Origin: Okeania sp. SIO1I7
Lineage (GTDB): Bacteria; Cyanobacteriota; Cyanobacteriia; Cyanobacteriales; Microcoleaceae
Length of the DNA stretch: 64,000 bases
NCBI GenBank assembly: GCA_010672585.1
Contig: JAAHGF010000003.1
Location: 248,001 to 312,000, forward strand
Direction of reading: 5' to 3'
Below the pieces are notes generated by a model, which searched no databases, was not told where the DNA came from, and was given only the letters and a program-made list of their open reading frames with translations. This document shows positions 1-64,000 of this stretch, in pieces. Positions within the stretch are counted from its first letter, which is position 1. Every line of letters starts with the position of its first letter. A program made the translations under genes and the position numbers.

Positions 1-2250
1 ACCAAAATTAATTCCCGTCCAAACTTCTAATGGATGGGTAGCATTAGGATTTTCTGGAGAACCATCAGGTAATACTCCATTCACTGCTCCAAACTTGCCA
101 TTATGAAACTTTTTAAAACAAGAATTATAGACAGTATTCAAAGCAGATAAAGCACATTCATTAGGTACAATATCCGGCAATTTTAATAACTTAGCATAAA
201 ATTGACCACATAATTGATCCGCCATTACCACTTCCGAATTACTATCACTATCCAAACGATAAAATTCCCCATTCCATAACTTTTCTTGATAAACAACTAA
301 TCCTTTTTCCAACCAACTTTGATAAACAGAAATTTGATTATTAATAGCATCCACAGAATTTTTATCCACCTCAGACTGAAAACCTTGAGGTGGATAATAA
401 GGAATTTCCCTCGGATGCTCAATTAAAACCTTCCCAATAGCGATCGCCCCTTCCAAAGCAGCTAACCATAACCCACCACAATAAGCACTCACCCCCCGCA
501 ACTGCCAATCATCAAAAGTTTGGTCAGGCGCTCCCTCATTTTCAGGAATACCATCATCATCCTTGTCAAAAGCCTTCAGATATGCCAGTGTCTCCACCAC
601 AGCAGACCAACATTCCCAGAGAAACTCATAATCATCTGCACCAGTCAACAGAAAATCCCGATAAACCTGCAACACAAAATCACTAGATAAATCCTTCCAT
701 TGATTGCAATCCTGATAACTGGTATAATTAGTCTTTTCCCAAGGATGCTCATTTGGTGCGCCCAAATCGTGGGGAGTTGCTCCAGCTTTTTTTCTGACTG
801 CCGATGCTTGATTGTAACCAATAATTCTCGGTGTATCATCCGCAGTTGAAATCGCCCGTGCAAAAGCTAGCAACACGGACTTTTCCAAATCTGGCCACAA
901 CATCAACAGAGCAAAAGAACCATATAACCTCACATCCAAACTCTCATACCAACGATAATCCAAGCATTCCAGTACAGCAAACTGACCTTTAGGGTCGCGA
1001 TCGTCAGCAGCACTCCAGAGAGTCCCCCCACTGGTGAGGTCGTAAAGTTCGTTAAACAAAGCCATCTTAAACCAACCAGGCAAATCTTCCCGTTGCAAAA
1101 TCGGGTTTTGCCAAGTCTCAATATTCTCGCGCCAAGTTTGATAGTGTTTCATCGCAGTACGAACTATCGACCAAGCATTTTTCCCGTTGCGACCATAAAA
1201 ATCTGTATAACGACGATAATATGAAACTCCAGCGCTAAACTCAGTTAAAGGTAAATCCCAAGCCAAGAAAAAAGGAATTTTCCGAGTTTTCCCCGGTCTG
1301 AGAGTAAAACGAACAGACATAGCAACCCCAATTTGCTCTCCCTCTGTTGCAGGTAGTTCATTGTATTCATCTATGAGAGTTCCATCCATTGCAAAGTAGC
1401 GCCAGACATCCTCTCCACTACCCGCAGGATTCCAGCGTGTATGATAGTTAACTTCCACAGCAGCATTAGTAAAAGTTCCGATCGCCATTTGACCTTCTCC
1501 TTCTGCGGGGCGATCGGCAATACTCAACTTCGTCATTGTGCAACCAATGCGATGGAAATCTTCCACTAATAAATTAAAGTTGTCTGTACTCTCTCCCCAC
1601 CGTGGTTTGTATTCATAAACTGGAGTGCCATCATCTCGCACTTGCACTTCCGGTGTTTTCATAGAATTAGTAAACCAACCAATGGTATTTTGCCAAGTGA
1701 GCATAATACTGAGAGTAATTGGTTCATCGGTGGGGTTGTGAGCAACCCATTCAAAGATGGCAACGGGGTAACTGGTCTCTTGATAATTACCTGCCCAAAT
1801 TGGGGAAAATTGTTCGCAGCTTAATTGTGTGGTAAATACGTTTTCATAGACAAACCAACTACGGGGATAAAGAGCATGATAAGTGCCAGTATGTAACTCT
1901 GCTTTTTGCTTTGGATACCACTGCCAAGTTGAGAGACTGCCATTAGTTGGTGGTTCGGTACATAAAGCATAAGCTTGTTTGTTACCTTTTGTTTCTTCAA
2001 AAATGCTAAATTGACAAGCAGGTAAATTTTGATAAATGTGTTCGCCACCGTCGAGATGCCAGAGATTAAAATCCCCTCGTGGAGAGCGACCGATTGCACC
2101 TGCACCGAAACCACCAAGAGGCATTCCGTGCCAAGGACCATCATCAAGGTTACTGCTATAGCGCACTGTGTAAGGGTTGTCCCAATTCCGACCAATGGGA
2201 CGATTCCAGGTGTAAGTGGGAATGTTAGGGGTAGAACTTTGTTGATTCAT
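1..2250 (-). CDS. GH116 family beta-glycosidase (GBA2/bile-acid beta-glucosidase type), 3' end cut by window edge
   Basis: The minus-strand frame from the ATG at 2248-2250 is open for 750 codons and runs off the left edge, so the C-terminus is missing. The N-terminal domain has GMPLGGFGAGAIG near residue 40, the family's glycine-rich opening motif. The C-terminal (alpha/alpha)6 catalytic domain carries FAVLECLDYRWY followed by SLDVRLYGSF, and ENEGAPDQTFDDW. By comparison with human GBA2 and archaeal GH116 enzymes, the nucleophile should be E428 (LEC) and the acid/base D576 (DQT). These enzymes remove glucose, or sometimes xylose or GlcNAc, from beta-glycosides, including glucosylceramide in animals. 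No signal peptide is visible, so it is probably cytosolic. Natural substrate unknown: storage glucosides or glucosyl lipids are both possible. No operon partner is visible in this window. Family call is firm; substrate is not. Confidence 0.9.
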   Translation of the reverse strand, partial: MNQQSSTPNIPTYTWNRPIGRNWDNPYTVRYSSNLDDGPWHGMPLGGFGAGAIGRSPRGDFNLWHLDGGEHIYQNLPACQFSIFEETKGNKQAYALCTEPPTNGSLSTWQWYPKQKAELHTGTYHALYPRSWFVYENVFTTQLSCEQFSPIWAGNYQETSYPVAIFEWVAHNPTDEPITLSIMLTWQNTIGWFTNSMKTPEVQVRDDGTPVYEYKPRWGESTDNFNLLVEDFHRIGCTMTKLSIADRPAEGEGQMAIGTFTNAAVEVNYHTRWNPAGSGEDVWRYFAMDGTLIDEYNELPATEGEQIGVAMSVRFTLRPGKTRKIPFFLAWDLPLTEFSAGVSYYRRYTDFYGRNGKNAWSIVRTAMKHYQTWRENIETWQNPILQREDLPGWFKMALFNELYDLTSGGTLWSAADDRDPKGQFAVLECLDYRWYESLDVRLYGSFALLMLWPDLEKSVLLAFARAISTADDTPRIIGYNQASAVRKKAGATPHDLGAPNEHPWEKTNYTSYQDCNQWKDLSSDFVLQVYRDFLLTGADDYEFLWECWSAVVETLAYLKAFDKDDDGIPENEGAPDQTFDDWQLRGVSAYCGGLWLAALEGAIAIGKVLIEHPREIPYYPPQGFQSEVDKNSVDAINNQISVYQSWLEKGLVVYQEKLWNGEFYRLDSDSNSEVVMADQLCGQFYAKLLKLPDIVPNECALSALNTVYNSCFKKFHNGKFGAVNGVLPDGSPENPNATHPLEVWTGINFG

Positions 2251-2850
2251 AGGTTCTGAAGGTTGTAGGTTATATCATGTCCGGTAGCATCGGTATTGTA
2301 TAGCAAAGGTAAGGAAGAGGGAAGAGGGAAGAGGAAAGAATAGGGGGGAAGGCTATTGAGCAAGAAAAAAATCTAAATTTCCTGTAGATATTCACCCTTG
2401 GGTTTACACAAATGATACCAACGGACATGATATTATATATGAGAAAAGTTTATTTAAATAGGGCTTGCTGATTAAATCTTAAAGCATTTACAGATAAAGG
2501 TTTTAGCTTTTTTAGAGCTGAAAACCAAGGTATTTCAGCTCTTGATGCTCATGCATGGAGCGCATTTCTGGCATAGAGTTGGGCAAAAAAATTATTCCCC
2601 TACTCCCCTACTCCCCTACTCCCTCGCTCCCCTACTCCTTAAAAAAGACTTTTGAGCGCAAACCCTAAATAGCACTTAGCACTCAGCATGAAGACTTTTT
2701 TTACGTTTAAGATGAGATGAGCAACCCCTCCTAAACTAGGATGTGCAATAGTTGCCGGGGTTAACCCAAGCTCAAAAAGCTGAAGCGCTGTTTGCAGAGC
2801 ATTCCGGTACGGAAAATGCTGATAGCTGATAGCTGATAGCTGATAGCTAG
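2251..2850. repeat. Repeat-filled intergenic region
   Basis: No convincing gene. It holds a TATCATGTCCGGTAGCATCGG motif near 2274 that recurs elsewhere in the window, a GGAAGAGGGAAGA purine tract near 2315-2340, a pyrimidine CTCCCCTA heptamer run near 2597-2637, and an AGCTGATAGCTGATAGC tract near 2820-2848. A 72-codon frame on the minus strand is made of these repeats and is not credible. Confidence 0.7.
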
Positions 2851-3657
2851 TTAACACCTATTAGCTAAGAATTGAGCGATCGCTTCTGAAACTTCTTTAC
2901 TTTTAACATCAAGTGTCATCACGTGGCCAGATTCATCAAACCAAACAGCTTCAAAACTACCCTTAACTTGTTCTTCAATCAATTTTACGACTATAGAACT
3001 AACTAAAGGATCATTATGGGAATGAACTACTAAAGTAGGGCAAGTAATCTTAGCAAGATATTGACGAGAATGTAAAGCTATTCTCTGAAGTACCAGAGCT
3101 GCTTTAGAGTTTTCAAATAAATAATTAGGATTATAAAAGTTGTCAGGATTTTTAGGTATTGAAATATTTACCCAACTGAGTAAACCCATTAAAATTTCAG
3201 CTCTAAGTGGTAATTGAATTGCTGGTGCTGTCACAGTGCAAGCATCCACTAAACCTTCGCTTGCCATGGTCAAAGCGATCGCTCCACCCATAGAATGTCC
3301 GAAAATTCCAACAAAATCATAATGTTTTCTAGCTTGAATAATTTCTTGACGTACTGCCTCAAACATTATGTCTTTAGTAATCTTAGAAAACTCTTTTTTT
3401 TGTTCTGCCATTTGAGAGTAACCATGACCGGGCAAAAGAGGTGCTACTCCATCAATTCCTAGTTGTAAACAAGCTCTTCCTACAGGACTAACTTCATAGG
3501 GAGTAGCAGTAAATCCATGCAAACAAATTACTACTGCATTTGCTTTATTTTGTTCATTTTTATAATACCAAGGTAAACCGTCTGACCATAATTTGTTTTT
3601 ATATTCTAATGGTATAGCCTCAAAACCAGAAAAATAAGGTGGATCAATTAATGGCAT
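2851..3657 (-). CDS. Alpha/beta hydrolase, carboxylesterase / monoacylglycerol-lipase type
   Basis: 268 residues, the usual length for the small Est30-like carboxylesterases (COG1647). An HGFTATPYE oxyanion-hole loop lies at about 47-55. The nucleophile elbow is GHSMGG with S122, the acid is probably D216 (HSHNDPLV) and the histidine is H245 (DESGHVM), so the catalytic triad looks complete and in the expected order. The lid region between about 145 and 190 is hydrophobic, as expected for acyl-ester substrates. There is no signal peptide, so it should act in the cytosol on short or medium acyl esters, perhaps monoacylglycerols. The next gene upstream is a second, unrelated hydrolase on the same strand, but 306 bp of repeats separate them, so they are probably not one operon. 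Substrate is not predictable from sequence. Confidence 0.9.
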   Translation of the reverse strand: MPLIDPPYFSGFEAIPLEYKNKLWSDGLPWYYKNEQNKANAVVICLHGFTATPYEVSPVGRACLQLGIDGVAPLLPGHGYSQMAEQKKEFSKITKDIMFEAVRQEIIQARKHYDFVGIFGHSMGGAIALTMASEGLVDACTVTAPAIQLPLRAEILMGLLSWVNISIPKNPDNFYNPNYLFENSKAALVLQRIALHSRQYLAKITCPTLVVHSHNDPLVSSIVVKLIEEQVKGSFEAVWFDESGHVMTLDVKSKEVSEAIAQFLANRC

Positions 3658-3963
3658 TTATCTTTACCTTTTGTTGAATATTTTATGGTTTAATCTGCAA
3701 TTACCCAAAAGCAAGATTCTTCCTTTTCTCCTTCTTTTTTCTTCCTTCTGCTATGTAAGCATTTCCTGCGGAATGCTGCGCAAACAGCCATAAGCAGTCA
3801 GCTCTCAGGTTTTTAATTAATAAAGCAACCATCAGCTTAACTTCATAATACATTTTCAACTAATTATTGGAAATCTCTCAATTACTTTTTCCCCCTTTAA
3901 AGGTAATAAAAAAAAGCTGATTGCTGATTGCTGATTGCTGAATGCTTACTCTGCTATACATAA
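3658..3963. repeat. Intergenic repeats between two hydrolases
   Basis: Contains a TTTCTTCCTTCT pyrimidine tract, the dispersed motif GGAATGCTGCGCAAACAGC near 3769-3787, and a GCTGATTGCTGATTGCTGA heptamer run near 3914-3940. I see no gene in it. Confidence 0.7.
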
Positions 3964-4869
3964 CTAATGAATAAATTCTTGGCTAATACTAGAATGTTGA
4001 TTGACTACCTGGTCAAAAAATTCATTTAGAGTTGCTATGTAGCGATCGCTATCTACTTGAGCAAGATTGTCATGTGCCGCATTTGGTATTAAGAGTAATT
4101 TTTTCGGTGCTGCTGCTGCTGCAAATAATCTTTGACTCATCGTTACAGGTACGATTTCATCTTTCATTCCATGAATAAATAAAACAGGCATTTCCAATAA
4201 TTTTACTTTGTTAATGAAGTCAAATTTTTGGGTTACCAGTAAGTTGAGGGGAAATATCTGGATTCGACGTCTGTATTTAGCCATGTCTTTGATCGAAGTA
4301 AAACAACCTTCAGCAATTAATCCTGCTGCTTGTGGTTGTTGAAGGCAAAGATTCGCAGCGATCGCTCCTCCGAGAGAGTATCCATAAACAAAAATTTCTT
4401 CTGGTGAAAAATTTTTTTCTTGAGTCAAATAATTCCAAGCTATCAATGCATCTTCATAAACGCTAGCTTCTGTGGGAAACCGTCCTTGACTGTTACCGTA
4501 CCCCCGATAGTCAATCATAAATACCGAAAATCCCAACTGATATAGTTTAGCAACCCGCTCGAGATTGTAACTATTTTTCCGATATGCCATGTTACCTTTA
4601 GCACCCTGTAGAAAGAGAATAACTTTAGAGTTGCCTTTAGTTTGAGGAATCCACCAACCAGATATTTTTTCTGTCTGTTTGTGAGAATTTGGAATTGATA
4701 ACCAAACTTCTTGATATGGAAGATTAAAAGTAGCAGGAGTTGCTAATACCAATGATGCAGGTTCAAATATCAATCGGTTTTGCAGGAATCTTAGCAACAC
4801 AAAAGTAGAAGTGTAGATAGTTGCTAAACTTATTAATAGAAATTTCAATAAAGTCTCAAAAATAGTCAT
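3964..4869 (-). CDS. Membrane-anchored alpha/beta hydrolase (ABHD13/Bem46-like)
   Basis: 301 residues. Residues about 5-30 form one hydrophobic helix followed by RFLQNRLIFEP, the typical entry to COG1073 (Bem46/ABHD13) hydrolases, so the protein is probably anchored to a membrane by its N-terminus. The catalytic triad reads as S165 in GYSLGG, D237 in HGMKDEIV and H266 in NAAHDNL; the strand before the elbow carries DYRGYGNSQG (120-129). Cyanobacterial members are common and mostly uncharacterised; thioesterase or lipase/deacylase roles have been proposed for relatives. A GCTGATTGC repeat run follows the stop. Fold and triad are certain, the substrate is not. Confidence 0.88.
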   Translation of the reverse strand: MTIFETLLKFLLISLATIYTSTFVLLRFLQNRLIFEPASLVLATPATFNLPYQEVWLSIPNSHKQTEKISGWWIPQTKGNSKVILFLQGAKGNMAYRKNSYNLERVAKLYQLGFSVFMIDYRGYGNSQGRFPTEASVYEDALIAWNYLTQEKNFSPEEIFVYGYSLGGAIAANLCLQQPQAAGLIAEGCFTSIKDMAKYRRRIQIFPLNLLVTQKFDFINKVKLLEMPVLFIHGMKDEIVPVTMSQRLFAAAAAPKKLLLIPNAAHDNLAQVDSDRYIATLNEFFDQVVNQHSSISQEFIH

Positions 4870-4936
4870 TAGTTAAAAGTGCATTTCTGATTTACAATAG
4901 TATCAGCTCTTGATAAAATAATTTTTTTCTAGAATT

Positions 4937-5062
4937 CTATAAGTGCCTTTTATCTAGCTCTCCTCCAAATTTTCTAATGATCATTTTGCCATAAATATAA
5001 GCCATAAACATAAATTTAATTGCTCCCCAAGTGACAGGAAAAAAGTTATACAGCCAGGAAAA
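4937..5062 (-). pseudogene. Possible 3' remnant of a lost gene
   Basis: The minus strand has about 41 open codons ending at a TAG at 4937-4939, with a protein-like, membrane-protein-like composition (pieces such as WLYNFFPVTWGAIKF and YGKMIIRKFGGELD). There is no start codon and a TGA lies just upstream. It may be the C-terminal stump of a deleted integral membrane protein. It could also be chance, since the stretch is short. Confidence 0.25.
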
Positions 5063-5106
5063 TCAAAACTGATTTTAGACTTTTTATTTTCTGTACAGCC
5101 TAATAA

Positions 5107-5736
5107 CTAAGACTCGATCGTTTTATGTAGTTGTTTAACTGCACGAATTAAACGAATAAAATATGGCCTAACTATATCTCGATTTAAGTCTTGTAATCTA
5201 TTCACTTGTGCTTGTAGTTCCTCGATTTTATTGGACATAGAAGCATTATTTGTTGATTGTAAATTATCTCCTAAATGCTTTTGTAAATCTGTAGTTAAAT
5301 CTTTTAATGATTGTAATTCCTCATCAATATCTGAAAATTTAGTATTTATTGTATCCCAGTCTTCTTTTGTAATTGTATTGAATTCAAAATCTGATTGATT
5401 TTGAGAAAAATTTATGGGAGATTCTGGAGTTAATTCAGTAAATTTTTCTGGTATTTTCTCTGGATACCCATCTACTGAATCAATATCTATCCTTAGTTCT
5501 TCTATATCATTGTTAATATATGTTTGTATTTTTTCCTCAAATCTTTTTCTATTAATTGAATTCAATACTAATGCTAATGTTATTGGAGGTGCAACAAACG
5601 AAATTTTTTCCAATACCAATGCCAAACCTGAACCAACAATTGAAGCCCCTAAAGCAGTATATTCTGCTATTTGTAGCCAATGAGGCTGACTTTGGGGATT
5701 ATTTGAAACTGTTGATGATGTTTCTGTGTCTTCCAT
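5107..5736 (-). CDS. Conserved cyanobacterial protein with membrane hairpin and coiled coil
   Basis: 209 residues. After a polar N-terminus (about 1-20), residues about 25-62 form two short hydrophobic helices (TALGASIVGSGLALVLEK, then VAPPITLALVLNSINRKR). The rest is acidic and helical, with two predicted coiled-coil stretches (about 125-150 and 165-185). I recognise this as a type seen repeatedly in cyanobacteria: a hydrophobic pair ending in LxLxLNxxNR followed by a coiled coil. No function is known to me. It may be a membrane-tethered structural or scaffold protein. It is divergent from the plus-strand gene beginning near 5919, leaving a shared AT-rich intergenic region that could hold both promoters. 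Confidence 0.7.
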   Translation of the reverse strand: MEDTETSSTVSNNPQSQPHWLQIAEYTALGASIVGSGLALVLEKISFVAPPITLALVLNSINRKRFEEKIQTYINNDIEELRIDIDSVDGYPEKIPEKFTELTPESPINFSQNQSDFEFNTITKEDWDTINTKFSDIDEELQSLKDLTTDLQKHLGDNLQSTNNASMSNKIEELQAQVNRLQDLNRDIVRPYFIRLIRAVKQLHKTIES

Positions 5737-5918
5737 AAATCAAGATCCCCATTAAATATGTTAGGTTTTATAGTTTAATAGTAGATCATACAAATTTTAC
5801 CCACCTATTGTATCATAAATTATTAAATAAAATTGTATTTTAACAAATCTTTATATTTTTTTCAAAGTAGTTGAGTTGAATCAAACAAATAGTAATATAA
5901 GTAAAGGCTATTGCCTGT

Positions 5919-6314
5919 TTGATAGCAACAAGCAATACTATTTTAACAGCTATAGCCCAATTTGATGAATATGGAAAAGGAAAAAAAGTGGGTCTAAAAA
6001 TTATTGAAAGCTTTGAAAGTAGTTTCACCTTAGAAAAAAATGCTCAACAAATGTTGTTCAAATTATTAACAAGTAAAGATTTTATTCAACAAATTACTTC
6101 ACAATTACCATGTCAAAAATTAGAATTTACTGAATTAATATTTCAACCAGTGCCCTACAGTAAAGAAACACCTAAAGGAATGGCAAAAGAATTTGAGCAG
6201 TATCACAAATCCAGTGACTATATTATCATTAACGTTCCCCCTAACTTCATGTTTAAAGCTAAAATATTTAAACCAAGCCGTCTCTGCGCCATCTATAAAA
6301 TCACTAGAGATTAA
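5919..6314 (+). CDS. Hypothetical protein, possible TTG start
   Basis: 131 codons opening with a TTG; an in-frame TAA lies seven codons earlier and no ATG lies near the start, so either TTG is used or the 5' end has been lost. The composition is protein-like, with several aromatic, lysine and glutamate positions and a plausible ending (CAIYKITRD). I do not recognise a domain. It sits 59 bp before the GIY-YIG-like gene on the same strand, and the two could be co-transcribed. Confidence 0.5.
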   Translation: MIATSNTILTAIAQFDEYGKGKKVGLKIIESFESSFTLEKNAQQMLFKLLTSKDFIQQITSQLPCQKLEFTELIFQPVPYSKETPKGMAKEFEQYHKSSDYIIINVPPNFMFKAKIFKPSRLCAIYKITRD

Positions 6315-6373
6315 TCTACTTTTATCAATTCCGAATTAATTAACACTACCCTTGAATAGGAAAATTTCAAACA

Positions 6374-6922
6374 ATGACTAATACCGAAATGCAAATACCA
6401 GAACTGTCTAAATTAGAATACTTACCTTATATTGATTCTCAAGGAAAATTACCAATTTCTTTACAAGGGAAAATTGGTGTTTATGGAATTTTTGATCAGG
6501 ATAAAAAATTACTATTTGTAGGTTATTCTCGTGATATATATCAGAGTATCAAACAACACTTAGTCCGTCAACCTCATAGTTGCTATTGGCTAAAAGTACA
6601 AACTATTGAACGTCCGAATCGTACTATATTAGAAGGTATAAAAACTGCTTGGATTAATGAAAATGGCTCTGTACCTATAGGTAATGATGCCACAGAAGCA
6701 AAGTGGAATCAGCCAATAGATGCAAAACAAGAAATGACAGAAGCAGAAGCAATACAATATCACGACCCATTAATTGATGAAATTGCTAAAGAAAAACTCT
6801 TAAAAAATATATCTAGGCGAGTGGAAGCTAATATTTTAGAAATATTAAAAACTAGAGGTTTAGAAGAAAATATTCGCTTTAATCCCAAGCTAAAAACCAG
6901 CGGTTTATTAGATTTGAAATAA
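6374..6922 (+). CDS. GIY-YIG domain protein
   Basis: 182 residues. The first part matches the GIY-YIG nuclease fold: GVYGIF at 35-40 stands for GIY, FVGYS at 48-52 for YIG, then R53 and a helix, with a candidate metal-binding glutamate at E87 (RTILEGIK). The C-terminal third (about 120-182) is helical and lysine-rich. The motifs are weakened relative to UvrC or homing endonucleases (Y to V/G changes), so the protein could be an inactive or specialised cyanobacterial member. It has a credible ATG, with a short spacing from the hypothetical gene upstream. Fold assignment is good; nuclease activity is unproven. Confidence 0.75.
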   Translation: MTNTEMQIPELSKLEYLPYIDSQGKLPISLQGKIGVYGIFDQDKKLLFVGYSRDIYQSIKQHLVRQPHSCYWLKVQTIERPNRTILEGIKTAWINENGSVPIGNDATEAKWNQPIDAKQEMTEAEAIQYHDPLIDEIAKEKLLKNISRRVEANILEILKTRGLEENIRFNPKLKTSGLLDLK

Positions 6923-6957
6923 TTGATACTATTGATATGAATATTTGCTACAAATTC

Positions 6958-7116
6958 ATTAATTGATAATGGATAATGGATAATGGATAATTGATAATTA
7001 CCTCTGGTTAAAACCGCTACGGAATTGAATATAAGGAATATTTTCTTTTTTTTTTCCCTTAAAAGGGGAGGCTTTAAACCAGAATTATTTAATTATTAAT
7101 TATTAATTATTCGGTA
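6958..7116. repeat. Composite dispersed repeat element, copy 1
   Basis: Begins with TGGATAATGGATAATTG runs, carries AATTACCTCT at one side and AAAAGGGGAGGCTTTAAACC plus ATTATTCGGTAA at the other, with a TTAATTA heptamer run inside. The same end sequences recur at 17257-17455, 35028-35256, 35514-35675 and 39250-39551. The remaining stretch to 7711 holds a TCAGCTATCAGCTATTA tract, a CGCAGCATTCCGCACCG motif, a GTTAGCGTCAGC-containing repeat (7570-7640) and an ATACATTTATTCAGCAATGCC end near 7663-7683, but no gene. Confidence 0.6.
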
Positions 7117-7723
7117 ATAATTCAGCAGTCAGCTATCAGCTATTAACTCATTATTTTGGAAGGAGTAATTAAGCCTCCAAGGAGAATTAAAAGTTATCAA
7201 GAAAAAGGTCATCAGCTAAACTTAGTAAGTTATTATGGGTAGTGCATCTGTTTGCGCAGCATTCCGCACCGAAAAGCTGAATACTAATAGTTGAATGCTT
7301 ATGCTACAAATTTATATTTATTATTAGGCTTTGTTGTGTAACATAATTTGCTCAAGTGGGTATCATATAGACAGGAAAAAATGTTAGGATAATTCAAAGT
7401 ATGAAATAGTTGTCACTGTCAGTATTGGTATAGTAAAAGTTTAATTTAATAGATGTATGAAATTTAATTAGTGGTAAATTTTCACCCACAACAATAGCAG
7501 GAATTATACCTATTTCTGACTCTAAAGTCACCGAAAAACTCTTTTCTACCTACTGACTCCTGTACGGGCGTTAGCGTCAGCTTTGCATTAGCAAATGGCC
7601 ATATAGCCTGACGGCATGGGCTTCGCAAGGGCGCCCCTACGACTCCTGACTCCTAGTAAAATCATACATTTATTCAGCAATGCCGATTAAAGCTATTTAT
7701 TTCTTCATTCCTTGAAAAATGAA

Positions 7724-8668
7724 ATGGATGGACGAATAAAAATCTCCCTAGATGATTATCAAGGCTGGTACAATGTGGGAGTAAATTTTAGTAAATTGGG
7801 AAAGCATCAACAGGCTATTACTGCTTTTGATCGGGCAATAAAAATTAAACCAGATTACTATGAAGCCTGGAATAATCGAGGTAATTCCTTGAAATTAATA
7901 GGTAGATTCCAGTCAGCTTTAAATAACTTTAATCGTGCGATAGAGATTCAACCAAATTCTCATTTAGTTTGGTATAACCGAGGTAATTTACTCAATAATT
8001 TAGAACAATATCGGGAAGCGATAATTTCTTTTGAAAGAGCCACAAAAATCAAACCAGATCTATATCAAGCCTGGTACAATGCTGGAAATACTTGGAGTAG
8101 TTTAGGACATTATCGAGAAGCAATTGAAAATTATCAACAAGCAATCAAAATTCAACCAAGTTTATACCAAGCTTGGCATAATCAAGGCAAGGCATTATTT
8201 GAATTAGGAAGGTATCAGGAAGCCTTAAATTCTTTTGAAAAAGTCATTAAACTTAAGCCTAATCATTATATAGCTTGGAATTTCAAAGGAAAAACTTTAT
8301 TTTATTTGGGGAATACTAAAAGAGAAATTATTAGTTATGAGAAGGCAATAGATATAAAAGTAGACTATCAGGAAGCTTGGAATAATTTAGGTCAAGCTTT
8401 ATCTAATTTAGGAGATTGGGCTGAGGCGATCGCTTGTTTTGACCAAGCCATAAAAATTCAGTCAGATTATTCTTTGGCTTACTATAATAAAGCTCGTTGT
8501 TATGCTTTGCAGGATAAGCTATATTTAGCTATTGAAAATTTAGAACAAGCAATTAATTTAGGTGCTGGTCAACCATATCGAGAGATGGCAGAAACTGATG
8601 CTGATTTTTTTAAAATTCGCTCAAATCCTAAGTTTAAAGCTTTAATTAAAGATGATTTAATTTATTAA
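7724..8668 (+). CDS. Tetratricopeptide (TPR) repeat protein
   Basis: The frame could open at a TTG (7712), but the ATG at 7724 (MDGRIKISL) is more likely and gives 314 residues. From about residue 10 it is built of roughly seven 34-residue TPR units with the W-x-N-x-G and A-x-x-x-x-x-x-A-I-x-x-x-P pattern (for example YEAWNNRGNSLKLIG and YQAWYNAGNTWSSLG). The C-terminus (YREMAETDADFFKIR, then FKALI) is a common cap for cyanobacterial TPR proteins. No signal peptide or catalytic domain is visible, so it should be a cytosolic protein-interaction scaffold; its partners are unknown. Repeats flank it on both sides. Confidence 0.88.
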   Translation: MDGRIKISLDDYQGWYNVGVNFSKLGKHQQAITAFDRAIKIKPDYYEAWNNRGNSLKLIGRFQSALNNFNRAIEIQPNSHLVWYNRGNLLNNLEQYREAIISFERATKIKPDLYQAWYNAGNTWSSLGHYREAIENYQQAIKIQPSLYQAWHNQGKALFELGRYQEALNSFEKVIKLKPNHYIAWNFKGKTLFYLGNTKREIISYEKAIDIKVDYQEAWNNLGQALSNLGDWAEAIACFDQAIKIQSDYSLAYYNKARCYALQDKLYLAIENLEQAINLGAGQPYREMAETDADFFKIRSNPKFKALIKDDLIY

Positions 8669-8839
8669 TTAGCTATTAGCATTCAGCTATCAGCTATCAG
8701 CTAAAATCGAGGAGTATAATACCATTTATCAAAAGTTTTTCTACATTTTCTTGAGTAGGAGAGTGGGGGAGAAATAAACATAAGAATAATTAACATTTAA
8801 CTCCTGTGAAATTATACATTTATTCAGCAACACCATAAA
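8669..8839. repeat. Intergenic repeats after the TPR gene
   Basis: Holds TCAGCTATCAGCTATCAGC just after the stop and an ATACATTTATTCAGCAACACC end (8815-8834) matching the one near 7663. No gene is seen. It runs directly into the target duplication of the mobile element that follows. Confidence 0.6.
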
Positions 8840-8847
8840 TTTTTATC

Positions 8848-9017
8848 GGGTGCATCTCATATTTGCAAAAATACTATTTTCCTATATATTCCCTGTTGCC
8901 TGTTGCCTGTTGCCTCTCTTGGTCAGCATTCCCTTGCGTCTGACGCCGACGCGGGGTCTGACCGCTGTTGCCTAAAAGCGGTAAACTTTTGGCTTTATTC
9001 AAAATTGAGATGCACCG
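8848..9017. mobile_element. MITE-like element, copy A, with 8-bp target duplication
   Basis: The terminal inverted repeats are GGTGCATCTCA (8849-8859) and TGAGATGCACC (9006-9016). The directly flanking octamers TTTTTATC (8840-8847) and TTTTTATC (9018-9025) are identical, as a target-site duplication should be. The interior has no transposase and carries CCTGTTGCCTGTTGCCTG heptamers, a GTCTGACGC palindromic segment and TTTTGGCTTTATTCAAAA. Copy B at 39591-39702 shares both ends and the interior. The right target duplication contains the stop codon of the neighbouring flavoenzyme gene. Confidence 0.85.
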
Positions 9018-9020
9018 TTT

Positions 9021-10133
9021 TTATCTTTGCCAAAGTTTTCGTAAAGCAGAACCTACCACATCCGAATAACGCAATTCTCCAGACAAAATTTTAGTCATAA
9101 TAGTAGTAGCGCGAGGTCGTTTCACACCTACTTGATAACCAATATGTGAAAAGTGAGAAAATCCTTGGGCTAAACGTTGTGCCCAAACCATATCTTTACC
9201 CCATTCTTGATTAATTATTTGACTGTATTTTTCTAAAGCAAATAAATCACCATTTAGAGAATTATTAATTGCTGTTGCTGCTTTAATACCTGTAAATATA
9301 GAAGGGCGAATTCCTTCGGCAGTAAAAGGGTCAACAATACAAGCTGCTTCTCCTGCTAAAACAGCATTTTGTGTATGTAATTTTTGATTGCCATTCCACA
9401 AACATAAAGGATGACCAAATTTCTGAACATTTTGAATATCTACTTCAAACAGAGTGGCATATTCTGTTAATAAAGCTGCAAAATTTTGACCATGTTTTCG
9501 CCAAAATGTACCTACTCCTATTGAATATCCATCAGCTTTAGGAAAGTTCCAAACATAGCCATTATTTAACATTCCAAACTCAAAATAAGCACTATCAATT
9601 TGCTGATTTTTAATTGGTACTTCTATTTCCATCGCCCCACCAGCAAAACGTTTACGATTGTTAAAACCCAACCATTTTGCCATGGAACCTTTAGCACCAT
9701 CAGCAGCAATTAAATAACGACCAATAAATGATTGATTATTGATATTAACTTGCCAGTTATTATTCTTAAATTCTATGCCTATAACTTTAGTTTTATCCCT
9801 AATTTCTGCTCCCTGTTTTTGCGCTTGCTGAACGATAAAATAATCAAAAACTTCTCTACGTACCATCCAAATAGGTTCTTGATTTTTCAGGTTAACTTCT
9901 ACTAAATCGCCCTTTTTCCAAGTATAACGAATGGAATTTATTTTCAGAGAAATAGCAGGTGAAAAATCAAAATCAAACCACTGTTGAACAATAGGAGAAA
10001 CTCCACCTCCACAGGGTTTATATCGAGGTAAAGATTCTTTTTCTAAGACTAATACAGAACGTCCTTTTTTTGCTAGATGATATGCGGCACTTGCTCCTGC
10101 TGGTCCGGAGCCAACTATGATACAATCAAACAT
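9021..10133 (-). CDS. Geranylgeranyl reductase family FAD-dependent oxidoreductase
   Basis: 370 residues. The N-terminal Rossmann fold shows GSGPAG (8-13) with the ribose-binding E31, then RYKPCGGGVSP (37-47), a hallmark of the geranylgeranyl reductase family. AADGAKG (143-149) and GEAACIVDPFTAEGI (261-275) are the second and third FAD motifs. The family saturates isoprenoid double bonds; ChlP acts on the geranylgeranyl chain of chlorophyll and phytyl diphosphate. This protein is shorter and more divergent than ChlP, so I call it a paralogue, with an isoprenoid lipid or quinone tail as possible substrate. Its stop codon lies inside the target duplication of the adjacent MITE, so transcripts probably run into that element. 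Confidence 0.88.
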   Translation of the reverse strand: MFDCIIVGSGPAGASAAYHLAKKGRSVLVLEKESLPRYKPCGGGVSPIVQQWFDFDFSPAISLKINSIRYTWKKGDLVEVNLKNQEPIWMVRREVFDYFIVQQAQKQGAEIRDKTKVIGIEFKNNNWQVNINNQSFIGRYLIAADGAKGSMAKWLGFNNRKRFAGGAMEIEVPIKNQQIDSAYFEFGMLNNGYVWNFPKADGYSIGVGTFWRKHGQNFAALLTEYATLFEVDIQNVQKFGHPLCLWNGNQKLHTQNAVLAGEAACIVDPFTAEGIRPSIFTGIKAATAINNSLNGDLFALEKYSQIINQEWGKDMVWAQRLAQGFSHFSHIGYQVGVKRPRATTIMTKILSGELRYSDVVGSALRKLWQR

Positions 10134-10384
10134 ATAATTTAGTAGTTTTAGATAAGCATTCAGCCGTCAGCCATCAGCTATCAGCTATTGCTTTTAGTTT
10201 AGGATAAAAGCTTTATTAATTGTCTTACTACAAAAGTTGACTCCCTTACCCTTAAAGTCAGTTGTTAATTTAAACACTGTCCTATATGAGAGAGTCTTGT
10301 TGCGCTCTAGCTGACAGCTAATAGCTAAATGCTTACAGTTTTAGTGTTTTTAGTCATTTTATTTTGCTTCAATCCTAATATTTA

Positions 10385-10497
10385 CAGAACTTACGCTCGG
10401 ACACTAAATACAGTGAGGGCGTTAGCGGAGCTTGGCGTTAGCCAATGCCATTCGCCCCTACAGATGGTGGTTTCAAAGTCAATTTGCGTAAGTCCTG
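10385..10497. mobile_element. MITE-like element with near-perfect terminal repeats
   Basis: The ends CAGAACTTACGC (10385-10396) and GCGTAAGTCCTG (10486-10497) are inverted copies with one mismatch, and a direct ATTTA flanks both sides (10380-10384, 10498-10502). The interior contains GGCGTTAGCGGAGCTTGGCG and ATTCGCCCCTACAG, both typical dispersed cyanobacterial repeat segments. No coding capacity. A partial end of the same type (CAGGACTTACG) appears near 55528. The short AT-rich flanking repeat could be chance. Confidence 0.55.
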
Positions 10498-10527
10498 ATT
10501 TATTAAATAACAGGTGTCGGTAAAAAG

Positions 10528-10700
10528 AGGTATGATATCTTGTTCGGATAAGAGTGCAAACAAAAAACTTTCTCCCTCTACTACTCTTTCTTCTTCTTTC
10601 TTTCCTCCTGACTTAGTCCTCGAGCCTTCCCCTCCTGGGAGAGGGAGGGGCGAGGGGTGGGTTGACTCCTAAATAATTAAGATTAATATTATACACTAAT
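10528..10700. repeat. Dispersed ~170-bp element, copy 1
   Basis: Opens with GGTATGATATC, runs through AACAAAAAACTTTCTCC, a pyrimidine tract, TTCCCCTCC...GAGGGG and GGGTGGGTTGACTCCTAA, and closes with ATTATACACTAATTCACC. The same order of blocks occurs at 56811-56995, and without the last block at 60528-60660. The outer ends (GTATGATA and TATTATAC) are imperfect inverted repeats, so this may be a worn non-autonomous element. It ends directly before the Uma2 start codon and may supply its promoter region. Confidence 0.55.
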
Positions 10701-10706
10701 TCACCA

Positions 10707-11324
10707 ATGCCAAATAACAATACTCTTGGAAAAAATATGCAAATTCAGACACACAAGAAAGTATATTCTCCAGAAGAATATTTATTATTAGAGGAAAATG
10801 CTGAATATAAACATGAATATCTAGATGGAGAAATAATATCAATGACAGGTGGAACTACTAATCATAACGAAATTGCCAGTAATTTTTGTGCTTACTTAAA
10901 GTTTGCTTTAAAAGGCAAAAGTTATCGTGTATTTATTGGTGATGTTCGTTTATGGATACCCGATTATAATTTATATACTTACCCCGATATTATGATAATT
11001 GAAGACAAACCAATCTATCATCAAGGTCGTACAGATACAGTTACTGATCCCTTAATAATTGTTGAAGTATTATCAAAATCAACAGCAAATTATGACCGAG
11101 GAGATAAGTTTAAATTTTATCGGTCAATTCCTGAGTTTAAAGAGTATATTTTGATTGACCAATATCAGTTTTATATCGAACAGTATGCTAAAACTTCTGA
11201 GGATAAATGGGAAGTTACATATTATGAATCTGAAGAGTCAAGGTTAAAATTAACTGCTCTAGATTTTGAAATAGCGTTTAGCGACCTTTACGAAAGAGTT
11301 GATTTTAATAATCAAGATGAATAA
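10707..11324 (+). CDS. Uma2 family (DUF820) endonuclease-like protein
   Basis: 205 residues from the ATG at 10707; a second ATG at 10737 (residue 11) fits the family start about as well. Family pattern: YSPEEYLLLEE, EYLDGEIISMTGGT (37-50), YPDIMII (92-98), then IVEVLSKST (118-126) and DKFKFYRSI. D94, E120 and K124 fit the PD-(D/E)XK nuclease core. Uma2 proteins are abundant in filamentous cyanobacteria, usually in many copies, and their biological role is unsettled (restriction-like or mobile-element related). The gene begins immediately after a dispersed repeat. No partner gene is evident. Confidence 0.9.
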   Translation: MPNNNTLGKNMQIQTHKKVYSPEEYLLLEENAEYKHEYLDGEIISMTGGTTNHNEIASNFCAYLKFALKGKSYRVFIGDVRLWIPDYNLYTYPDIMIIEDKPIYHQGRTDTVTDPLIIVEVLSKSTANYDRGDKFKFYRSIPEFKEYILIDQYQFYIEQYAKTSEDKWEVTYYESEESRLKLTALDFEIAFSDLYERVDFNNQDE

Positions 11325-11629
11325 AGATAATTTTCATTGTGATGAGGATTTGAATGATCTATGAATTTTATTGTCAGATACTGGACGCTACCCACTACTT
11401 CATACAAACCACCGATAACCACAATATTTTACCTTTGCCAAAGAGGCAAATAGAATTTATGATATGAGTGATATTATTTGGGGTTTTATTCAATTTTTAA
11501 CTCTTGATTACCTAAGTTTTTACCTCCCTTAAACAAACAAAACTTCTCACTTATCACTTGTTGATAAGGAGAGAGTTAAGGTTGAGAAATTTGAGGTTCG
11601 AATTTTTAGGCTCTTTGTATAAATTCCGG
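11325..11629. other. Intergenic, convergent gene ends
   Basis: Lies between the 3' ends of the Uma2 gene and the minus-strand coiled-coil gene. A small hairpin, CTTATCACTTGTTGATAAGG near 11549-11568, could contribute to termination but lacks a T tract. Otherwise I see nothing in it. Confidence 0.4.
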
Positions 11630-12112
11630 TTATATAAAAAAAGACTTAATTATAGGTGTAATATCGCTGACTACATTTTTGATATTTACATATCTTAGTT
11701 CGTTTTGCAACCTAGATAAATATTCTTTACGAGTTTTTAACTCAGAGCTTTTGTGCTTATATTTATCTCTAAGTTCTCTTATCTTTGAATCACCTGAAGT
11801 AGACATTAACTTAATTTCTAGTCGAAGCATCAACCAATCATCTTCTAATATCTTTTTTGTGCCTGTAAAAAACAGATCCATATCTATTTTTTCTTTTATT
11901 GACAAATGATGACATAAGACAGACCAGAACTCACCTTCGAGCTTTTTCAGTTCATCTTTAAGCTGAAGTATCTCAATCTCAGCATCAGCGATCGCTCGAC
12001 TAATTTCAGCTTTCTGACTGCTAGTCGATGGAAAGTTCCCGATACTTATATCGCGCCCTGCATTGTACTGGTCGCGATTAACATTTTGGTTCTTTAGATT
12101 ATAAAAACTCAT
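11630..12112 (-). CDS. Small coiled-coil protein with QYNAGRDI motif
   Basis: The open frame reaches back to 12178, overlapping the penicillin-binding protein gene by 29 bp, but the best start is the ATG at 12110-12112: it is preceded by GGAG with 8-nt spacing and removes the overlap. This gives 160 residues. Near the N-terminus is NRDQYNAGRDISIG, a short Asn/Gly motif that I associate with regulatory proteins linked to NTPases in multicellular bacteria (recollection, not proof). Residues about 35-60 and 110-140 are strongly helical and charged, and likely coiled coil. It follows the PBP stop by 37 bp on the same strand, so co-transcription is plausible. Function unknown. Confidence 0.65.
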   Translation of the reverse strand: MSFYNLKNQNVNRDQYNAGRDISIGNFPSTSSQKAEISRAIADAEIEILQLKDELKKLEGEFWSVLCHHLSIKEKIDMDLFFTGTKKILEDDWLMLRLEIKLMSTSGDSKIRELRDKYKHKSSELKTRKEYLSRLQNELRYVNIKNVVSDITPIIKSFFI

Positions 12113-12149
12113 TTCATTTTCTCCAAATTTTCTCATTCCTGCTTCAAAG

Positions 12150-14366
12150 TTAATAATTTCTATCATCTTTCCTCTCATTCACATCCCTACCATCGGGTCC
12201 AATTTGACCATATCTAATCCATTCTGGTTCCACAGGTTTAGCTTCAATAGTAGGTTCGCGGTCGTAAAAACTGGGTCTGTCAGGAAAATCTTTAACAGGT
12301 ATATCCTCAACTATCTGTTTCATAAACTGTCGCCAATTAAAAGCTGCTGTACTACTGACACCCCAGGTTGGTTTGTTATCATCATTCCCTAACCATATTC
12401 CCGTTGCCACTTGTGGAATATAACCAATAAACCACAAATCTCGTGCGTCTTCAGTTGTACCCGTTTTGCCTGCCACTGGTCGGTCGTACAAATAAGCATT
12501 GGCACCACTACCATATCTAACTACATTTTCTAACATCCAGGTAACTATTGCAGCACTGCCACTGTCTAAAACCTGCTTTGGTTGAGCATAAGCTTCATAA
12601 ACAACTTGACCATTTTGATTAATTATTCTTTTAATTCCGTGAGCACCGATAAACTTACCCTCTGCCGCCAAAGTAGCATAAGCATTTGTTAACTCTAATA
12701 AATTAACTTCCCAAGTACCCAACGCCATAGAATATGTAGCTTTGACCTCAGATTTAATTCCCATATCCTCAGCTAATTTCATCACAGGTTCAAATCCCAC
12801 ATCCATCAATACCTGTACCGCTACCACATTCACAGAATAAGCCAAAGAATCAATCATCGATCGCCACCCAGCATACTTTTTACCATAATTTTTTGGCTTA
12901 TAACCATCTACTGTAAACGGTACATCTCGATAACCATCAGTGGGAGGAAAACCAGCAGCAACTGCAGCAGCATAAACAAAACTTTTAAAAGTAGATCCTG
13001 GTTGACGTTGTGCTTGAATAGCACGGTTAAATTCGCTCTCGGCAAAATCTCGACCTCCCACCAATGCTTTAACTTCCCCGGTGGTAGCATCAATAGCGAC
13101 TAATGCTGCTTGATCGAATCTTTGGTTAGCACCATCAATATCAACAGCATCTTGAATTACCTGTTCTCCTATTTCTTGCCAATTGCGGTCTAATGTTGTT
13201 TCTATTGTCAAACCACCTGCATCTATGACTTCTTGAGAAACATATTTTGGTAACTCTTTCTGAATATAGTTAGCAAAATATGGAGCTTCTACTATCAGAC
13301 GTTTCGGCGCACTTGGTTGTACTTCCATTGGTTTAGCGATCGCTCTTTCAGCTCTCTGTTGAGAAATCAAACCTGCTTTTTGCATTACTCCCAACACAAT
13401 ATTTCGACGATTTTTAGCTGCTTCTGGACTTACTAAGGGTGAAAATTCACTGGGTGCTGGTGGCAAACCTGCTAAAGTTGCCATTTCTGCTAAAGTTAGT
13501 CCTGAAACTGGTTTGCTAAAGTAAACCCAGGCGGCATCAGTGACTCCATAAGCACCGGAACCGAGATAGACTATATTCAGATATAATTCTAGAATTTCTT
13601 CTTTGGATAACTCCCGCTCCAATTTCCAAGCTAGCATTGCTTCTCGGAGTTTACGCCAGATAGTTTGTTCCATATCTAGGAAAACCATCCGCGCTAACTG
13701 TTGTGTGATACTACTACCTCCTTGCACAACATCTCTGGCAATTAAGTTGGAAATAAGTGCTCGAATAATTCCCTGAAAATCAACTCCTCTATGTTGATAA
13801 AAGCGTCTGTCTTCAATAGCAATAAAAGCTTGAACTAAGGGAGTAGGAATATCTTCTAATTTGATTTTTTCTCTAGTAGCAGGTCCTGTTTGTTGGATAA
13901 TTTTACCATCGGCGGCTTTTATTGTTAATGTGCCGTCTCTACTATAGGAAGAAATATCGGCAATATCTGGTAAACTTTGCTCTAATTTCAGCCAAGTTAT
14001 CCCACCATAAATGATAATACTACCTATTCCTAAACCACCTAATCCTAACCAAAATTTACGATTACCAAAAATTTCTTTTATCTTAACTGTTATGGCAATT
14101 TTATTTACAGTCAACTTTGTGCTTTTTCTGCTGTTTTTTCCACTACTACCTTGAGAGATATTATCTATTTTTTCTTGTTTTTTTGTGTCGTCAACTTTTG
14201 GTGCTTGTAGGGGAGATTGAAACTTTTTACTTAACATTTTTGATACAGAGTGGAAATTATTATTTTTGCTAATTTTAGGCTCTGTATATTGAGATTTTCT
14301 AATAATATCTTGCTCTGTTTCTGATAATATTTCTCTTGTATTTTTATTTTTTTTATCTTTCACCAT
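12150..14366 (-). CDS. Class A penicillin-binding protein (PBP1A-type transglycosylase/transpeptidase)
   Basis: 738 residues: a basic cytoplasmic tail (1-103), one transmembrane helix (about 105-127), a GT51 glycosyltransferase domain and a transpeptidase domain. The GT51 motifs are AIEDRRFYQHRG with catalytic E185, GGSSITQQLAR (217-226) and RKLREAMLAWKLE (238-250). The transpeptidase motifs are S458-T-F-K461, S511-V-N513 and K634-T-G-T637, all intact. It polymerises lipid II into glycan chains and cross-links the peptides in the periplasm. The cytoplasmic tail of about 100 residues is long and lysine/serine-rich. The minus-strand coiled-coil gene follows closely. Cyanobacteria carry several class A PBPs, so I give no paralogue symbol. 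Confidence 0.95.
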   Translation of the reverse strand: MVKDKKNKNTREILSETEQDIIRKSQYTEPKISKNNNFHSVSKMLSKKFQSPLQAPKVDDTKKQEKIDNISQGSSGKNSRKSTKLTVNKIAITVKIKEIFGNRKFWLGLGGLGIGSIIIYGGITWLKLEQSLPDIADISSYSRDGTLTIKAADGKIIQQTGPATREKIKLEDIPTPLVQAFIAIEDRRFYQHRGVDFQGIIRALISNLIARDVVQGGSSITQQLARMVFLDMEQTIWRKLREAMLAWKLERELSKEEILELYLNIVYLGSGAYGVTDAAWVYFSKPVSGLTLAEMATLAGLPPAPSEFSPLVSPEAAKNRRNIVLGVMQKAGLISQQRAERAIAKPMEVQPSAPKRLIVEAPYFANYIQKELPKYVSQEVIDAGGLTIETTLDRNWQEIGEQVIQDAVDIDGANQRFDQAALVAIDATTGEVKALVGGRDFAESEFNRAIQAQRQPGSTFKSFVYAAAVAAGFPPTDGYRDVPFTVDGYKPKNYGKKYAGWRSMIDSLAYSVNVVAVQVLMDVGFEPVMKLAEDMGIKSEVKATYSMALGTWEVNLLELTNAYATLAAEGKFIGAHGIKRIINQNGQVVYEAYAQPKQVLDSGSAAIVTWMLENVVRYGSGANAYLYDRPVAGKTGTTEDARDLWFIGYIPQVATGIWLGNDDNKPTWGVSSTAAFNWRQFMKQIVEDIPVKDFPDRPSFYDREPTIEAKPVEPEWIRYGQIGPDGRDVNERKDDRNY

Positions 14367-15115
14367 TATCCTCTTATATCAAGTTTTATTACTATTAACT
14401 AGCTATCAGTTTTATAGCATTTATCATAAAGATGAAGTAAATTTACGATCCCCCTAAATCCCCCTTTTTAAGGGGGACTTTGAAAGCTCCCCTCTTAAAA
14501 ATCTATCCCTGATCAGGAACTCCTGAAAACCTTGTGGGGAGCAGGGGAGAAGGGAAGAAAGAATCATAGTAGAATAGGAAAAACTACTTAGGGTTTGCTG
14601 AAAAAGTCTTATGGGCGAGGGTAGGAGTCAGTCCTCAGGAGTCAGTCCTCAGGAGAAATGGGAATTATAGAGGAGATAGTAGAAAGAATCGTCCCTTAAT
14701 TTTTCTGCCCAACTCTTGACCAAAATCCTAAATTTTTGAACCATTACCACACAAAACCTCGCACTTTTTGATACTTAAAAAGGCTAAAACCTTTATCTGT
14801 AAAGACTTTTATCTTTAATCAGCAAGCCCTACTTAAGTTATCAAAAAAAATTTACTTTTTCATACACTTTTTCTCTGACAAAAACCTTTTAAATATTCCT
14901 ACATAACTTGTCTATTTTGTCAAGTTTTATGTTAATAAAGATATTTATAAAGCATAGCTTAAAAAGGGAGAATTTTTGTTAGCTCCCCCCCTTTTTAAGC
15001 GGTTCCCCCCTTATTAAGGAGGGGGGATCTGGGGGATGGGGGGATCTAAAACTGTATCTCATAAATTAGAGAAGTGCTTTATTACCTTTAAAGGTGATAG
15101 CTGATAGCTGATAGC
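14367..15115. repeat. Long repeat-rich intergenic region
   Basis: Contains palindromic CCCCCTTTTTAAGGGGG (near 14461-14477), GGAGTCAGTCCTCAGGAGTC direct repeats (near 14626-14656), TTTTTAAGCGGTTCCCCCC with a TTAAGGAGGGGGGATCTGGG block (14990-15035), and GATAGCTGATAGCTGATAGC (15094-15114). A GGGCTTGCTGATTAAA-type block (as GCAAGCCCT near 14822) matches one near 2461. No gene is seen. Confidence 0.65.
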
Positions 15116-16918
15116 TTATTGATTTTCAGATAATTGTAGTCCGTAGAGATAAGCATATCTTCCCTCTTTAGCAATTAATTCTCCATGAGTTCCCATTTCC
15201 ACAATCTTGCCTTCTTCCAGAACTACAATTAAATCTACATCACAAATAGTTGAAAGTCGATGAGCAATAACTAAGCTAGTACGTCCTTGAAAAAGATTAT
15301 TTACAGATTCTTGAATTAATTTTTCTGACTCAGAATCTAAAGCTGAAGTTGCTTCATCTAAAATGACAATTTGGGGGTTTTTTAGCAAAACTCGAGCGAT
15401 CGCTATTCTTTGTCTTTGTCCTCCTGATAATTTCACTCCTTGCTCGCCAATAATAGAGTTATAACCATCAGGAAAACTCATAATAAAGTTATGAGCATTG
15501 GCCGCTTTTGCTGCTGCTTCAATTTCTTCATCTGTCGCATCGAGCTTACCGTAAACAATATTATCTCGTACCGTACCGTAGAGCAGTAATGTCTCTTGAG
15601 GAACAATGCCAATATGCGACCGCAATGAATTTAAACTTACATCTTTTAGGTCCTGTCCATCAATTAAAATTCGCCCCTTTTTCGGGTCATAAAAACGTGC
15701 TGCTATTTTAGCAATTGTACTTTTTCCAGCACCAGAAGAACCAACTAAAGCTACTGACATTCCTGGTTTAATATCTAAGTTGAAATCCTCAATAACTAAT
15801 TCCCTATCTTGATAACCAAACCCCACTTCTTCAAATTTAATATTACCCTGAATAGAGGTTAAATCAATAGCATTTTCCTTATCAGTAACTTCCAGTTTAG
15901 TATCTAGAACTGAAAAAATATTTTGAGCTGATACTGTTGCTTTTTGAATCATGCTGATTAACCCACTAAACCGACTAATTGGTTTATTTAGAAGGGTGAC
16001 ATAACTCAAAATAGCGGTTAATTCTCCAATAGTCAAACTACCAACCATTACTCCCCAAGAAGCAAAAACTAATGCAATTACATTACCTAGTTTATTCAGG
16101 GTATTAATTACCGGTGTAGATATAGCTAAAAACCGAGTTGCCTGGAGGTTTTTCTCCATATAATTATGACTATATTCACTAAATCGGTCAATTTCATACT
16201 GCTCGTTACCAAAAGATTTAATGATTGTAATATTCGATATAGTGTCTTGTAAATGATTGCTAATTATCTCTCTTGCTCGATTCGTATCTTGAAATATTTT
16301 TTTGAGTCTTTTCTGAGTAAACTGTAAAAGATAAATTATCAAAGGCCAAGTCAGAGCGATCGCTATTGCCAGAAGCCAATTACTGATTAATAAATAAATA
16401 AAAATGACAATAAAAGCAAAACTATCAATTAGAATTGCGATTAAATTAGAGTTAAGTAATTGCCCGACTATTTCTACATCTCTTCCCAATCGTAATATTA
16501 ATTCACCAGTACGTTGATTTTCAAAATAACTAATGGATAAGAATTGAAGATGTTGATATAGCTTTATGCGAATACTTTTAATTGTGTTTTCTCCAAAGAT
16601 TTTTATCGCATACAATTGCAAAAAAGATAATATACCTCCTACTAAACTCATCAACAGGATAAGTGCTGCTACCCATGGCAGCATATTGAATTGTTTTTCG
16701 GGAATTATTACATCAATAACATAGCGATTAATTTGGGGAATAAAGAAAGTAACAAATGAGGCAATAATTGTTAATAGTATGCCTAATAAAAATGGTGTTT
16801 TATGTGGTAAACCATAGGTAAATAGGCGCAGGTATAAATTCTGGGTTTCTACCTTTTCTTCTGATTTTTCTGGCTCTACCTGAGTATTAATTTTGTCTAT
16901 TGTATTAGCTTTTATCAT
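15116..16918 (-). CDS. ABC exporter, fused membrane and ATPase domains (MsbA-like)
   Basis: 600 residues, the standard half-transporter length. The membrane domain (about 40-325) has six hydrophobic helices; the ATPase domain follows. Walker A is GSSGAGKST (393-401), the Q-loop is VPQETLLLYG (439-448), the signature is KLSGGQRQRIAIAR (496-509), Walker B is IVILDEATSALD (517-528), and the H-loop lies in IAHRLS. All catalytic features are intact. It should work as a homodimer exporting a lipid, peptide or other amphipathic compound from the cytosol. There is no peptidase-39 domain, and no HlyD or biosynthetic genes lie nearby, so the substrate is unknown. Confidence 0.92.
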   Translation of the reverse strand: MIKANTIDKINTQVEPEKSEEKVETQNLYLRLFTYGLPHKTPFLLGILLTIIASFVTFFIPQINRYVIDVIIPEKQFNMLPWVAALILLMSLVGGILSFLQLYAIKIFGENTIKSIRIKLYQHLQFLSISYFENQRTGELILRLGRDVEIVGQLLNSNLIAILIDSFAFIVIFIYLLISNWLLAIAIALTWPLIIYLLQFTQKRLKKIFQDTNRAREIISNHLQDTISNITIIKSFGNEQYEIDRFSEYSHNYMEKNLQATRFLAISTPVINTLNKLGNVIALVFASWGVMVGSLTIGELTAILSYVTLLNKPISRFSGLISMIQKATVSAQNIFSVLDTKLEVTDKENAIDLTSIQGNIKFEEVGFGYQDRELVIEDFNLDIKPGMSVALVGSSGAGKSTIAKIAARFYDPKKGRILIDGQDLKDVSLNSLRSHIGIVPQETLLLYGTVRDNIVYGKLDATDEEIEAAAKAANAHNFIMSFPDGYNSIIGEQGVKLSGGQRQRIAIARVLLKNPQIVILDEATSALDSESEKLIQESVNNLFQGRTSLVIAHRLSTICDVDLIVVLEEGKIVEMGTHGELIAKEGRYAYLYGLQLSENQ

Positions 16919-16922
16919 GACA

Positions 16923-17222
16923 TTAGTTAAAAGTTAAAATTCAAAAGTTAAAAGTTAAAAGTTAAAAGTAATCTCTGATAACTGTTAACGCAGTTCCTCC
17001 GACAGGAGGCTAACTAAAATTACTGAGTACATTATTGCCGTAGACCGACATCTAAAATCAAGTCAAAAGTTAAAAGTTAGAAGTTATCTATGACAAATGT
17101 TAACGCAGTTCCTCCGACAGGAGGCTAACTAAAATTACTGAGTACATTATTGTTGTAGACCAACATCTAAAATCAAGTCAAAAGTCAAAAGTCAAAAGTT
17201 AAAAGTAATCTCTGAGAACTGA
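16923..17222. repeat. 116-bp tandem repeat and AAAAGTT heptamer tracts
   Basis: A block starting TAACGCAGTTCCTCCGACAG recurs with 116-bp spacing (16985 and 17101) and includes the hairpin CCTCC-GACA-GGAGG and GAGTACATTATTG. Each copy is joined to runs of AAAAGTT/AAAAGTC. No gene is present. Confidence 0.75.
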
Positions 17223-17256
17223 ACCCCTCATCGAAGCAGAAAAATTAAGCAATTCT

Positions 17257-17455
17257 TACCGAATAATTAAGGTTTAAAACTTCTCCTTTAAAGGAGAAAA
17301 AAGCGGTCGAGGGATGGGGATATTTCCTCGCTGGCCGACCATCGACCAAGAGAAGAAAAAATTTTCCTTTAAGTCAATCCTCTTCTTTTCAAGGATAGGT
17401 AACTGTTAATTATTAATTATTAATTATTAATTATTAATTATTAATTATTGAATAC
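17257..17455. repeat. Composite dispersed repeat element, copy 2
   Basis: Starts with TTACCGAATAATTAAGG, passes CTCCTTTAAAGGAGAAA and GAGTCAATCC-like/TTTTCAAGGATAGGTAA blocks, and ends in a long TTAATTA heptamer run touching the stop of the broken Rpn gene. It is in opposite orientation to the copies at 35028-35256 and 6958-7116. Confidence 0.65.
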
Positions 17456-18121
17456 TACTCCCTCTTGTAAGATTTGTTGGTACCAAGGAGATTCTTGTAA
17501 AACTGCCATATCCCACCTCATTATTTGTTGTACTATTTCCGTCTTTAATACAAAGGTAGCAAAAAATGCTAGTAAGTTTTCTAATTCTAAGAGTTCTTCA
17601 TCTTCCCGTAAAAGTTGTAATGCTTGTCTAACAGTTGCTTCTTCTCCTCCACCTTTAAGAATCGGAACAAAAGGAAGTAAAGAAGGAAAAGGTTGTTGAA
17701 AAACTGCTTCTGCTTCTACTTCCCACAGGTTAATAACTCGATAGTTTTGATACGCCCTCACATCAAGAAATTATGATTCATAACAATTGACTATTTCTGT
17801 AGGTGTGCTTGGTTGCAGAATATTTATTAATACAGGATAAACAGGTTTTTTGTACTTTTATTCTGCTAATGTGGCATAAGTATGCACCCGACGTGGCATT
17901 TCTGTGTTGTACCTTAATTGCATTTCATTGAGAACCAGAAATTCTCCATATTCTTGACTAGAAACACTGAGCAAAACATCCCCTTCTCGACTTACCCATT
18001 GAAAGCCTGAAGAAATAATTTCTTCTACAGTAATATTAGTAATTTCTGTCACCCATTCTACCCAACGACTGGGGGCAATTCCAATTAGACGTTTACTACT
18101 AATATCGACTTTTTTTGTCAT
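17441..18121 (-). pseudogene. Rpn-type (PD-(D/E)XK, transposase_31-like) nuclease gene broken by two in-frame stops
   Basis: Two apparent short genes are one: reading the minus strand from the ATG at 18119-18121, a single frame of 227 codons is interrupted only by TAA at 17858-17860 and TAA at 17771-17773. The intervening 28 codons translate sensibly (KYKKPVYPVLINILQPS...), matching the middle of the family. N-terminal features are RLIGIAPSRWVEWVTE, a central SREGDVLLSV, and EYGEFLVLNEMQLRY; the C-terminus has YRVINLWEVEAE and PSLLPFVPILKGG. The length is usual for these cyanobacterial proteins. One base change at each stop (for example GAA or AAA to TAA) would restore it, so decay looks recent, unless the stops are sequencing errors. 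Confidence 0.8.
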
Positions 18122-18380
18122 TCTATGAAATCTAGTTTATTCTGTCTTTTGAAAGTTAAAAAAATAGGGAATAGGGAATAGGGAATAGGGAGTAGGGAGT
18201 ATTACTGGAAAAGTCTAATAGTAGGAGCGGGTTCCAGTTCAAATTAATAATATCAATATTAGAAAATTTTTAACCTTCTTCCTTCTTCCTTCTTCCTCCC
18301 CCCTTTCAAAGGGGGGCAAGGGGGGATGCCTTCTTCCTTCTTCCTTCTTCCTTCTTCCTTATTAATAACTGATAACTGAA
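18122..18380. repeat. Heptamer tracts between pseudogene and chlG
   Basis: Contains GGGAATAGGGAATAGGGAA (near 18168) and long CTTCCTTCTTCC tracts (18275-18360) around a CCCCCCTTTCAAAGGGGGG palindrome. Nothing gene-like is seen. Confidence 0.7.
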
Positions 18381-19361
18381 TTAAACTCCTGCATGACCTA
18401 GAGCTAAACCAGTAATTAACATACCTAATACTAAAAAAGGTTGGGCACTTGCTTGATATTTCACATCATTTTCTAGAGGATTTCTGAGAAAATACATATC
18501 TTGAAAAGTAATCTGAGGAATTACCATCAATAGCAAAATTACAGCATACAAATTTTCTTGAATACTAATTAAATAAGCCGCTACTCCAGCTTGAAAAATA
18601 TCAATCATTAATACACATATCCAAGCTGCGGTACCAATGCCAAACATAACTGGTAATGATTTTAAACCTAACTTTTCATCTCCTTCCACACTCTTAAAAT
18701 CATTAACTACTGCAATTCCTAATCCAGCAAAACTATAAAACAAAGTCAGAATTACAATAGTTAAATTTAACTCTCCAAATAAAGCATGACCAGTCCACCA
18801 AGGCAAAGCAATATAACTAGAACCTAAAGCATAATTTCCTAACCAACCATTTTGTTTTAACTTTAGTGGAGGTGCTGAATAAATATAAGCTAAAAATGAT
18901 CCGAACAAACACAATATAGTAATAATTGGAAAATCGTGACCTGCCCACAAATCTAAAAGATATGATATACCGACTCCTGATAGTAACAAAACTAGAATTT
19001 GAGTCACAACTTGAGGAATAGAAATTGCTCCTGAAGGAATCGGTCGATAAGGTTCATTAATAGCATCTATTTCTTTGTCGTAAAAATCATTTAAAGTTTG
19101 CGTATAACCCGCCATCAAAGGTCCTGCTATTAACATACAAGTAGCAGACTGTAATACACTCTCTAGATTCCAACTATAATTTCCTGAAGATGCAGCTCCA
19201 CAAACTACTCCCCAAATTAAAGGAATCCAAGTTATCGGTTTCATTAATTGCAGGCGGATTTTCCAAATGTTACTTTCTCCACTTGCTGCACCTTTCATTC
19301 CTAATAGTTGTCTGGCTTTACCAGTGCTGTTTTCTTCTGTTTTTGTTTCTTGATTAGTCAT
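18381..19361 (-). CDS. chlG: Chlorophyll synthase
   Basis: 326 residues, close to the usual cyanobacterial ChlG length. It is a UbiA-family prenyltransferase of about nine membrane helices (from about residue 43). The first aspartate-rich motif is NDFYDKEIDAINEP (91-104), followed by RPIPSGAIS, both highly conserved in ChlG; the second is NDFKSVEGDEKLGL near 221-234. The N-terminus with ARQLLGMKGA (16-25) is also typical. It attaches the phytyl or geranylgeranyl chain to chlorophyllide in the thylakoid membrane, the last step of chlorophyll synthesis. The ArsA/Get3-like ATPase gene lies directly upstream on the same strand, separated by about 220 bp of TTAATTA repeats. Confidence 0.97.
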   Translation of the reverse strand: MTNQETKTEENSTGKARQLLGMKGAASGESNIWKIRLQLMKPITWIPLIWGVVCGAASSGNYSWNLESVLQSATCMLIAGPLMAGYTQTLNDFYDKEIDAINEPYRPIPSGAISIPQVVTQILVLLLSGVGISYLLDLWAGHDFPIITILCLFGSFLAYIYSAPPLKLKQNGWLGNYALGSSYIALPWWTGHALFGELNLTIVILTLFYSFAGLGIAVVNDFKSVEGDEKLGLKSLPVMFGIGTAAWICVLMIDIFQAGVAAYLISIQENLYAVILLLMVIPQITFQDMYFLRNPLENDVKYQASAQPFLVLGMLITGLALGHAGV

Positions 19362-19579
19362 TTTTAGTTAGATTATTGTGATGAGTAAAAGTTATCTATC
19401 TACTAAATTTAAAAAAGTTTTGTGAGCAGTTTTTCAGCCTATTTTTTTTAAAATTACAACAGTTTTTCTTTTAGTAGACCATTGTAGAGACTTCCATTGA
19501 GTCAATCCATTCCGTTTTCTAGGAGAGGTAATTATTAATTATTAATTATTAATTATTAATTGTTGAATCCCTACTCCCT
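19362..19579. repeat. TTAATTA tract in the chlG-ATPase gap
   Basis: Carries the GAGTCAATCC and TAGGAGAGGTAATTATTAA end of the composite element with a TTAATTA run (about 19500-19562). It may mark transcription termination of the upstream gene; no T-tract hairpin is visible. Confidence 0.5.
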
Positions 19580-20674
19580 TCAAAAAGAAATAATCAAATA
19601 ATCATTTTGGAACTTTGCACCAGTGACAGGTTTTCCGCTCAGAGGGGGTGGAAGGAAAATATTTCTTCTCTGGTCTCCCGCTTCAATAGTTACTTCTGGC
19701 CCATATTGAGTAAGTCCAATTTGTTTTTTATCAAAACTAGGCAAAAATAAACTTACTTGACTTTTTTTAACATCTATGATAATAGGCTTAGGAGCCTTAA
19801 CTGCTTGACTAAAATCTGGCAGAGCATCCATTAGAGGTTGCCAATCTTCAGTAGAACGACGGGGAATAGGAGTTACAGATAGTGGTGCAAATTCATCAGT
19901 AACATTATCTGCTAAATCTGCTTGATTGAGAATTACTCCCCCTACAGTAAGATTAACTTGTTGAGCACTTCCCCATAAATATTTTGCTGTGGCGATCGCT
20001 GCCTTATCATTCGTAGTAACCAAATATGCTGCTACCCTATTTGGGTCAGCTATAGTAGCTTTAGCATTGTCTAACAGTTCATTGATTTTTTCTGTTGGTT
20101 GAGAAAAATTATCCCCAGTCCAATCAACATTTAGAATAGCACTGCTAATAGGTTGAACAAACGGAGACATAGCTTTGTAGAGGTCTGAGTCGAGAATAAC
20201 TTGACGGAAGCGACGAATATACCAACTCATAATTTCCGCAGACCCCAAAAGTCGTAAAGTCTCTTTATCTCCGGTGCCATCGTAAATAATTACATCATAT
20301 TTCCCACTAGCACTATATCCCCGCATAACATTAATAGTCAGAATTCCTTCTACTCCTGGTAATACTCCTAGTTCTTGACCATATACCTTTTTAAAGAAGG
20401 GTGTACGGATATATTCAGTTTCTAGTTTTTTGAGTTCTTCCCAACCGCTTTCTAGTAAAGTTGCTGCCTGAATATTGACTGCTTTGAGATTGGAATCTAT
20501 TTCTGTAGGTTCTGGGCCAATATTAGCACCTAATATTAAGGATAATGTGGAAGCAGGTTCTTGTCCCACAAATAAGACTCGCTTACCTTGGCTAGCGTAT
20601 AGTTTGGCAGTGGCAAATGCAATAGTTGTTTTACCCGTGCCACCTTTACCCAAAAATGTATAAGTAATAGTCAT
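19580..20674 (-). CDS. Get3/ArsA-fold ATPase of the cyanobacterial NosAFP type
   Basis: 364 residues. A P-loop of deviant type, GKGGTGKTT (9-17), is followed by FVGQEPASTLSLILG (35-49), matching the single-domain ArsA/Get3-like ATPases found throughout cyanobacteria (NosAFP structure from Nostoc). The C-terminal 60 residues form the small beta domain (VSLFLPSFDKKQIGL...). The metal-binding cysteines of arsenite pumps and the zinc CxxC of Get3 are not visible, so arsenite or classic tail-anchor roles are not supported directly; a client-targeting role is only inferred in the literature. It is adjacent to chlG on the same strand, which may reflect membrane protein or pigment assembly, but this is a guess. 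Confidence 0.88.
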   Translation of the reverse strand: MTITYTFLGKGGTGKTTIAFATAKLYASQGKRVLFVGQEPASTLSLILGANIGPEPTEIDSNLKAVNIQAATLLESGWEELKKLETEYIRTPFFKKVYGQELGVLPGVEGILTINVMRGYSASGKYDVIIYDGTGDKETLRLLGSAEIMSWYIRRFRQVILDSDLYKAMSPFVQPISSAILNVDWTGDNFSQPTEKINELLDNAKATIADPNRVAAYLVTTNDKAAIATAKYLWGSAQQVNLTVGGVILNQADLADNVTDEFAPLSVTPIPRRSTEDWQPLMDALPDFSQAVKAPKPIIIDVKKSQVSLFLPSFDKKQIGLTQYGPEVTIEAGDQRRNIFLPPPLSGKPVTGAKFQNDYLIISF

Positions 20675-20857
20675 TTCAGTTATCAGTTATTTTTAATTAT
20701 CTGGAGGCGTTTGTAATGATATATTAGTTTTTGTTGATGAGCTGAACTTGATATTTATATTGGAATTTGGACAAAGCTGATTTCCCAAGTCCATAGCAAA
20801 GATTTTCAAGTTCAATGTCCTCCGAGTCCTCCGCTTCTTGCACTTACGAATTATATT

Positions 20858-23800
20858 ATGGTTTCTAGCAATTATTCTCCAAGTACTTTATCTCAACTAC
20901 CTGCTATCCAAACGTTTCAGATGGATGGGGGAGGTATCGGAAATATTCCTAATGCAGTTAATCTCTTTCGAGGTGATGTTAACCTTCCTTTGGAATTAAT
21001 ATCACTTCCAGGTAGAGGCGATCTAGATGTGAAAGTCGTCATCATCTACCAGAGTAATATCCAAAATCTCGTGGATACCTGGAATTTGGAAGCACCGACG
21101 GGTATTCTTGGATTAGGATGGAGTATGCCATACGAAATGATTGCTATTGATAACAGAAATACAGGTGCTATCTATGATAACCGATATTATCTTGTTTCTG
21201 GTGGTTCGGCTAATCGGTTGTATCAAGATGGAGTAGCTCAAGATGGTGCATGGAATTTTGAAACGGAAGACTATAAACCTTGGGATATTCGCTATTACCG
21301 AGATGAAGAAAAATGGGTGATTATTAAGGAAAATGGAATCAAGCAAATTTATGGTGGAAAGACAGATAATTTACAAAAAAATAATCCATATATTCAATGG
21401 GCGATAAAATGGGGTTACAGGAATGGTAACTGGATTGATAGCACTACGAATATAGTAGGACAAGAACCTTTTGCACTAGGCTGGAATTTAGCAGAAATCC
21501 AAAATACTTGGGGAGAAAAAGTTACTTTTAGTTATGAAGTTGATTCAAAAAAAATTGGCAGTGGCAGTTATGAATATACCCAAGCTCCTTACTTAAAAAA
21601 AATTACTGCTTTAGATGGACGTACTATTACTTTTAACTATGAAAATAAACAGTATGATAACCAAATAAGAGAATATCAAATTCCCCATGAACCTAGCGGA
21701 AATGTTTATGCTTATCAGGATAGATATGAAACGAGGTTTCTTAGCTCTATTGAAGTGAAAGAAGAATCTAATTCACTATTATTTTCTCTTCAGTTTGATT
21801 ATGAATTTAATAATGTTTCTTTGAATGATTTTAATAATCCAGATTTCTATAAACGTTATCTCAAGGGAATAACTCAGAAAAATCCTGAAGGAGACTCTTT
21901 ACCTGGTTATAAGTTTGAATATTACACCAATGATATAAATGAGAATATCCATCGTGGTGTTTTAAAGCATATTACTTATCCTGCTGGTGGTATAGCTACT
22001 TTTAATTATGAAAAAAAGGATCTAATTGGGACTGAGCGAAAAACTACTATTTATGGTCAAGGTATTCCTCGTGTTTGGTTCGGTGGTGATTATGTTGTAG
22101 TTACTTATTATGATGATAGTCGGGGAAATTTAAGTCTCGAAATCTATAGTTGGAATGGTAATTGGATAGTTTATCGACCAAGCGCAGGAGGGTTTAATTT
22201 TCAGCTAGATATTGATAGTTTGCAGGTGGAAACTCAAGCAGATTTTTTTGCACTAAGTTTTAAGCAAACAAATCAAGATTTGATGAATGTTTATTTATTT
22301 CATCAAGATATGGGTCGCTTTGGAAGATGGAGTTATGAAAATCACTTTTTGGATTTAGCTGGAAGTGATGTTCAAACACACCTTGCTGTTGGCAATAATT
22401 TTGTAGTTTTCTGCTCTTCTGATACGACACAATTAGGCCGATATGTTTGGAATCAGCAGTTAAAAAGATGGGAGGATAAAAGTATAACTATAAGTCAAGG
22501 TAATTATGTTTTAGATGCTTTTGGTAATTATTTCACTATTGGTATCTATGATGCTGTTGCTAAACGTTGTGAACTGGTGTTGTATTACCTAGATGAAATT
22601 TACGAATATTGGACAAGAAAAGAAATTGCTACTATCAGTTCAGTTGAAAAAGATGATGATGATAATCCCTATTTGAATTTGAGTTTAGGTAATAGTTATG
22701 CCACGGTAACTTTTATCAAAAAATTTGATAGGAATATTGATTATGAAGTCCGAATTTATAGATGGGATGCTGAGTTTAATATCGGTTCTCCTGTAACTAA
22801 TTACTACGATGTACCTGAAGAGACAGAAGAACCTTTTTTCTCTTCTATTACGACAGGTAGTTTAGTGGCAAATCTTGGTAATCTCTGGCGATACAATGGT
22901 AGTGATTGGATAGATAGTAATCTGAATGTTTCTAGTAGTGGGGATGAGGTAACTAAATTTGGTTATGGTTCGGATTTAGCGATCGCTTCAAATTCTAATT
23001 CCACTGATATAAAAGCTTATAATCCTTACAATAATCGGTGGGAATATCCTAGTATAAATGGTTCTTGGTCAAGAAATGAGTATCAACCTACTGTTAATGG
23101 TGATTTTGTAACTATTGGAAATGGTATCTTTTACCGAGATAATCAAGGAACACTAAATAAAGATCGACAATCAATTCCATCAGGAATTAAACCTGAAAGT
23201 ATTATTAACCGCGCACCTTCTTATATTGCTTATGAGATGGATAATGGGGACAGTCAGATATTGTTATTAAAAAATGGCAAGGTTGTTGATACTAAATATC
23301 TTACGGGGGAAAGAATTTATGTTGATGACGAAAATAGTAAGGGTAAATCTGGAACAATATTAGCTGGATTTAATGCTTTTGTTACTTACAGAGGTGATGA
23401 TTTTGAGGGAGCTTCTAGCTTGAATTTATATTATGTTTCTAATCAATCAATTCAAGGCAATGTTACTGATTTTCCTGTTGTTCAAGTAACTATTAATGAT
23501 GGATATCAAGAAAGTCAGACTAACTATGATTACGATACAAGTAAGATAGTTATTAGCGCTCAAGGAATTGTTACTGAATATTCTCAGGTTACGGTAATTC
23601 AAGGTAGTGAAAATTTACAATTAACTCCTTTTGGAAAGACTGAATATAATTTCTTTAATGGGCTTTCAAGATCGGTTTTAGGATTCAAGGAAAATGATTT
23701 TTCAGGAAATTCTGAATATTATTATAGCTTGTTGCATGGTTCTCTTTATCAACAAAAAGCCTATAATTCCACAGGTGATGAGCTAAGTTCTCAAACTATT

Positions 23801-26800
23801 GAATATGAAGTAATAACTCAAAGACAGTTATTAGGAGAGTCAAGGTACATTAATTTATACGGTTTTTATGCCCAACAAAAACAGGAAGAAAGTATTATCT
23901 ATGGTCAAGAAATTAGCAGTACAGATTCTAATGGCAATGCCTCTTATGTGGGGGTCAAACAAGAGGTTGAATATGAATATGACTCAGCAACGGGATTCTT
24001 AAAAACAGAGAAAACTAAGAATTATAATAGTTTAGGTGAAGAGGAAATACTGACACAAACTTCTGTTTATGGTTGGGAAAAATATGATGGATTAAAACAA
24101 CAAAATATCTTGAGTCCTGTTGTACAAACCATTAACAAAACTAACGATAAAACAACAGCGATCGCTGTTTCTACTTGGAAAGATTGGGGAGAGGAAAAAT
24201 GGGGTTCATTTAGAAGTTATCAAGGACTTAATGAAAATGCTGTTTTTGACGACTGGAATAATCAAAATGAACCAAACAAAACAGATTGGTTAAAAGTTTC
24301 AGAAGTTATTTCTCGTGCTTCTAATGGAGCAGAACAAGATGTAATTGATGTTAATGGAACTCACAGTTCTATTATTTTAGATAAGCACCAATTTTATCCT
24401 ATTGCTCAGTTTGCTAATGCCACTTTTGAAGAAGCAACTTATACAGGTTTTGAAGCTTACGAAAATCTGAGTGATTGGAGTGTAAATCAAGGTAATTTAA
24501 CTGATTTAATTGTCACAGGAGATGCTCATACAGGAGTTTCTAGTTTAGGACTTAATCCTAATGTTACTCTCTCCAAAAAAACATATCTGACAATAACAAA
24601 TACTCAGCAAAGTTATATTATTTCTGCTTGGTTTAAAACAGAAACAGGGTTTGAGACAGATGGTGGTAAAGCTGAAGTAAAACTACAATTTTATAGCAAC
24701 AATGAACCTGTAGGAAATCCTGTTGTTGTAGACATTGAAGCAACAGACAGCGAGTGGAAATATTGGCAGTATGTCATTAGCTCTAATCAAATTCAAGGCA
24801 CAAGTTTAGGATTAGAAATATCCAATCAAAAAACATCAAAATCTCTTTTAATTGATGATATTTGCTTTATTCCTTTAATCGGTAGTTTCCAAGGAAATGT
24901 CTATGAACCTAAGTACAAAATTCTCAGCGCACAACTTGGAAATAGTGGCGATACTATCCGTAACTTCTATGACTCTTTCCAACGAAAAGTAGCAGAAACT
25001 GGCATTGCTGAAACAGTTAGTGCAGTTACGACATCCTATTCAACTCGACAAGAAAATGATGATGAAAGTTATGCTTTTTCTCAGGGGAAACCTAATAGTG
25101 TTTTGACTATTGGTGCAGCAGCAGGAGGGGTATATGCTAACTTTATTAATGGTGAACAATGGCGGCAAGATTGGCAACCTACCTCTGATTTCTCTCAGGA
25201 GTCGAATAGGAAACCCACCCCTAACCCCTCCCAGGAGGGGAACAAGAAATCCACCCAGGAGGGGAGCAGGAAACCCACCCCTAACCCCTCCCAGGAGGGG
25301 AACAAGAAACCCACCCAGGAGGGGAACAAGAAATCCACCCAGGAGGAGAATAATTGGGAGGTAGAAAATAATGCTTTGGTTCACAAAGGAAATACCTTAG
25401 ACACCATTACTTATCAATCTACTGCATCCTTTAGTAACTATGGGGTAAGGTTATCAGTTCATCCTAAAAACACGCTACAGCAACCATTAGGTATTCGCAT
25501 TAGCGATCGCTTAACTGTAACTTGGACACAAAATCAAGGTTGGACTTTAACCCTCAATGATACCGCTTCCGAAGTTGCTAATACAGGTTCAATTCCCCAT
25601 GAATGGTTATTAGTTGCTGCCAATAATACCGTTTTATTCTACGCTGACGGTAAACAAATATTTGCCGAGACAATAACAGATAATATTACTGGTGCGGTAG
25701 AAATATTCACTGCTGATGAAGTTGCTTTTGCCAATATCGTCACCTTTAAAAATCCTCAAATTGGAATTACCTATAGTGATGGTGCAGGAAAAGAAAAACA
25801 AACTCAAGCATTAGAAGGAAGCAACTGTCTAGTAACAGAAATCGTTTATGACATTTTAAGTCGTCAGGCGATCGCTACTAAAGCAGCAAAATTTGATAAT
25901 ACTTTCTTCGGTTATCGAACATCATTTATTGAAAGTATCAATTGGGACTCCGGAGAATTAACAGGAGAAATTGCCAATTATTACCCCGAAGATGAAGGTT
26001 ATCCTTACAGCAGGACAGTATATGAAGCATCACCATTAAATCGTCCCATACAACAAGGAATACCAGGCAAAACATTTGCTATCGGCAACGGTAACACCCA
26101 TATTGTCAGCAGAGAATATGGCACAAATACAGAAGGATTTTTTGCAGAAGATTCTTATCCATCAGGGGAATATTTAGTCGAAAAGCTAACAGATGCTGAC
26201 GGAACAACAGTTTATACTCTCACAGATAAATTAGGACGTACTTTAGCCAAAAAAGCAGGTCCTATTGAAGCAGGAAGCGATGTTCATCAAACCACTCGCA
26301 GTATTTATGATGATGCAGGAAATGTCGTTAAAGTCTTACTTCCTAATCAGTTTGTACCTCCCGAAAATTCACAACCTGACGCCTGGGAAATTACGATGGA
26401 GTATGATTTCCTCGGACAAATGATTAGTCAAACCAACCCAGATTCCGGTACAACCAAATACATCTACGATCGCGCAGGTAATCCTCGGTTTATGGTAGAT
26501 GCAGTAGCGTTAACATCTCAGATAATCTTCTATAAGAAATATGATATCGTAGGACGTTTAACTGAAGAAGGTTGGTTGACCGGAGATTGGGACGATGGAA
26601 CCGAACTACAGTCAAAAGCAGATACCGATCCCAACTATCCCGAACAAACATCTTGGCGCAAACGCTATATTTTTGATGGAGATGGTTCAAACCCTTATTT
26701 AGTAGGTCGTTTGTGGAAAATATTGAGTAGTAATCAAGGAGACGGTAACACCGACGTTGAAGAAATCTATGATTACGATCAATTTGGCAATGTAAAAAGT

Positions 26801-28948
26801 AAAACCCTCACAGTTACAGGATATGCAGCACAAACCGTTAGTTACGAATACGATAATCTCGGAAACGTCATCAAGATTCAGTATCCCGATAATACCAACA
26901 ATATTCCTGAAGTAGTTTATAGCTATAACAGTCTAGGAGAAAACATTGCCATCGGAACACCCGAAAATCTCCAACGGTTTGCCAGTTATAGTTACAACGC
27001 TGACAGCAGTTTAAAAACCGCAGTCCTAAATAATCAGGGAATACAAAACACTCTAAACTATAACCCTCCAGGTTGGATAACCAGCATTGGTAATCAGAAA
27101 GCAGATAATTCCTTAATAATGGAACAATCTCTTGCTTATACCGAGAACGGTTATCAAGGTTCAGGATATTACAACGGGAATATTGCCAAAAATAGCATTA
27201 ATTATGGCACTTGGAATAACGCACCCCAAAGTTATGACTATCAATATCAGTACGATAAATTAGGACGATTAGAAGTTGCCCAAAATTCCCAAAATGAGCA
27301 AGCAAGTTTAGGAGTAGGTCAACCCACGACTTATGACGTCAACGGCAATATTGAAACCTTAAAACGGGGTGATACAACCAATGAGTATGAATATATCCAG
27401 AATACGGATAAAGTAAACGCAGTTAGCAATAACAGCGAACCCCAAAACTATAGTTATGATGCCAATGGGAACGTTAAAAGTGCTTCTCATCGTCAAGTTT
27501 CCAACATTGATTACGATCCCTTAACTCAGCTAACCACTCAGGTACAACTTGAAGAAGCAACATCAGTTTCCTTTAAGTACGACGGAGAAAATCAGCGAGT
27601 CTTGAAAACATCTGAAGATAGTTCAGGAAATCAAACCGCCACCAAATTATATGTACATGGTTTGAATGATTATCCTCTGTTAGAAGTCAGCGACAAACCC
27701 ATACAATATATTCACGGTATTGGTGGATTAGTCGCACTGATTAAAGATGGTAAAGTTTACACCGTACTTAAAGATCATCTCGGTTCCACTCGTGTGGTGG
27801 TAGATGAAACAGGAACAGTCATTGCTACCTTCGATTATCTTCCCTTTGGAGACTTGATAGGAACTGCTGACGGCAATTCAGAAATTATTAGTTATCGCTA
27901 TACCGGACAAGAATTTGATGCCGAATTAGGACTGTATAACTATCGAGCGCGATTTTACGATCCCCGTTTAGGAAGGTTTTATGCAGCAGATCCCAAAGCG
28001 CAATTTGCCAGTCCTTATTTGTATGCTGGTAACAATCCCATAATGCTCGTAGATCCAGATGGAAAGTTGGCGTTTTTAATTGCATTGATCATTGGAGCTG
28101 CAGTCGGCGCAGCAGTTGGTTTTGGCGTTGCTACTTATACAGCTGTCAAAAAAGGACTCGGATTGGGGGATGCCATACTCTATGTATTGGCGGGGGTAGC
28201 AGTCGGTGCTGTAGCTGGAGCAATATCAGCCGCTGGAGGTGTAGCGTCTTTTGCTGCCGGAGCAGCAGTTGTAACCGCTGGAGGCTCAACCGCAACTGGT
28301 GTTTTAGCTGGTGTAGTAGTTGGTGGTGCAGTCGGTGCTGGTGTTGGTGCTGCTCAGGGTGCGGCACAGTTTGGAATTAATGAGGCTTTCGGCGTTGAAA
28401 ACGCAGGAAGTTTGTCTGATGCAATCTGGAAAGGAGCATTAATTGGCGGAATAGGCGGTGCCATAACAGGTGGAGTTGCTGGATTTGGTGGTGCAAGATC
28501 AGCAGCTCAAAGTGCTATTGCTAGTAAGTCTGGATTTAATATAGGGAGTCCACTTGATAGTCCAACAATGCTAGACGATGCTTACAATGCCTTTACAACT
28601 TTAGGAAGTAGACCAGAAAGTTTATTGACAGGACTTAAGAGTAGATCCACTTCACTTGTCGGTAGATGGCTAACAGCGCTTCCTACTAAAGTCAGAACTC
28701 TTTCCACTCAGGGATCGATAATATCGTCAGGTGTAACTAAGGGAGTTGAGCAAGTATTACCAGACTCAACTGAGGCAAGTCCAGTTGGAAGCAGTGGTGT
28801 TTCGTACCAACGACCTAGTGCTTCATCTCTTTATGGGAAGTTAGCATTTAATCCTTCTATGTTGAGTAGTGTAGGATTACCGTTTGCTTTGATTACTCAG
28901 CCGACTTATTGGGGAGGTTCGCCTATTGTAAGTCCCTGGCAACGGTAA
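20858..28948 (+). CDS. Giant Rhs/YD-repeat protein with TcB/SpvB-like N-terminus and glycine-zipper C-terminus
   Basis: 2696 residues. Residues about 15-130 resemble the SpvB-type opening of toxin-complex B proteins (LPLELISLPGRGDLDV, then GILGLGWSM). About 390-860 contains repeated aromatic blades suggesting a beta-propeller. About 1290-1400 (NLSDWSVNQGN to LLIDDICFIP) looks like a carbohydrate-binding jelly roll, and about 1500-1610 like a second lectin-type module. YD repeats follow (YDSLGENIAIG-like, YDANGNVKSAS). The Rhs core is at about 2303-2402 (KDHLGSTRVVVDE, YRARFYDPRLGRF, LVDPDGK). The variable tail (about 2403-2696) has Gly/Ala-rich hydrophobic segments, then a polar end; I recognise no enzymatic toxin. 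No signal peptide. An intergenic repeat is inserted in frame at about 1450-1498. A secreted collar protein gene follows. Confidence 0.9.
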   Translation: MVSSNYSPSTLSQLPAIQTFQMDGGGIGNIPNAVNLFRGDVNLPLELISLPGRGDLDVKVVIIYQSNIQNLVDTWNLEAPTGILGLGWSMPYEMIAIDNRNTGAIYDNRYYLVSGGSANRLYQDGVAQDGAWNFETEDYKPWDIRYYRDEEKWVIIKENGIKQIYGGKTDNLQKNNPYIQWAIKWGYRNGNWIDSTTNIVGQEPFALGWNLAEIQNTWGEKVTFSYEVDSKKIGSGSYEYTQAPYLKKITALDGRTITFNYENKQYDNQIREYQIPHEPSGNVYAYQDRYETRFLSSIEVKEESNSLLFSLQFDYEFNNVSLNDFNNPDFYKRYLKGITQKNPEGDSLPGYKFEYYTNDINENIHRGVLKHITYPAGGIATFNYEKKDLIGTERKTTIYGQGIPRVWFGGDYVVVTYYDDSRGNLSLEIYSWNGNWIVYRPSAGGFNFQLDIDSLQVETQADFFALSFKQTNQDLMNVYLFHQDMGRFGRWSYENHFLDLAGSDVQTHLAVGNNFVVFCSSDTTQLGRYVWNQQLKRWEDKSITISQGNYVLDAFGNYFTIGIYDAVAKRCELVLYYLDEIYEYWTRKEIATISSVEKDDDDNPYLNLSLGNSYATVTFIKKFDRNIDYEVRIYRWDAEFNIGSPVTNYYDVPEETEEPFFSSITTGSLVANLGNLWRYNGSDWIDSNLNVSSSGDEVTKFGYGSDLAIASNSNSTDIKAYNPYNNRWEYPSINGSWSRNEYQPTVNGDFVTIGNGIFYRDNQGTLNKDRQSIPSGIKPESIINRAPSYIAYEMDNGDSQILLLKNGKVVDTKYLTGERIYVDDENSKGKSGTILAGFNAFVTYRGDDFEGASSLNLYYVSNQSIQGNVTDFPVVQVTINDGYQESQTNYDYDTSKIVISAQGIVTEYSQVTVIQGSENLQLTPFGKTEYNFFNGLSRSVLGFKENDFSGNSEYYYSLLHGSLYQQKAYNSTGDELSSQTIEYEVITQRQLLGESRYINLYGFYAQQKQEESIIYGQEISSTDSNGNASYVGVKQEVEYEYDSATGFLKTEKTKNYNSLGEEEILTQTSVYGWEKYDGLKQQNILSPVVQTINKTNDKTTAIAVSTWKDWGEEKWGSFRSYQGLNENAVFDDWNNQNEPNKTDWLKVSEVISRASNGAEQDVIDVNGTHSSIILDKHQFYPIAQFANATFEEATYTGFEAYENLSDWSVNQGNLTDLIVTGDAHTGVSSLGLNPNVTLSKKTYLTITNTQQSYIISAWFKTETGFETDGGKAEVKLQFYSNNEPVGNPVVVDIEATDSEWKYWQYVISSNQIQGTSLGLEISNQKTSKSLLIDDICFIPLIGSFQGNVYEPKYKILSAQLGNSGDTIRNFYDSFQRKVAETGIAETVSAVTTSYSTRQENDDESYAFSQGKPNSVLTIGAAAGGVYANFINGEQWRQDWQPTSDFSQESNRKPTPNPSQEGNKKSTQEGSRKPTPNPSQEGNKKPTQEGNKKSTQEENNWEVENNALVHKGNTLDTITYQSTASFSNYGVRLSVHPKNTLQQPLGIRISDRLTVTWTQNQGWTLTLNDTASEVANTGSIPHEWLLVAANNTVLFYADGKQIFAETITDNITGAVEIFTADEVAFANIVTFKNPQIGITYSDGAGKEKQTQALEGSNCLVTEIVYDILSRQAIATKAAKFDNTFFGYRTSFIESINWDSGELTGEIANYYPEDEGYPYSRTVYEASPLNRPIQQGIPGKTFAIGNGNTHIVSREYGTNTEGFFAEDSYPSGEYLVEKLTDADGTTVYTLTDKLGRTLAKKAGPIEAGSDVHQTTRSIYDDAGNVVKVLLPNQFVPPENSQPDAWEITMEYDFLGQMISQTNPDSGTTKYIYDRAGNPRFMVDAVALTSQIIFYKKYDIVGRLTEEGWLTGDWDDGTELQSKADTDPNYPEQTSWRKRYIFDGDGSNPYLVGRLWKILSSNQGDGNTDVEEIYDYDQFGNVKSKTLTVTGYAAQTVSYEYDNLGNVIKIQYPDNTNNIPEVVYSYNSLGENIAIGTPENLQRFASYSYNADSSLKTAVLNNQGIQNTLNYNPPGWITSIGNQKADNSLIMEQSLAYTENGYQGSGYYNGNIAKNSINYGTWNNAPQSYDYQYQYDKLGRLEVAQNSQNEQASLGVGQPTTYDVNGNIETLKRGDTTNEYEYIQNTDKVNAVSNNSEPQNYSYDANGNVKSASHRQVSNIDYDPLTQLTTQVQLEEATSVSFKYDGENQRVLKTSEDSSGNQTATKLYVHGLNDYPLLEVSDKPIQYIHGIGGLVALIKDGKVYTVLKDHLGSTRVVVDETGTVIATFDYLPFGDLIGTADGNSEIISYRYTGQEFDAELGLYNYRARFYDPRLGRFYAADPKAQFASPYLYAGNNPIMLVDPDGKLAFLIALIIGAAVGAAVGFGVATYTAVKKGLGLGDAILYVLAGVAVGAVAGAISAAGGVASFAAGAAVVTAGGSTATGVLAGVVVGGAVGAGVGAAQGAAQFGINEAFGVENAGSLSDAIWKGALIGGIGGAITGGVAGFGGARSAAQSAIASKSGFNIGSPLDSPTMLDDAYNAFTTLGSRPESLLTGLKSRSTSLVGRWLTALPTKVRTLSTQGSIISSGVTKGVEQVLPDSTEASPVGSSGVSYQRPSASSLYGKLAFNPSMLSSVGLPFALITQPTYWGGSPIVSPWQR
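25205..25350 (+). repeat. Intergenic CCTCCCAGGAGGGG repeat embedded in frame in the Rhs gene
   Basis: The stretch encodes NRKPTPNPSQEGNKK-type peptides several times (about residues 1450-1498). Its DNA, ACCCCTAACCCCTCCCAGG followed by AGGGG, is the same as non-coding repeats near 29073, 31235, 39340, 60345 and 60615. The palindrome CCCCTCCCAGGAGGGG is kept. The insertion preserves the frame, and the sequence on both sides continues as normal protein. Confidence 0.9.
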
Positions 28949-29266
28949 TGAGTGGGATATCCGCTCTTGTAGGGTGCGAACTTCGACAGCGTAACTGAGC
29001 AAAACAAACGATAACGGTGCGTTATATCAAGTCCGGTTAAACAGTTATACAATGGTTAACTCAGGAGGAGTCAACCCACCCCTAGCCCCTCCCAGGAGGG
29101 GAAGCAAACCCACCCCTAGGTCTAGTAGGGTGCGAACTTCGACAGCGTAACTGAGCAAAACAAAGGATAACGGTGCGTTACGGCGAAAAAGACAAATGTT
29201 TCTTTATATCGATCAAACAAACGCCTAACGCACCCTACTCACTAAACAAAGGAGAATCTAAACTTA
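28949..29266. repeat. Repeats between Rhs and collar genes
   Basis: A block TAGGGTGCGAACTTCGACAG...GGTGCGTTA occurs twice in direct orientation (about 28970-29024 and 29126-29179), with an inverted AACGCACCCTA at about 29227-29237. Between them lie TATATCAAGTCCGGTT and CCCCTCCCAGGAGGGG repeats. No terminator with a T tract is visible, so read-through from the Rhs gene into the collar gene is possible. Confidence 0.6.
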
Positions 29267-29308
29267 TGAAAATTCGCAATCGAAAGCGATCGATCCGATC
29301 GCCATGAC
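29267..29308 (+). other. 13-codon basic ORF with strong ribosome binding site
   Basis: AAAGGAGAATCTAAACTTATG opens a short frame coding MKIRNRKRSIRSP and stopping at TGA 29306-29308. It is the best Shine-Dalgarno in this region and lies 84 bp before the collar gene start. It may be a leader peptide or the stump of a lost gene. Confidence 0.3.
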
Positions 29309-29392
29309 AGGAAATATCAAACCGTTATTTCTTGTCCAAGGAAATTGGATCGAACAATCAAGTAAACACTGAAACTAAAGAACATCTATTTT

Positions 29393-30034
29393 ATGAACAA
29401 GAAACGTATTTTTGGCGCAGCGATCGCCATACTTCTTTCTGTGACTCTCATCTTTGGCATAGAAGTTAATTCTGCTAGTGCGGCAGATCTACAAGTAGAC
29501 TGCAACAAACCTGTTAATGAAAAAGCAGAAGTTCCTATTGGCACAATAAGTGCTTACGGGGGTATTGTTACTGGAAAGGATAAACAAAACTTACAAGATC
29601 AAGGATGGCTAGTCTGCGATGGAGAGGAATATTCAATAGCAGATTATGAAGATCTATACTGCAAAATTGGTCATTATTATGGCACAGGTTCACTTCCTGG
29701 AGACTTCAGGGTTCCCGATTTGCGTGGTCGATTTGTCCGAGGTGTAGATTCTGGAGAAGGACGAGATCCTGATGCTGCCTCCCGCACCGCATCTGCACCA
29801 GGTGGAAATACTGGCGATCAGGTTGGTTCGTTGCAGGGGGATGCGTTTAAAGAGCATTCGCACAAAATCAAGTTTGACAATAGCTTCCAATCTAACGGCC
29901 CAAATAGTGATAGTCGTAGAGGAAGATTCCAAAATGATTTTGATTTATCAACAAACTCAGTCGGTGGCAGCGAGACTCGCCCCAAAAACATCTACGTCAA
30001 TTGGATTATTAAAGCTGAGGATAAGGAGGATTAG
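29393..30034 (+). CDS. Secreted phage tail-collar domain protein
   Basis: 213 residues. A clear Sec signal peptide (MNKKRIFG, hydrophobic 8-22, cleavage likely after NSASA at about 30). The mature protein has the phage tail collar pattern: VPIGTISAYGG (47-57), QGWLVCDGEEYS (70-81), LYCKIGHYYGTG (88-99), FRVPDLRGRFVRGVD (105-119), then an Asn/Gly/Ser-rich C-terminal part ending ETRPKNIYVNWIIKA, the common closing strand. Collar domains occur in tail fibres and in some non-phage secreted adhesins; no other phage genes are present here. It lies on the same strand downstream of the Rhs gene, which suggests a joint role in surface binding or delivery, but this is inference. Cysteines at 37, 75 and 90 could pair outside the cell. 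Confidence 0.88.
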   Translation: MNKKRIFGAAIAILLSVTLIFGIEVNSASAADLQVDCNKPVNEKAEVPIGTISAYGGIVTGKDKQNLQDQGWLVCDGEEYSIADYEDLYCKIGHYYGTGSLPGDFRVPDLRGRFVRGVDSGEGRDPDAASRTASAPGGNTGDQVGSLQGDAFKEHSHKIKFDNSFQSNGPNSDSRRGRFQNDFDLSTNSVGGSETRPKNIYVNWIIKAEDKED

Positions 30035-30072
30035 GCTCTGCCTCTTCCTGAAGTAAGCAAATAGGGCGTTGC

Positions 30073-30297
30073 TATAGTGGGCTTTCTGGCATATATTGGG
30101 CGAATGCCAGAAAGCCCCTACATGACACCTAATTCTGAGGTCAGGAAATTAGGCGATCGCTCTCTCTAACCCGAAGGCGATCGCTATAGTGGGCAAATGA
30201 CATATATTGGGCGAATGCCAGAAAGCCCCTACATGAAACCTAATTCTGAAGTGAGGAAAGAGGGCGATCGCTCTTTCTAATTGGAAGGCGATCGCTC
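30073..30297. repeat. HIP1-paired hairpin repeat, two tandem copies
   Basis: Two copies of a ~105-bp unit: ...GGGCGAATGCCAGAAAGCCCCTACATGA, then ACCTAATTCTGA and two GCGATCGC octamers about 15-20 bp apart. In the first copy GGGCTTTCTGGCAT (30079-30092) and ATGCCAGAAAGCCC (30104-30117) form a perfect 14-bp stem with an 11-nt loop. A third copy lies at 31103-31197, beyond the next gene. Confidence 0.75.
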
Positions 30298-30465
30298 TTA
30301 AATTATCAAAGCTAAGGATGTGGACTAATCCTTAAGAAAGGAAATAGGGCGCCCCTTTTTGTTTCAAAAAAAATTACTTTGTTTTTTTCTAATTATGGTA
30401 TGCTAACTCTGTTTGTATATACTTTTACAGAACTGCAAACTTAATTGCAACGAACCCAAAGAAAT

Positions 30466-30933
30466 ATGGCAAAACTACGTAACGCATTAGTCGCATTACT
30501 AATTTGTATCACTCTTACTTGGACTTTTGTGATACCTTCTGCACAAGCAGCTGACCCAGGTCTCCAATTTGCAATTGAACCTGGAAGAGGAAACTTAGTC
30601 CAATTTAAAAGTGGTCCTATATATGAAGGTGAGAAAGTTTTTGTTTCTTATGATGCCTCAAGGGTATCCCTACCTGCAAATCCAGAGTGTGGTGAATTTG
30701 AGGATTTAGATAAGGTAATAGGCTACGTTACATCTAGTGATTTTAGCGTACCTACTCAATTCATCCTGAAGCCAGATAGTAATTATGTAAAGATTGCATA
30801 TTTTACCGATCCTGATTGCTACAGGGGCAGTGACGAGATTCAGGTTTCGTTTAAAGCCATATTTACTGATGGTCTAGTTTGTTACGACTCTAATTTTGGA
30901 CGAAACTACTCTTTTCCAGTAATCTGCAAATAG
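30466..30933 (+). CDS. Small secreted protein with four cysteines
   Basis: A TTG at 30445 is in frame, but the ATG at 30466 gives a perfect signal peptide (MAKLRN, hydrophobic 8-22, cleavage after SAQA at about 28), so I use it: 155 residues. The mature part is beta-rich by appearance, with cysteines in NPECGEF, DPDCYRG, GLVCYDS and the C-terminal PVICK, enough for two disulfides. I do not recognise a family. It is the last gene of the plus-strand Rhs/collar module, followed by an intrinsic terminator. Its own upstream region (30300-30465) contains AT-rich sequence that could be a promoter, so it may be expressed separately. Confidence 0.75.
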   Translation: MAKLRNALVALLICITLTWTFVIPSAQAADPGLQFAIEPGRGNLVQFKSGPIYEGEKVFVSYDASRVSLPANPECGEFEDLDKVIGYVTSSDFSVPTQFILKPDSNYVKIAYFTDPDCYRGSDEIQVSFKAIFTDGLVCYDSNFGRNYSFPVICK

Positions 30934-30986
30934 TGAGCTAACTTAACTCTTTACTCTTGAGCTTCTGAATATAATCAACTCAAAAG

Positions 30987-31014
30987 AGGTATGACTCTTA
31001 GTCATGCCTTTTTT
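30987..31014 (+). terminator. Rho-independent terminator of the Rhs/collar/secreted module
   Basis: AGGTATGACT and AGTCATGCCT form a 10-bp stem (one G-T pair) with a 3-nt loop, followed by TTTTTT. It lies 54 bp after the stop of the secreted protein gene. Confidence 0.85.
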
Positions 31015-31102
31015 CCATTTTTAACTTGACTTATCTTGATTAAAAATTTTCTTTACTCTTTTGCGAAAACTTCGTAAAGCAGGACTTCTACCAATTTCGC
31101 GA

Positions 31103-31197
31103 TATAGTGGGCGAATGCCAGAAAGCCCCTACATGACACCTAATTCTGAAGTGAGGAAATAGGGCGATCGCTCTTTCTAATAGGAGGGCGATCGCTC
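31103..31197. repeat. HIP1-paired repeat, third copy
   Basis: Same unit as at 30073-30297 (TATAGTGGGCGAATGCCAG, ACCTAATTCTGAAGTGAGG and two GCGATCGC sites), here lacking the left stem arm. Confidence 0.7.
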
Positions 31198-31405
31198 CAC
31201 CCTCTTATTCCCTTTCAGTTCCCCTCTTATTCCCCTCCTGGGAGGGGTTAGGGGTGGGTTTGGTTGGAGAGGTTAGGGGTGGGTTTGGTTGGCTGGGTTA
31301 GGCTAGGGGTGGGTTAGATTTAGGGGTATTTGCTTAGAGGTTGGTTTGGCTAGGGGTTGGGTTAAGTGTGTTAGACTAGGACTCAAAAAAAGCGTTACCA
31401 TTCTT

Positions 31406-31798
31406 ATGGCAGTTAAAATTATTCCCTACAATCCAATATTAAAAGAAAGAGCTAGGGAACTTCGCAAAAACATGACCCCTGGAGAAGCGACCCTTTGGAA
31501 ACACCTTAAAGGAAAGCAAATGTGTGGCTATGACTTTGATCGCCAACGTCCCATGGATCAATTTATTGTGGACTTTTATTGCAAAAAGCTGATGCTGGCC
31601 ATTGAGATTGACGGTTATTCCCATGATAGTCCTGAAGCACAACAACGGGATGCAGAAAGACAAAAGCGTTTGGAGTCCTTGGGAGTGCGATTTTTACGGT
31701 TTCAGGAAGAAGAAGTTTGTGGTGAGGTGGAGGGAGTTTTGAGTGTGGTTGAGGATTGGATTAAGACTCACCCTGAAGCTAACCCAGCCAACCTCTAA
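31406..31798 (+). CDS. DUF559 (Vsr-like) endonuclease-domain protein
   Basis: The frame opens earlier, but the ATG at 31406 (MAVKIIPYNP) matches the family start and gives 130 residues. Pattern: ARELRKNMTPGEATLWKHLK (16-35), GYDFDRQRPM (41-50), FIVDFYCKKLMLAIEIDG (53-70), then RDAERQKRLESLGVRFLRF. The core D56 and E67-x-D69 fit the PD-(D/E)XK metal site of very-short-patch-repair-like nucleases. DUF559 proteins are frequent, mobile and of uncertain role. The last residues (EANPANL) are written from the TAACCCAG-type repeat DNA that follows, so the C-terminus may have been rewritten by repeat invasion. The region upstream (31200-31400) is all GGGTTAGGGGTGGG repeats. Confidence 0.88.
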   Translation: MAVKIIPYNPILKERARELRKNMTPGEATLWKHLKGKQMCGYDFDRQRPMDQFIVDFYCKKLMLAIEIDGYSHDSPEAQQRDAERQKRLESLGVRFLRFQEEEVCGEVEGVLSVVEDWIKTHPEANPANL

Positions 31799-31815
31799 CC
31801 TAACCCAGTCAACCA

Positions 31816-32075
31816 AACCCACCCCTCGCCCCTCCCCCTCCCAGGAGGGGAATAAGACGGGAACTGGAGGGGGACTGGAGGGATACCTAACCCACCCCTC
31901 GCCCCTCCCCCTCCCAGGAGGGGAATAAGACGGGAACTGGAGGGGGACTGGAGGGATACCTAACCCACCCCTCGCCCCTCCCCCTCCCAGGAGGGGAATA
32001 AGACGGGAACCGGAGGGGGACTGGAGGGATACCTAACCCACCCCTCGCCCCTCCCCCTCCCAGGAGGGGAATAAT
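31816..32075. repeat. 73-bp tandem repeat, about 3.5 copies
   Basis: The unit starts AACCCACCCCTCGCCCCTCC, contains the CCCTCCCAGGAGGGGAATAA palindrome and ends GGAGGGATACCT; starts are at about 31816, 31889, 31962 and 32035. Copies are nearly identical (one C/T-type change near 32010). A 61-codon frame across it is not a gene. Confidence 0.9.
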
Positions 32076-32118
32076 GAATTACTATAATTTTAATATTGGC
32101 AAGAAGCAGAATAAATAA

Positions 32119-33366
32119 TTAAAAACAGCATCGGTTTATCCCTCCTAAGTTGGTACTAAAAGCAACATTAAGAGTTTCCATTGACTTCACTAACCACCAA
32201 ACTTTACCAGTGGTAGCTCCTTGATAATGATTAAACAGAATAGAAAATTTTTGTTCTAAATAAGGTTTAGCTTGGTGACAAAATAGTACAATCTTCAACA
32301 ACATTCCAATTACTATTGTTGCTCCAAGATTATTAATCAAGTCATAAAAAATAAAATGTTTTGGTTGCTCAAGACTCTCAACAACTAGAAAATCTAACAT
32401 TTTTTGGCAAGTACCTAAAATTAGAGAATCATTGGGTTTTTGAGTATTATTATCAGACCAAGTATTTTGTAATTTATGATATAATTTGCGATTAAATTGA
32501 CGTTTACTATAACCAGGATCGATTGTATCAGTTAAGTATTCATATAGCCCATCTTTAAAATTACGATAAGAACAAGTTAAATCACAATAAGTTTTAAACT
32601 GTTGAGCTTGGTTTCGTATTGTTTGGCGACCATGAACTTTTGTTGTAAAATACTTAACTGCTTGATTCAATTCTTCGTCTCTCATTAAAGTAGGATTTTC
32701 AACAGAATTGCTTTTCCTGGGCAATTTTTGATAAGTAATATATTTAGATAAATTTATTTCATATTTTTGCTGTTTTTTTAGTCTCATCATTTTAATTTCT
32801 TGTTGCTCTTCATCGGTACTCTCATCATTGAGAAAACAATGTTCATATAGATATGGATATCGATCAATTAACTTTTCTAACTTCCGGTCTACAATTTTTA
32901 TATTTTCTTGAGTTTCCCTGATAAACATCTTAGCCAAACGTTGTAAGGCAACATATTTTTCAGTTTCAGTAAAACTGCGAATTAAAGTGCGTACACGTTG
33001 AGAAGTCCAACAAGAGGGTAGTTTATTTGGTTTTTCCTGGAATATATTTACTAACTCTGGAATTGATTTCTGTAATTGTGGATTTTGTAACCAACAGTTA
33101 ATCAATATATAGCAACTTCTATTGATAATGTTATGAAATTCTTCTTCATCAGGATCGGCATCAATAATTGTTTCCATTGCCTGCCATATTTCAGGGATAA
33201 AGTATCCAGAAGCATCAATAAATAGAACTCTAAAATTACCAATTGACTCTTCGGGGTTTTGTTGGCGAGCTAAATCTTGTAAATGCTGATAAAGTTGCTG
33301 TTCTTGTTTGGCAGATTTACGATTATTATTATTATTTGATAAAGAGTTTAAATTATAATTTGACAT
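32119..33366 (-). CDS. Conserved hypothetical protein
   Basis: 415 residues. Low-complexity asparagine-rich start (LNSLSNNNNNRKS), then a mostly alpha-helical protein with many charged residues and a middle acidic run (DESTDEEQQEIKMMRLKKQQ). The C-terminal part has a hydrophobic segment, LGATIVIGMLLKIVLFC (about 349-365), that could be a membrane helix. I believe similar proteins exist in other filamentous cyanobacteria but know no function. A long non-coding region of more than 1.2 kb lies upstream, possibly holding its promoter. It ends next to the 73-bp tandem repeats. Confidence 0.65.
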   Translation of the reverse strand: MSNYNLNSLSNNNNNRKSAKQEQQLYQHLQDLARQQNPEESIGNFRVLFIDASGYFIPEIWQAMETIIDADPDEEEFHNIINRSCYILINCWLQNPQLQKSIPELVNIFQEKPNKLPSCWTSQRVRTLIRSFTETEKYVALQRLAKMFIRETQENIKIVDRKLEKLIDRYPYLYEHCFLNDESTDEEQQEIKMMRLKKQQKYEINLSKYITYQKLPRKSNSVENPTLMRDEELNQAVKYFTTKVHGRQTIRNQAQQFKTYCDLTCSYRNFKDGLYEYLTDTIDPGYSKRQFNRKLYHKLQNTWSDNNTQKPNDSLILGTCQKMLDFLVVESLEQPKHFIFYDLINNLGATIVIGMLLKIVLFCHQAKPYLEQKFSILFNHYQGATTGKVWWLVKSMETLNVAFSTNLGGINRCCF

Positions 33367-34589
33367 TCTTAAAACATCCCCTATGAAATTAATTATCAGC
33401 TAATTTAACTTGCTCTTCAATAAAGTTTATTTTTGCGATGGTTGATGATTATTTCTGGCTTAGTAGAATAGATATTTCAATAACAATTAAATTGGAATTG
33501 TGAACGGAGTTGTTAGACCTATATTTTTGAAATTATGATAGTAAATTGAGCTACTATAAAAATCTGCTCAATATCCGTATTTACCTGAAAATATGTGTGA
33601 TGAATTAGGTAAAATGTGAAATACAGATTAAAGTTTGTAATATTCACCCTGGTTGATAACTTTTGCCTATTACAATCTTAGTTCTATCTATAAGCTAATT
33701 TTTATCAGCCTGATTAAGTATAAAAATTAGATGACACCCTAACTATAAATCTTACTCTATAATCACTTAATTTTATGTAAAGATTTGATGAATAATCTAA
33801 GAGTTCAGTAGATTTTTTGATGATAAGTTTACTGAGATGCTGTAAATGTAAGATGTGTTAGTTGAGTGTAAATACGGATAATTCGTAATTAAATAATGAC
33901 GACTAATACCATTTATGAGAAGTAGTAGTCTGGCAAAAGTAGTAATATTGGTAGATACAAAATTTTTATTGTCAGGAGGTAAACTATAAGCAGAAGGAAG
34001 AAGAAAGAAGGCTTTAGTTATCTAGGAGAGAAGGAAAAATCCGGGGTTGTCTGAGTTTTAAGCTTTTGAGATGTCAAATACAGTAATGGCAACTGCTATG
34101 CAACAAAGTTCAGTAAAGTCCAGTTCTTATAGTAACTGTTATTACTACTCTTGAGTTATGGAATATCTGTTTGTGTAGCACTCCACAGGAGAAACAACAG
34201 AATATCAATAATCAACCTTATCTCTTCTGTCCTAGATAACTAATACCAATTTGATAAATGTTTGCTACAAATAGCTAGGATATTTCTTAGGATTCAGGAG
34301 TCAGGAGTCGTATGGGAATGGCTTTAATAACAGTTTTTAGGTGGGAATTTATCTTTTTAGTCCAAGAGATATCTCCTATAAAGTAGGGGCAAATGGCCAT
34401 TCGCCCTTACTACCCTTATTATTCGTCACATTCTTTTTTCACCCTTGGTATAGTTGCTTTGTTCCTTCTTACTTCTATTATAATATTCAGAATAAAATGG
34501 TAAATATCGCCTACTTGTCAAAAATAAACATCAAAACTATTATGTGAATTAAAGTTGCCTTAATAAATAATATTTCAAAAGCGATCGCT
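33367..34589. other. 1.2-kb gene-free region
   Basis: AT-rich, without a credible ORF. The right part (from about 33985) has an AGAAGGAAGAAGAAAGAAGG tract, a GGAGTCAGGAGTCGTATGGG repeat (34284-34317) and a GGGGCAAATGGCCATTCGCCC palindrome (34386-34406) that also appears near 47850. The left 600 bp looks unique rather than repeated, so it could contain a regulatory region or small RNA; I see no specific structure. A 68-codon frame at 34341-34547 runs through the palindrome and is rejected. Confidence 0.5.
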
Positions 34590-35003
34590 ATGCTAGAAAC
34601 ACAAGGAGTTCTGTGGCCGAGTTTAATAACAGTTGTCTCTTTATTCATGTATTTTGTTGTGACTATTAATGTTGGTAGAGCTAGATCAAAATACAACATT
34701 ACGCCTCCTCAAATGACTGGAGATCCAAATTTTGAACGGGTATTAAGAGTACAACAAAATACTGTAGAACAAATAATTTTATTTTTACCATCTTTGTGGC
34801 TTTTTTCTCTGTTTATTAGCCCACTATGGGGTGCTGGTATTGGCACAGTTTGGGTAGTGGGACGAATTTTATTTGCCTGGGGTTATTATCAGGCGGCGGA
34901 GAAGCGAGCTTTAGGGTTTGGTATTAGTTCTTTAGCTATTATAGCTTTATTGATAGGCGCTTTAGTCGGAATTTTACTACCCCTGTGGAAAACTATTTCA
35001 TAG
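34590..35003 (+). CDS. MAPEG family membrane protein
   Basis: 137 residues with four hydrophobic helices (about 7-27, 62-78, 82-100 and 112-133), the MAPEG layout. Diagnostic motif: FERVLRVQQNTVEQIILFLP (48-67), with the glutathione-binding-type R50, N57 and E60 positions, and GRILFAWGYY (91-100). MAPEG proteins are microsomal glutathione S-transferase or peroxidase-like enzymes; cyanobacterial members have glutathione transferase activity in some species. An HIP1 octamer lies just before the start. No partner gene is seen. Confidence 0.92.
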   Translation: MLETQGVLWPSLITVVSLFMYFVVTINVGRARSKYNITPPQMTGDPNFERVLRVQQNTVEQIILFLPSLWLFSLFISPLWGAGIGTVWVVGRILFAWGYYQAAEKRALGFGISSLAIIALLIGALVGILLPLWKTIS

Positions 35004-35027
35004 CTGTAATAAGTAGATAGTTTTCAA

Positions 35028-35256
35028 CAATTAATAATTAATTATTAATTATTAATTATTAATTATTAATTATTACCTATCCTTGAAAGCGGATAGGATT
35101 GGCTAATCATGAAATTTTTTTCTTCTCTTGGTCGATTGAATATGGGGAGGAGACCCGCTCTTGCAGAGCCGCTCCGCTAACGCCATTCCACAGCTGCCCT
35201 AACGACCGCTTGTTTCTCCTTTAAAGGAGAGGCTTTAAACCTTAATTATTCGGTAA
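35028..35256. repeat. Composite dispersed repeat element, copy 3
   Basis: TTAATTA run, then ATTACCTATCCTTGAAAG, an interior with GAGACCCGCTCTTGCAGAGC, then CTCCTTTAAAGGAGAGGC and ending TTAATTATTCGGTAA. It follows the MAPEG stop by 25 bp. Confidence 0.7.
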
Positions 35257-35310
35257 AGATAGTATCTATACTATTTTTATTTTTTGCATAGATAAATATA
35301 TGAGGTGAAA

Positions 35311-35484
35311 ATGAAAATAATGTCTGAAAAACAAGTATTTAATATTAATCAAAAACTTTTCAAACAACTGAATGATTGGCAAGAAAAAATGGAAAAAAAA
35401 GAAAATGCAAAAGCAGAAATAGAGGCAAACAATGAGGTAAATCGCAAAAAGCAAAATATCGATGATGCGCAGAAAGAAAAATAG
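35311..35484 (+). CDS. Small charged protein, 57 residues
   Basis: An ATG directly after GAGGTGAAA opens 57 codons ending TAG. The product is rich in Lys, Glu, Gln and Asn, begins MKIMSEKQVFNINQ and contains QLNDWQEKMEKKENAKAE, a helical or coiled-coil composition. I do not recognise it. Support: good ribosome binding site, plausible composition, and position in unique DNA between two copies of the composite repeat. Against: short, AT-rich, no known homologue. The longer frame on the other strand here is just its shadow. Confidence 0.5.
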   Translation: MKIMSEKQVFNINQKLFKQLNDWQEKMEKKENAKAEIEANNEVNRKKQNIDDAQKEK

Positions 35485-35513
35485 TAAGCAGTATTAGAGC
35501 AATTCCTATCAAG

Positions 35514-35706
35514 GAGAGTTGATTAATGGATAATGGATAATTACCTCTCCCGAAAAGGAAGAGGATTGACGCGGTAGGGAAAAAATTTATTTTTTTCCCC
35601 TTGAAAGGGAAGGCTTCAAGGCGCGAATGATTTAATGATTTAATGATTTAATGATTTAATAATTAATTATTCGGTAATTATTAATTATTAATTATTAATT
35701 ATTAAT
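35514..35706. repeat. Composite dispersed repeat element, copy 4, with TTAATTA tail
   Basis: TTGATTAATGGATAATGG, ATTACCTCTCCCGAAAAGG, AAGGGAAGGCTTCAAGG, a GATTTAAT octamer run and ATTATTCGGTAA (to about 35675), then a TTAATTA run reaching the stop of tsaB. Confidence 0.65.
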
Positions 35707-36352
35707 TGTTGACTCCCCTACTCCCCCGCTCAAGAACGGGATGTTGTCCATAAAAAGGTAATGCTTCAGACCAATGCGATCGCTTGCCTTTTTTCCATTC
35801 TAAATGAGCTAATTCTAACAGATTTAAAACAGATTTTCCTAAACCATTTTCAACTTTAATTAACTCATAGGAATTTTGCCAATTTTTCAAAGTTTCTTCC
35901 CATGCTTCTGGAGTGATTAGTGTTTCTTCTAAAAGAGGATTTATACCAATTTTTTCAAGTTGATAAATAGCTGTGAATAACTGATTTCTTTGAGCTGGCA
36001 TTTGTAGAGATAAATCCTGATTTTGATTCTTATATGACCAAGCTACTGCTGCTAAAGTTGAAATTGCAAATAGCGGAATATTTAACTGTTGAGCTAAAGT
36101 TCTAGCAGTTACTATTCCTATACGAGTACCAGTAAAACTTCCTGGTCCTTTAGCAACAGCAATAAAGCTTAAATCCTGCCAAGTTTGAGGTGGTATAAAT
36201 TCCTGCAATTTCTGATGTAAATGAGTAGATAAGTCTCGCCCTAAATTCCAAGTTTCCCAGCGAATATCTTCCGCAAAATCAGTAATAGCTAAACCTAATT
36301 CGGGACTACTTGTATGAATTCCTAAACCGTATTTTTTTTCTGTATTTGTCAT
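35702..36352 (-). CDS. tsaB: tRNA threonylcarbamoyladenosine biosynthesis protein TsaB
   Basis: 216 residues. ASKHA-fold protein with the family signature KGPGSFTGTRIGI (68-80) followed by RTLAQQLNIPL; the N-terminus GIHTSSPELG and WETWNLGRDLSTHL (32-45) also fit TsaB. TsaB pairs with TsaD (and TsaE) to install t6A37 on ANN-decoding tRNAs in the cytosol and has no catalytic site of its own. The usual neighbour (rimI) is absent here. Upstream of the start lies an unusual tandem array containing five copies of its own first 16 codons, so its promoter must lie within or beyond that array. Confidence 0.92.
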   Translation of the reverse strand: MTNTEKKYGLGIHTSSPELGLAITDFAEDIRWETWNLGRDLSTHLHQKLQEFIPPQTWQDLSFIAVAKGPGSFTGTRIGIVTARTLAQQLNIPLFAISTLAAVAWSYKNQNQDLSLQMPAQRNQLFTAIYQLEKIGINPLLEETLITPEAWEETLKNWQNSYELIKVENGLGKSVLNLLELAHLEWKKGKRSHWSEALPFYGQHPVLERGSRGVNN

Positions 36353-37095
36353 TTTTTTGAAGGAAGAAGGAAGAGGGAAGAGGGAAGAAGGAAGAGGGAA
36401 GAGGGAAGAGGGAAGAAGGAAGAGGGAAGAGAGAATATTAACTTGATTTTTGGCTCAAATCAATTTTACTACTTGTATGAATTCCTAAATCGTATTTTTT
36501 CTCTGTATTTGTCATTGATTTTGAAGTAAGAAGGAAGAGGGAAGAGGGAAGAGGGAAGAAGGAAGAGGGAATATTAACTTGATTTTTGGCTCAAATCAAT
36601 TTTACTACTTGTATGAATTCCTAAATCGTATTTTTTCTCTGTATTTGTCATTGATTTTGAAGTAAGAAGGAAGAGGGAAGAGGGAAGAAGGAAGAGGGAA
36701 GAGGGAAGAAGGAAGAGGGAATATTAACTTGATTTTTGGCTCAAATCAATTTTACTACTTGTATGAATTCCTAAATCGTATTTTTTCTCTGTATTTGTCA
36801 TTTTTTTGAAGGAAGAAGGAAGAGGGAAGAGGGAAGAAGGAAGAGGGAAGAGAGAATATTAACTTGATTTTTGGCTCAAATCAATTTTACTACTTGTATG
36901 AATTCCTAAATCGTATTTTTTCTCTGTATTTGTCATTTTTTTGAAGGAAGAAGGAAGAGGGAAGAGGGAAGAAGGAAGAGGGAAGAGAGAATATTAACTT
37001 GATTTTTGGCTCAAATCAATTTTACTACTTGTATGAATTCCTAAATCGTATTTTTTCTCTGTATTTGTCATTTTTTTGAAGGAAGAAGGAAGGAA
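36353..37095. repeat. tsaB: Tandem array repeating the tsaB 5' end and a purine tract
   Basis: Each unit (135-163 bp) holds a GGAAGAGGGAAGA tract, TTGATTTTTGGCTCAAATCA and the reverse complement of tsaB codons 1-16. ATG codons of the copies lie at 36513-36515, 36649-36651, 36799-36801, 36934-36936 and 37069-37071 (minus strand); each opens a 25-codon frame starting MTNTEKKYDLGIHTSS and ending at TAA. All five share a Gly9-to-Asp change absent from tsaB itself, so the array grew from one duplicated copy. The last unit fades into unique DNA near 37095. Confidence 0.95.
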
Positions 37096-37235
37096 GATTA
37101 ACTTTATTTTTGGCTAAAATCAACTGTTATACCAGGGGTGATAAATATTTTCTACAAATACTTCCGGTGTCAGTATAAGCAAATTTTCCTTCTGCCTTCT
37201 GCCTTCTGCCTTCTGCCTTATGTCTTCTGCCTTCT

Positions 37236-38984
37236 TCAAATTTCCTCTCTAGCATAAAATATTGGTAAAGCCACAAATAAGCAACCTAAAAGCAACCCAA
37301 AAATATCAGAAATCCATAATTTTCCCCCTAACAAACCCACGATTAAAAATACTGTTGCCACAGTAGAAAATAAATTATTAGTCGCCAATTTATTCTGTTT
37401 TATAACCTGATGTTTAACCGTAATAAAAACCGATGCAATTATCACAGCAATTATCGGATGCCAAATAATTATCCGATAGCCAAAAATAAACCAAGCAAAA
37501 GCAAACATCAAAGCATCTAACCAAAATTCTTTTTCCTTAAATCTAGCCAACCAAAAATTCTGAGTTCCTAACTGCGATAGCTTCACAAAATGCTCATTTT
37601 TTTGTAATCTCAAAATTTTATTTTTCCACCTAGCTTTACGATCCATTCTCAATATTTGTTGCCACTCTGGCACAGTCTTACCCTGAAGCTTACCTAGTAA
37701 TTTAACCTTATCTATATTTTGCAATCTTAAATCAGTTAACTTCGCAGAAATAGTCTTTAAAATTTGAGCATAATTAGTCTTTTTTCCTGGATTTCTACTA
37801 ATAACAACAGTCAAAGTTTTTTTGACACGACTCACCTGAACTTTAACCGACTCATTAGCCAAAATTTCCTGTAACTGCCGTCTAATTTCTGCTTGCTCAG
37901 TCAACTTTTTCGGCACTGCTGAAGAAGGAGAGAAATAAACATTTTCCATATAATTAGACTGAGGGTGAAGATGTCTAATAATAGCAGTAGCAGAATGATA
38001 ACGCCGATTTGTAGCACCTTCCAACATCTTGTCTAAAATTAGACCGAGTTCCTTACTAACAGGCATTTTTAAATAATCTCGCCATACCCACTTACTATTT
38101 CTACTATCAAACAAATCAAAAGGTGAAACTTGAGTCAAAAGATGAATACAAGTAATACCCAAACTATAAAGATCGCTAGCAAAAACTGCCTTACCCATAA
38201 GTTGTTCGGGAGCAGTATAAGCAGCACTGCCAATAATAGTTCCTGTTTGAGGTAAACCTTTTTTTTCTACTAACTTAGCAGCACCAAAATCTACCAAAAC
38301 CAGTTGACCAGTAGTGCGACGAATAATATTTTCTGGCTTAATATCTCGATGAATAACTTTAGACTTATGCACAAACTGTAATACTGGCAATAAATCATTT
38401 AACAATTCCCGAATTTTAGCTTCAGTAAAGACACCTTTTTCTGCCAATTCTTGGGCGAGATTTTTGCCTTCAATATATTCTTGAACTAGATATTGTTGCC
38501 CATCCTTTTGAAAATAAGTCAGCAGTTTGGGTATTTGAGAATGAATACCTAAAGTTTTTAACTGTTGTGCTTCTTGCTGGAATAATTCTGAAGCTTTTTG
38601 AGTTTTTGTCTTTACTTGAAGAGACTCATTACCAGAAATTGTTTCTGAAGATTGAAGAGAATTTTGGTCATAATGGTAATAATTTGTATTCTGAGGAAAA
38701 AACTGTTTAATTACACAAACTTGTCGAATAGAATCTTTTTCATCTACTGCTAAAAAAGTTCTACCAAAACCACCTTGCCCAATTAATTTAAGAATACGGT
38801 AGCGAGACTGATTAGCTATTTTGAGATTATTATCTGGCGAAGTAATAATTTTATTTGTTTCTATTTTTTCATCTTCAGCACTTAGTGGAGGAATTAGTAA
38901 TAATGGTGAGTTGCAACTCTGACAAAATTCAGCCTTAGTAGGATTTTGTGGATTTTTGCAGGTGGGAAAGTAGCAATAATTCAT
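37236..38984 (-). CDS. Serine/threonine protein kinase with N-terminal Cys motif and C-terminal membrane helices
   Basis: 582 residues. The N-terminus has C4, C9, C21 and C24 (CYFPTC, FCQSC), the four-cysteine motif seen in many cyanobacterial kinases. The kinase domain spans about 62-340: glycine loop IGQGGFGRTF (68-77), K93, HRDIKPEN (212-219) with catalytic D214, and DFG 232-234. After a basic linker of about 120 residues the C-terminus has hydrophobic helices (about 490-580). Hanks-type kinases of this sort act in stress, motility or metabolic signalling; the target is unknown. It is separated from tsaB by the tandem array. All catalytic residues are present, so it should be active. Confidence 0.93.
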   Translation of the reverse strand: MNYCYFPTCKNPQNPTKAEFCQSCNSPLLLIPPLSAEDEKIETNKIITSPDNNLKIANQSRYRILKLIGQGGFGRTFLAVDEKDSIRQVCVIKQFFPQNTNYYHYDQNSLQSSETISGNESLQVKTKTQKASELFQQEAQQLKTLGIHSQIPKLLTYFQKDGQQYLVQEYIEGKNLAQELAEKGVFTEAKIRELLNDLLPVLQFVHKSKVIHRDIKPENIIRRTTGQLVLVDFGAAKLVEKKGLPQTGTIIGSAAYTAPEQLMGKAVFASDLYSLGITCIHLLTQVSPFDLFDSRNSKWVWRDYLKMPVSKELGLILDKMLEGATNRRYHSATAIIRHLHPQSNYMENVYFSPSSAVPKKLTEQAEIRRQLQEILANESVKVQVSRVKKTLTVVISRNPGKKTNYAQILKTISAKLTDLRLQNIDKVKLLGKLQGKTVPEWQQILRMDRKARWKNKILRLQKNEHFVKLSQLGTQNFWLARFKEKEFWLDALMFAFAWFIFGYRIIIWHPIIAVIIASVFITVKHQVIKQNKLATNNLFSTVATVFLIVGLLGGKLWISDIFGLLLGCLFVALPIFYAREEI

Positions 38985-39156
38985 TAGATTAGATATAGAT
39001 AAATCAAGATTTTTATTATTTATTTTGTAAGCATTTCCTACGGAATGCTGCGCAAACAGCGGTCAGCGGTCAGCTATCAGCTTTATTACCTTTTTTTAAT
39101 CGAATATTTGCAGCACTATTACAGTCATTATTTTCTGTACTATAGTGTTTCTCAGT
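38985..39156. repeat. Intergenic repeats upstream of the kinase
   Basis: Holds TAAGCATTTCCTACGGAATG and CTGCGCAAACAGCGGTCAGC with a TCAGCGGTCAGCTATCAGC tract (39030-39082). The same block stands near 3752 and, partly, near 44566. No gene is present. Confidence 0.6.
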
Positions 39157-39229
39157 AAGTGTGAGGTACTTTTATCTTTCTTCCCTGTTGCCTGTTGCCT
39201 AAAGCAAACGAATTTTGTACCTCACACTT
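39157..39229. mobile_element. Short MITE-like element with 13-bp terminal inverted repeats
   Basis: AAGTGTGAGGTAC (39157-39169) and GTACCTCACACTT (39217-39229) are perfect inverted copies enclosing TTCCCTGTTGCCTGTTGCCT and AAAGCAAACG. The interior heptamers resemble those of the element at 8848-9017, but the ends differ. No flanking duplication is evident, so it may be old, or it may be a hairpin with another role. Confidence 0.55.
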
Positions 39230-39249
39230 TTTGGGAATTGCTATATCTC

Positions 39250-39551
39250 TTACCGGATAATTAAGGTTTAAAGCTTCTATTTTAAAGGAGAAACATTAAC
39301 GAAGTCAGAAGTCAGAAGTCAGAAGTTAAACCACCCCTAACCCCTCCCAACCCACCCCTAACCCCTCCCAGGAGGGGAGGAGAAGTAGGGGATGCGTGAG
39401 CAACTTTCCAAAAATATTTCACCTTAAAAGGCGGAGTTTTAGACCCATATTATTTTGATAAAAAATTTTCCTTTGAGTCAATCTTCATTCTTTTCAAGGA
39501 GAGGTAACTGTTAATTATTAATTATTAATTATTAATTATTAATTATTAATT
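39250..39551. repeat. Composite dispersed repeat element, copy 5
   Basis: TTACCGGATAATTAAGG, a GAAGTCAGAAGTCAGAAGTC run, CCCCTCCCAGGAGGGG, AAAGGCGGAGTTTTAGACCC, GAGTCAATCTTC and TTTTCAAGGAGAGGTAA, closing in a TTAATTA run. Confidence 0.65.
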
Positions 39552-39590
39552 GTTGCCCCCCTCTATCTATAAAAAGGAGGGGAAATAAAG

Positions 39591-39702
39591 GGGTGCATCT
39601 CATATATACAAAAATACTTTTTTCCTATATATTCCCTGTTCCCTGTTCCCTGTTCCCTAAAAGCGATAAATTTTTGGCTTGATTCAAAATTGAGATGCAC
39701 CC
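39591..39702. mobile_element. MITE-like element, copy B, with 8-bp target duplication
   Basis: The ends GGTGCATCTCA (39592-39602) and TGAGATGCACC (39691-39701) are the same as in copy A. The flanking octamers AAATAAAG (39583-39590) and AAATAAAG (39703-39710) are identical. The interior has CCTATATATTCCCTGTTCC, TTCCCTGTTCCCTAAAAGCG and TTTTGGCTTGATTCAAAA. It is 58 bp shorter than copy A, which carries an extra GC-rich segment. No coding capacity. Confidence 0.87.
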
Positions 39703-39723
39703 AAATAAAGAATTAGAATTACT

Positions 39724-39972
39724 TTAAGTAGGGATAAGTTCACCTGGTCTTAGTTTTGCCCATTTGCCTATTTCTTCTTTAAAACTTTCACAACCAACAA
39801 CATCCCACTCCATTTCAATTTCATTATTTTGAGGACGAATGTTAACATTGATTGTAGGTTCAACCGGTTCAAAGTCTGGATTTTCTGTTAAATGAAGTTG
39901 TTCGTGCTGAGTTTCTACAGCATGATAGGTGACACACTGGTCTACATAGTGGCAGTTAACACAAATACACAT
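39724..39972 (-). CDS. ycf34: Ycf34 family protein
   Basis: 82 residues, nearly the standard length. The N-terminus MCICVNCHYVDQCVTYHAVE and the later HLTENPDFEP, INVNI, EWDVVGCESF and GKWAKLRPGELIP match the Ycf34 family of cyanobacteria and red-algal plastids. Cysteines 2, 4, 7, 13 and 61 are present; a Synechocystis homologue binds an iron-sulfur cluster and affects photosynthesis-related proteins and RNA (literature recollection). It lies just upstream of, and divergent from, the CCA-adding enzyme gene. The MITE copy B ends 22 bp from its stop codon. Confidence 0.95.
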   Translation of the reverse strand: MCICVNCHYVDQCVTYHAVETQHEQLHLTENPDFEPVEPTINVNIRPQNNEIEMEWDVVGCESFKEEIGKWAKLRPGELIPT

Positions 39973-40303
39973 TTTTAAGTACCTCGTTGATGCTAAATTC
40001 TAATCTTAATTGATGTGATAATTCCCTATTTTAATGATTTTATGAGTTTATATTCTAGCCCAAATTAATTTTATCCTGTATGATTTCCTACTCAGAAGGA
40101 ATATATAGCAATCTTAATTTGACCTGTAAGATATTTTAGAGTTTGAGGGAATAGGGAAAAGTCAAATTCTCACTAGAGATTTAGGACTGCTATAGATAGT
40201 ATATAGAAGCCATTTGGTATCTTGACTTTTATATCCTTAATATCTAGGTTAATCTAAAATCTATGTTGGATATATTGCTTTAGTTAGTTGATTTTTTTGA
40301 GCA
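39973..40303. promoter_or_regulatory. Divergent intergenic region of ycf34 and the CCA-adding enzyme gene
   Basis: Both genes read away from this 331-bp stretch, so both promoters should be here. TATAGCAATC near 40104 and GACTGCTATA near 40187 form an imperfect inverted pair of a type often repeated in cyanobacteria. I cannot pick a specific -10 box with confidence. Confidence 0.4.
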
Positions 40304-41554
40304 ATGTCGATAAATTCCCTGTCTGCTTTATCTCCGGAAAATTGGCCATTTGACCGAGAAATGTTGCCCCAACCTGTTTATTTGGTCGGTGGATCTGTGC
40401 GAGATGCTTTGCTGAAGCGCAAAAGTGATTATTTGGATTTAGATTTTATTATCCTTGACCAAGCAGTTAATATTGCCAGAAGTATTGCGAAGCAGTATCA
40501 AGCGGGGTTTGTGGTATTGGATGCCAAACGAAAAATTGCTAGGGTGGTATTTCAAGGGACTACAGTTGATTTTGCTGAAATAGAAGGTAATAGTCTGGAA
40601 GAAGACTTATGGCGACGAGATTTTACAATAAATGCGATCGCTTATAATCCTTTTAATGATGAGGTGATAGATTTATTTAATGCTCTGAAGGATTTGCAAG
40701 ATGGTATCATTAGAATGGTAAAATCTGCTAATCTCAGAGATGACCCTCTGCGACTATTACGCGCATATCGTCAAGCAGCGCAGTTAGATTTTATTATTTC
40801 ACCAGAAACTCAAACAGTTATTCGAGAGTTTGCACCTTTGCTGACCCAAGTTGCAGCAGAAAGAGTGCAGACAGAATTAGGTTATTTATTGAGTCATCCC
40901 CAAGGTATGTTTTGGATAGAAAAAGCTGGGAAAGATGGTTTATTTTCTAGTTATTTTCCTACTGCGGGAGAAAATTGGGAAATAGCAAAACAAGTAGACA
41001 TAGCAGCAGAGGAGTTAGGAAAAAATTGGTCTCAGTTAAAGGATGAGTTAGCAAGAGGGGTACGCGATACAGTAAAAACCTCTTTGTTGGCGATCGCTAA
41101 ATTAGCAATATTAGTTAATTCCGATCCAGAAAAAGCGGAAGTTGAGTTGATGGGGTTGAAATATAGCAATGCAGAAATTAGAAGTACGATAGGAGTTATT
41201 AAAGGTTTAGCTAAACTGTCAGAAATAGAAATTTCTCAGATGTCTGTGAGGCAACAATATTTCTTATTTCAAGAAATAGGAAAAAATTTTCCCGCTTTAG
41301 CAGTTGTAGCAGTGGCAAAAGGAATATCTAGAGAGAAAATTGATTGTTTAATTCAACGTTACATTAATCCAGAAGACCCAGTTGCTCACCCGACTCTTTT
41401 GTTGAAAGGAAATGATTTAATTGCAGCTCTAAAATTACCTAAAGGTCCGATAATTGGTCAACTATTAACAGAAATTCAAATAGCACGAGCTGAGGAGAAG
41501 ATTTTTACTAAAGCTGAAGCAATTCAATTAGCAGAAAAATTAATTCAATCCTGA
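40304..41554 (+). CDS. cca: CCA tRNA nucleotidyltransferase
   Basis: 416 residues. Class II polymerase beta superfamily: LVGGSVRDALL (27-37), the metal-binding D45-L-D47, RRDFTINAIAYNPF (104-117) with the nucleotide-selecting motif region, and DDPLRLLRAYRQA (146-158). The C-terminal helical body reaches the end with KGNDLIAALKLPKGPIIGQL (about 373-392). There is no HD domain. In some cyanobacteria CCA addition is split between two enzymes (CC-adding and A-adding); the motifs I can read do not separate these, so it could be either a full CCA enzyme or one of the pair. It matures or repairs tRNA 3' ends in the cytosol. Confidence 0.92.
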   Translation: MSINSLSALSPENWPFDREMLPQPVYLVGGSVRDALLKRKSDYLDLDFIILDQAVNIARSIAKQYQAGFVVLDAKRKIARVVFQGTTVDFAEIEGNSLEEDLWRRDFTINAIAYNPFNDEVIDLFNALKDLQDGIIRMVKSANLRDDPLRLLRAYRQAAQLDFIISPETQTVIREFAPLLTQVAAERVQTELGYLLSHPQGMFWIEKAGKDGLFSSYFPTAGENWEIAKQVDIAAEELGKNWSQLKDELARGVRDTVKTSLLAIAKLAILVNSDPEKAEVELMGLKYSNAEIRSTIGVIKGLAKLSEIEISQMSVRQQYFLFQEIGKNFPALAVVAVAKGISREKIDCLIQRYINPEDPVAHPTLLLKGNDLIAALKLPKGPIIGQLLTEIQIARAEEKIFTKAEAIQLAEKLIQS

Positions 41555-41757
41555 AGGAAGAAGGAAGAAGGAAGAAGGAAGAGGCAACAAGATTAATTTT
41601 CAAAGATATATAGTGAGTCTATCCCCCCTAACCCCCCTTGGAAAGGGGAGGACTGGAGTAAGTATTTTTCGGTTTTATTTTCCGATCATCAATGTAGAAG
41701 TTTAGTTTCCAAAACCATAGGAAAATTCTCAATTTATCCTACTAATTTCTGCTCAAG
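41555..41757. repeat. Purine tract and first partial copy of the mscS-end repeat
   Basis: GGAAGAAGGAAGAAGGAAG follows the cca stop; then GAGGCAACAAGATTAATTTT and CAAAGATATATA (about 41580-41612) match the start of the duplicated unit downstream. A CCCCCCTTGGAAAGGGG palindrome follows near 41632. No gene is seen. Confidence 0.7.
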
Positions 41758-41964
41758 AAGGAAGAGGCAACAAGATTAATTTTCAAGGATATATACTGAC
41801 TCCTCCCTGATTATTTATAACTATTCAACCGGAAATGATATTAAATTATATTGCCTAATTTTCACGATACTGCCAAGTTTTATAAGTTTCTGTATCACTC
41901 AAAATATTCACATAAAATAAATCTATTCCCTCCTGCTCCAATAAAGCCAATATTGCCAAATTTA
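41758..41964 (-). pseudogene. Duplicated 3' end of the mscS-like gene
   Basis: This 207-bp block repeats 41994-42200 at an offset of 236 bp with very few mismatches. It includes 41855-41964, a copy of the last ~36 codons and stop of the channel gene. The copy ends abruptly at TTTA and is followed by AGAAGGAAGAGGGAAGAGGG; the intact gene continues past the matching point. It is therefore a truncated duplicate with no start. Confidence 0.93.
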
Positions 41965-42090
41965 GAAGGAAGAGGGAAGAGGGAAGAGGGAAGAAGGAAG
42001 AGGCAACAAGATTAATTTTCAAAGATATATACTGACTCCTCCCTGATTATTTATAACTATTCAACCGGAAATGAACTTAAATTATATTGC

Positions 42091-43203
42091 CTAATTTTCA
42101 CGATACTGCCAAGTTTTATAAGTTTCTGTATCACTCAAAATATTCACATAAAATAAATCTATTCCCTCCTGCTCCAATAAAGCCAATATTGCCAAATTTA
42201 ATTGGTCATAAGCACTCGAATAATTCTTTAAATCATTAGTAAATCCAATTACTCTAATAACACGAGCATTTCCTTGACATCCCTCAAATCTAACTGAACA
42301 AGAATCATATAAAATATCAATTGATTTTGGTATTTCTCGAATTTTATCCCTGATATGAGCTATTTTTTTAGATGAAATACCATCAATTTTAATATACGAC
42401 ATAAAAGCTCCTGTCTTATTTTCAATTGGCTGTTGAGAGAAACTTTTGATGCTACCATCAATCATTTTAGAGTTAGGAATTTTCTGGGTAACTCCCTCAT
42501 CGGGTATATAAATTGTTGTACTTCTAATACCTATATGTTGTACAGTACACTTCAGACCACTTGGCAGTAAAAGCCAGTCATTTACTCGATACAAAGCGTC
42601 AGTATAAATTACAATTGTCGCTACCCAATCAACAATAACATCCTTAAATAATAAGCCTAATGACAGACCAAAACCGCCGATTAAACCAAATATTGCAGTA
42701 GCGGAAGCTCCCAGTAATACTTCTCCTGCTTTTAGGGCAAAAATTACTATGGCAGTTAACCTCAATAGTTTCGGAATATAGGGGCTAATAATATCATCTA
42801 ATTCAGTGTCTGTTTGAGCTGATAAAATTCTCAAAAATCCTCCGACAATTGGAGATGTACGGTAGATAATTAGTGTGATATTACCTACTATTGCTAGGCT
42901 AATAATTCCTGTAATTGTTTGATTGAATTGGGGAGAAATATAATCTGTTAAGATTAATTGTATAACTCGAAATCCCAGTAAATATATGAACCATGCGATA
43001 GGTTCTTTAATAACTGTAATTAATTGATCGTCAAGGGTGGTTTTTGTATTACGAGTTGCAGCCTCAATTCGCTTAATTACAATTGTGGTTAATAATTGTT
43101 TTAAGGCTAATGTGGCTATTAAAACCAGGACTATAAAAAATATTATTCTTACTGGTATATTCAGAATTGTGAGATTTTTGATGGTTTGCCAAATTGCTTC
43201 CAT
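42091..43203 (-). CDS. MscS family mechanosensitive ion channel
   Basis: 370 residues. Four hydrophobic helices in the first ~165 residues (about 15-40, 68-90, 97-112 and 140-165), then the pore helix and upper vestibule: TAIFGLIGGFGLSLGLLF (about 169-186), KDVIVDWVATIVIYTD, YRVNDWLLLPSGLKCTVQ and IYIPDEGVTQKIPNSKM, the beta-domain signature of MscS. The C-terminal part is alpha/beta. It should sit in the plasma membrane and open under osmotic downshock. The next upstream gene on the same strand (REC-histidine kinase) ends 47 bp before its start, so the two are likely co-transcribed, suggesting signalling tied to turgor; that link is inference. Its 3' end is duplicated downstream. Confidence 0.92.
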   Translation of the reverse strand: MEAIWQTIKNLTILNIPVRIIFFIVLVLIATLALKQLLTTIVIKRIEAATRNTKTTLDDQLITVIKEPIAWFIYLLGFRVIQLILTDYISPQFNQTITGIISLAIVGNITLIIYRTSPIVGGFLRILSAQTDTELDDIISPYIPKLLRLTAIVIFALKAGEVLLGASATAIFGLIGGFGLSLGLLFKDVIVDWVATIVIYTDALYRVNDWLLLPSGLKCTVQHIGIRSTTIYIPDEGVTQKIPNSKMIDGSIKSFSQQPIENKTGAFMSYIKIDGISSKKIAHIRDKIREIPKSIDILYDSCSVRFEGCQGNARVIRVIGFTNDLKNYSSAYDQLNLAILALLEQEGIDLFYVNILSDTETYKTWQYREN

Positions 43204-43250
43204 AATTATCCGATATTAGTCAAGTGGAGTTCAATAATACCATATTGGGT

Positions 43251-44540
43251 TTAAAAGTTTTTCTTTAAAAAAGAAGAAGAAAGAGGTAAGGTGATGATGA
43301 ATTCAGTTCCTTCTCCTAGTTCAGAGTTAACTTGAATTATACCACCATGTTTTTCGACCACAATTTGACGGGCGATCGCTAACCCTAATCCTGTTCCTTT
43401 CCCTATTGCTTTAGTCGTAAATAGATGGTCAAAAATCTTAGCTTTCACTTCCTCAGAAATTCCTTTGCCATTATCAGCGATCGCAATTTGTACCCATTTA
43501 TCTATCAATTGCGTCTTAATGGTAATGCGATGAGGAACGGCTTGATTTTCTGTATCTATTCTCAGTTCTGATTCATCTAAAGCATCAATTGCATTGGCTA
43601 GAATATTCATAAACACCTGATTGAGTTGCCCAGGAAAACAAGAAATTTCCGGAATCTTGCCGTAGTCGGTGACAACTTCAATAGCGGAACGATTTTCGTT
43701 AGCTTTGAGGCGATGGCGTAAAATCAGGATGGTGCTATCAATCCCTTCATGTAAGTTAAAAGGTTTTTTTGTATCGCTATCAGCGCGGGAGAAGGAGCTA
43801 AGACTTTTGCTAATTGATTTAATGCGATCGCCTGCATCTTTCATGGAACTAACTAACTTGGGTAAATCTTCTCGCACATAGTCTAGGTCGCTCGCTTCCA
43901 GTGCTTCTTCAATTTCCGCACCGGGTTGAGGAAATTTCTCGTGATAGAGATCGATGATACTTAATAAATCGTTGATGTAATCTTGTGCGACACTGATATT
44001 ACCGACAATGCAACCAACAGGATTATTGATTTCATGGGCAACCCCAGCCACTAATTGTCCCAGTGCCGAGAGTTTCTCCTGTTGTACCAATTGCACTTGA
44101 GCTTCTTGCAGCGCCTGAGTGCGTTCATTGACCTGCTGTTCTAAAGTATCCGTTAGTCGCTTTAATCGCCAGTGGACTTGGACGCGAGCTAACACTTCCG
44201 CTTCTTCAAAGGGTTTGGTGATGTAATCGACTGCACCTAATGACAAACCTTTGACTTTGTTTTCGGTATCAGCTATAGCAGTCATAAAAATGATTGGAAT
44301 TCCTTTAGTTGCTTGATTTGCCTGAAGACGAACGCAGGTTTCAAAACCATCTATTTTCGGCATCTCAATGTCCAACAGAATTAAGTCTGGGTGATGGCGT
44401 TGCACTTGAGCTAGAGCATCTTCACCATCAACTGCCATGCGGACTTTATAGCCTGCATTTTTCAAGGTTTTTGACAACACAGACAAATGAGTGGGGCTGT
44501 CATCCACAATCAAAATAAATGGTTTGCTTGGGTTTGGCAT
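43251..44540 (-). CDS. Response-regulator/histidine-kinase hybrid
   Basis: 429 residues. The receiver domain (about 8-125) has phospho-acceptor D57 in LILLDIEMP, with D13/D14 and K109 (YITKPFEE) in the expected places. A short coiled coil (132-158) leads to a HisKA-type domain with H169 in AGVAHEINNPVG and an ATPase domain with NAIDALDESE, IADNGKGISE and [12 protein letters not shown]. No sensory or membrane domain is present, so it probably receives phosphate from another kinase and passes it on. The kinase half closely resembles that of the 2152-aa kinase in the same window (HExNNPxG; FSRADxDxKxPFN; [14 protein letters not shown]), suggesting a shared origin. It lies 114 bp downstream of the 1025-aa kinase gene. 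Confidence 0.92.
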   Translation of the reverse strand: MPNPSKPFILIVDDSPTHLSVLSKTLKNAGYKVRMAVDGEDALAQVQRHHPDLILLDIEMPKIDGFETCVRLQANQATKGIPIIFMTAIADTENKVKGLSLGAVDYITKPFEEAEVLARVQVHWRLKRLTDTLEQQVNERTQALQEAQVQLVQQEKLSALGQLVAGVAHEINNPVGCIVGNISVAQDYINDLLSIIDLYHEKFPQPGAEIEEALEASDLDYVREDLPKLVSSMKDAGDRIKSISKSLSSFSRADSDTKKPFNLHEGIDSTILILRHRLKANENRSAIEVVTDYGKIPEISCFPGQLNQVFMNILANAIDALDESELRIDTENQAVPHRITIKTQLIDKWVQIAIADNGKGISEEVKAKIFDHLFTTKAIGKGTGLGLAIARQIVVEKHGGIIQVNSELGEGTEFIITLPLSSSFLKKNF

Positions 44541-44654
44541 TAGTTTATGTTCCTGATTGAAATAGCAGTCAGCGGTCAGCGGTCAGCCATCAGCTCTCAA
44601 GGCGTATGATGGGGGACTTAAACCAGCCGATTTTAGCTAATAGCTGATAGCTTG

Positions 44655-47600
44655 TTAAACGAGGTAGTTTTGGATAAATGCCCGCAGTTGTTTGATTTCG
44701 CAAGCTTCTGCCAGGCGAATCAGTTCTTGGCTAAAGGCAGTAGTATTGGTATCCTGAAGTTGTTCGGCGATTTCGATGATGCCATCCAGTTCTCCATCTT
44801 GAGCTAATTCCCAGAGTTGCTGCAAGATTTCTGTTTCAGGTGGCTGAATTTCATCGGAATCAACCTCAATATTTTGCTTCTCAGTGTTCTTGGTGTCATA
44901 AATCCAATCTAATTGCAGATGTTTTTGCAGGAGTTCTAGTAAAGTTTGAGCTTGCACTGGTTTGGGTAAGAAATCATTCCCTCCAGCATCTAGGCTTTTG
45001 TGGCGATCGCTCTCAAAGACACTGGCAGAGGATACGATCACAATTTGGTTTTGCAGTTGGGGATGGGATACTCCTTCAGCATCAGTTCCTGAACGCAATT
45101 TCTGTAAAAACTCAAACCCATCCATTACAGGCATAGATAAGTCAGTAATAATTAAATCCGGCGATGTTTTCAATACCTGTTCGACACCCTCTTTTCCGTT
45201 GTTAGCTTCGATAGTTTCAAAACCGATGGGTTCTAGAAGATTAACTAATACGGAACGATTTTCCCAACGGTCATCAATGACCAATATTTTGCGTTTCTCG
45301 CCTTCGTAACCCTGAATGATGCCTTGTTCCATGACTCTCAAAGTAGCTGCCCAATTTTTCACTTCAGGCAGTTCTACTTCCCAACAAAAGGTGCTGCCTT
45401 CACCTAAAACACTTTGAACCTGAATTTCGCTTTGCATCAACGCAGCAATTTGACGGGTAATAGCTAGTCCGAGTCCCGTACCTTCTGCTTGCTTTTTACT
45501 ATCGCCAACTTGCTCAAAAGGCAAGAAGATTTTTTCGATTTGTTCTGGAGTCATCCCCACCCCAGTATCTTCTATCTGAAAGCGAATTTTTGCCCCGATG
45601 GATTCAACCTGAAAAGTCACGCTACCCTGTTCGGTAAATTTAATAGCATTGCCCAGAAGGTTGATCAAAACCTGACGCAAACGTTTTTCATCCGCCCACA
45701 CACCTGTAGGTAATTGGGAGCTAACCTGGAAATTAAAAGTAATTCCTTTTTGTTCGGCACGAATGCGGATGATTTCGACAACACTTTCCAACAAGGAAGG
45801 CAGATGGATGGCTGTGGGATGCAGTTCTAATTTTCGGGCTTCGATTTTGGCAAGATCCAATATATCGTTAATTAGGTTCAGCAAGTGAGAACCTGATTGG
45901 TAGATAATATCAATGCCGTTTTGCCCTTTTTGGGTGAGAGGTTCGCTGCGTTTTAAGATTTGGGCGTAGCCAAGAACACCATTGAGCGGAGTGCGTAACT
46001 CATGACTCATGTTGGCGAGGAATTCGCTTTTGGCTTGGTTGGCCTTGTCAGCAGTTTCTTTTGCTTGCTGAAGTTCCAAACTGGCTTGCTGAATTTCCTG
46101 AAATTTATCTTGCAGAACACTTGCCATGAGTTGAAAATTATTAGATAGGGTTTCAATTTCAGTAATTGAACTGGCTGGAATTTGTAGCGATTGATGTTCT
46201 GTGAGTTTATCGGGTAAATTGCTGGTGAGATTGGCAAGTTGTAGTAAAGGTTTGACTAGACTACTGCTAATGGGTTTTGCCAAAAGAGGTGCCAGGATAG
46301 CGATCGCCATCAGAATAGCGAAACTTTTGGTATAAAATCCCTCAAGTTTTACCAAATGGGAAGCAGTCGGTGTTTCGATCGCCACTATCCATGGAAGTTC
46401 ATCGCCAATAGCGCTTTTATGCACGTAAAATGACTTTCTCCAGAGCCGGACTTTAGCTATGTTGGGAATATTCGGTACCCAAAGGTGGCTATTTTGATCG
46501 AGCCGATAAATTTCACCATTCCGGTCTCGATCAAAGGTTTGCTCTACTTTCAGTTCATCGCGAGTGCTAGTAATGACGCGATCTTGTATATCTAATAAAC
46601 TCACTAGCTGAGTTGATGTAGACTGACTGGATAGCCATGTTTCTTTCAGGGTACTTACATCAATTTCTGCAACAAATTGACCCACTAGGTTGTCATCTTG
46701 CCAAATGGGTATACTCTGAAATATCGTCGGCGAATCGGATATCATCATCACTTCAGAGAGCATTGGCTGTTTTGCTGTGAATAAAGCCTGAAGTGGTAAA
46801 CTGTTTAGTTGAGTAACATTTTGATTGGCGTTTTCGACAGTGGTTGAATTGAGAATCTGCCCATCTGTGTTTGTAATGTAAAGATTGCGGAAATCGGGAA
46901 CGGTTTGTTGAGCAATTTTAATTATTTCCTGGATCTGGGAACGGTTTGAACTATTCCGGAACAGATCGCTATCTTGAATATTGGATGCGAGTGCTTGCAA
47001 CTTTTCCAGGTTGTGGTGATACCAGTTATGTAGATCGGAACTGACATTTTTTCTGGTGTCTTCTAGGCGAACTAAAACGTTGTTCTCTTGAGCATAGGTA
47101 GCATCCTGACAGTTCCAAATGGTCAGTACCATTGCTGGGAGTAAGACAAAAGCTACTAGCAAATTCAGGAGGGTTTGCTCAAAGGCATGAGTTTTAATCT
47201 TCTTGATGCTAAACCATTGAACAATGGGTGTGTGAGTCAGAATCAGACTGGCAATTAAGGCATTGCAAATTTGATTGAGTGGATTTTTGAAGGAAATGAA
47301 TAAAACACTTTGAGGGGGAATGTTAGCGACAACGATATAGAGCAACCAAAGGAGTGGAAATCCGATAATTCCCCAATAAAAAACATCGAGGAGTAATAAG
47401 TTGCTGCTGCGCCGTCGCAGTCCCCAACCGACAAAAATCGCTTCCAGGGTGTAGAGAATAAAGGCAGAGGGGTGGTGCCACAGCAAAATTGTATAGGAGC
47501 TGGAAATCGCTGCTGCTATTGTGCCCCAAGCAAACCCGTACAGTCTGACGACCAGCATGGTAAAAATACTGCCAAATAGCCAGTCTATATGGAGAATTAT

Positions 47601-47732
47601 GGGGATTTTTAAGTAATTACCCAGATACCCTGCTAACAGCAAGCAGAGCAAAACAATTGTTGTTTTCAACCGATGTTGGGACTGATTTTTGTTTCTGTGT
47701 GAGTTCCAAGATTCTGCAATATTTCCTGTCAT
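44655..47732 (-). CDS. Membrane hybrid sensor histidine kinase with CACHE-type sensor and receiver domain
   Basis: 1025 residues. The N-terminal ~215 residues have several hydrophobic helices (a MASE-like membrane module). About 215-465 is an extracytoplasmic CACHE-like sensor, followed by a further membrane helix near 470-490 and a HAMP-like linker. HisKA has H577 in [19 protein letters not shown]; the ATPase domain includes [17 protein letters not shown] and GTGLGLAIT. The receiver domain's D864 lies in [13 protein letters not shown] with K near [12 protein letters not shown]...LPKPVQAQ. About 70 C-terminal residues form a helical tail. It senses a signal outside the cytoplasmic membrane or in it; ligand unknown. 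It leads the minus-strand group 47732-42091 with the REC-kinase and MscS. Confidence 0.93.
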
Positions 47733-48642
47733 TTTTTCCTCGATTAATGTTAAAATTTAGTATTAAAATAAAGTTTGATCAAATTGTCCTAGTAATATCA
47801 AATCCGGTAGCATCGGTGTTATTCAGTATTAAATATTGTAAGGGTGAATGGCCATTCGCCCTTACTTATATCATGTCCGCTTAAATACTTATACTTTGCT
47901 GGAAGGAAGGCAGAGAGAGGGCAGCTATGCTGTTTGCGTAGCATGACCTAGGAAAGGGTTTTTCCAATTGTGACTTAATTCTATAAAACCCCTGAGTGGT
48001 CTCTTTATATGCGGTATGTGTTTTTGGCTGAGGTTTTCAGTCTGAGCGAGTCAGTGGAAATTTAGGAACGAGAATAAGCGAAAAAGCTGATGCGACCTCG
48101 ACCCCTTAGACGCAAGCGGTCAGACCCCGCGTCAGCAGCAGATACAAGAGAGCGCGCACCAAGCAGGTAGAAAAATACTCCCATTCCCTCATCTCCCCAA
48201 ATTCCCCTCCAGGGAGGGGGAGGGGCTAGGGGTGGGTCCCCATCCCCCCAAATTCCCCTCCAGGGAGGGGTTATATAGAATCGGGTTATATAATATATGT
48301 TTATAATTTCTTAAATTACTTCAATATTTAATCTCCCCTACTCCCCTACTCCCAACCCCCAAATATATGATAAGTCTTCAACCGGATTTGATATTAGGGG
48401 TCGGTTCCCATCTCCTCCTCTATTTTTAAATATATCCCAAATGGATTCTATACACGCTCCTATGCTACCGGACATGATATTACGCATTGTATGAAGATCG
48501 AAGGAATTATATTACTCCGATTTCTCGGGAACCTTAGCCAACGGATTTGATATAAGATTTCGATGCAGTTTCAGTGATTCTTTCATGTTTTTAGATTGTA
48601 TAATTTAAAATAAACACTTTTCTATGAGTTTAACGAAATTGT
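47733..48642. repeat. Repeat-rich gap between two sensor kinases
   Basis: No gene. It holds AATCCGGTAGCATCGG and TATATCATGTCCGCTT (about 47801-47882), GGGTGAATGGCCATTCGCCC (47843-47862), a GACGCAAGCGGTCAGACCCC block (48110-48129), two CCCCTCCAGGGAGGGG palindromes (about 48206-48262), ACCGGATTTGATATTAGG (48382) and CTACCGGACATGATATTACG (48465). The TATCA(T/A)GTCCGG motif occurs here in both orientations. Confidence 0.7.
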
Positions 48643-51600
48643 TTATTGAAGAGGAAGGACAATTGTAAATTCTGTTCCTTCTCCAGGAGTTGAGGCCACA
48701 TTAAGATTTCCTCCATGTTTCTGTTCGATAATTTGACGGGCGATCGCCAATCCTAAACCTGTTCCTTTCCCTACTGCTTTAGTTGTAAATAAGTGGTCAA
48801 ATATTTTAGCCTTAACCTCTTCATTCATGCCGTGACCATTATCACAAATGGTAATTTTCACTCCTTGATTTTCTACTGAAGTTGTAATTTTAATTCGATT
48901 GGGATTAACCTCAATTTCTGCAAAACTTAAACCTATATTTGATTCATCTAATGCATCAATGGCATTGGCAATAATATTCATAAATACCTGATTTAATTGA
49001 CCGGGAAAACAATAAATTTTTGGTAAATTTCCATAATTTTTAATTACTTCAATAGCAGGATGATATTGATTTGCTTTGAGGCGATGTTTGAGAATTAAAA
49101 CTGTACTATCAATGCCTTCATGGATATTAAAAGGTACTTTATAATCTTTATCTGCACGAGAAAAAGTACGTAGAGAAGTGCTAATATTTTTTAGTCTGTC
49201 GCAGGCTATAATCATCGAATCAATTATTTTAGGTAAGTCTTCTAAACTATAATCCAAATCTATTTCTTCTGCATGCTCAACAATTTCATCACTCTTGTTG
49301 GTCAGACTTTCTTGATATAATTGTAAATGTTGAATAAGATCTGCAATAGTAGGTTTAACTTGTTCGAGACTAGCAGAAATAAAGCCTAAAGGATTATTCA
49401 TTTCATGGCCGACTCCTGCTACTAAATTACCCAGTGCCGACATTTTTTCACTCTGGATAATCTGTAATTGAGCTTGTTTTAATTCTTCTAGTGCTGTTTC
49501 TAATTCTTGAGATTTTTGCTGTAAGGCAAGTTCAGCTTGTTTGCGCTCAGTAATATCTCGCATCACAACAACCGCACCGACTTTATTGCCCCAAGGATCG
49601 AAGATTGCTTGGCCACTTGCTAACAAAATTCTTTTAGCACCCTGCTTCGGCACAATTACCATTTCTGCATTTTCGACTATTTCTCCTTGCCAGGCACGAA
49701 ACAGAGGAATTTCTGCAGTTGACAGGAGGGTGTTACCATCAGGTTGATAGAGATCGAAGTGTTCTGCCCATTTTTCTGGTGGTAATGATTCTACTGGTAA
49801 GCCATGAAAATCACGAGTTGCTTGATTAAATAAAACCAATTTACCGCTAGCATCACAGACAACAATTCCATCTGTAATATTTTCAACGATCGCATTTAAA
49901 AACTCTCGCTCTTTGGCTAGAGTTGCTTCTGCTTTTTGACGTTCTCGTAATGCAGCTTGTTGTTCAGTAATATCTCGTACAATTGCTAATCCATGCAATT
50001 TTCCTTTATAAATAAAAGGTACTGCTCTGACTTCAACATCAAAAAAACTACCATCGTTACGTTTACCAATTGTCTGAATATAAAATTCTTGGCCTGCTCT
50101 TAAGGTTGTTAAATAGTTGCTGAAGATATGAATATAATCTGGGTGTATAAAATCTGCTGGTGTTGTCTGCAACCATTCTTCTTGATCGTAACCATAAATC
50201 TGATAAATAGTTGGATTAGCCGCCACCAACCTTCCTGTTTCTAAGTCGCGGATTTCTAATCCATCATTGACGCTTTCAAAGATACTGCGATATTCTTCTT
50301 CTTTTTGAGCAATTTGCCGATTTTTTTCTTGCTGTTGAGCGTAGAGTTGAGCGTTTTCTAAAGATATGGCTGCTTGAGTAGAAAGTAAGTTAATTATTTG
50401 CAAACGTTCAGGTGTAAAGACTCCTGGAGTTAAGTTATTTTCTAAGTATAAAATCCCCACTAAATTTTCCTGATGAATCATCGGAGTACAAAGTACACTC
50501 TGGGGTTGATGTTGGAGCATATATTCCGCAATTAGACCAGGAATATTTGTTTGACAATTATTGATGAGAACTTTTTGTTTAGTGTTTTTTACGTAATGGA
50601 TAATTTTTATGGGAATATCTGGAGAATTATGTAATAATTGTGAAGCAAGATTCGTTTGTATTTCCTGTTGACAAATTAAGGTAATTGCTTTGACTTGCCA
50701 AGTATTATCTTGAGGCAGCATCAGCACAGCTTTTTTGGCACCAGAGTTTTCGAGGATAATACGAGTCAGACTGGCAATGAGTTGGTCTAATTCCAGAGAA
50801 GAGGAAATAGCTTGAGCAGCTTTTAATACAGAAGTAAAATCTAGAGCATCGGAAATATTAGTGCTGCTAGTGCCATTGGTATAAGTGGATAATAACATCT
50901 GATTCAAGCCAACAGTTTCTGTGGGGTTGAACTGGAGGCGTTGTTGTTGCAGAATGGGTTGGAGTAATTGGGGGTAAAGTTTTTCTAGGTCATTGGTTTT
51001 GGCTTTTGCTCCCCAACGAGCATAACAATAGTATGCTTCTTGTATATATGCTTGGGCTATTTTTTCTTTACTCCAGTTAAGATAAAACTTAGCAGCTAGC
51101 TCGTTAGCGAGTGCTTCTTCTTGAATGTATTCGTTTTGTTTGGCTCCAGAAATAGCCTTGTCATATAGCTCTATTGCTTCTAGTTTTTCTCCCTTAATTC
51201 GGCAAATTTCGGCTGCCACTAAATCTACCTTATGTTGATGGTTCATGGGAGCATAGTTTGCCCATTGTTGTTGCAGTTGCGTTTGATTTTTTTCTACCTG
51301 CTCTAATACCTCCTCCCGTGAGTGTTGTAGATTCAAAGCAGCTAGAGCAGTCAAAGAATCATAGAAATAAAATGCAGGTTCCCCAACTGTACCAGCAGCA
51401 GCCATTAAATAACGCCTAATCTCAAGGCCATGATTTTGAGCAGATTCTATTTCCCCAAATAAGTAGCAAAGCATCAGCTTGTGTAGGTAGAATACATACA
51501 GTCCAAGGAAATCAGAAGCTTCCAGCAATTGAGGCAGAAATTCTGCTTCTGAGAGAGCTTCTCCAGATAAAATACTCGGATGCTCTCCAAACCCCAGCAA

Positions 51601-54600
51601 ATTTAAAATTGATTGCCAATCAATTCGACAATAATTAGCTGTAGCTGATTGATTCAATTGTTGTAAGCTACTGTAGTAAGTAGAAACTTTATCCTCAAGA
51701 GACTGAAGGAACTGACCGCACCAAAAAGAATTCCAACAAAAAGCATAAGCATTATGTCCAGCCATCTCATTGTCTCCGACTTCTAAGGCAGTTCTATAAC
51801 CCTCTTGCAGAACTGGTAGCACTTCTTTGATATGAGATTTACGGTGCAAGATGAATTGCCCAACTACAATTGATACTTCAGGTTTGGCTGCTTTGAGATC
51901 GAGTTGAGAGAGAACAGAAACTGCCAACTGACCAAACTTCACTCCTGTATTAATATCTTGTGTCATATTATTAGCGACGATCCCATAGCAAGCATAAGCC
52001 ATAGCTGAAGTGGATGTATTTCCATATTGAATCGATAGTTTAACCGACAAGGCAACCAGCAATGGAAACAAAGGAGAACCAGAAATGGAAGCTGCTGCCA
52101 TAATACTATTGGCAATTTCAACAATAGCAATTTTCTCCAAATCTTTCATCTGAGGTAAATACACTAAGTCTTCTATTTCCCGGTCTCCAATTAATGGGTC
52201 AATCTCTGCAATGGCTATTTGAATATCTTCTTCTGTAGGTGTTTCGGGAAAAATTATACCCAACTGTTGCAATAAATTTTGAGCAATGGCAATAGCTTCG
52301 GTAAGTTTATTCTCAGAGGAGTTTACTTGAATTTTAATTCGGTAAACATTGACTTGTTCTAATAAAGTAGAAGTTTTAGCAATGACTGTTTCAATAAACT
52401 GTTCCATCTCTTCAAAGTCACCACATAGTGATGCTAATTCTGCTGCCAATTCATGGAGTGCTAGAGTCATTTTGTATTGTCTTCGCCAAGGATTTTCTCC
52501 TAACATTAATAACCCCATTTTGGCATATTCTCGACCTGCTTGATAAGCAGTTGCACTTCTGGCTTTACGACAAGCAATTAAATTAAGTTCGGCTAGTTCA
52601 TCCCGTTCTTTTTGTTCGGTAATTATAGTTTTTCCATAGTTTAATTGATTGACTATCTCAAAAATTCGTTCTGCTTGTTCGTTCTTGGATGTGTTCTGGA
52701 GTAACTGTTGACCTATTTGATAATGAGTAGTTTTCTTTTTCTCTTCAGGTATCAGAAAATAAGCAGCTTGTTGGACTCTGTCGTGCAGAAATTTATATCT
52801 AACTCTCTGGGAATTTGTTTGAGTAAATGTTTGATTTTCTTGTCCTATATAAAATTTATAAATATTACCAGTGGGCAAAATTAAACCTTCTTGTAAAGCT
52901 CTCCACAAATAAGTTGCTGTTTCTATTTCTGAATGTTCTGAAATAATTGCCAAAGTTGTTAAATCAAACTGATTACCAATACAAGCAGCTAACTGTAATA
53001 TATGTTGAGTTGACTGTGGCAATTTCTCTAACTGCAACGCCATAAATTCTACAACATCATCTGTAACTGCTTGCTGAGTTACTTGGGTCATTTCACATTC
53101 CCAACAACCTAAGTCAAAGTTAAATTTAATCAGTTCTTCTTGATGTAATGCTTTGAGAAATTGTGTGGCAAAAAATGGATTTCCTTGAGTCTTTTGAAAT
53201 ACTAATTGAGAAAGTGGTAGAGCTAATTTTTCTGTACATTTTAGTGTGTCAGCTACTAACTTATTTATTTCTATTTGATTCAGTGCTGCTAAAGTAATTG
53301 TATTAATCGTTGACTGTGCTTTTTCGATTTCATTCAAAGTCAATATTAATGGATGTGCTGGATTAACTTCGTTATCCCGATATGCACCTATTAAAAACAG
53401 ATACTTTGTATCGGCCATTAATAACTCAATTAATTTTAACGATGCCTGGTCTGCCCATTGTAAATCATCTAAAAAGATCGCTAATGGATGTTCGGCACTG
53501 GTAAAAACTTTAGTAAATTTTTGGAATAATAAATTAAATCTATTTTGAGCGGCTGTTCCTGATAATTCTAGTACTGCTGGTTGTTCGCCAATAATTTTTT
53601 CTAATTCGGGAATAACTTCAATAATTACTTGCCCATTCTCTCCAACAGCTTCTAATATTTTATTTTTCCATTGTTGAATTTGAGCCTCGGTTTCTGTTAA
53701 TAATTGCCCGATTAAATAGCGGAATGCTTGTACAAATGCACTGAAGGGAATATTTCGTTGAAATTGGTCAAATTTGCCTTTAATAAAATAACCCCGCTGC
53801 TTGACAATGGGTTTATGAACTTCGTTAACAACTGCTGTTTTACCTATGCCAGAAAAACCAGCTACTAACATCATTTCCGAACCTCCCCCCTTACCAAGGG
53901 GGGTTGGGGGGGATTCTTCTGCACCCTTACCAAGGGGGGTTGGGGGGGATTCTTCTACCTCCTTACCAAGGGGGGTTGGGGGGGATTCTTCTACCTCCTT
54001 ACCAAGGGGGGTTGGGGGGGATTCTTCTGCACCCTTACCAAAGGGGGTTGGGGGGGATTCTTCTGCACCCTTACCAAAGGGGGTTGGGGGGGATTCTTCT
54101 GCACCCTTACCAAGGTGGGATAGGGGGGAATTACTAACTCTTTCAAATGCTTGAAGCAGGGTATCTATTTCAGTTTCTCGCCCATAAAGTTTGTCAGGAA
54201 TAATAAAGCGATCGCTCACATCCCGTCGGCCAATTTCAAAGTTTTTAATCTGACCTGTTTGTTGAAGTTGAGTTAAACAATTTTCTAAATCATATTTTAA
54301 TCCCAATGCACTTTGATAGCGGTCTTCGGCATTTTTTGCCATTAACTTTTCCACAATTTCTGATAATACAGATGGAATTTCTGAATTAATTTCATTGACT
54401 AATGGCGGTTTTTTAGCAATATGACAATGTAATAATTCCATGGGGTATTTACATGGAAAAGGCAATGACCCTGTTAATAATTCATAAAAAGTCACCCCCA
54501 AAGAATAAAAGTCTGTACGATAGTCAATACCTCGATTCATTCGGCCTGTTTGTTCTGGGGAAATATAAGCAAGTGTTCCTTCTAAAATATTAGGATTGAT

Positions 54601-55101
54601 TAACGTTTGAGTCTCTTTTGGTAGTAAAGATGCAATACTAAAATCAATTAATTTAATTTCTTTGGTGTGGGGATTAATTAAAATATTACTCGGTTTAATA
54701 TCTTTATGAATAATTCGCTCGCGATACAGAAATTCTAAGGCATTACACAGAGTAATTCCTACTTCTAAAAACTCCATTAAAGATAGTTTTTTTTCCTTTT
54801 TTATAGCCCATTCTTGAAGAGAAATACCGCCAAAGTCTTCCATGACCAAGGCATAACCATTTTGATAGATTTCGAGACTATAAGTTTGGATAATTAGAGG
54901 TGAGTCGAGATTTTTAGTAATAGTATATTGATTGCGAAATTGTACCAGTTCATTGAAATTAGGATAAGGATTTTTCAGCAGTTTGATCGCTACAGGTAAT
55001 TGGTCACTCTGGCCATACCCTCGATAAACTAGAGTTCTAGAACCATTGTAAAGTTCTTGGCTGATGTGATATCCTCGAATATTGACTCTGTTGCTAACCA
55101 T
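48643..55101 (-). CDS. Trifunctional Ser/Thr kinase / AAA ATPase / sensor histidine kinase
   Basis: 2152 residues. Order: Ser/Thr kinase (about 10-275; HKDIKPSNIL with D134, LIDFSIA), a repeat-derived linker (about 321-405), AAA-type ATPase (Walker A GFSGIGKTA near 412, Walker B AIFLDDLQWAD near 545), a long helical TPR-like region (about 800-1350), GAF (about 1400-1560), two PAS domains (about 1585-1830) and HisKA/ATPase with H1899 in GVGHEMNNPLG and [14 protein letters not shown]. This architecture is a known cyanobacterial giant kinase type. It lacks clear membrane helices, so it should be cytosolic, with GAF/PAS reading internal cues. Substrate and partner are unknown. An intergenic repeat has expanded in frame between the kinase and the ATPase. 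Confidence 0.95.
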   Translation of the reverse strand: MVSNRVNIRGYHISQELYNGSRTLVYRGYGQSDQLPVAIKLLKNPYPNFNELVQFRNQYTITKNLDSPLIIQTYSLEIYQNGYALVMEDFGGISLQEWAIKKEKKLSLMEFLEVGITLCNALEFLYRERIIHKDIKPSNILINPHTKEIKLIDFSIASLLPKETQTLINPNILEGTLAYISPEQTGRMNRGIDYRTDFYSLGVTFYELLTGSLPFPCKYPMELLHCHIAKKPPLVNEINSEIPSVLSEIVEKLMAKNAEDRYQSALGLKYDLENCLTQLQQTGQIKNFEIGRRDVSDRFIIPDKLYGRETEIDTLLQAFERVSNSPLSHLGKGAEESPPTPFGKGAEESPPTPFGKGAEESPPTPLGKEVEESPPTPLGKEVEESPPTPLGKGAEESPPTPLGKGGGSEMMLVAGFSGIGKTAVVNEVHKPIVKQRGYFIKGKFDQFQRNIPFSAFVQAFRYLIGQLLTETEAQIQQWKNKILEAVGENGQVIIEVIPELEKIIGEQPAVLELSGTAAQNRFNLLFQKFTKVFTSAEHPLAIFLDDLQWADQASLKLIELLMADTKYLFLIGAYRDNEVNPAHPLILTLNEIEKAQSTINTITLAALNQIEINKLVADTLKCTEKLALPLSQLVFQKTQGNPFFATQFLKALHQEELIKFNFDLGCWECEMTQVTQQAVTDDVVEFMALQLEKLPQSTQHILQLAACIGNQFDLTTLAIISEHSEIETATYLWRALQEGLILPTGNIYKFYIGQENQTFTQTNSQRVRYKFLHDRVQQAAYFLIPEEKKKTTHYQIGQQLLQNTSKNEQAERIFEIVNQLNYGKTIITEQKERDELAELNLIACRKARSATAYQAGREYAKMGLLMLGENPWRRQYKMTLALHELAAELASLCGDFEEMEQFIETVIAKTSTLLEQVNVYRIKIQVNSSENKLTEAIAIAQNLLQQLGIIFPETPTEEDIQIAIAEIDPLIGDREIEDLVYLPQMKDLEKIAIVEIANSIMAAASISGSPLFPLLVALSVKLSIQYGNTSTSAMAYACYGIVANNMTQDINTGVKFGQLAVSVLSQLDLKAAKPEVSIVVGQFILHRKSHIKEVLPVLQEGYRTALEVGDNEMAGHNAYAFCWNSFWCGQFLQSLEDKVSTYYSSLQQLNQSATANYCRIDWQSILNLLGFGEHPSILSGEALSEAEFLPQLLEASDFLGLYVFYLHKLMLCYLFGEIESAQNHGLEIRRYLMAAAGTVGEPAFYFYDSLTALAALNLQHSREEVLEQVEKNQTQLQQQWANYAPMNHQHKVDLVAAEICRIKGEKLEAIELYDKAISGAKQNEYIQEEALANELAAKFYLNWSKEKIAQAYIQEAYYCYARWGAKAKTNDLEKLYPQLLQPILQQQRLQFNPTETVGLNQMLLSTYTNGTSSTNISDALDFTSVLKAAQAISSSLELDQLIASLTRIILENSGAKKAVLMLPQDNTWQVKAITLICQQEIQTNLASQLLHNSPDIPIKIIHYVKNTKQKVLINNCQTNIPGLIAEYMLQHQPQSVLCTPMIHQENLVGILYLENNLTPGVFTPERLQIINLLSTQAAISLENAQLYAQQQEKNRQIAQKEEEYRSIFESVNDGLEIRDLETGRLVAANPTIYQIYGYDQEEWLQTTPADFIHPDYIHIFSNYLTTLRAGQEFYIQTIGKRNDGSFFDVEVRAVPFIYKGKLHGLAIVRDITEQQAALRERQKAEATLAKEREFLNAIVENITDGIVVCDASGKLVLFNQATRDFHGLPVESLPPEKWAEHFDLYQPDGNTLLSTAEIPLFRAWQGEIVENAEMVIVPKQGAKRILLASGQAIFDPWGNKVGAVVVMRDITERKQAELALQQKSQELETALEELKQAQLQIIQSEKMSALGNLVAGVGHEMNNPLGFISASLEQVKPTIADLIQHLQLYQESLTNKSDEIVEHAEEIDLDYSLEDLPKIIDSMIIACDRLKNISTSLRTFSRADKDYKVPFNIHEGIDSTVLILKHRLKANQYHPAIEVIKNYGNLPKIYCFPGQLNQVFMNIIANAIDALDESNIGLSFAEIEVNPNRIKITTSVENQGVKITICDNGHGMNEEVKAKIFDHLFTTKAVGKGTGLGLAIARQIIEQKHGGNLNVASTPGEGTEFTIVLPLQ
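53880..54140 (-). repeat. 36-bp tandem repeat in frame within the giant kinase
   Basis: Seven 12-residue units of the form SPPTPLGKGAEE (variants with F or EV), about residues 321-405. DNA unit on the plus strand: TTACCAAGGGGGGTTGGGGG followed by GGATTCTTCT. Copies are nearly identical, so the expansion is recent. The same GC-rich pattern appears in non-coding DNA (for example near 41630). The repeats are contiguous with no spacers, so this is not a CRISPR array. Confidence 0.92.
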
Positions 55102-55595
55102 ACTGCTAAATCCTGCTTATTTCTAAATTTAGTATTTCAAAAATTTTGAATTGGTTTACTAAATCATAACAAAAAGCGATCGCAGTTAATATTTGGCCTA
55201 GTAGTAGAAATACGGAGTGACTTTACATTATTCAGTTATTCAGTTTTGCATAGTAATATCATTTCCAGTAGCATCAGTATTGTATAGCGCGAAGGTAAGG
55301 AAGAAGCAAGAAGGAAGAGGGAAGAAGGAAGAAGCAGAAAGGCTTAATATCAAATCTGGTAGCATGGGTACAATTTAGATAAAGAGGGTGGGGAGTGTGG
55401 GAAGAGTGGGGAGATGGGGAGGTGGCGCTCAGATGAAATACAGCAGATTTCAGGTAAATGAGGTACATATAAGAATGGTAAAGTGAATGCAAGTGCAGGC
55501 ATCTTGCCCGCGACTGATATACTAATCAGGACTTACGTTGTATTTTTTGGTAGTCCTGCTCGCGTAATGGTAGGTGGAGATTGGGAAAACTTAGA
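55102..55595. repeat. Upstream region of the giant kinase, with dispersed motifs
   Basis: Contains an HIP1-like GCGATCGC near 55177, TAATATCATTTCCAGTAGCA (about 55254), a GGAAGAGGGAAGAAGGAAG tract (55312-55332), AATATCAAATCTGGTAGCAT (about 55347) and CAGGACTTACG (about 55528). The first 90 bp should hold the kinase promoter. I see no gene; short frames here read through repeats. Confidence 0.55.
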
Positions 55596-55735
55596 GAGGC
55601 AGCAAGATGCTCCCACTGTCTATACCATTACAAAAATAATTAGAACGGGAGCAAGATGCTCCCACTGTCTATACCATTACAAAAATAATTAGAACGGGAG
55701 CAAGATGCTCCCACTTTCTATACCATTACTGAAAT
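55596..55735. repeat. 49-bp tandem hairpin repeat, three copies
   Basis: GATGCTCCCACTGTCTATAC...ATTAGAACGGGAGCAA repeats with 49-bp spacing (GATGCTCCC at 55606, 55655 and 55704). Each junction makes GGGAGC-AAGAT-GCTCCC, a 6-bp stem with a 5-nt loop. Related sequence (GGGAGCAAGATGTTCCCAC and GCGAGCATCTTGCTCGCC) occurs at 60160-60260. Confidence 0.85.
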
Positions 55736-56235
55736 ACTTGCCATTTCTGGAATTAATGATCGAACTCCGTTCCAATTTCCTAGGGAATGCTACGCAAACG
55801 CGATACAACGGAGTTTTCTCCGATTTTTGAAACTGGGGAAAATCAATCAACGAAGGCAGAAAGCAGAATAATTATAGAGGAATAGCGAAAAACGTGGTGC
55901 ATGATAACGAAGTCAGAAGTCAGAAGTCAACCCACCCCTCGCCCCTCCCCCTCCCAGGAGGGGAAGTCAGAAGTTATTTTTGTAACGGGGATGTGTGAGC
56001 AACTCTCCAAAAATATTGCGCCTTAAAAGGCGGGGTTTTAGACCCATATTATTTTGATAACGGGATTTGGTTTTATAGCACTACGCAAATAGGTTAGGAC
56101 ATTTATAAATTCTCAAACTCAGTCAGATATTACTTTTGACTTTTGAATTGCCCGTAGCGCTATATACCCTTGTTTCTTTTGATCGCAGGCACAGAGAGGG
56201 CAGAAGGGACTCCTGCTCTCTGTCTTTCCCGATCG
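55736..56235. repeat. Intergenic repeats before the Rpn remnant
   Basis: Includes GGGAATGCTACGCAAACGCG (about 55782), a GAAGTCAGAAGTCAGAAGTC run with CCCCTCCCAGGAGGGG (about 55911-55965) and AAAGGCGGGGTTTTAGACCC (about 56025), the last also found in the composite repeat at 39250-39551. No gene is seen. Confidence 0.55.
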
Positions 56236-56811
56236 CTAACGTTCCTGCAACCAACTCAATAAATATTCCAGACTATTGAAGTCTAAAAAATCTTCCCCTA
56301 AATTATCCAAATCTACCACAGATAAATCTTCAATTTGACTAATTATTGCCTCCGGAATTTCTCCAAAACGCTTTTTAATTAGACGTATTACTAATTGCGC
56401 TCTCCCTTTTTGTTCCCCTCTTTGCTCCCCTTGTTGTTTGGCATAAGTTATCCGTCCTCTTTCATCTTGCATTAACATTCCTCGGCGATCGACAATATCT
56501 AATTCTTCCGCTGTCATGTTAATTTTATTGGCAATATTTAAAGCCTTTTCTATTTCCAAAACTTCCCCTAAAATCTCTGGGATACTATCCAAACTGGTAG
56601 CCTCTTTCAGAAAATAAATCCACTTATCACTCAAACCATTTTTGGCATAAATATCTATCTTTTCCATAAGTTTCTGAGTTAAAAAAGGTTGAGATCTAGT
56701 CCAATCAAAAACTTTTCGTAAAACAACATCCGGCTTTTCTACTATTCCGAATCAATCCCTGAGTTAAATGTTTCTTTGCCTCTGCAAAAATTGGCGTTGG
56801 TAATTTGAGGT
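56236..56811 (-). pseudogene. C-terminal remnant of an Rpn/DUF4351-type nuclease, frameshifted
   Basis: An intact-looking frame from ATG 56667 gives 143 residues, but the same frame is protein-like further upstream to a TGA at 56752-56754 (EKPDVVLRKVFDWTRSQPFL). Beyond that a neighbouring frame continues with PTPIFAEAKKHLTQGLIR, so a one-base frameshift near 56745-56755 seems likely. The N-terminal nuclease half is gone; the sequence stops at a dispersed element (56811-56995). Remaining features are KIDIYAKNGLSDKWIYFLKE, an acidic helical part, QQGEQRGEQKGRAQLVI and a DUF4351-like end (IEDLSVVDLDNLGEDFLDF, LLSWL). Probably non-functional as a recombination-promoting nuclease. Confidence 0.75.
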
Positions 56812-56995
56812 ATGATACCATGTCCAGATAAGAGCGCGATCGAAGTCCATGACCTTTACCCAAACAAAAAACTTTCTCCTTCTATTCCTCTTTCTTCCCT
56901 CCTGACTCAGTCCGACTGACTTCCCCTCCACCGGAGGGGTCAGGGGTGGGTTGACTCCTAAAGAATTAAGATTCATATCATACACAAATTCCACA
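56811..56995. repeat. Dispersed ~170-bp element, copy 2
   Basis: GGTATGATACCATGTCC..., AAACAAAAAACTTTCTCC, a TTCCCCTCCACCGGAGGGG palindrome, GGGTGGGTTGACTCCTAA and CATATCATACAC: the same order as 10528-10700. It abuts the 5' break of the Rpn remnant and lies upstream of the CyRepA1 gene. Confidence 0.6.
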
Positions 56996-57076
56996 ACTTC
57001 AGAAAAATTTATATGTATATAGTGTGCTTTTCCCATATAATAAAAATCCTTCACTATATATAGAGTGCATTATTCA

Positions 57077-60076
57077 ATGAATCTTAAGGCCGAACCACCA
57101 ATTAATTATTTCCGAGAATGGACTAATAGCTGTGTCGATGACCAACTAATACACCTTAATGTTATCCCCTTAGAAGGACAGCGGCCTTATGAATTTTTGT
57201 TTTATTCTGATGCTATTCCTAGACGAAATGATGGCCGAGTAACTAGCCAAATATTAAAGCGATACCAACACGTTGAAGAAGGTGGATGGTGGTGTTCGGG
57301 AATTGATTTACTGACAGGAGAAGAGGACCTTTGGGGTTGTTTTAAACCTAGTCAACCACGTCATAGTTATGACCAAAAAAAGTTAATTAAATACGAACAT
57401 CCTCCGAAAACTCCCACCAGTTTATTTGCCCTAAAAATACCCCTACATTTGTGGCATCAAATTGCTAGTCGTTATCAAATAGAAATTCTGCCAGAAGATA
57501 TTGATAATAATCAACCAGACTTTGGTTTTTGGCAGTGGTTTATCGCTCATCCTCAAATACCTTTATGTATTACTGAAGGGGCAAAAAAAACAGGTGCTTT
57601 ATTAACAGGTGGTTATGTAGCGATCGCTTTACCAGGAATTTTTGGTGGATATCGAGTTATTAGGGATGAATATGGCAACCGTATTGGTAAATCACATTTA
57701 ATTCCTCAGTTAGAAAAGCTAGCAAATAATCATCGAGAAATTTATATTGCGTTTGACCAAGATATTAAACCTAAGACTATTAAAAATGTTAATGCTGCTA
57801 TTAGACAAACTGGATATTTACTCACAAGAAAAGGATGTCATGTTAAAGTTATTTCCTGGAATCCAGAATTAGGTAAAGGAGTTGACGATTTAATTGCAAA
57901 TCATGGGCAAAGTGTTTTTGATGAAGCTTATAAAAGCGCATTACCTTTAGAACTTTGGAAGGCTAAATCATTTAGCAAACTCACATATCCTGTAAATCTT
58001 AGAGTTAATAGTCGTTATCTTTCCGAACAACATATTTTAGGTTCTATCAGCAGTAATAATTTACAAAAATTAGATAATCTTGACCTAGCTTATAGCACTG
58101 ATTTTCCGGCAAAATTAGTAGGAATTAAATCTGCTAAGGGCACTGGAAAAACTAAGTTGTTAGAGAAAATTGTCAGTGAAGCTGTAGCTCGCAATCAAAA
58201 GGTTTTAGTTATTGGTCATCGAGTGCAGTTAGTTCAAGAATTATGTCAACGTTTCGGACTAAAGTACATTACAGAAGTAGATAAAAAATCGGATAATGAA
58301 TTATTAGGTATTGGTTTATGTATTGATTCCCTACATCCTAATTCTCAGGCTAGTTTTAATCCGGAAAATTGGTCGGATGGAGTGGTAATTATTGATGAAA
58401 TAGAACAGGTAATTTGGCATGGTTTAAATTCTAATACTTGTCGGCAAAATCGAGTAGAAATTCTCAGGTCTTTCAAAACATTAATGCAAAATGTTTTAGG
58501 AGGTGTCGGTCAGGTATTTATAGCTGATGCTGACTTAAGCGATATTTCAATAGATTATTTACAAGCTTTAGCCGGGGTAAAATTAGAACCTTTTATTATT
58601 CAAAATGATTGGCTACCAGGAGAAAAAGAAGCTTGGCAAGTTTTTAATTATCCAGAAACTACTCCCAAAAGATTAATTGCAGATTTACATAAACATATCC
58701 GTGAAGGTGGCAAACCAATGGTATGTTTATCAGCACAAAAAATCACCAGTAAATGGGGAACTCGTGCTTTAGAAGCTTATCTAAAAAAACAATTTCCTGA
58801 CTTAAAAATTCTCAGAATAGATTCAGAATCTTTAGCAGAACCTAATCATCCTGCTTATGGTTGTATTAAATCATTAAATCAAGTCTTGCCAAAATATGAT
58901 ATTGTCTTAGCTTCTCCTTCTATTGAAACAGGAATTAGTATTGATATTCAAGGTCATTTCACTTCAGTTTGGGCTATTGCTCAAGGAGTACAAGGAGCAA
59001 CTTCTGTTTGTCAATCTTTAGGTAGAGTTCGTGAGAATATTCCGAGATATTTATGGGTAGCAAATTCCGGTTTTAATCAAGTTGGTAATGGCTCTACTTC
59101 TATTACTTCTTTGCTCAATTCCGAACAACGTCTGACTCAACTCAATATTAGACTATTACAACAATCAGATTTTGATAGTTTGGACGATATAGAAACAGGT
59201 TTTCAAGCAGAATCTTTTTTGTGTTGGGCAAAAATAGCCGTTCGTTTCAATGCAGGAATGAATCAATATCGAGAATCTATTTTAGAAGCTTTACGAGTCG
59301 AAGGACATCATATTATCGAAGCTTCCCCAGAAGTTTTAGCTAATAATTTAGAAGCCAAAAAATCATCAGAAACACTTACAGAAATTAATGACTTACAAGA
59401 GGCGATCGCTACCGTAATTAAGCAAAATTATCAGACAGAATGTGAGGCGATCGCTACTGCCAGAAATATTAGTTTGACCGAGTATCAAAAACTCAAAAAG
59501 CGATTATCCAAAACCAACAAACAACAACGGGAACAACGAAAATTTGAATTAATGTTGCGTTATAGTATTCCGATCACTTCTGAATTGGTAGAAAAAGATG
59601 ATTCTGGATGGTATCAACAGTTGCAACTACATTATTTTATGACCGTAGGACGACAATACTTAGTAGCACGAGATGCTGAAGTAGCGAAAACAATTTTGGA
59701 GTTAGGCAAGGGAAATATTTTCATACCTGATTTTAACGATCGCTTACTGGGTGCAACCATCGGGGTGATGGAATTATTGAAAATACCGCCATTGTTGAAA
59801 GATAAGCAACGGGAGTTGAAAAATATTGATGAAGACTTGCAATTGTTAGCCAAAACCGCTTTAGCAAACCGAGCAGCAATTAAAACTATAGTCGGGATAG
59901 GGTTGGCAGTAAATTCTAGTCCTATTACAATAGTGCGGCGTTTCTTGGATAAAATTGGTTATAGTTTGGAGTGTTTGCGTACAGAGAGTCACCAGAAAAA
60001 GCGATTGCGAATTTACCGTATTGTTAATCCTGATGATGGCAGGTTTGAAGTGTTTCAGCAGTGGTTACAGCGCTAG
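57077..60076 (+). CDS. CyRepA1-family replication protein (primase-helicase)
   Basis: A GTG at 57065 or an ATG at 57077 could start; I prefer the ATG (999 residues). The N-terminal DUF3854 region has a TOPRIM-like core: PLCITEGAKKTGALL (about 165-180) and REIYIAFDQDIK (about 230-241). A helicase part follows: Walker A SAKGTGKTKLL (about 352-362), Walker B VVIIDEIEQV (about 436-445), and SPSIETGISIDIQG with SLGRVRENIPR as helicase motifs of a superfamily-2-like end. This matches the CyRepA1 family of cyanobacterial plasmid replication proteins, which are also seen in chromosomes as plasmid or element relics. Neighbours here are chromosomal (transglycosylase, kinases), so an integrated plasmid or element is plausible; no parA, origin iterons or integrase is visible. 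Confidence 0.88.
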   Translation: MNLKAEPPINYFREWTNSCVDDQLIHLNVIPLEGQRPYEFLFYSDAIPRRNDGRVTSQILKRYQHVEEGGWWCSGIDLLTGEEDLWGCFKPSQPRHSYDQKKLIKYEHPPKTPTSLFALKIPLHLWHQIASRYQIEILPEDIDNNQPDFGFWQWFIAHPQIPLCITEGAKKTGALLTGGYVAIALPGIFGGYRVIRDEYGNRIGKSHLIPQLEKLANNHREIYIAFDQDIKPKTIKNVNAAIRQTGYLLTRKGCHVKVISWNPELGKGVDDLIANHGQSVFDEAYKSALPLELWKAKSFSKLTYPVNLRVNSRYLSEQHILGSISSNNLQKLDNLDLAYSTDFPAKLVGIKSAKGTGKTKLLEKIVSEAVARNQKVLVIGHRVQLVQELCQRFGLKYITEVDKKSDNELLGIGLCIDSLHPNSQASFNPENWSDGVVIIDEIEQVIWHGLNSNTCRQNRVEILRSFKTLMQNVLGGVGQVFIADADLSDISIDYLQALAGVKLEPFIIQNDWLPGEKEAWQVFNYPETTPKRLIADLHKHIREGGKPMVCLSAQKITSKWGTRALEAYLKKQFPDLKILRIDSESLAEPNHPAYGCIKSLNQVLPKYDIVLASPSIETGISIDIQGHFTSVWAIAQGVQGATSVCQSLGRVRENIPRYLWVANSGFNQVGNGSTSITSLLNSEQRLTQLNIRLLQQSDFDSLDDIETGFQAESFLCWAKIAVRFNAGMNQYRESILEALRVEGHHIIEASPEVLANNLEAKKSSETLTEINDLQEAIATVIKQNYQTECEAIATARNISLTEYQKLKKRLSKTNKQQREQRKFELMLRYSIPITSELVEKDDSGWYQQLQLHYFMTVGRQYLVARDAEVAKTILELGKGNIFIPDFNDRLLGATIGVMELLKIPPLLKDKQRELKNIDEDLQLLAKTALANRAAIKTIVGIGLAVNSSPITIVRRFLDKIGYSLECLRTESHQKKRLRIYRIVNPDDGRFEVFQQWLQR

Positions 60077-60664
60077 TCATACTAAATCTTGTAAAGACGG
60101 AGTTTAAATAAAATGGTAATCCTGCTCGCGTAATGGTATACAGCAAAAAGTAATACCAGGCACGGGAGCAAGATGTTCCCACTGTTCTCATAATAAACAT
60201 TGCCGGACAATGTACGACTACCAATAAAACTTTTATTGTGCGAGCATCTTGCTCGCCACGGGTGTACCTCATCCTTGATGAAATTTCTAATAGACATCTC
60301 CAGAAAAGAGGAAGTACGGAGTAGGTAGTAGGGAGTAGGGAACCCACCCCTAACCCCTCCTGGGAGGGGAATAATTGATAATTTCTGTACGATAATTGAT
60401 TTTATTTTTTATTATTGGAGATGTCTAATATAGCAGAAGGAAGAAGGCTTTAATTATCTAGGATAGACGGAAGTAAGGAAGAAAGAAAATCTGCCTTGTC
60501 TGAGTTTTAAGCTTCGGAAGGGTCAGTTATATCATGTCCGGATAATTAGCGATCAAAAAACTTTCTCCTTCTCCTCCTCTTTTTTCATTCTTGATTCCCT
60601 CCTGACTCCTGACTTCCCCTCCTGGGAGGGGTTAGGGGTGGGTTGACTCCTAACTCCTAACTCC
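60077..60664. repeat. Intergenic repeats including ~170-bp element copy 3
   Basis: 60100-60260 has CTGCTCGCGTAATGGTATAC, CGGGAGCAAGATGTTCCCAC and TGCGAGCATCTTGCTCGCC, relatives of the 49-bp hairpin repeat. 60320-60370 has GGGAGTAGGGAACCCACCCC with CCCCTCCTGGGAGGGG. 60528-60660 is a third copy of the ~170-bp element (TATATCATGTCCGGATAA, CAAAAAACTTTCTCCTTC, GGGTGGGTTGACTCCTAA) without its right end. No gene. Confidence 0.6.
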
Positions 60665-62830
60665 CTATTTTCTATGTTTAGCGTAATGTCTCTCCATTAA
60701 CTGAGCCACTTCAGGATTATAAATTTGCAAATAATTCCAATAATTTTCAAAGACAGACTCCACATAACCCCTCGTTTCAGGATAAGGAATTTTCTCCACA
60801 AAAGCATCAGCATCATTAAACCCAAACCGCTTTAACCAACCACTCACAGCATTCGGTCCAGCATTATAACTCGCCACTGCTAACATCGAATTATCCTTGT
60901 ACTCTTTATGAGTAAAACCCAAGTAATAAGTACCCAAATTTACATTATCATTCACATTCTCTAAATCATAATTCGCAAGATTAATTTTGTTAGCTACCTC
61001 CTTTCCCGTTTCTGGCATAACTTGCATTAACCCCGTAGCACCAACTACCGATTTTATCTTCGGCATAAAACGAGATTCTTGACGAATCAAAGCAGTAACC
61101 AAAACAGTATTTAACTCTCGTTTGTTAGACCATTTCACAACAGTTTCCAAATAAGGAAAAGGATACAAAGTTTGCCAATAAGTAGGCTTTTCCTTCAATG
61201 CTTTATACTCAGCTATCTCCTCTGGTTTTTCCCGTCTGCTCAAGCTAGTAAGCATCCAAATACCATCTAAATTATCTCCTATACCAATCCTTAACACACC
61301 ATCAGTATACTGTTGAGCAACAGTTGGACTCATCCGGTCTTCAAACTCTACCTGCCATTGTTTCCAAGCATCCCGGTCTTGACCAATCTGATATAGTTCT
61401 CGCAATGTGTCAGAACCAAAAGGCAATGGGTCTCGCCCTTTCGTATGTACAACCTTTGGAGATAGAGGACGAACAGTAGTAAAATCACCCACAGGCCAAT
61501 CCAACATCACCGCCGATCGCCAAGCATAATAAGAATGAGGATAGCGTAAAATCATAAATTCAAAAGCCTTTTTAGCATCCTCTGTCTGCCCAAGTTGTTG
61601 TGCCCACTTACCTACCCAGAAACCTGCTTGTGGTGCTAACTCACTATCAGGATTATTAGAAGTCAATTCTTGTGCCCACTTCCAAGCAACTTGTAAATTG
61701 CCCCCCGCAGCAGATTTTTCAGCCAACTCCCACCGTAATTTAGCAGCCGCATCAGAATTACTATACTTACTCAATAACTGTTGACGTACCTGTGAAGCTG
61801 ACTTAGCAGACTCCAGTCGATCGAGTAACTTAGACTTATCGAGCATAGCTTCAGCAGCATGACTAGGAAAATTAGCAATTACCCTGTCAAGATAGGGTAT
61901 GGCTTCTTTTGGATCGACCAGTCTCGACAAACGAATCAAACCCAAAGCTGTATCTTCTCCCCCATTGGGAAACTGATTAATTAAAGCTTTGTAAGCTTCG
62001 CGGGACTCCTTAGTCTTTCTCCCTAACCATAAACCCCTAGCATAACGATATAGATTTTTGGGTGTTTTGGTTGCTTTCTGATATGCCAGACCACCTTTAG
62101 GATAATCCTGCTTTTCCCAATATCCAAAAGCAATCATTTCCCAATCTTCAGGAGTTAACTGGGAGGCATACTTTGTTCTGAGTTGTTCCAATACTGTTCC
62201 ATATTCCGGCACATGAAAACCATATTTAGCAATGAGTAATAACAACTGAGGTTGATTAGGATTTTGCTTCAGTCTTTCTTGAGCAATTTTCACTGTAGTG
62301 GGATGACCTGGAAATTTAGCGATCGCCTCATCCCAATATTCCGGATTTTCTTTTCCTAGAACATACAAAGCTTCTACTACCACTGGTTCTTCTGGATAGG
62401 TTGCTAATAATTCTGACCAAGCTTCTTGTGCTTTCTCAGTATCCCCAGTTAATTCATAAGCTTGTGCCCGTTTTAAGATAACGTATGGTGCTAGAATTGT
62501 ATATCCTTGGTCTAAATTCTTAAGTTGAGCGATCGCCGACTCTACCTCTCCCTGTTGCATTAAATCATTGGCCAGAATATAACGTGCTCTACTGCTATTT
62601 AGAGATTTTCCTTTCTTTATAGCAGCTTCCAGTTTACTCCTTCGTTGTTCCGGTGGATATGACACAAAATTTGTTACATCTAGCTCTGGGTTGAGCTTCT
62701 GATTTTCGATGGCGTTTTGAGAGACACTTTTGTTATTGTTTGTCAGTTCTGGTAGAAACACTCCCAGTAATAAAGCACTGATAGAAACGCCGATCAGTAT
62801 AGAAACTTTTGTTATATTTTGCTTTAGCAT
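60665..62830 (-). CDS. Lytic murein transglycosylase (SLT/Slt70-like)
   Basis: 721 residues. An N-terminal hydrophobic helix (about 9-27) serves as membrane anchor or signal. A long alpha-superhelical, TPR-like body (about 60-540) is followed by an SLT catalytic domain: ALIRQESRFMPK (580-591) with catalytic E585, VVGATGLMQVMPETG (595-609) and SYNAGPNAVSGWLKRFG. All three SLT motifs are present, so it should cleave the MurNAc-GlcNAc bond with 1,6-anhydro product formation in the periplasm. The architecture matches Slt70 rather than a small MltE. Together with the class A PBP in this window it belongs to wall remodelling, though the genes are not linked. The stop is next to the element of the preceding intergenic region. 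Confidence 0.95.
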   Translation of the reverse strand: MLKQNITKVSILIGVSISALLLGVFLPELTNNNKSVSQNAIENQKLNPELDVTNFVSYPPEQRRSKLEAAIKKGKSLNSSRARYILANDLMQQGEVESAIAQLKNLDQGYTILAPYVILKRAQAYELTGDTEKAQEAWSELLATYPEEPVVVEALYVLGKENPEYWDEAIAKFPGHPTTVKIAQERLKQNPNQPQLLLLIAKYGFHVPEYGTVLEQLRTKYASQLTPEDWEMIAFGYWEKQDYPKGGLAYQKATKTPKNLYRYARGLWLGRKTKESREAYKALINQFPNGGEDTALGLIRLSRLVDPKEAIPYLDRVIANFPSHAAEAMLDKSKLLDRLESAKSASQVRQQLLSKYSNSDAAAKLRWELAEKSAAGGNLQVAWKWAQELTSNNPDSELAPQAGFWVGKWAQQLGQTEDAKKAFEFMILRYPHSYYAWRSAVMLDWPVGDFTTVRPLSPKVVHTKGRDPLPFGSDTLRELYQIGQDRDAWKQWQVEFEDRMSPTVAQQYTDGVLRIGIGDNLDGIWMLTSLSRREKPEEIAEYKALKEKPTYWQTLYPFPYLETVVKWSNKRELNTVLVTALIRQESRFMPKIKSVVGATGLMQVMPETGKEVANKINLANYDLENVNDNVNLGTYYLGFTHKEYKDNSMLAVASYNAGPNAVSGWLKRFGFNDADAFVEKIPYPETRGYVESVFENYWNYLQIYNPEVAQLMERHYAKHRK

Positions 62831-62926
62831 TTACTTATTGTCAGTTAATTAATTTTAAAGGGGATATGGTATAATTTTTTTTCTTAGCGATAATTCTATT
62901 TTTCCTAATTTGTATTGTGAAGTTCT

Positions 62927-62956
62927 CTCCCGTTAAATCGGAGATTATAACGGGAG
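62927..62956. terminator. Hairpin across the tnpB stop codon (element right end / reRNA 3' end)
   Basis: CTCCCGTT (62927-62934) and AACGGGAG (62949-62956) are perfect inverted copies with a 14-nt loop; the tnpB stop (62945-62947) lies in the loop. Such a structure at the tnpB 3' end is typical of IS200/IS605-type right ends and of the guide RNA that TnpB uses. No long T tract follows. Confidence 0.6.
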
Positions 62957-64000
62957 CTTCTTAAACAAAGAAGTTTCTTGTTTCACAGGCCGATCAATAT
63001 CTAAGCCTCCACAAGCAGACAAGATGATACCCACCTCGTTTAACGCTTTATTTAATATGTTAATTGCTGCATTTTCATCTCTATCTAAAACTGTTCCGCA
63101 TTTCTGACAAGAATGAGTTCTAATTGATAAAGTCTTAGGTACTTTGTGGCCACAATTACTACAATTTTGTGATGTATTGTGAGGGCTAACTTTGATTACA
63201 TGAATACCGCGTTTTACCGCCACTGCATTCAATTTTTCTATAAAATTTCCCCAGGCTACATCATAAATTGATTTTGATAGTTTAGTATTTTTTGCTAAAC
63301 CTCTAATATTTAAGTTTTCCACTGCAATCATGTCATATTGTTTAACTAATTTATGAGCAGTTTTATAGTGAAAATCTTCTCTTTGTCTAGCTATATGTTG
63401 ATGTAATCTAGCTATTCTATTTTGTGCTTTTTTCCAGTTGTTAGACCCAATTTCTTTTCTAGATACTTTTTTTTGCTTTCTTGCTAAATTAGATTGAGAT
63501 TTTCTATAGAATTTAGGTACAGAAACAGTGTCACCAGTATTGGTAGTTAAGAACTCTTTTAAGCCTACATCAATACCTACAGCATTTTTGATATTTTCTG
63601 TAGGAATTAAGCTAGGTACTGACTTATCTTCCAAACTGAAACTCACATAATAGCCATCAGCTTTTTTGGTTATAGTTGCAGTCTTGATCGTAAAACTATC
63701 TGGAATAGGTCTATGAACTATTACTGGAATAGTACCAAACCTACTAATAATTATTTGTTTTCCATCAAATTTTATTGCTGCTTTAGAATGATTGACTCTA
63801 CTAAAACATAATGACCTTAATTTCCCTGATTTTTTGAATCTTGGTCGTCCTCCACGTTTACCCTTTTTGTCCGGTATTAACCAACGTTTCCAAGCTTTAT
63901 CTAGTCTTTGTAAGTTAATTTGCTGGACTTCTGAATATATTTCTTTGTAGTCAGGAAATAACTTTTTTGTCTGTTTAAGTGCTGATTGCTGAAAATAATA
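62945..64000 (-). CDS. tnpB: TnpB, RNA-guided endonuclease of an IS200/IS605-family element (5' end cut by window edge)
   Basis: A shorter reading would start at an internal GTG (63646), but the frame is open to the window edge (351 visible residues) and the extra upstream part is clearly TnpB: QQINLQRLDKAWKRWL and GKRGGRPRFKKSGKLRS. RuvC residues are D144 (GIDVG), E228 (AVENLNI) and D308 (RDENAA). The zinc finger has CSNC (280-283) and CQKC (298-301). All catalytic and zinc residues are present, so it looks active. TnpB cuts DNA guided by an RNA from the element's right end, helping the element persist. The N-terminus and any tnpA lie outside the window, so I cannot say whether it is autonomous. 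A hairpin spans its stop codon. Confidence 0.93.
   Translation of the reverse strand, partial: YYFQQSALKQTKKLFPDYKEIYSEVQQINLQRLDKAWKRWLIPDKKGKRGGRPRFKKSGKLRSLCFSRVNHSKAAIKFDGKQIIISRFGTIPVIVHRPIPDSFTIKTATITKKADGYYVSFSLEDKSVPSLIPTENIKNAVGIDVGLKEFLTTNTGDTVSVPKFYRKSQSNLARKQKKVSRKEIGSNNWKKAQNRIARLHQHIARQREDFHYKTAHKLVKQYDMIAVENLNIRGLAKNTKLSKSIYDVAWGNFIEKLNAVAVKRGIHVIKVSPHNTSQNCSNCGHKVPKTLSIRTHSCQKCGTVLDRDENAAINILNKALNEVGIILSACGGLDIDRPVKQETSLFKKLPL

What the first reader, a model, noticed from the sequence alone, without database searches (positions are those of the whole stretch)
8840..9025. MITE family with 11-bp terminal repeats and perfect 8-bp target duplications (copy A)
GGTGCATCTCA and TGAGATGCACC bound a 170-bp element lying between two identical TTTTTATC octamers. 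Copy B at 39583-39710 has the same ends and a different perfect octamer (AAATAAAG). Two independent insertions with intact 8-bp duplications imply true transposition by a trans-acting transposase with 8-bp target cuts. The element has no coding capacity and is not annotated by gene callers. Matching ends with matching duplications in two copies cannot easily be chance.
Basis: partly seen in the sequence, partly recalled or inferred. Interest (0 to 1): 0.78.

Follow-up and report, generated by a model that had tools for sequence, protein, structure and literature searches.

The report
Orphan ISKra4-type miniature transposon family
The two repeats in this marine cyanobacterial genome are copies of a real small jumping-DNA family of a well-known general kind; its likely transposase was not detected in this genome but was found, on elements with the same ends, in other cyanobacteria.

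Summary
Copies A (8848-9017, 170 bp) and B (39591-39702, 112 bp) share inverted ends (consensus GGGTGCATCTCA, 12 bp) and lie between perfect but different octamers. Of 45 distinct window-genome copies, 27 have perfect 8-bp duplications and 37 at most one mismatch; permuted partners give 0.6 perfect on average. With 66 copies from Okeania contigs it is 78 of 111. Sites with a single octamer exist for both copies: exact in G003, one base different in G001 and G004. One further own copy is absent from an Okeania sp. SIO2B3 contig that shows one octamer. A 1226-1227 bp IS with identical 12-bp ends and 8-bp duplications occurs in G031, a genome of another family; it encodes an ISKra4-family transposase with the two-frame layout of the ISMich2 group. 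The searches found no such transposase in the window genome; of four congeners one has a short relic, and G021 has a damaged element with these ends. So this is a MITE family of ISKra4/ISMich2 type, apparently without an intact partner here, with heptamer repeats and sometimes nested modules in its middle: a new member of a known kind.

The parts
8840..8847 (.). left target duplication of copy A, TTTTTATC
   Evidence: single copy in the empty site of G003
8848..9017 (+). copy A of the MITE (170 bp)
8848..8859 (+). left terminal inverted repeat GGGTGCATCTCA
8892..8915 (.). heptamer tandem tract (CCTGTTG, 3.4 copies) in copy A
8915..8965 (+). 51-bp GC-rich REP-like module between TTGCC and TGTTGCC in copy A; similar modules lie in other copies
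   Evidence: boundaries read by eye
9006..9017 (-). right terminal inverted repeat (11 of 12; outermost base G instead of C)
9018..9025 (.). right target duplication of copy A; overlaps the stop codon (9021-9023) of the ORF 9021-10133 on the minus strand
39583..39590 (.). left target duplication of copy B, AAATAAAG
   Evidence: single copy in the empty site of G003
39591..39702 (+). copy B of the MITE (112 bp)
39591..39602 (+). left terminal inverted repeat of copy B, 12/12
39632..39658 (.). heptamer tract (CCCTGTT) in copy B, boundaries read by eye
39691..39702 (-). right terminal inverted repeat of copy B, 12/12
39703..39710 (.). right target duplication of copy B

Best explanation
Copies A and B belong to a non-autonomous insertion-sequence family, a MITE, with 12-bp ends GGGTGCATCTCA. 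A DDE transposase of the ISKra4 family (ISMich2 type), supplied in trans, most likely recognises the ends, moves the element and makes cuts staggered by 8 bp in A+T-rich, mostly intergenic DNA; repair leaves the 8-bp duplications. Shown: the ends, the exact 8-bp duplications, sites with a single octamer, differences in occupancy between related genomes, and an IS with identical 12-bp ends and 8-bp duplications that encodes an ISKra4 transposase in another cyanobacterial family. Inferred: that a transposase of this group moved the Okeania copies; that it has been lost from, or was only transiently in, the window genome's lineage; and the reaction chemistry, which is taken from general knowledge of DDE transposases.
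For: Duplications: 27 of 45 own and 78 of 111 total perfect at 8 bp, permutation means 0.63 and 0.78. Single-octamer sites: for copy B, G003 has one AAATAAAG, G001 and G004 one AAATCAAG; for copy A, G003 has one TTTTTATC, G001 and G004 one TTTTCATC. The own copy at L031:575-688 is absent from L129 (Okeania sp. SIO2B3), which has a single ATATTTTG; L045 and L021 have looser cases. Partner IS: 13 copies of 1226-1227 bp examined in G031 have exact 12-bp ends; 11 of 13 have a perfect 8-bp duplication, the other two form a tandem pair whose outer octamers match. One frame of its transposase scores 225.5 bits against NF033572 (ISKra4), cut-off 205. The copy L149 has two overlapping ORFs in a -1 relation with a run of seven T in the overlap. 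A damaged element in G021 has these ends (12/12 and 11/12) and ISKra4 fragments. Annotated ISKra4 elements have similar ends: Oscillatoria (ISOni1 family) GGGTGCATCTCACTTTTGC; Microcystis GGGAGCATCTCAC with a perfect 8-bp duplication.
Against: No ISKra4 transposase was detected in the window genome (family model, protein search), so the donor was not observed; draft assemblies can lack IS copies. Beyond the ends I saw no similarity between the MITE interior and the G031, G021 or G013 elements, so it is not shown to be an internal deletion of one. Nine of 111 copies have three or more mismatches between flanking octamers. The DNA upstream of copy A differs among relatives, so its empty sites rest on a short left context plus a long right flank; G010, G016, G021 (copy A) and G010, G011 (copy B) gave no readable left side. 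Of seven annotated ISKra4 elements inspected, two showed no convincing ends and one no duplication.
Confidence: 0.92

Rival explanations
1. It is a MITE, but moved by a transposase of another IS family with similar ends and an 8-bp duplication.
For: No ISKra4 transposase was detected in the window genome. Several IS families make 8-bp duplications (recalled). Other transposase families were not searched for in the window genome.
Against: The 12-bp end is identical to that of an ISKra4-encoding IS in G031 and close to those of annotated ISKra4 elements of Oscillatoria, Microcystis and Kovacikia. A damaged element with these ends in G021 carries ISKra4 fragments.
Confidence: 0.06
2. It is a palindromic interspersed repeat spread by recombination or conversion rather than transposition; the octamers are accidental in A+T-rich DNA.
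For: Flanks are A+T-rich (70%). Some copies lie in local tandem duplications or in other repeats. The orthologous copy B in G002 differs by a block next to the left end, which suggests conversion.
Against: Perfect octamers are about 100 times more frequent than in permuted pairs, none is longer than 8 bp, and they occur once at the empty sites.
Confidence: 0.01
3. The element is kept mainly for a host function, such as a transcribed hairpin near gene ends, with transposition incidental.
For: Four folds of three elements (both strands of B, and two other copies) were more stable than all 200 shuffles (z -3.9 to -4.7). Few sites lie in long reading frames: 4 of 50 against 655 of 1000 random positions. 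Copy A abuts the stop codon of an ORF.
Against: The folds are mostly the inverted ends, which transposition needs anyway. No Rfam match around copy A (copy B was not searched). Occupancy differs between relatives. Intergenic bias is expected from selection against gene disruption.
Confidence: 0.03

Closest known systems
ISMich2 group of the ISKra4 family (p-MULT 4, Mutator superfamily), e.g. the ISOni1-family element of Oscillatoria nigro-viridis PCC 7112
   Same: Similar ends (GGG[T/A]GCATC...), 8-9 bp duplications, and in the G031 element a transposase in two frames with a -1 relation (group described in PMC3942029, passages read).
   Different: The Okeania element encodes no transposase, 89 of 111 copies are 95-142 bp, and resemblance to these IS was seen only at the ends. 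For the ISMic1-family element inspected (L214) no such ends were found. That the ISOni1 family belongs to the ISMich2 group was not tested.
Nezha, a MITE of cyanobacteria (Zhou et al. 2008)
   Same: Both are cyanobacterial MITEs.
   Different: I saw only its title in a reference list; ends and duplications were not compared.
BrickBuilt of Porphyromonas gingivalis (PMC4596501, passages read)
   Same: A MITE with a tandem-repeat array inside.
   Different: Its array has a 23-nt unit, and the duplications that 3 of 4 intact copies carry differ in length; here the unit is a heptamer and the duplication length is regular.

Membership tests
MITE (general) | short element without transposase gene, terminal inverted repeats | tested here: met
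   95-882 bp in own genome, 35 of 45 within 95-142 bp; by ORF length no transposase gene in A, B or the 882-bp copy
MITE (general) | target duplications of constant length, and empty sites | tested here: met
   9 of 111 copies have three or more octamer mismatches
MITE (general) | multiple dispersed copies | tested here: met
   45 distinct copies in G000; 241 exact 12-mers in G001
ISKra4 family, ISMich2 group (as source of the transposase) | an IS with the same ends encodes an ISKra4 transposase | tested here: met
   G031 element: NF033572, 225.5 bits, cut-off 205
ISKra4 family, ISMich2 group (as source of the transposase) | transposase in two ORFs with a -1 frameshift | tested here: met
   L149: ORFs at 400-609 and 510-1460 in -1 relation, run of seven T from 560. 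The one-base-shorter copy L148 departs from this layout. Frameshifting itself was not tested, nor was a phylogeny made.
ISKra4 family, ISMich2 group (as source of the transposase) | 8-bp duplication | tested here: met
   11 of 13 G031 copies and the Microcystis element L213; L215 and L218 read as 9 bp, L217 has none
ISKra4 family, ISMich2 group (as source of the transposase) | a partner transposase in the same genome | tested here: not met
   0 matches in G000, a draft assembly
ISKra4 family, ISMich2 group (as source of the transposase) | the transposase mobilises the element in trans | not testable with these tools
   needs an experiment

The most novel reading that the evidence does not exclude
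An orphan MITE family has spread through several Okeania lineages using transposases that come and go by horizontal transfer. The 12-bp end shared by ISMich2-type IS of several cyanobacterial families acts as a common currency, so that a lineage's MITEs stay mobilisable after their own IS has decayed. The unconstrained middle is meanwhile colonised by heptamer arrays and second-order small repeats.
Probability: 0.3. Interest if true: 0.45.

Novelty: new member of a known kind. Interest (0 to 1): 0.3.

Why it matters
It explains a repeat family with dozens of copies in this genome and, by 12-mer count, probably over a hundred in one relative. It ties the family to a defined transposase group and gives ready-made occupied and empty sites in related genomes. 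The wider point is modest: a MITE family whose insertions differ between close relatives, with no transposase detected in the genome, is a test case for whether orphan MITEs depend on transposases that arrive from outside.

Tried and rejected
The autonomous partner was sought first inside the window genome. By ORF length the 882-bp copy (L033) and the 2563-bp end pair (L031) hold no transposase; the latter is two MITEs around other sequence. Of 27 solo ends in own and Okeania loci, judged by eye, most are decayed or interrupted MITEs or matches in coding DNA; L030, L056 and L060 have other interiors and stayed unexplained. The one-mismatch end search listed only part of its matches, and the BLAST searches with the composed MITE scored only 40 or 22 candidates per genome, so copy numbers are lower bounds. 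A guess from memory that the family was ISKra4 was tested with NF033572; nothing matched in G000-G004, and G021 matched. The intact partner came from the end-pattern search of 23 relatives, whose listing was also capped. Exact-pattern search of viral contigs (22-mer, 0 matches) and a plasmid search with copy B (no match) found no carriers.

Literature: the end sequence as text is in 51 papers, of which 20 titles were shown; none of those 20 is about cyanobacteria or transposons. 'ISKra4' with 'miniature inverted' gave 2 papers and ISMich2/ISOni1/ISMic1 gave 1; neither listing reports this family. Searches were looked at as listings. Passages were read in PMC10969869, PMC4596501, PMC3942029, PMC9208149 and PMC2246112; no paper was read whole.

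Counts: 46 copies and 45 differ in how duplicates were merged. Both leave out pairs with more than 2 mismatches in the two ends together, or outside 80-900 bp. Copies were merged when a 45-base junction was identical, so orthologues with changed flanks may count twice, and two own copies come from one tandem duplication (L059). In the frame test, 8 of 111 copies had too little flank and many own copies had only about 200 bp, so 11 of 103 is biased low; the fair comparison is 4 of 50. The junction search also listed many matches inside other repeats; besides copy B only L031, L045 and L021 were inspected.

Full report
What is there. Copy A occupies 8848-9017 between two TTTTTATC octamers and copy B 39591-39702 between two AAATAAAG octamers. 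The exact 11-bp end occurs only at these four places in the window. The window genome (G000, 9.48 Mb, 109 contigs) has 69 exact copies of the 12-mer GGGTGCATCTCA, the reversed control 0.

The family. Pairing ends with at most 2 mismatches in both together gave 46 copies, 45 after other merging. Of these 45, 35 are 95-142 bp. In the listed copies the ends and their neighbourhoods are well conserved, while the middle is a tract of CCCTGTT/GCCTGTT heptamers of variable number, in some copies interrupted by short modules or, as in copy A, by a 51-bp GC-rich module. By ORF length neither A, B nor the 882-bp copy holds a transposase gene. An exact 26-base left-end pattern was found in 84 stretches of public genome contigs, all 84 labelled Okeania.

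Transposition. Of 45 own copies 27 have a perfect 8-bp duplication and 37 at most one mismatch; of 66 copies from the Okeania contigs 51 and 63; together 78 and 100 of 111. Permuting partners gives 0.78 perfect on average, maximum 5. None has an exact duplication of 9-11 bp. Perfect octamers are 86% A+T against 70% in the flanks. Nine of 111 have three or more mismatches. Three copies match at 5-7 bp without a perfect octamer.

Empty sites. At copy B, G003 reads through with a single AAATAAAG, and G001 and G004 with AAATCAAG; G002 carries the insertion. At copy A, G003 has a single TTTTTATC and G001 and G004 TTTTCATC, next to a conserved right flank; G002 carries the insertion, 99% identical over 1301 bases. 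The DNA upstream of copy A differs among G001, G003 and G004, so the left side of that comparison is short. The more distant genomes gave no readable left side at these sites. A further own copy (L031:575-688) is missing from the corresponding SIO2B3 sequence L129, which has a single ATATTTTG.

Where it lands. In Okeania loci with 1 kb on both sides a frame of 100 codons or more spans the joined site in 4 of 50 cases, against 655 of 1000 random positions; over all testable copies, many with short flanks, it is 11 of 103. The right duplication of copy A overlaps the stop codon of the ORF 9021-10133 on the minus strand. Copy B ends 21 bases short of the end of the ORF 39724-39972, minus strand. 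These ORFs were not searched against any library.

The partner. The end pattern in 23 genomes showed many pairs 1.2 kb apart in G031, a single-contig genome of the same order but another family. Thirteen copies of this 1226-1227 bp IS were examined: all have exact 12-bp ends, 11 have perfect 8-bp duplications, and two form a tandem dimer with matching outer octamers. One frame (323 aa, from L148) matches NCBIfam ISKra4 with 225.5 bits, cut-off 205. Copy L149 has two overlapping ORFs in a -1 relation with a run of seven T in the overlap. Two ORFs joined by a -1 frameshift are described as a feature of the ISMich2 group (PMC3942029, passages). Short elements with the same ends and perfect 8-bp duplications also occur in G031, G030 and G014 (one examined in each).

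Annotated relatives. Seven ISKra4-type elements on cyanobacterial plasmids were inspected. Oscillatoria, Microcystis, Kovacikia, Dolichospermum and Nostoc TCL26-01 have ends of the type GGG[T/A]GCATC. Microcystis has a perfect 8-bp duplication, Oscillatoria and Nostoc read as 9 bp, Kovacikia as 8 bp with a one-base asymmetry, Dolichospermum has none. For Gloeothece and Allocoleopsis (ISMic1 family) no convincing ends were found.

Orphan status. The ISKra4 model found nothing in G000-G004, G016 or G011. In G021 it found fragments inside a 1288-bp element with these ends (12/12 and 11/12; flanking octamers differ at 4 of 8). With the G031 protein, G000, G002, G003 and G004 gave nothing and G001 one 56-residue stretch with two stops. 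G021 is another genus by the tool's labels, but by contig matches it is probably the record labelled Okeania sp. SIO2F4. So a same-ended ISKra4 element did exist close to this lineage and has decayed there. The assemblies are drafts, and a copy lost in gaps is not excluded.

Verdict. It is a new family of a known kind with ISKra4/ISMich2-type ends; the unusual points are the undetected partner and the crowded middle.

Noticed in passing
L154 (G031:C1:2902297-2905358) and L156 (G031:C1:4005188-4008238): Two IS copies 8 bp apart in tandem. In L156 all three octamers are CAATTTGA; in L154 the spacer is its reverse complement and the outer octamers are AAGTCGAA, as if the dimer of L156 had transposed as one unit.
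   Followed up: partly
window 8915-8965; also L039, L011, L025, L037, L009: A GC-rich REP-like module, and shorter modules such as AGATGAGC and TTTCGGAGC, sit between TTGCC and TGTTGCC in heptamer tracts. Of 36 occurrences matched by the pattern, 24 lie in scored MITE copies; the other 12 may be outside the family or in unscored copies.
   Followed up: partly
window 39591-39620 against L200 (G002): The orthologous copy B differs by a block beside the left end (TATATAC against TAGCAAGC), a variant seen in other copies; perhaps conversion between copies or a template switch.
   Followed up: no
L059 (G000:C88:392102-393490): MITE copies at a 389-bp spacing, three in a row, suggesting a tandemly repeated unit.
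   Followed up: no
L097 (Okeania sp. SIO2B3): Three head-to-tail copies of the left part of the MITE alone.
   Followed up: no
L165-L167 (G005, another genus of the family): 49 exact 12-mers in a 3-Mb, 55% complete genome, with MITE-like elements of partly different interior; perhaps a related family.
   Followed up: no
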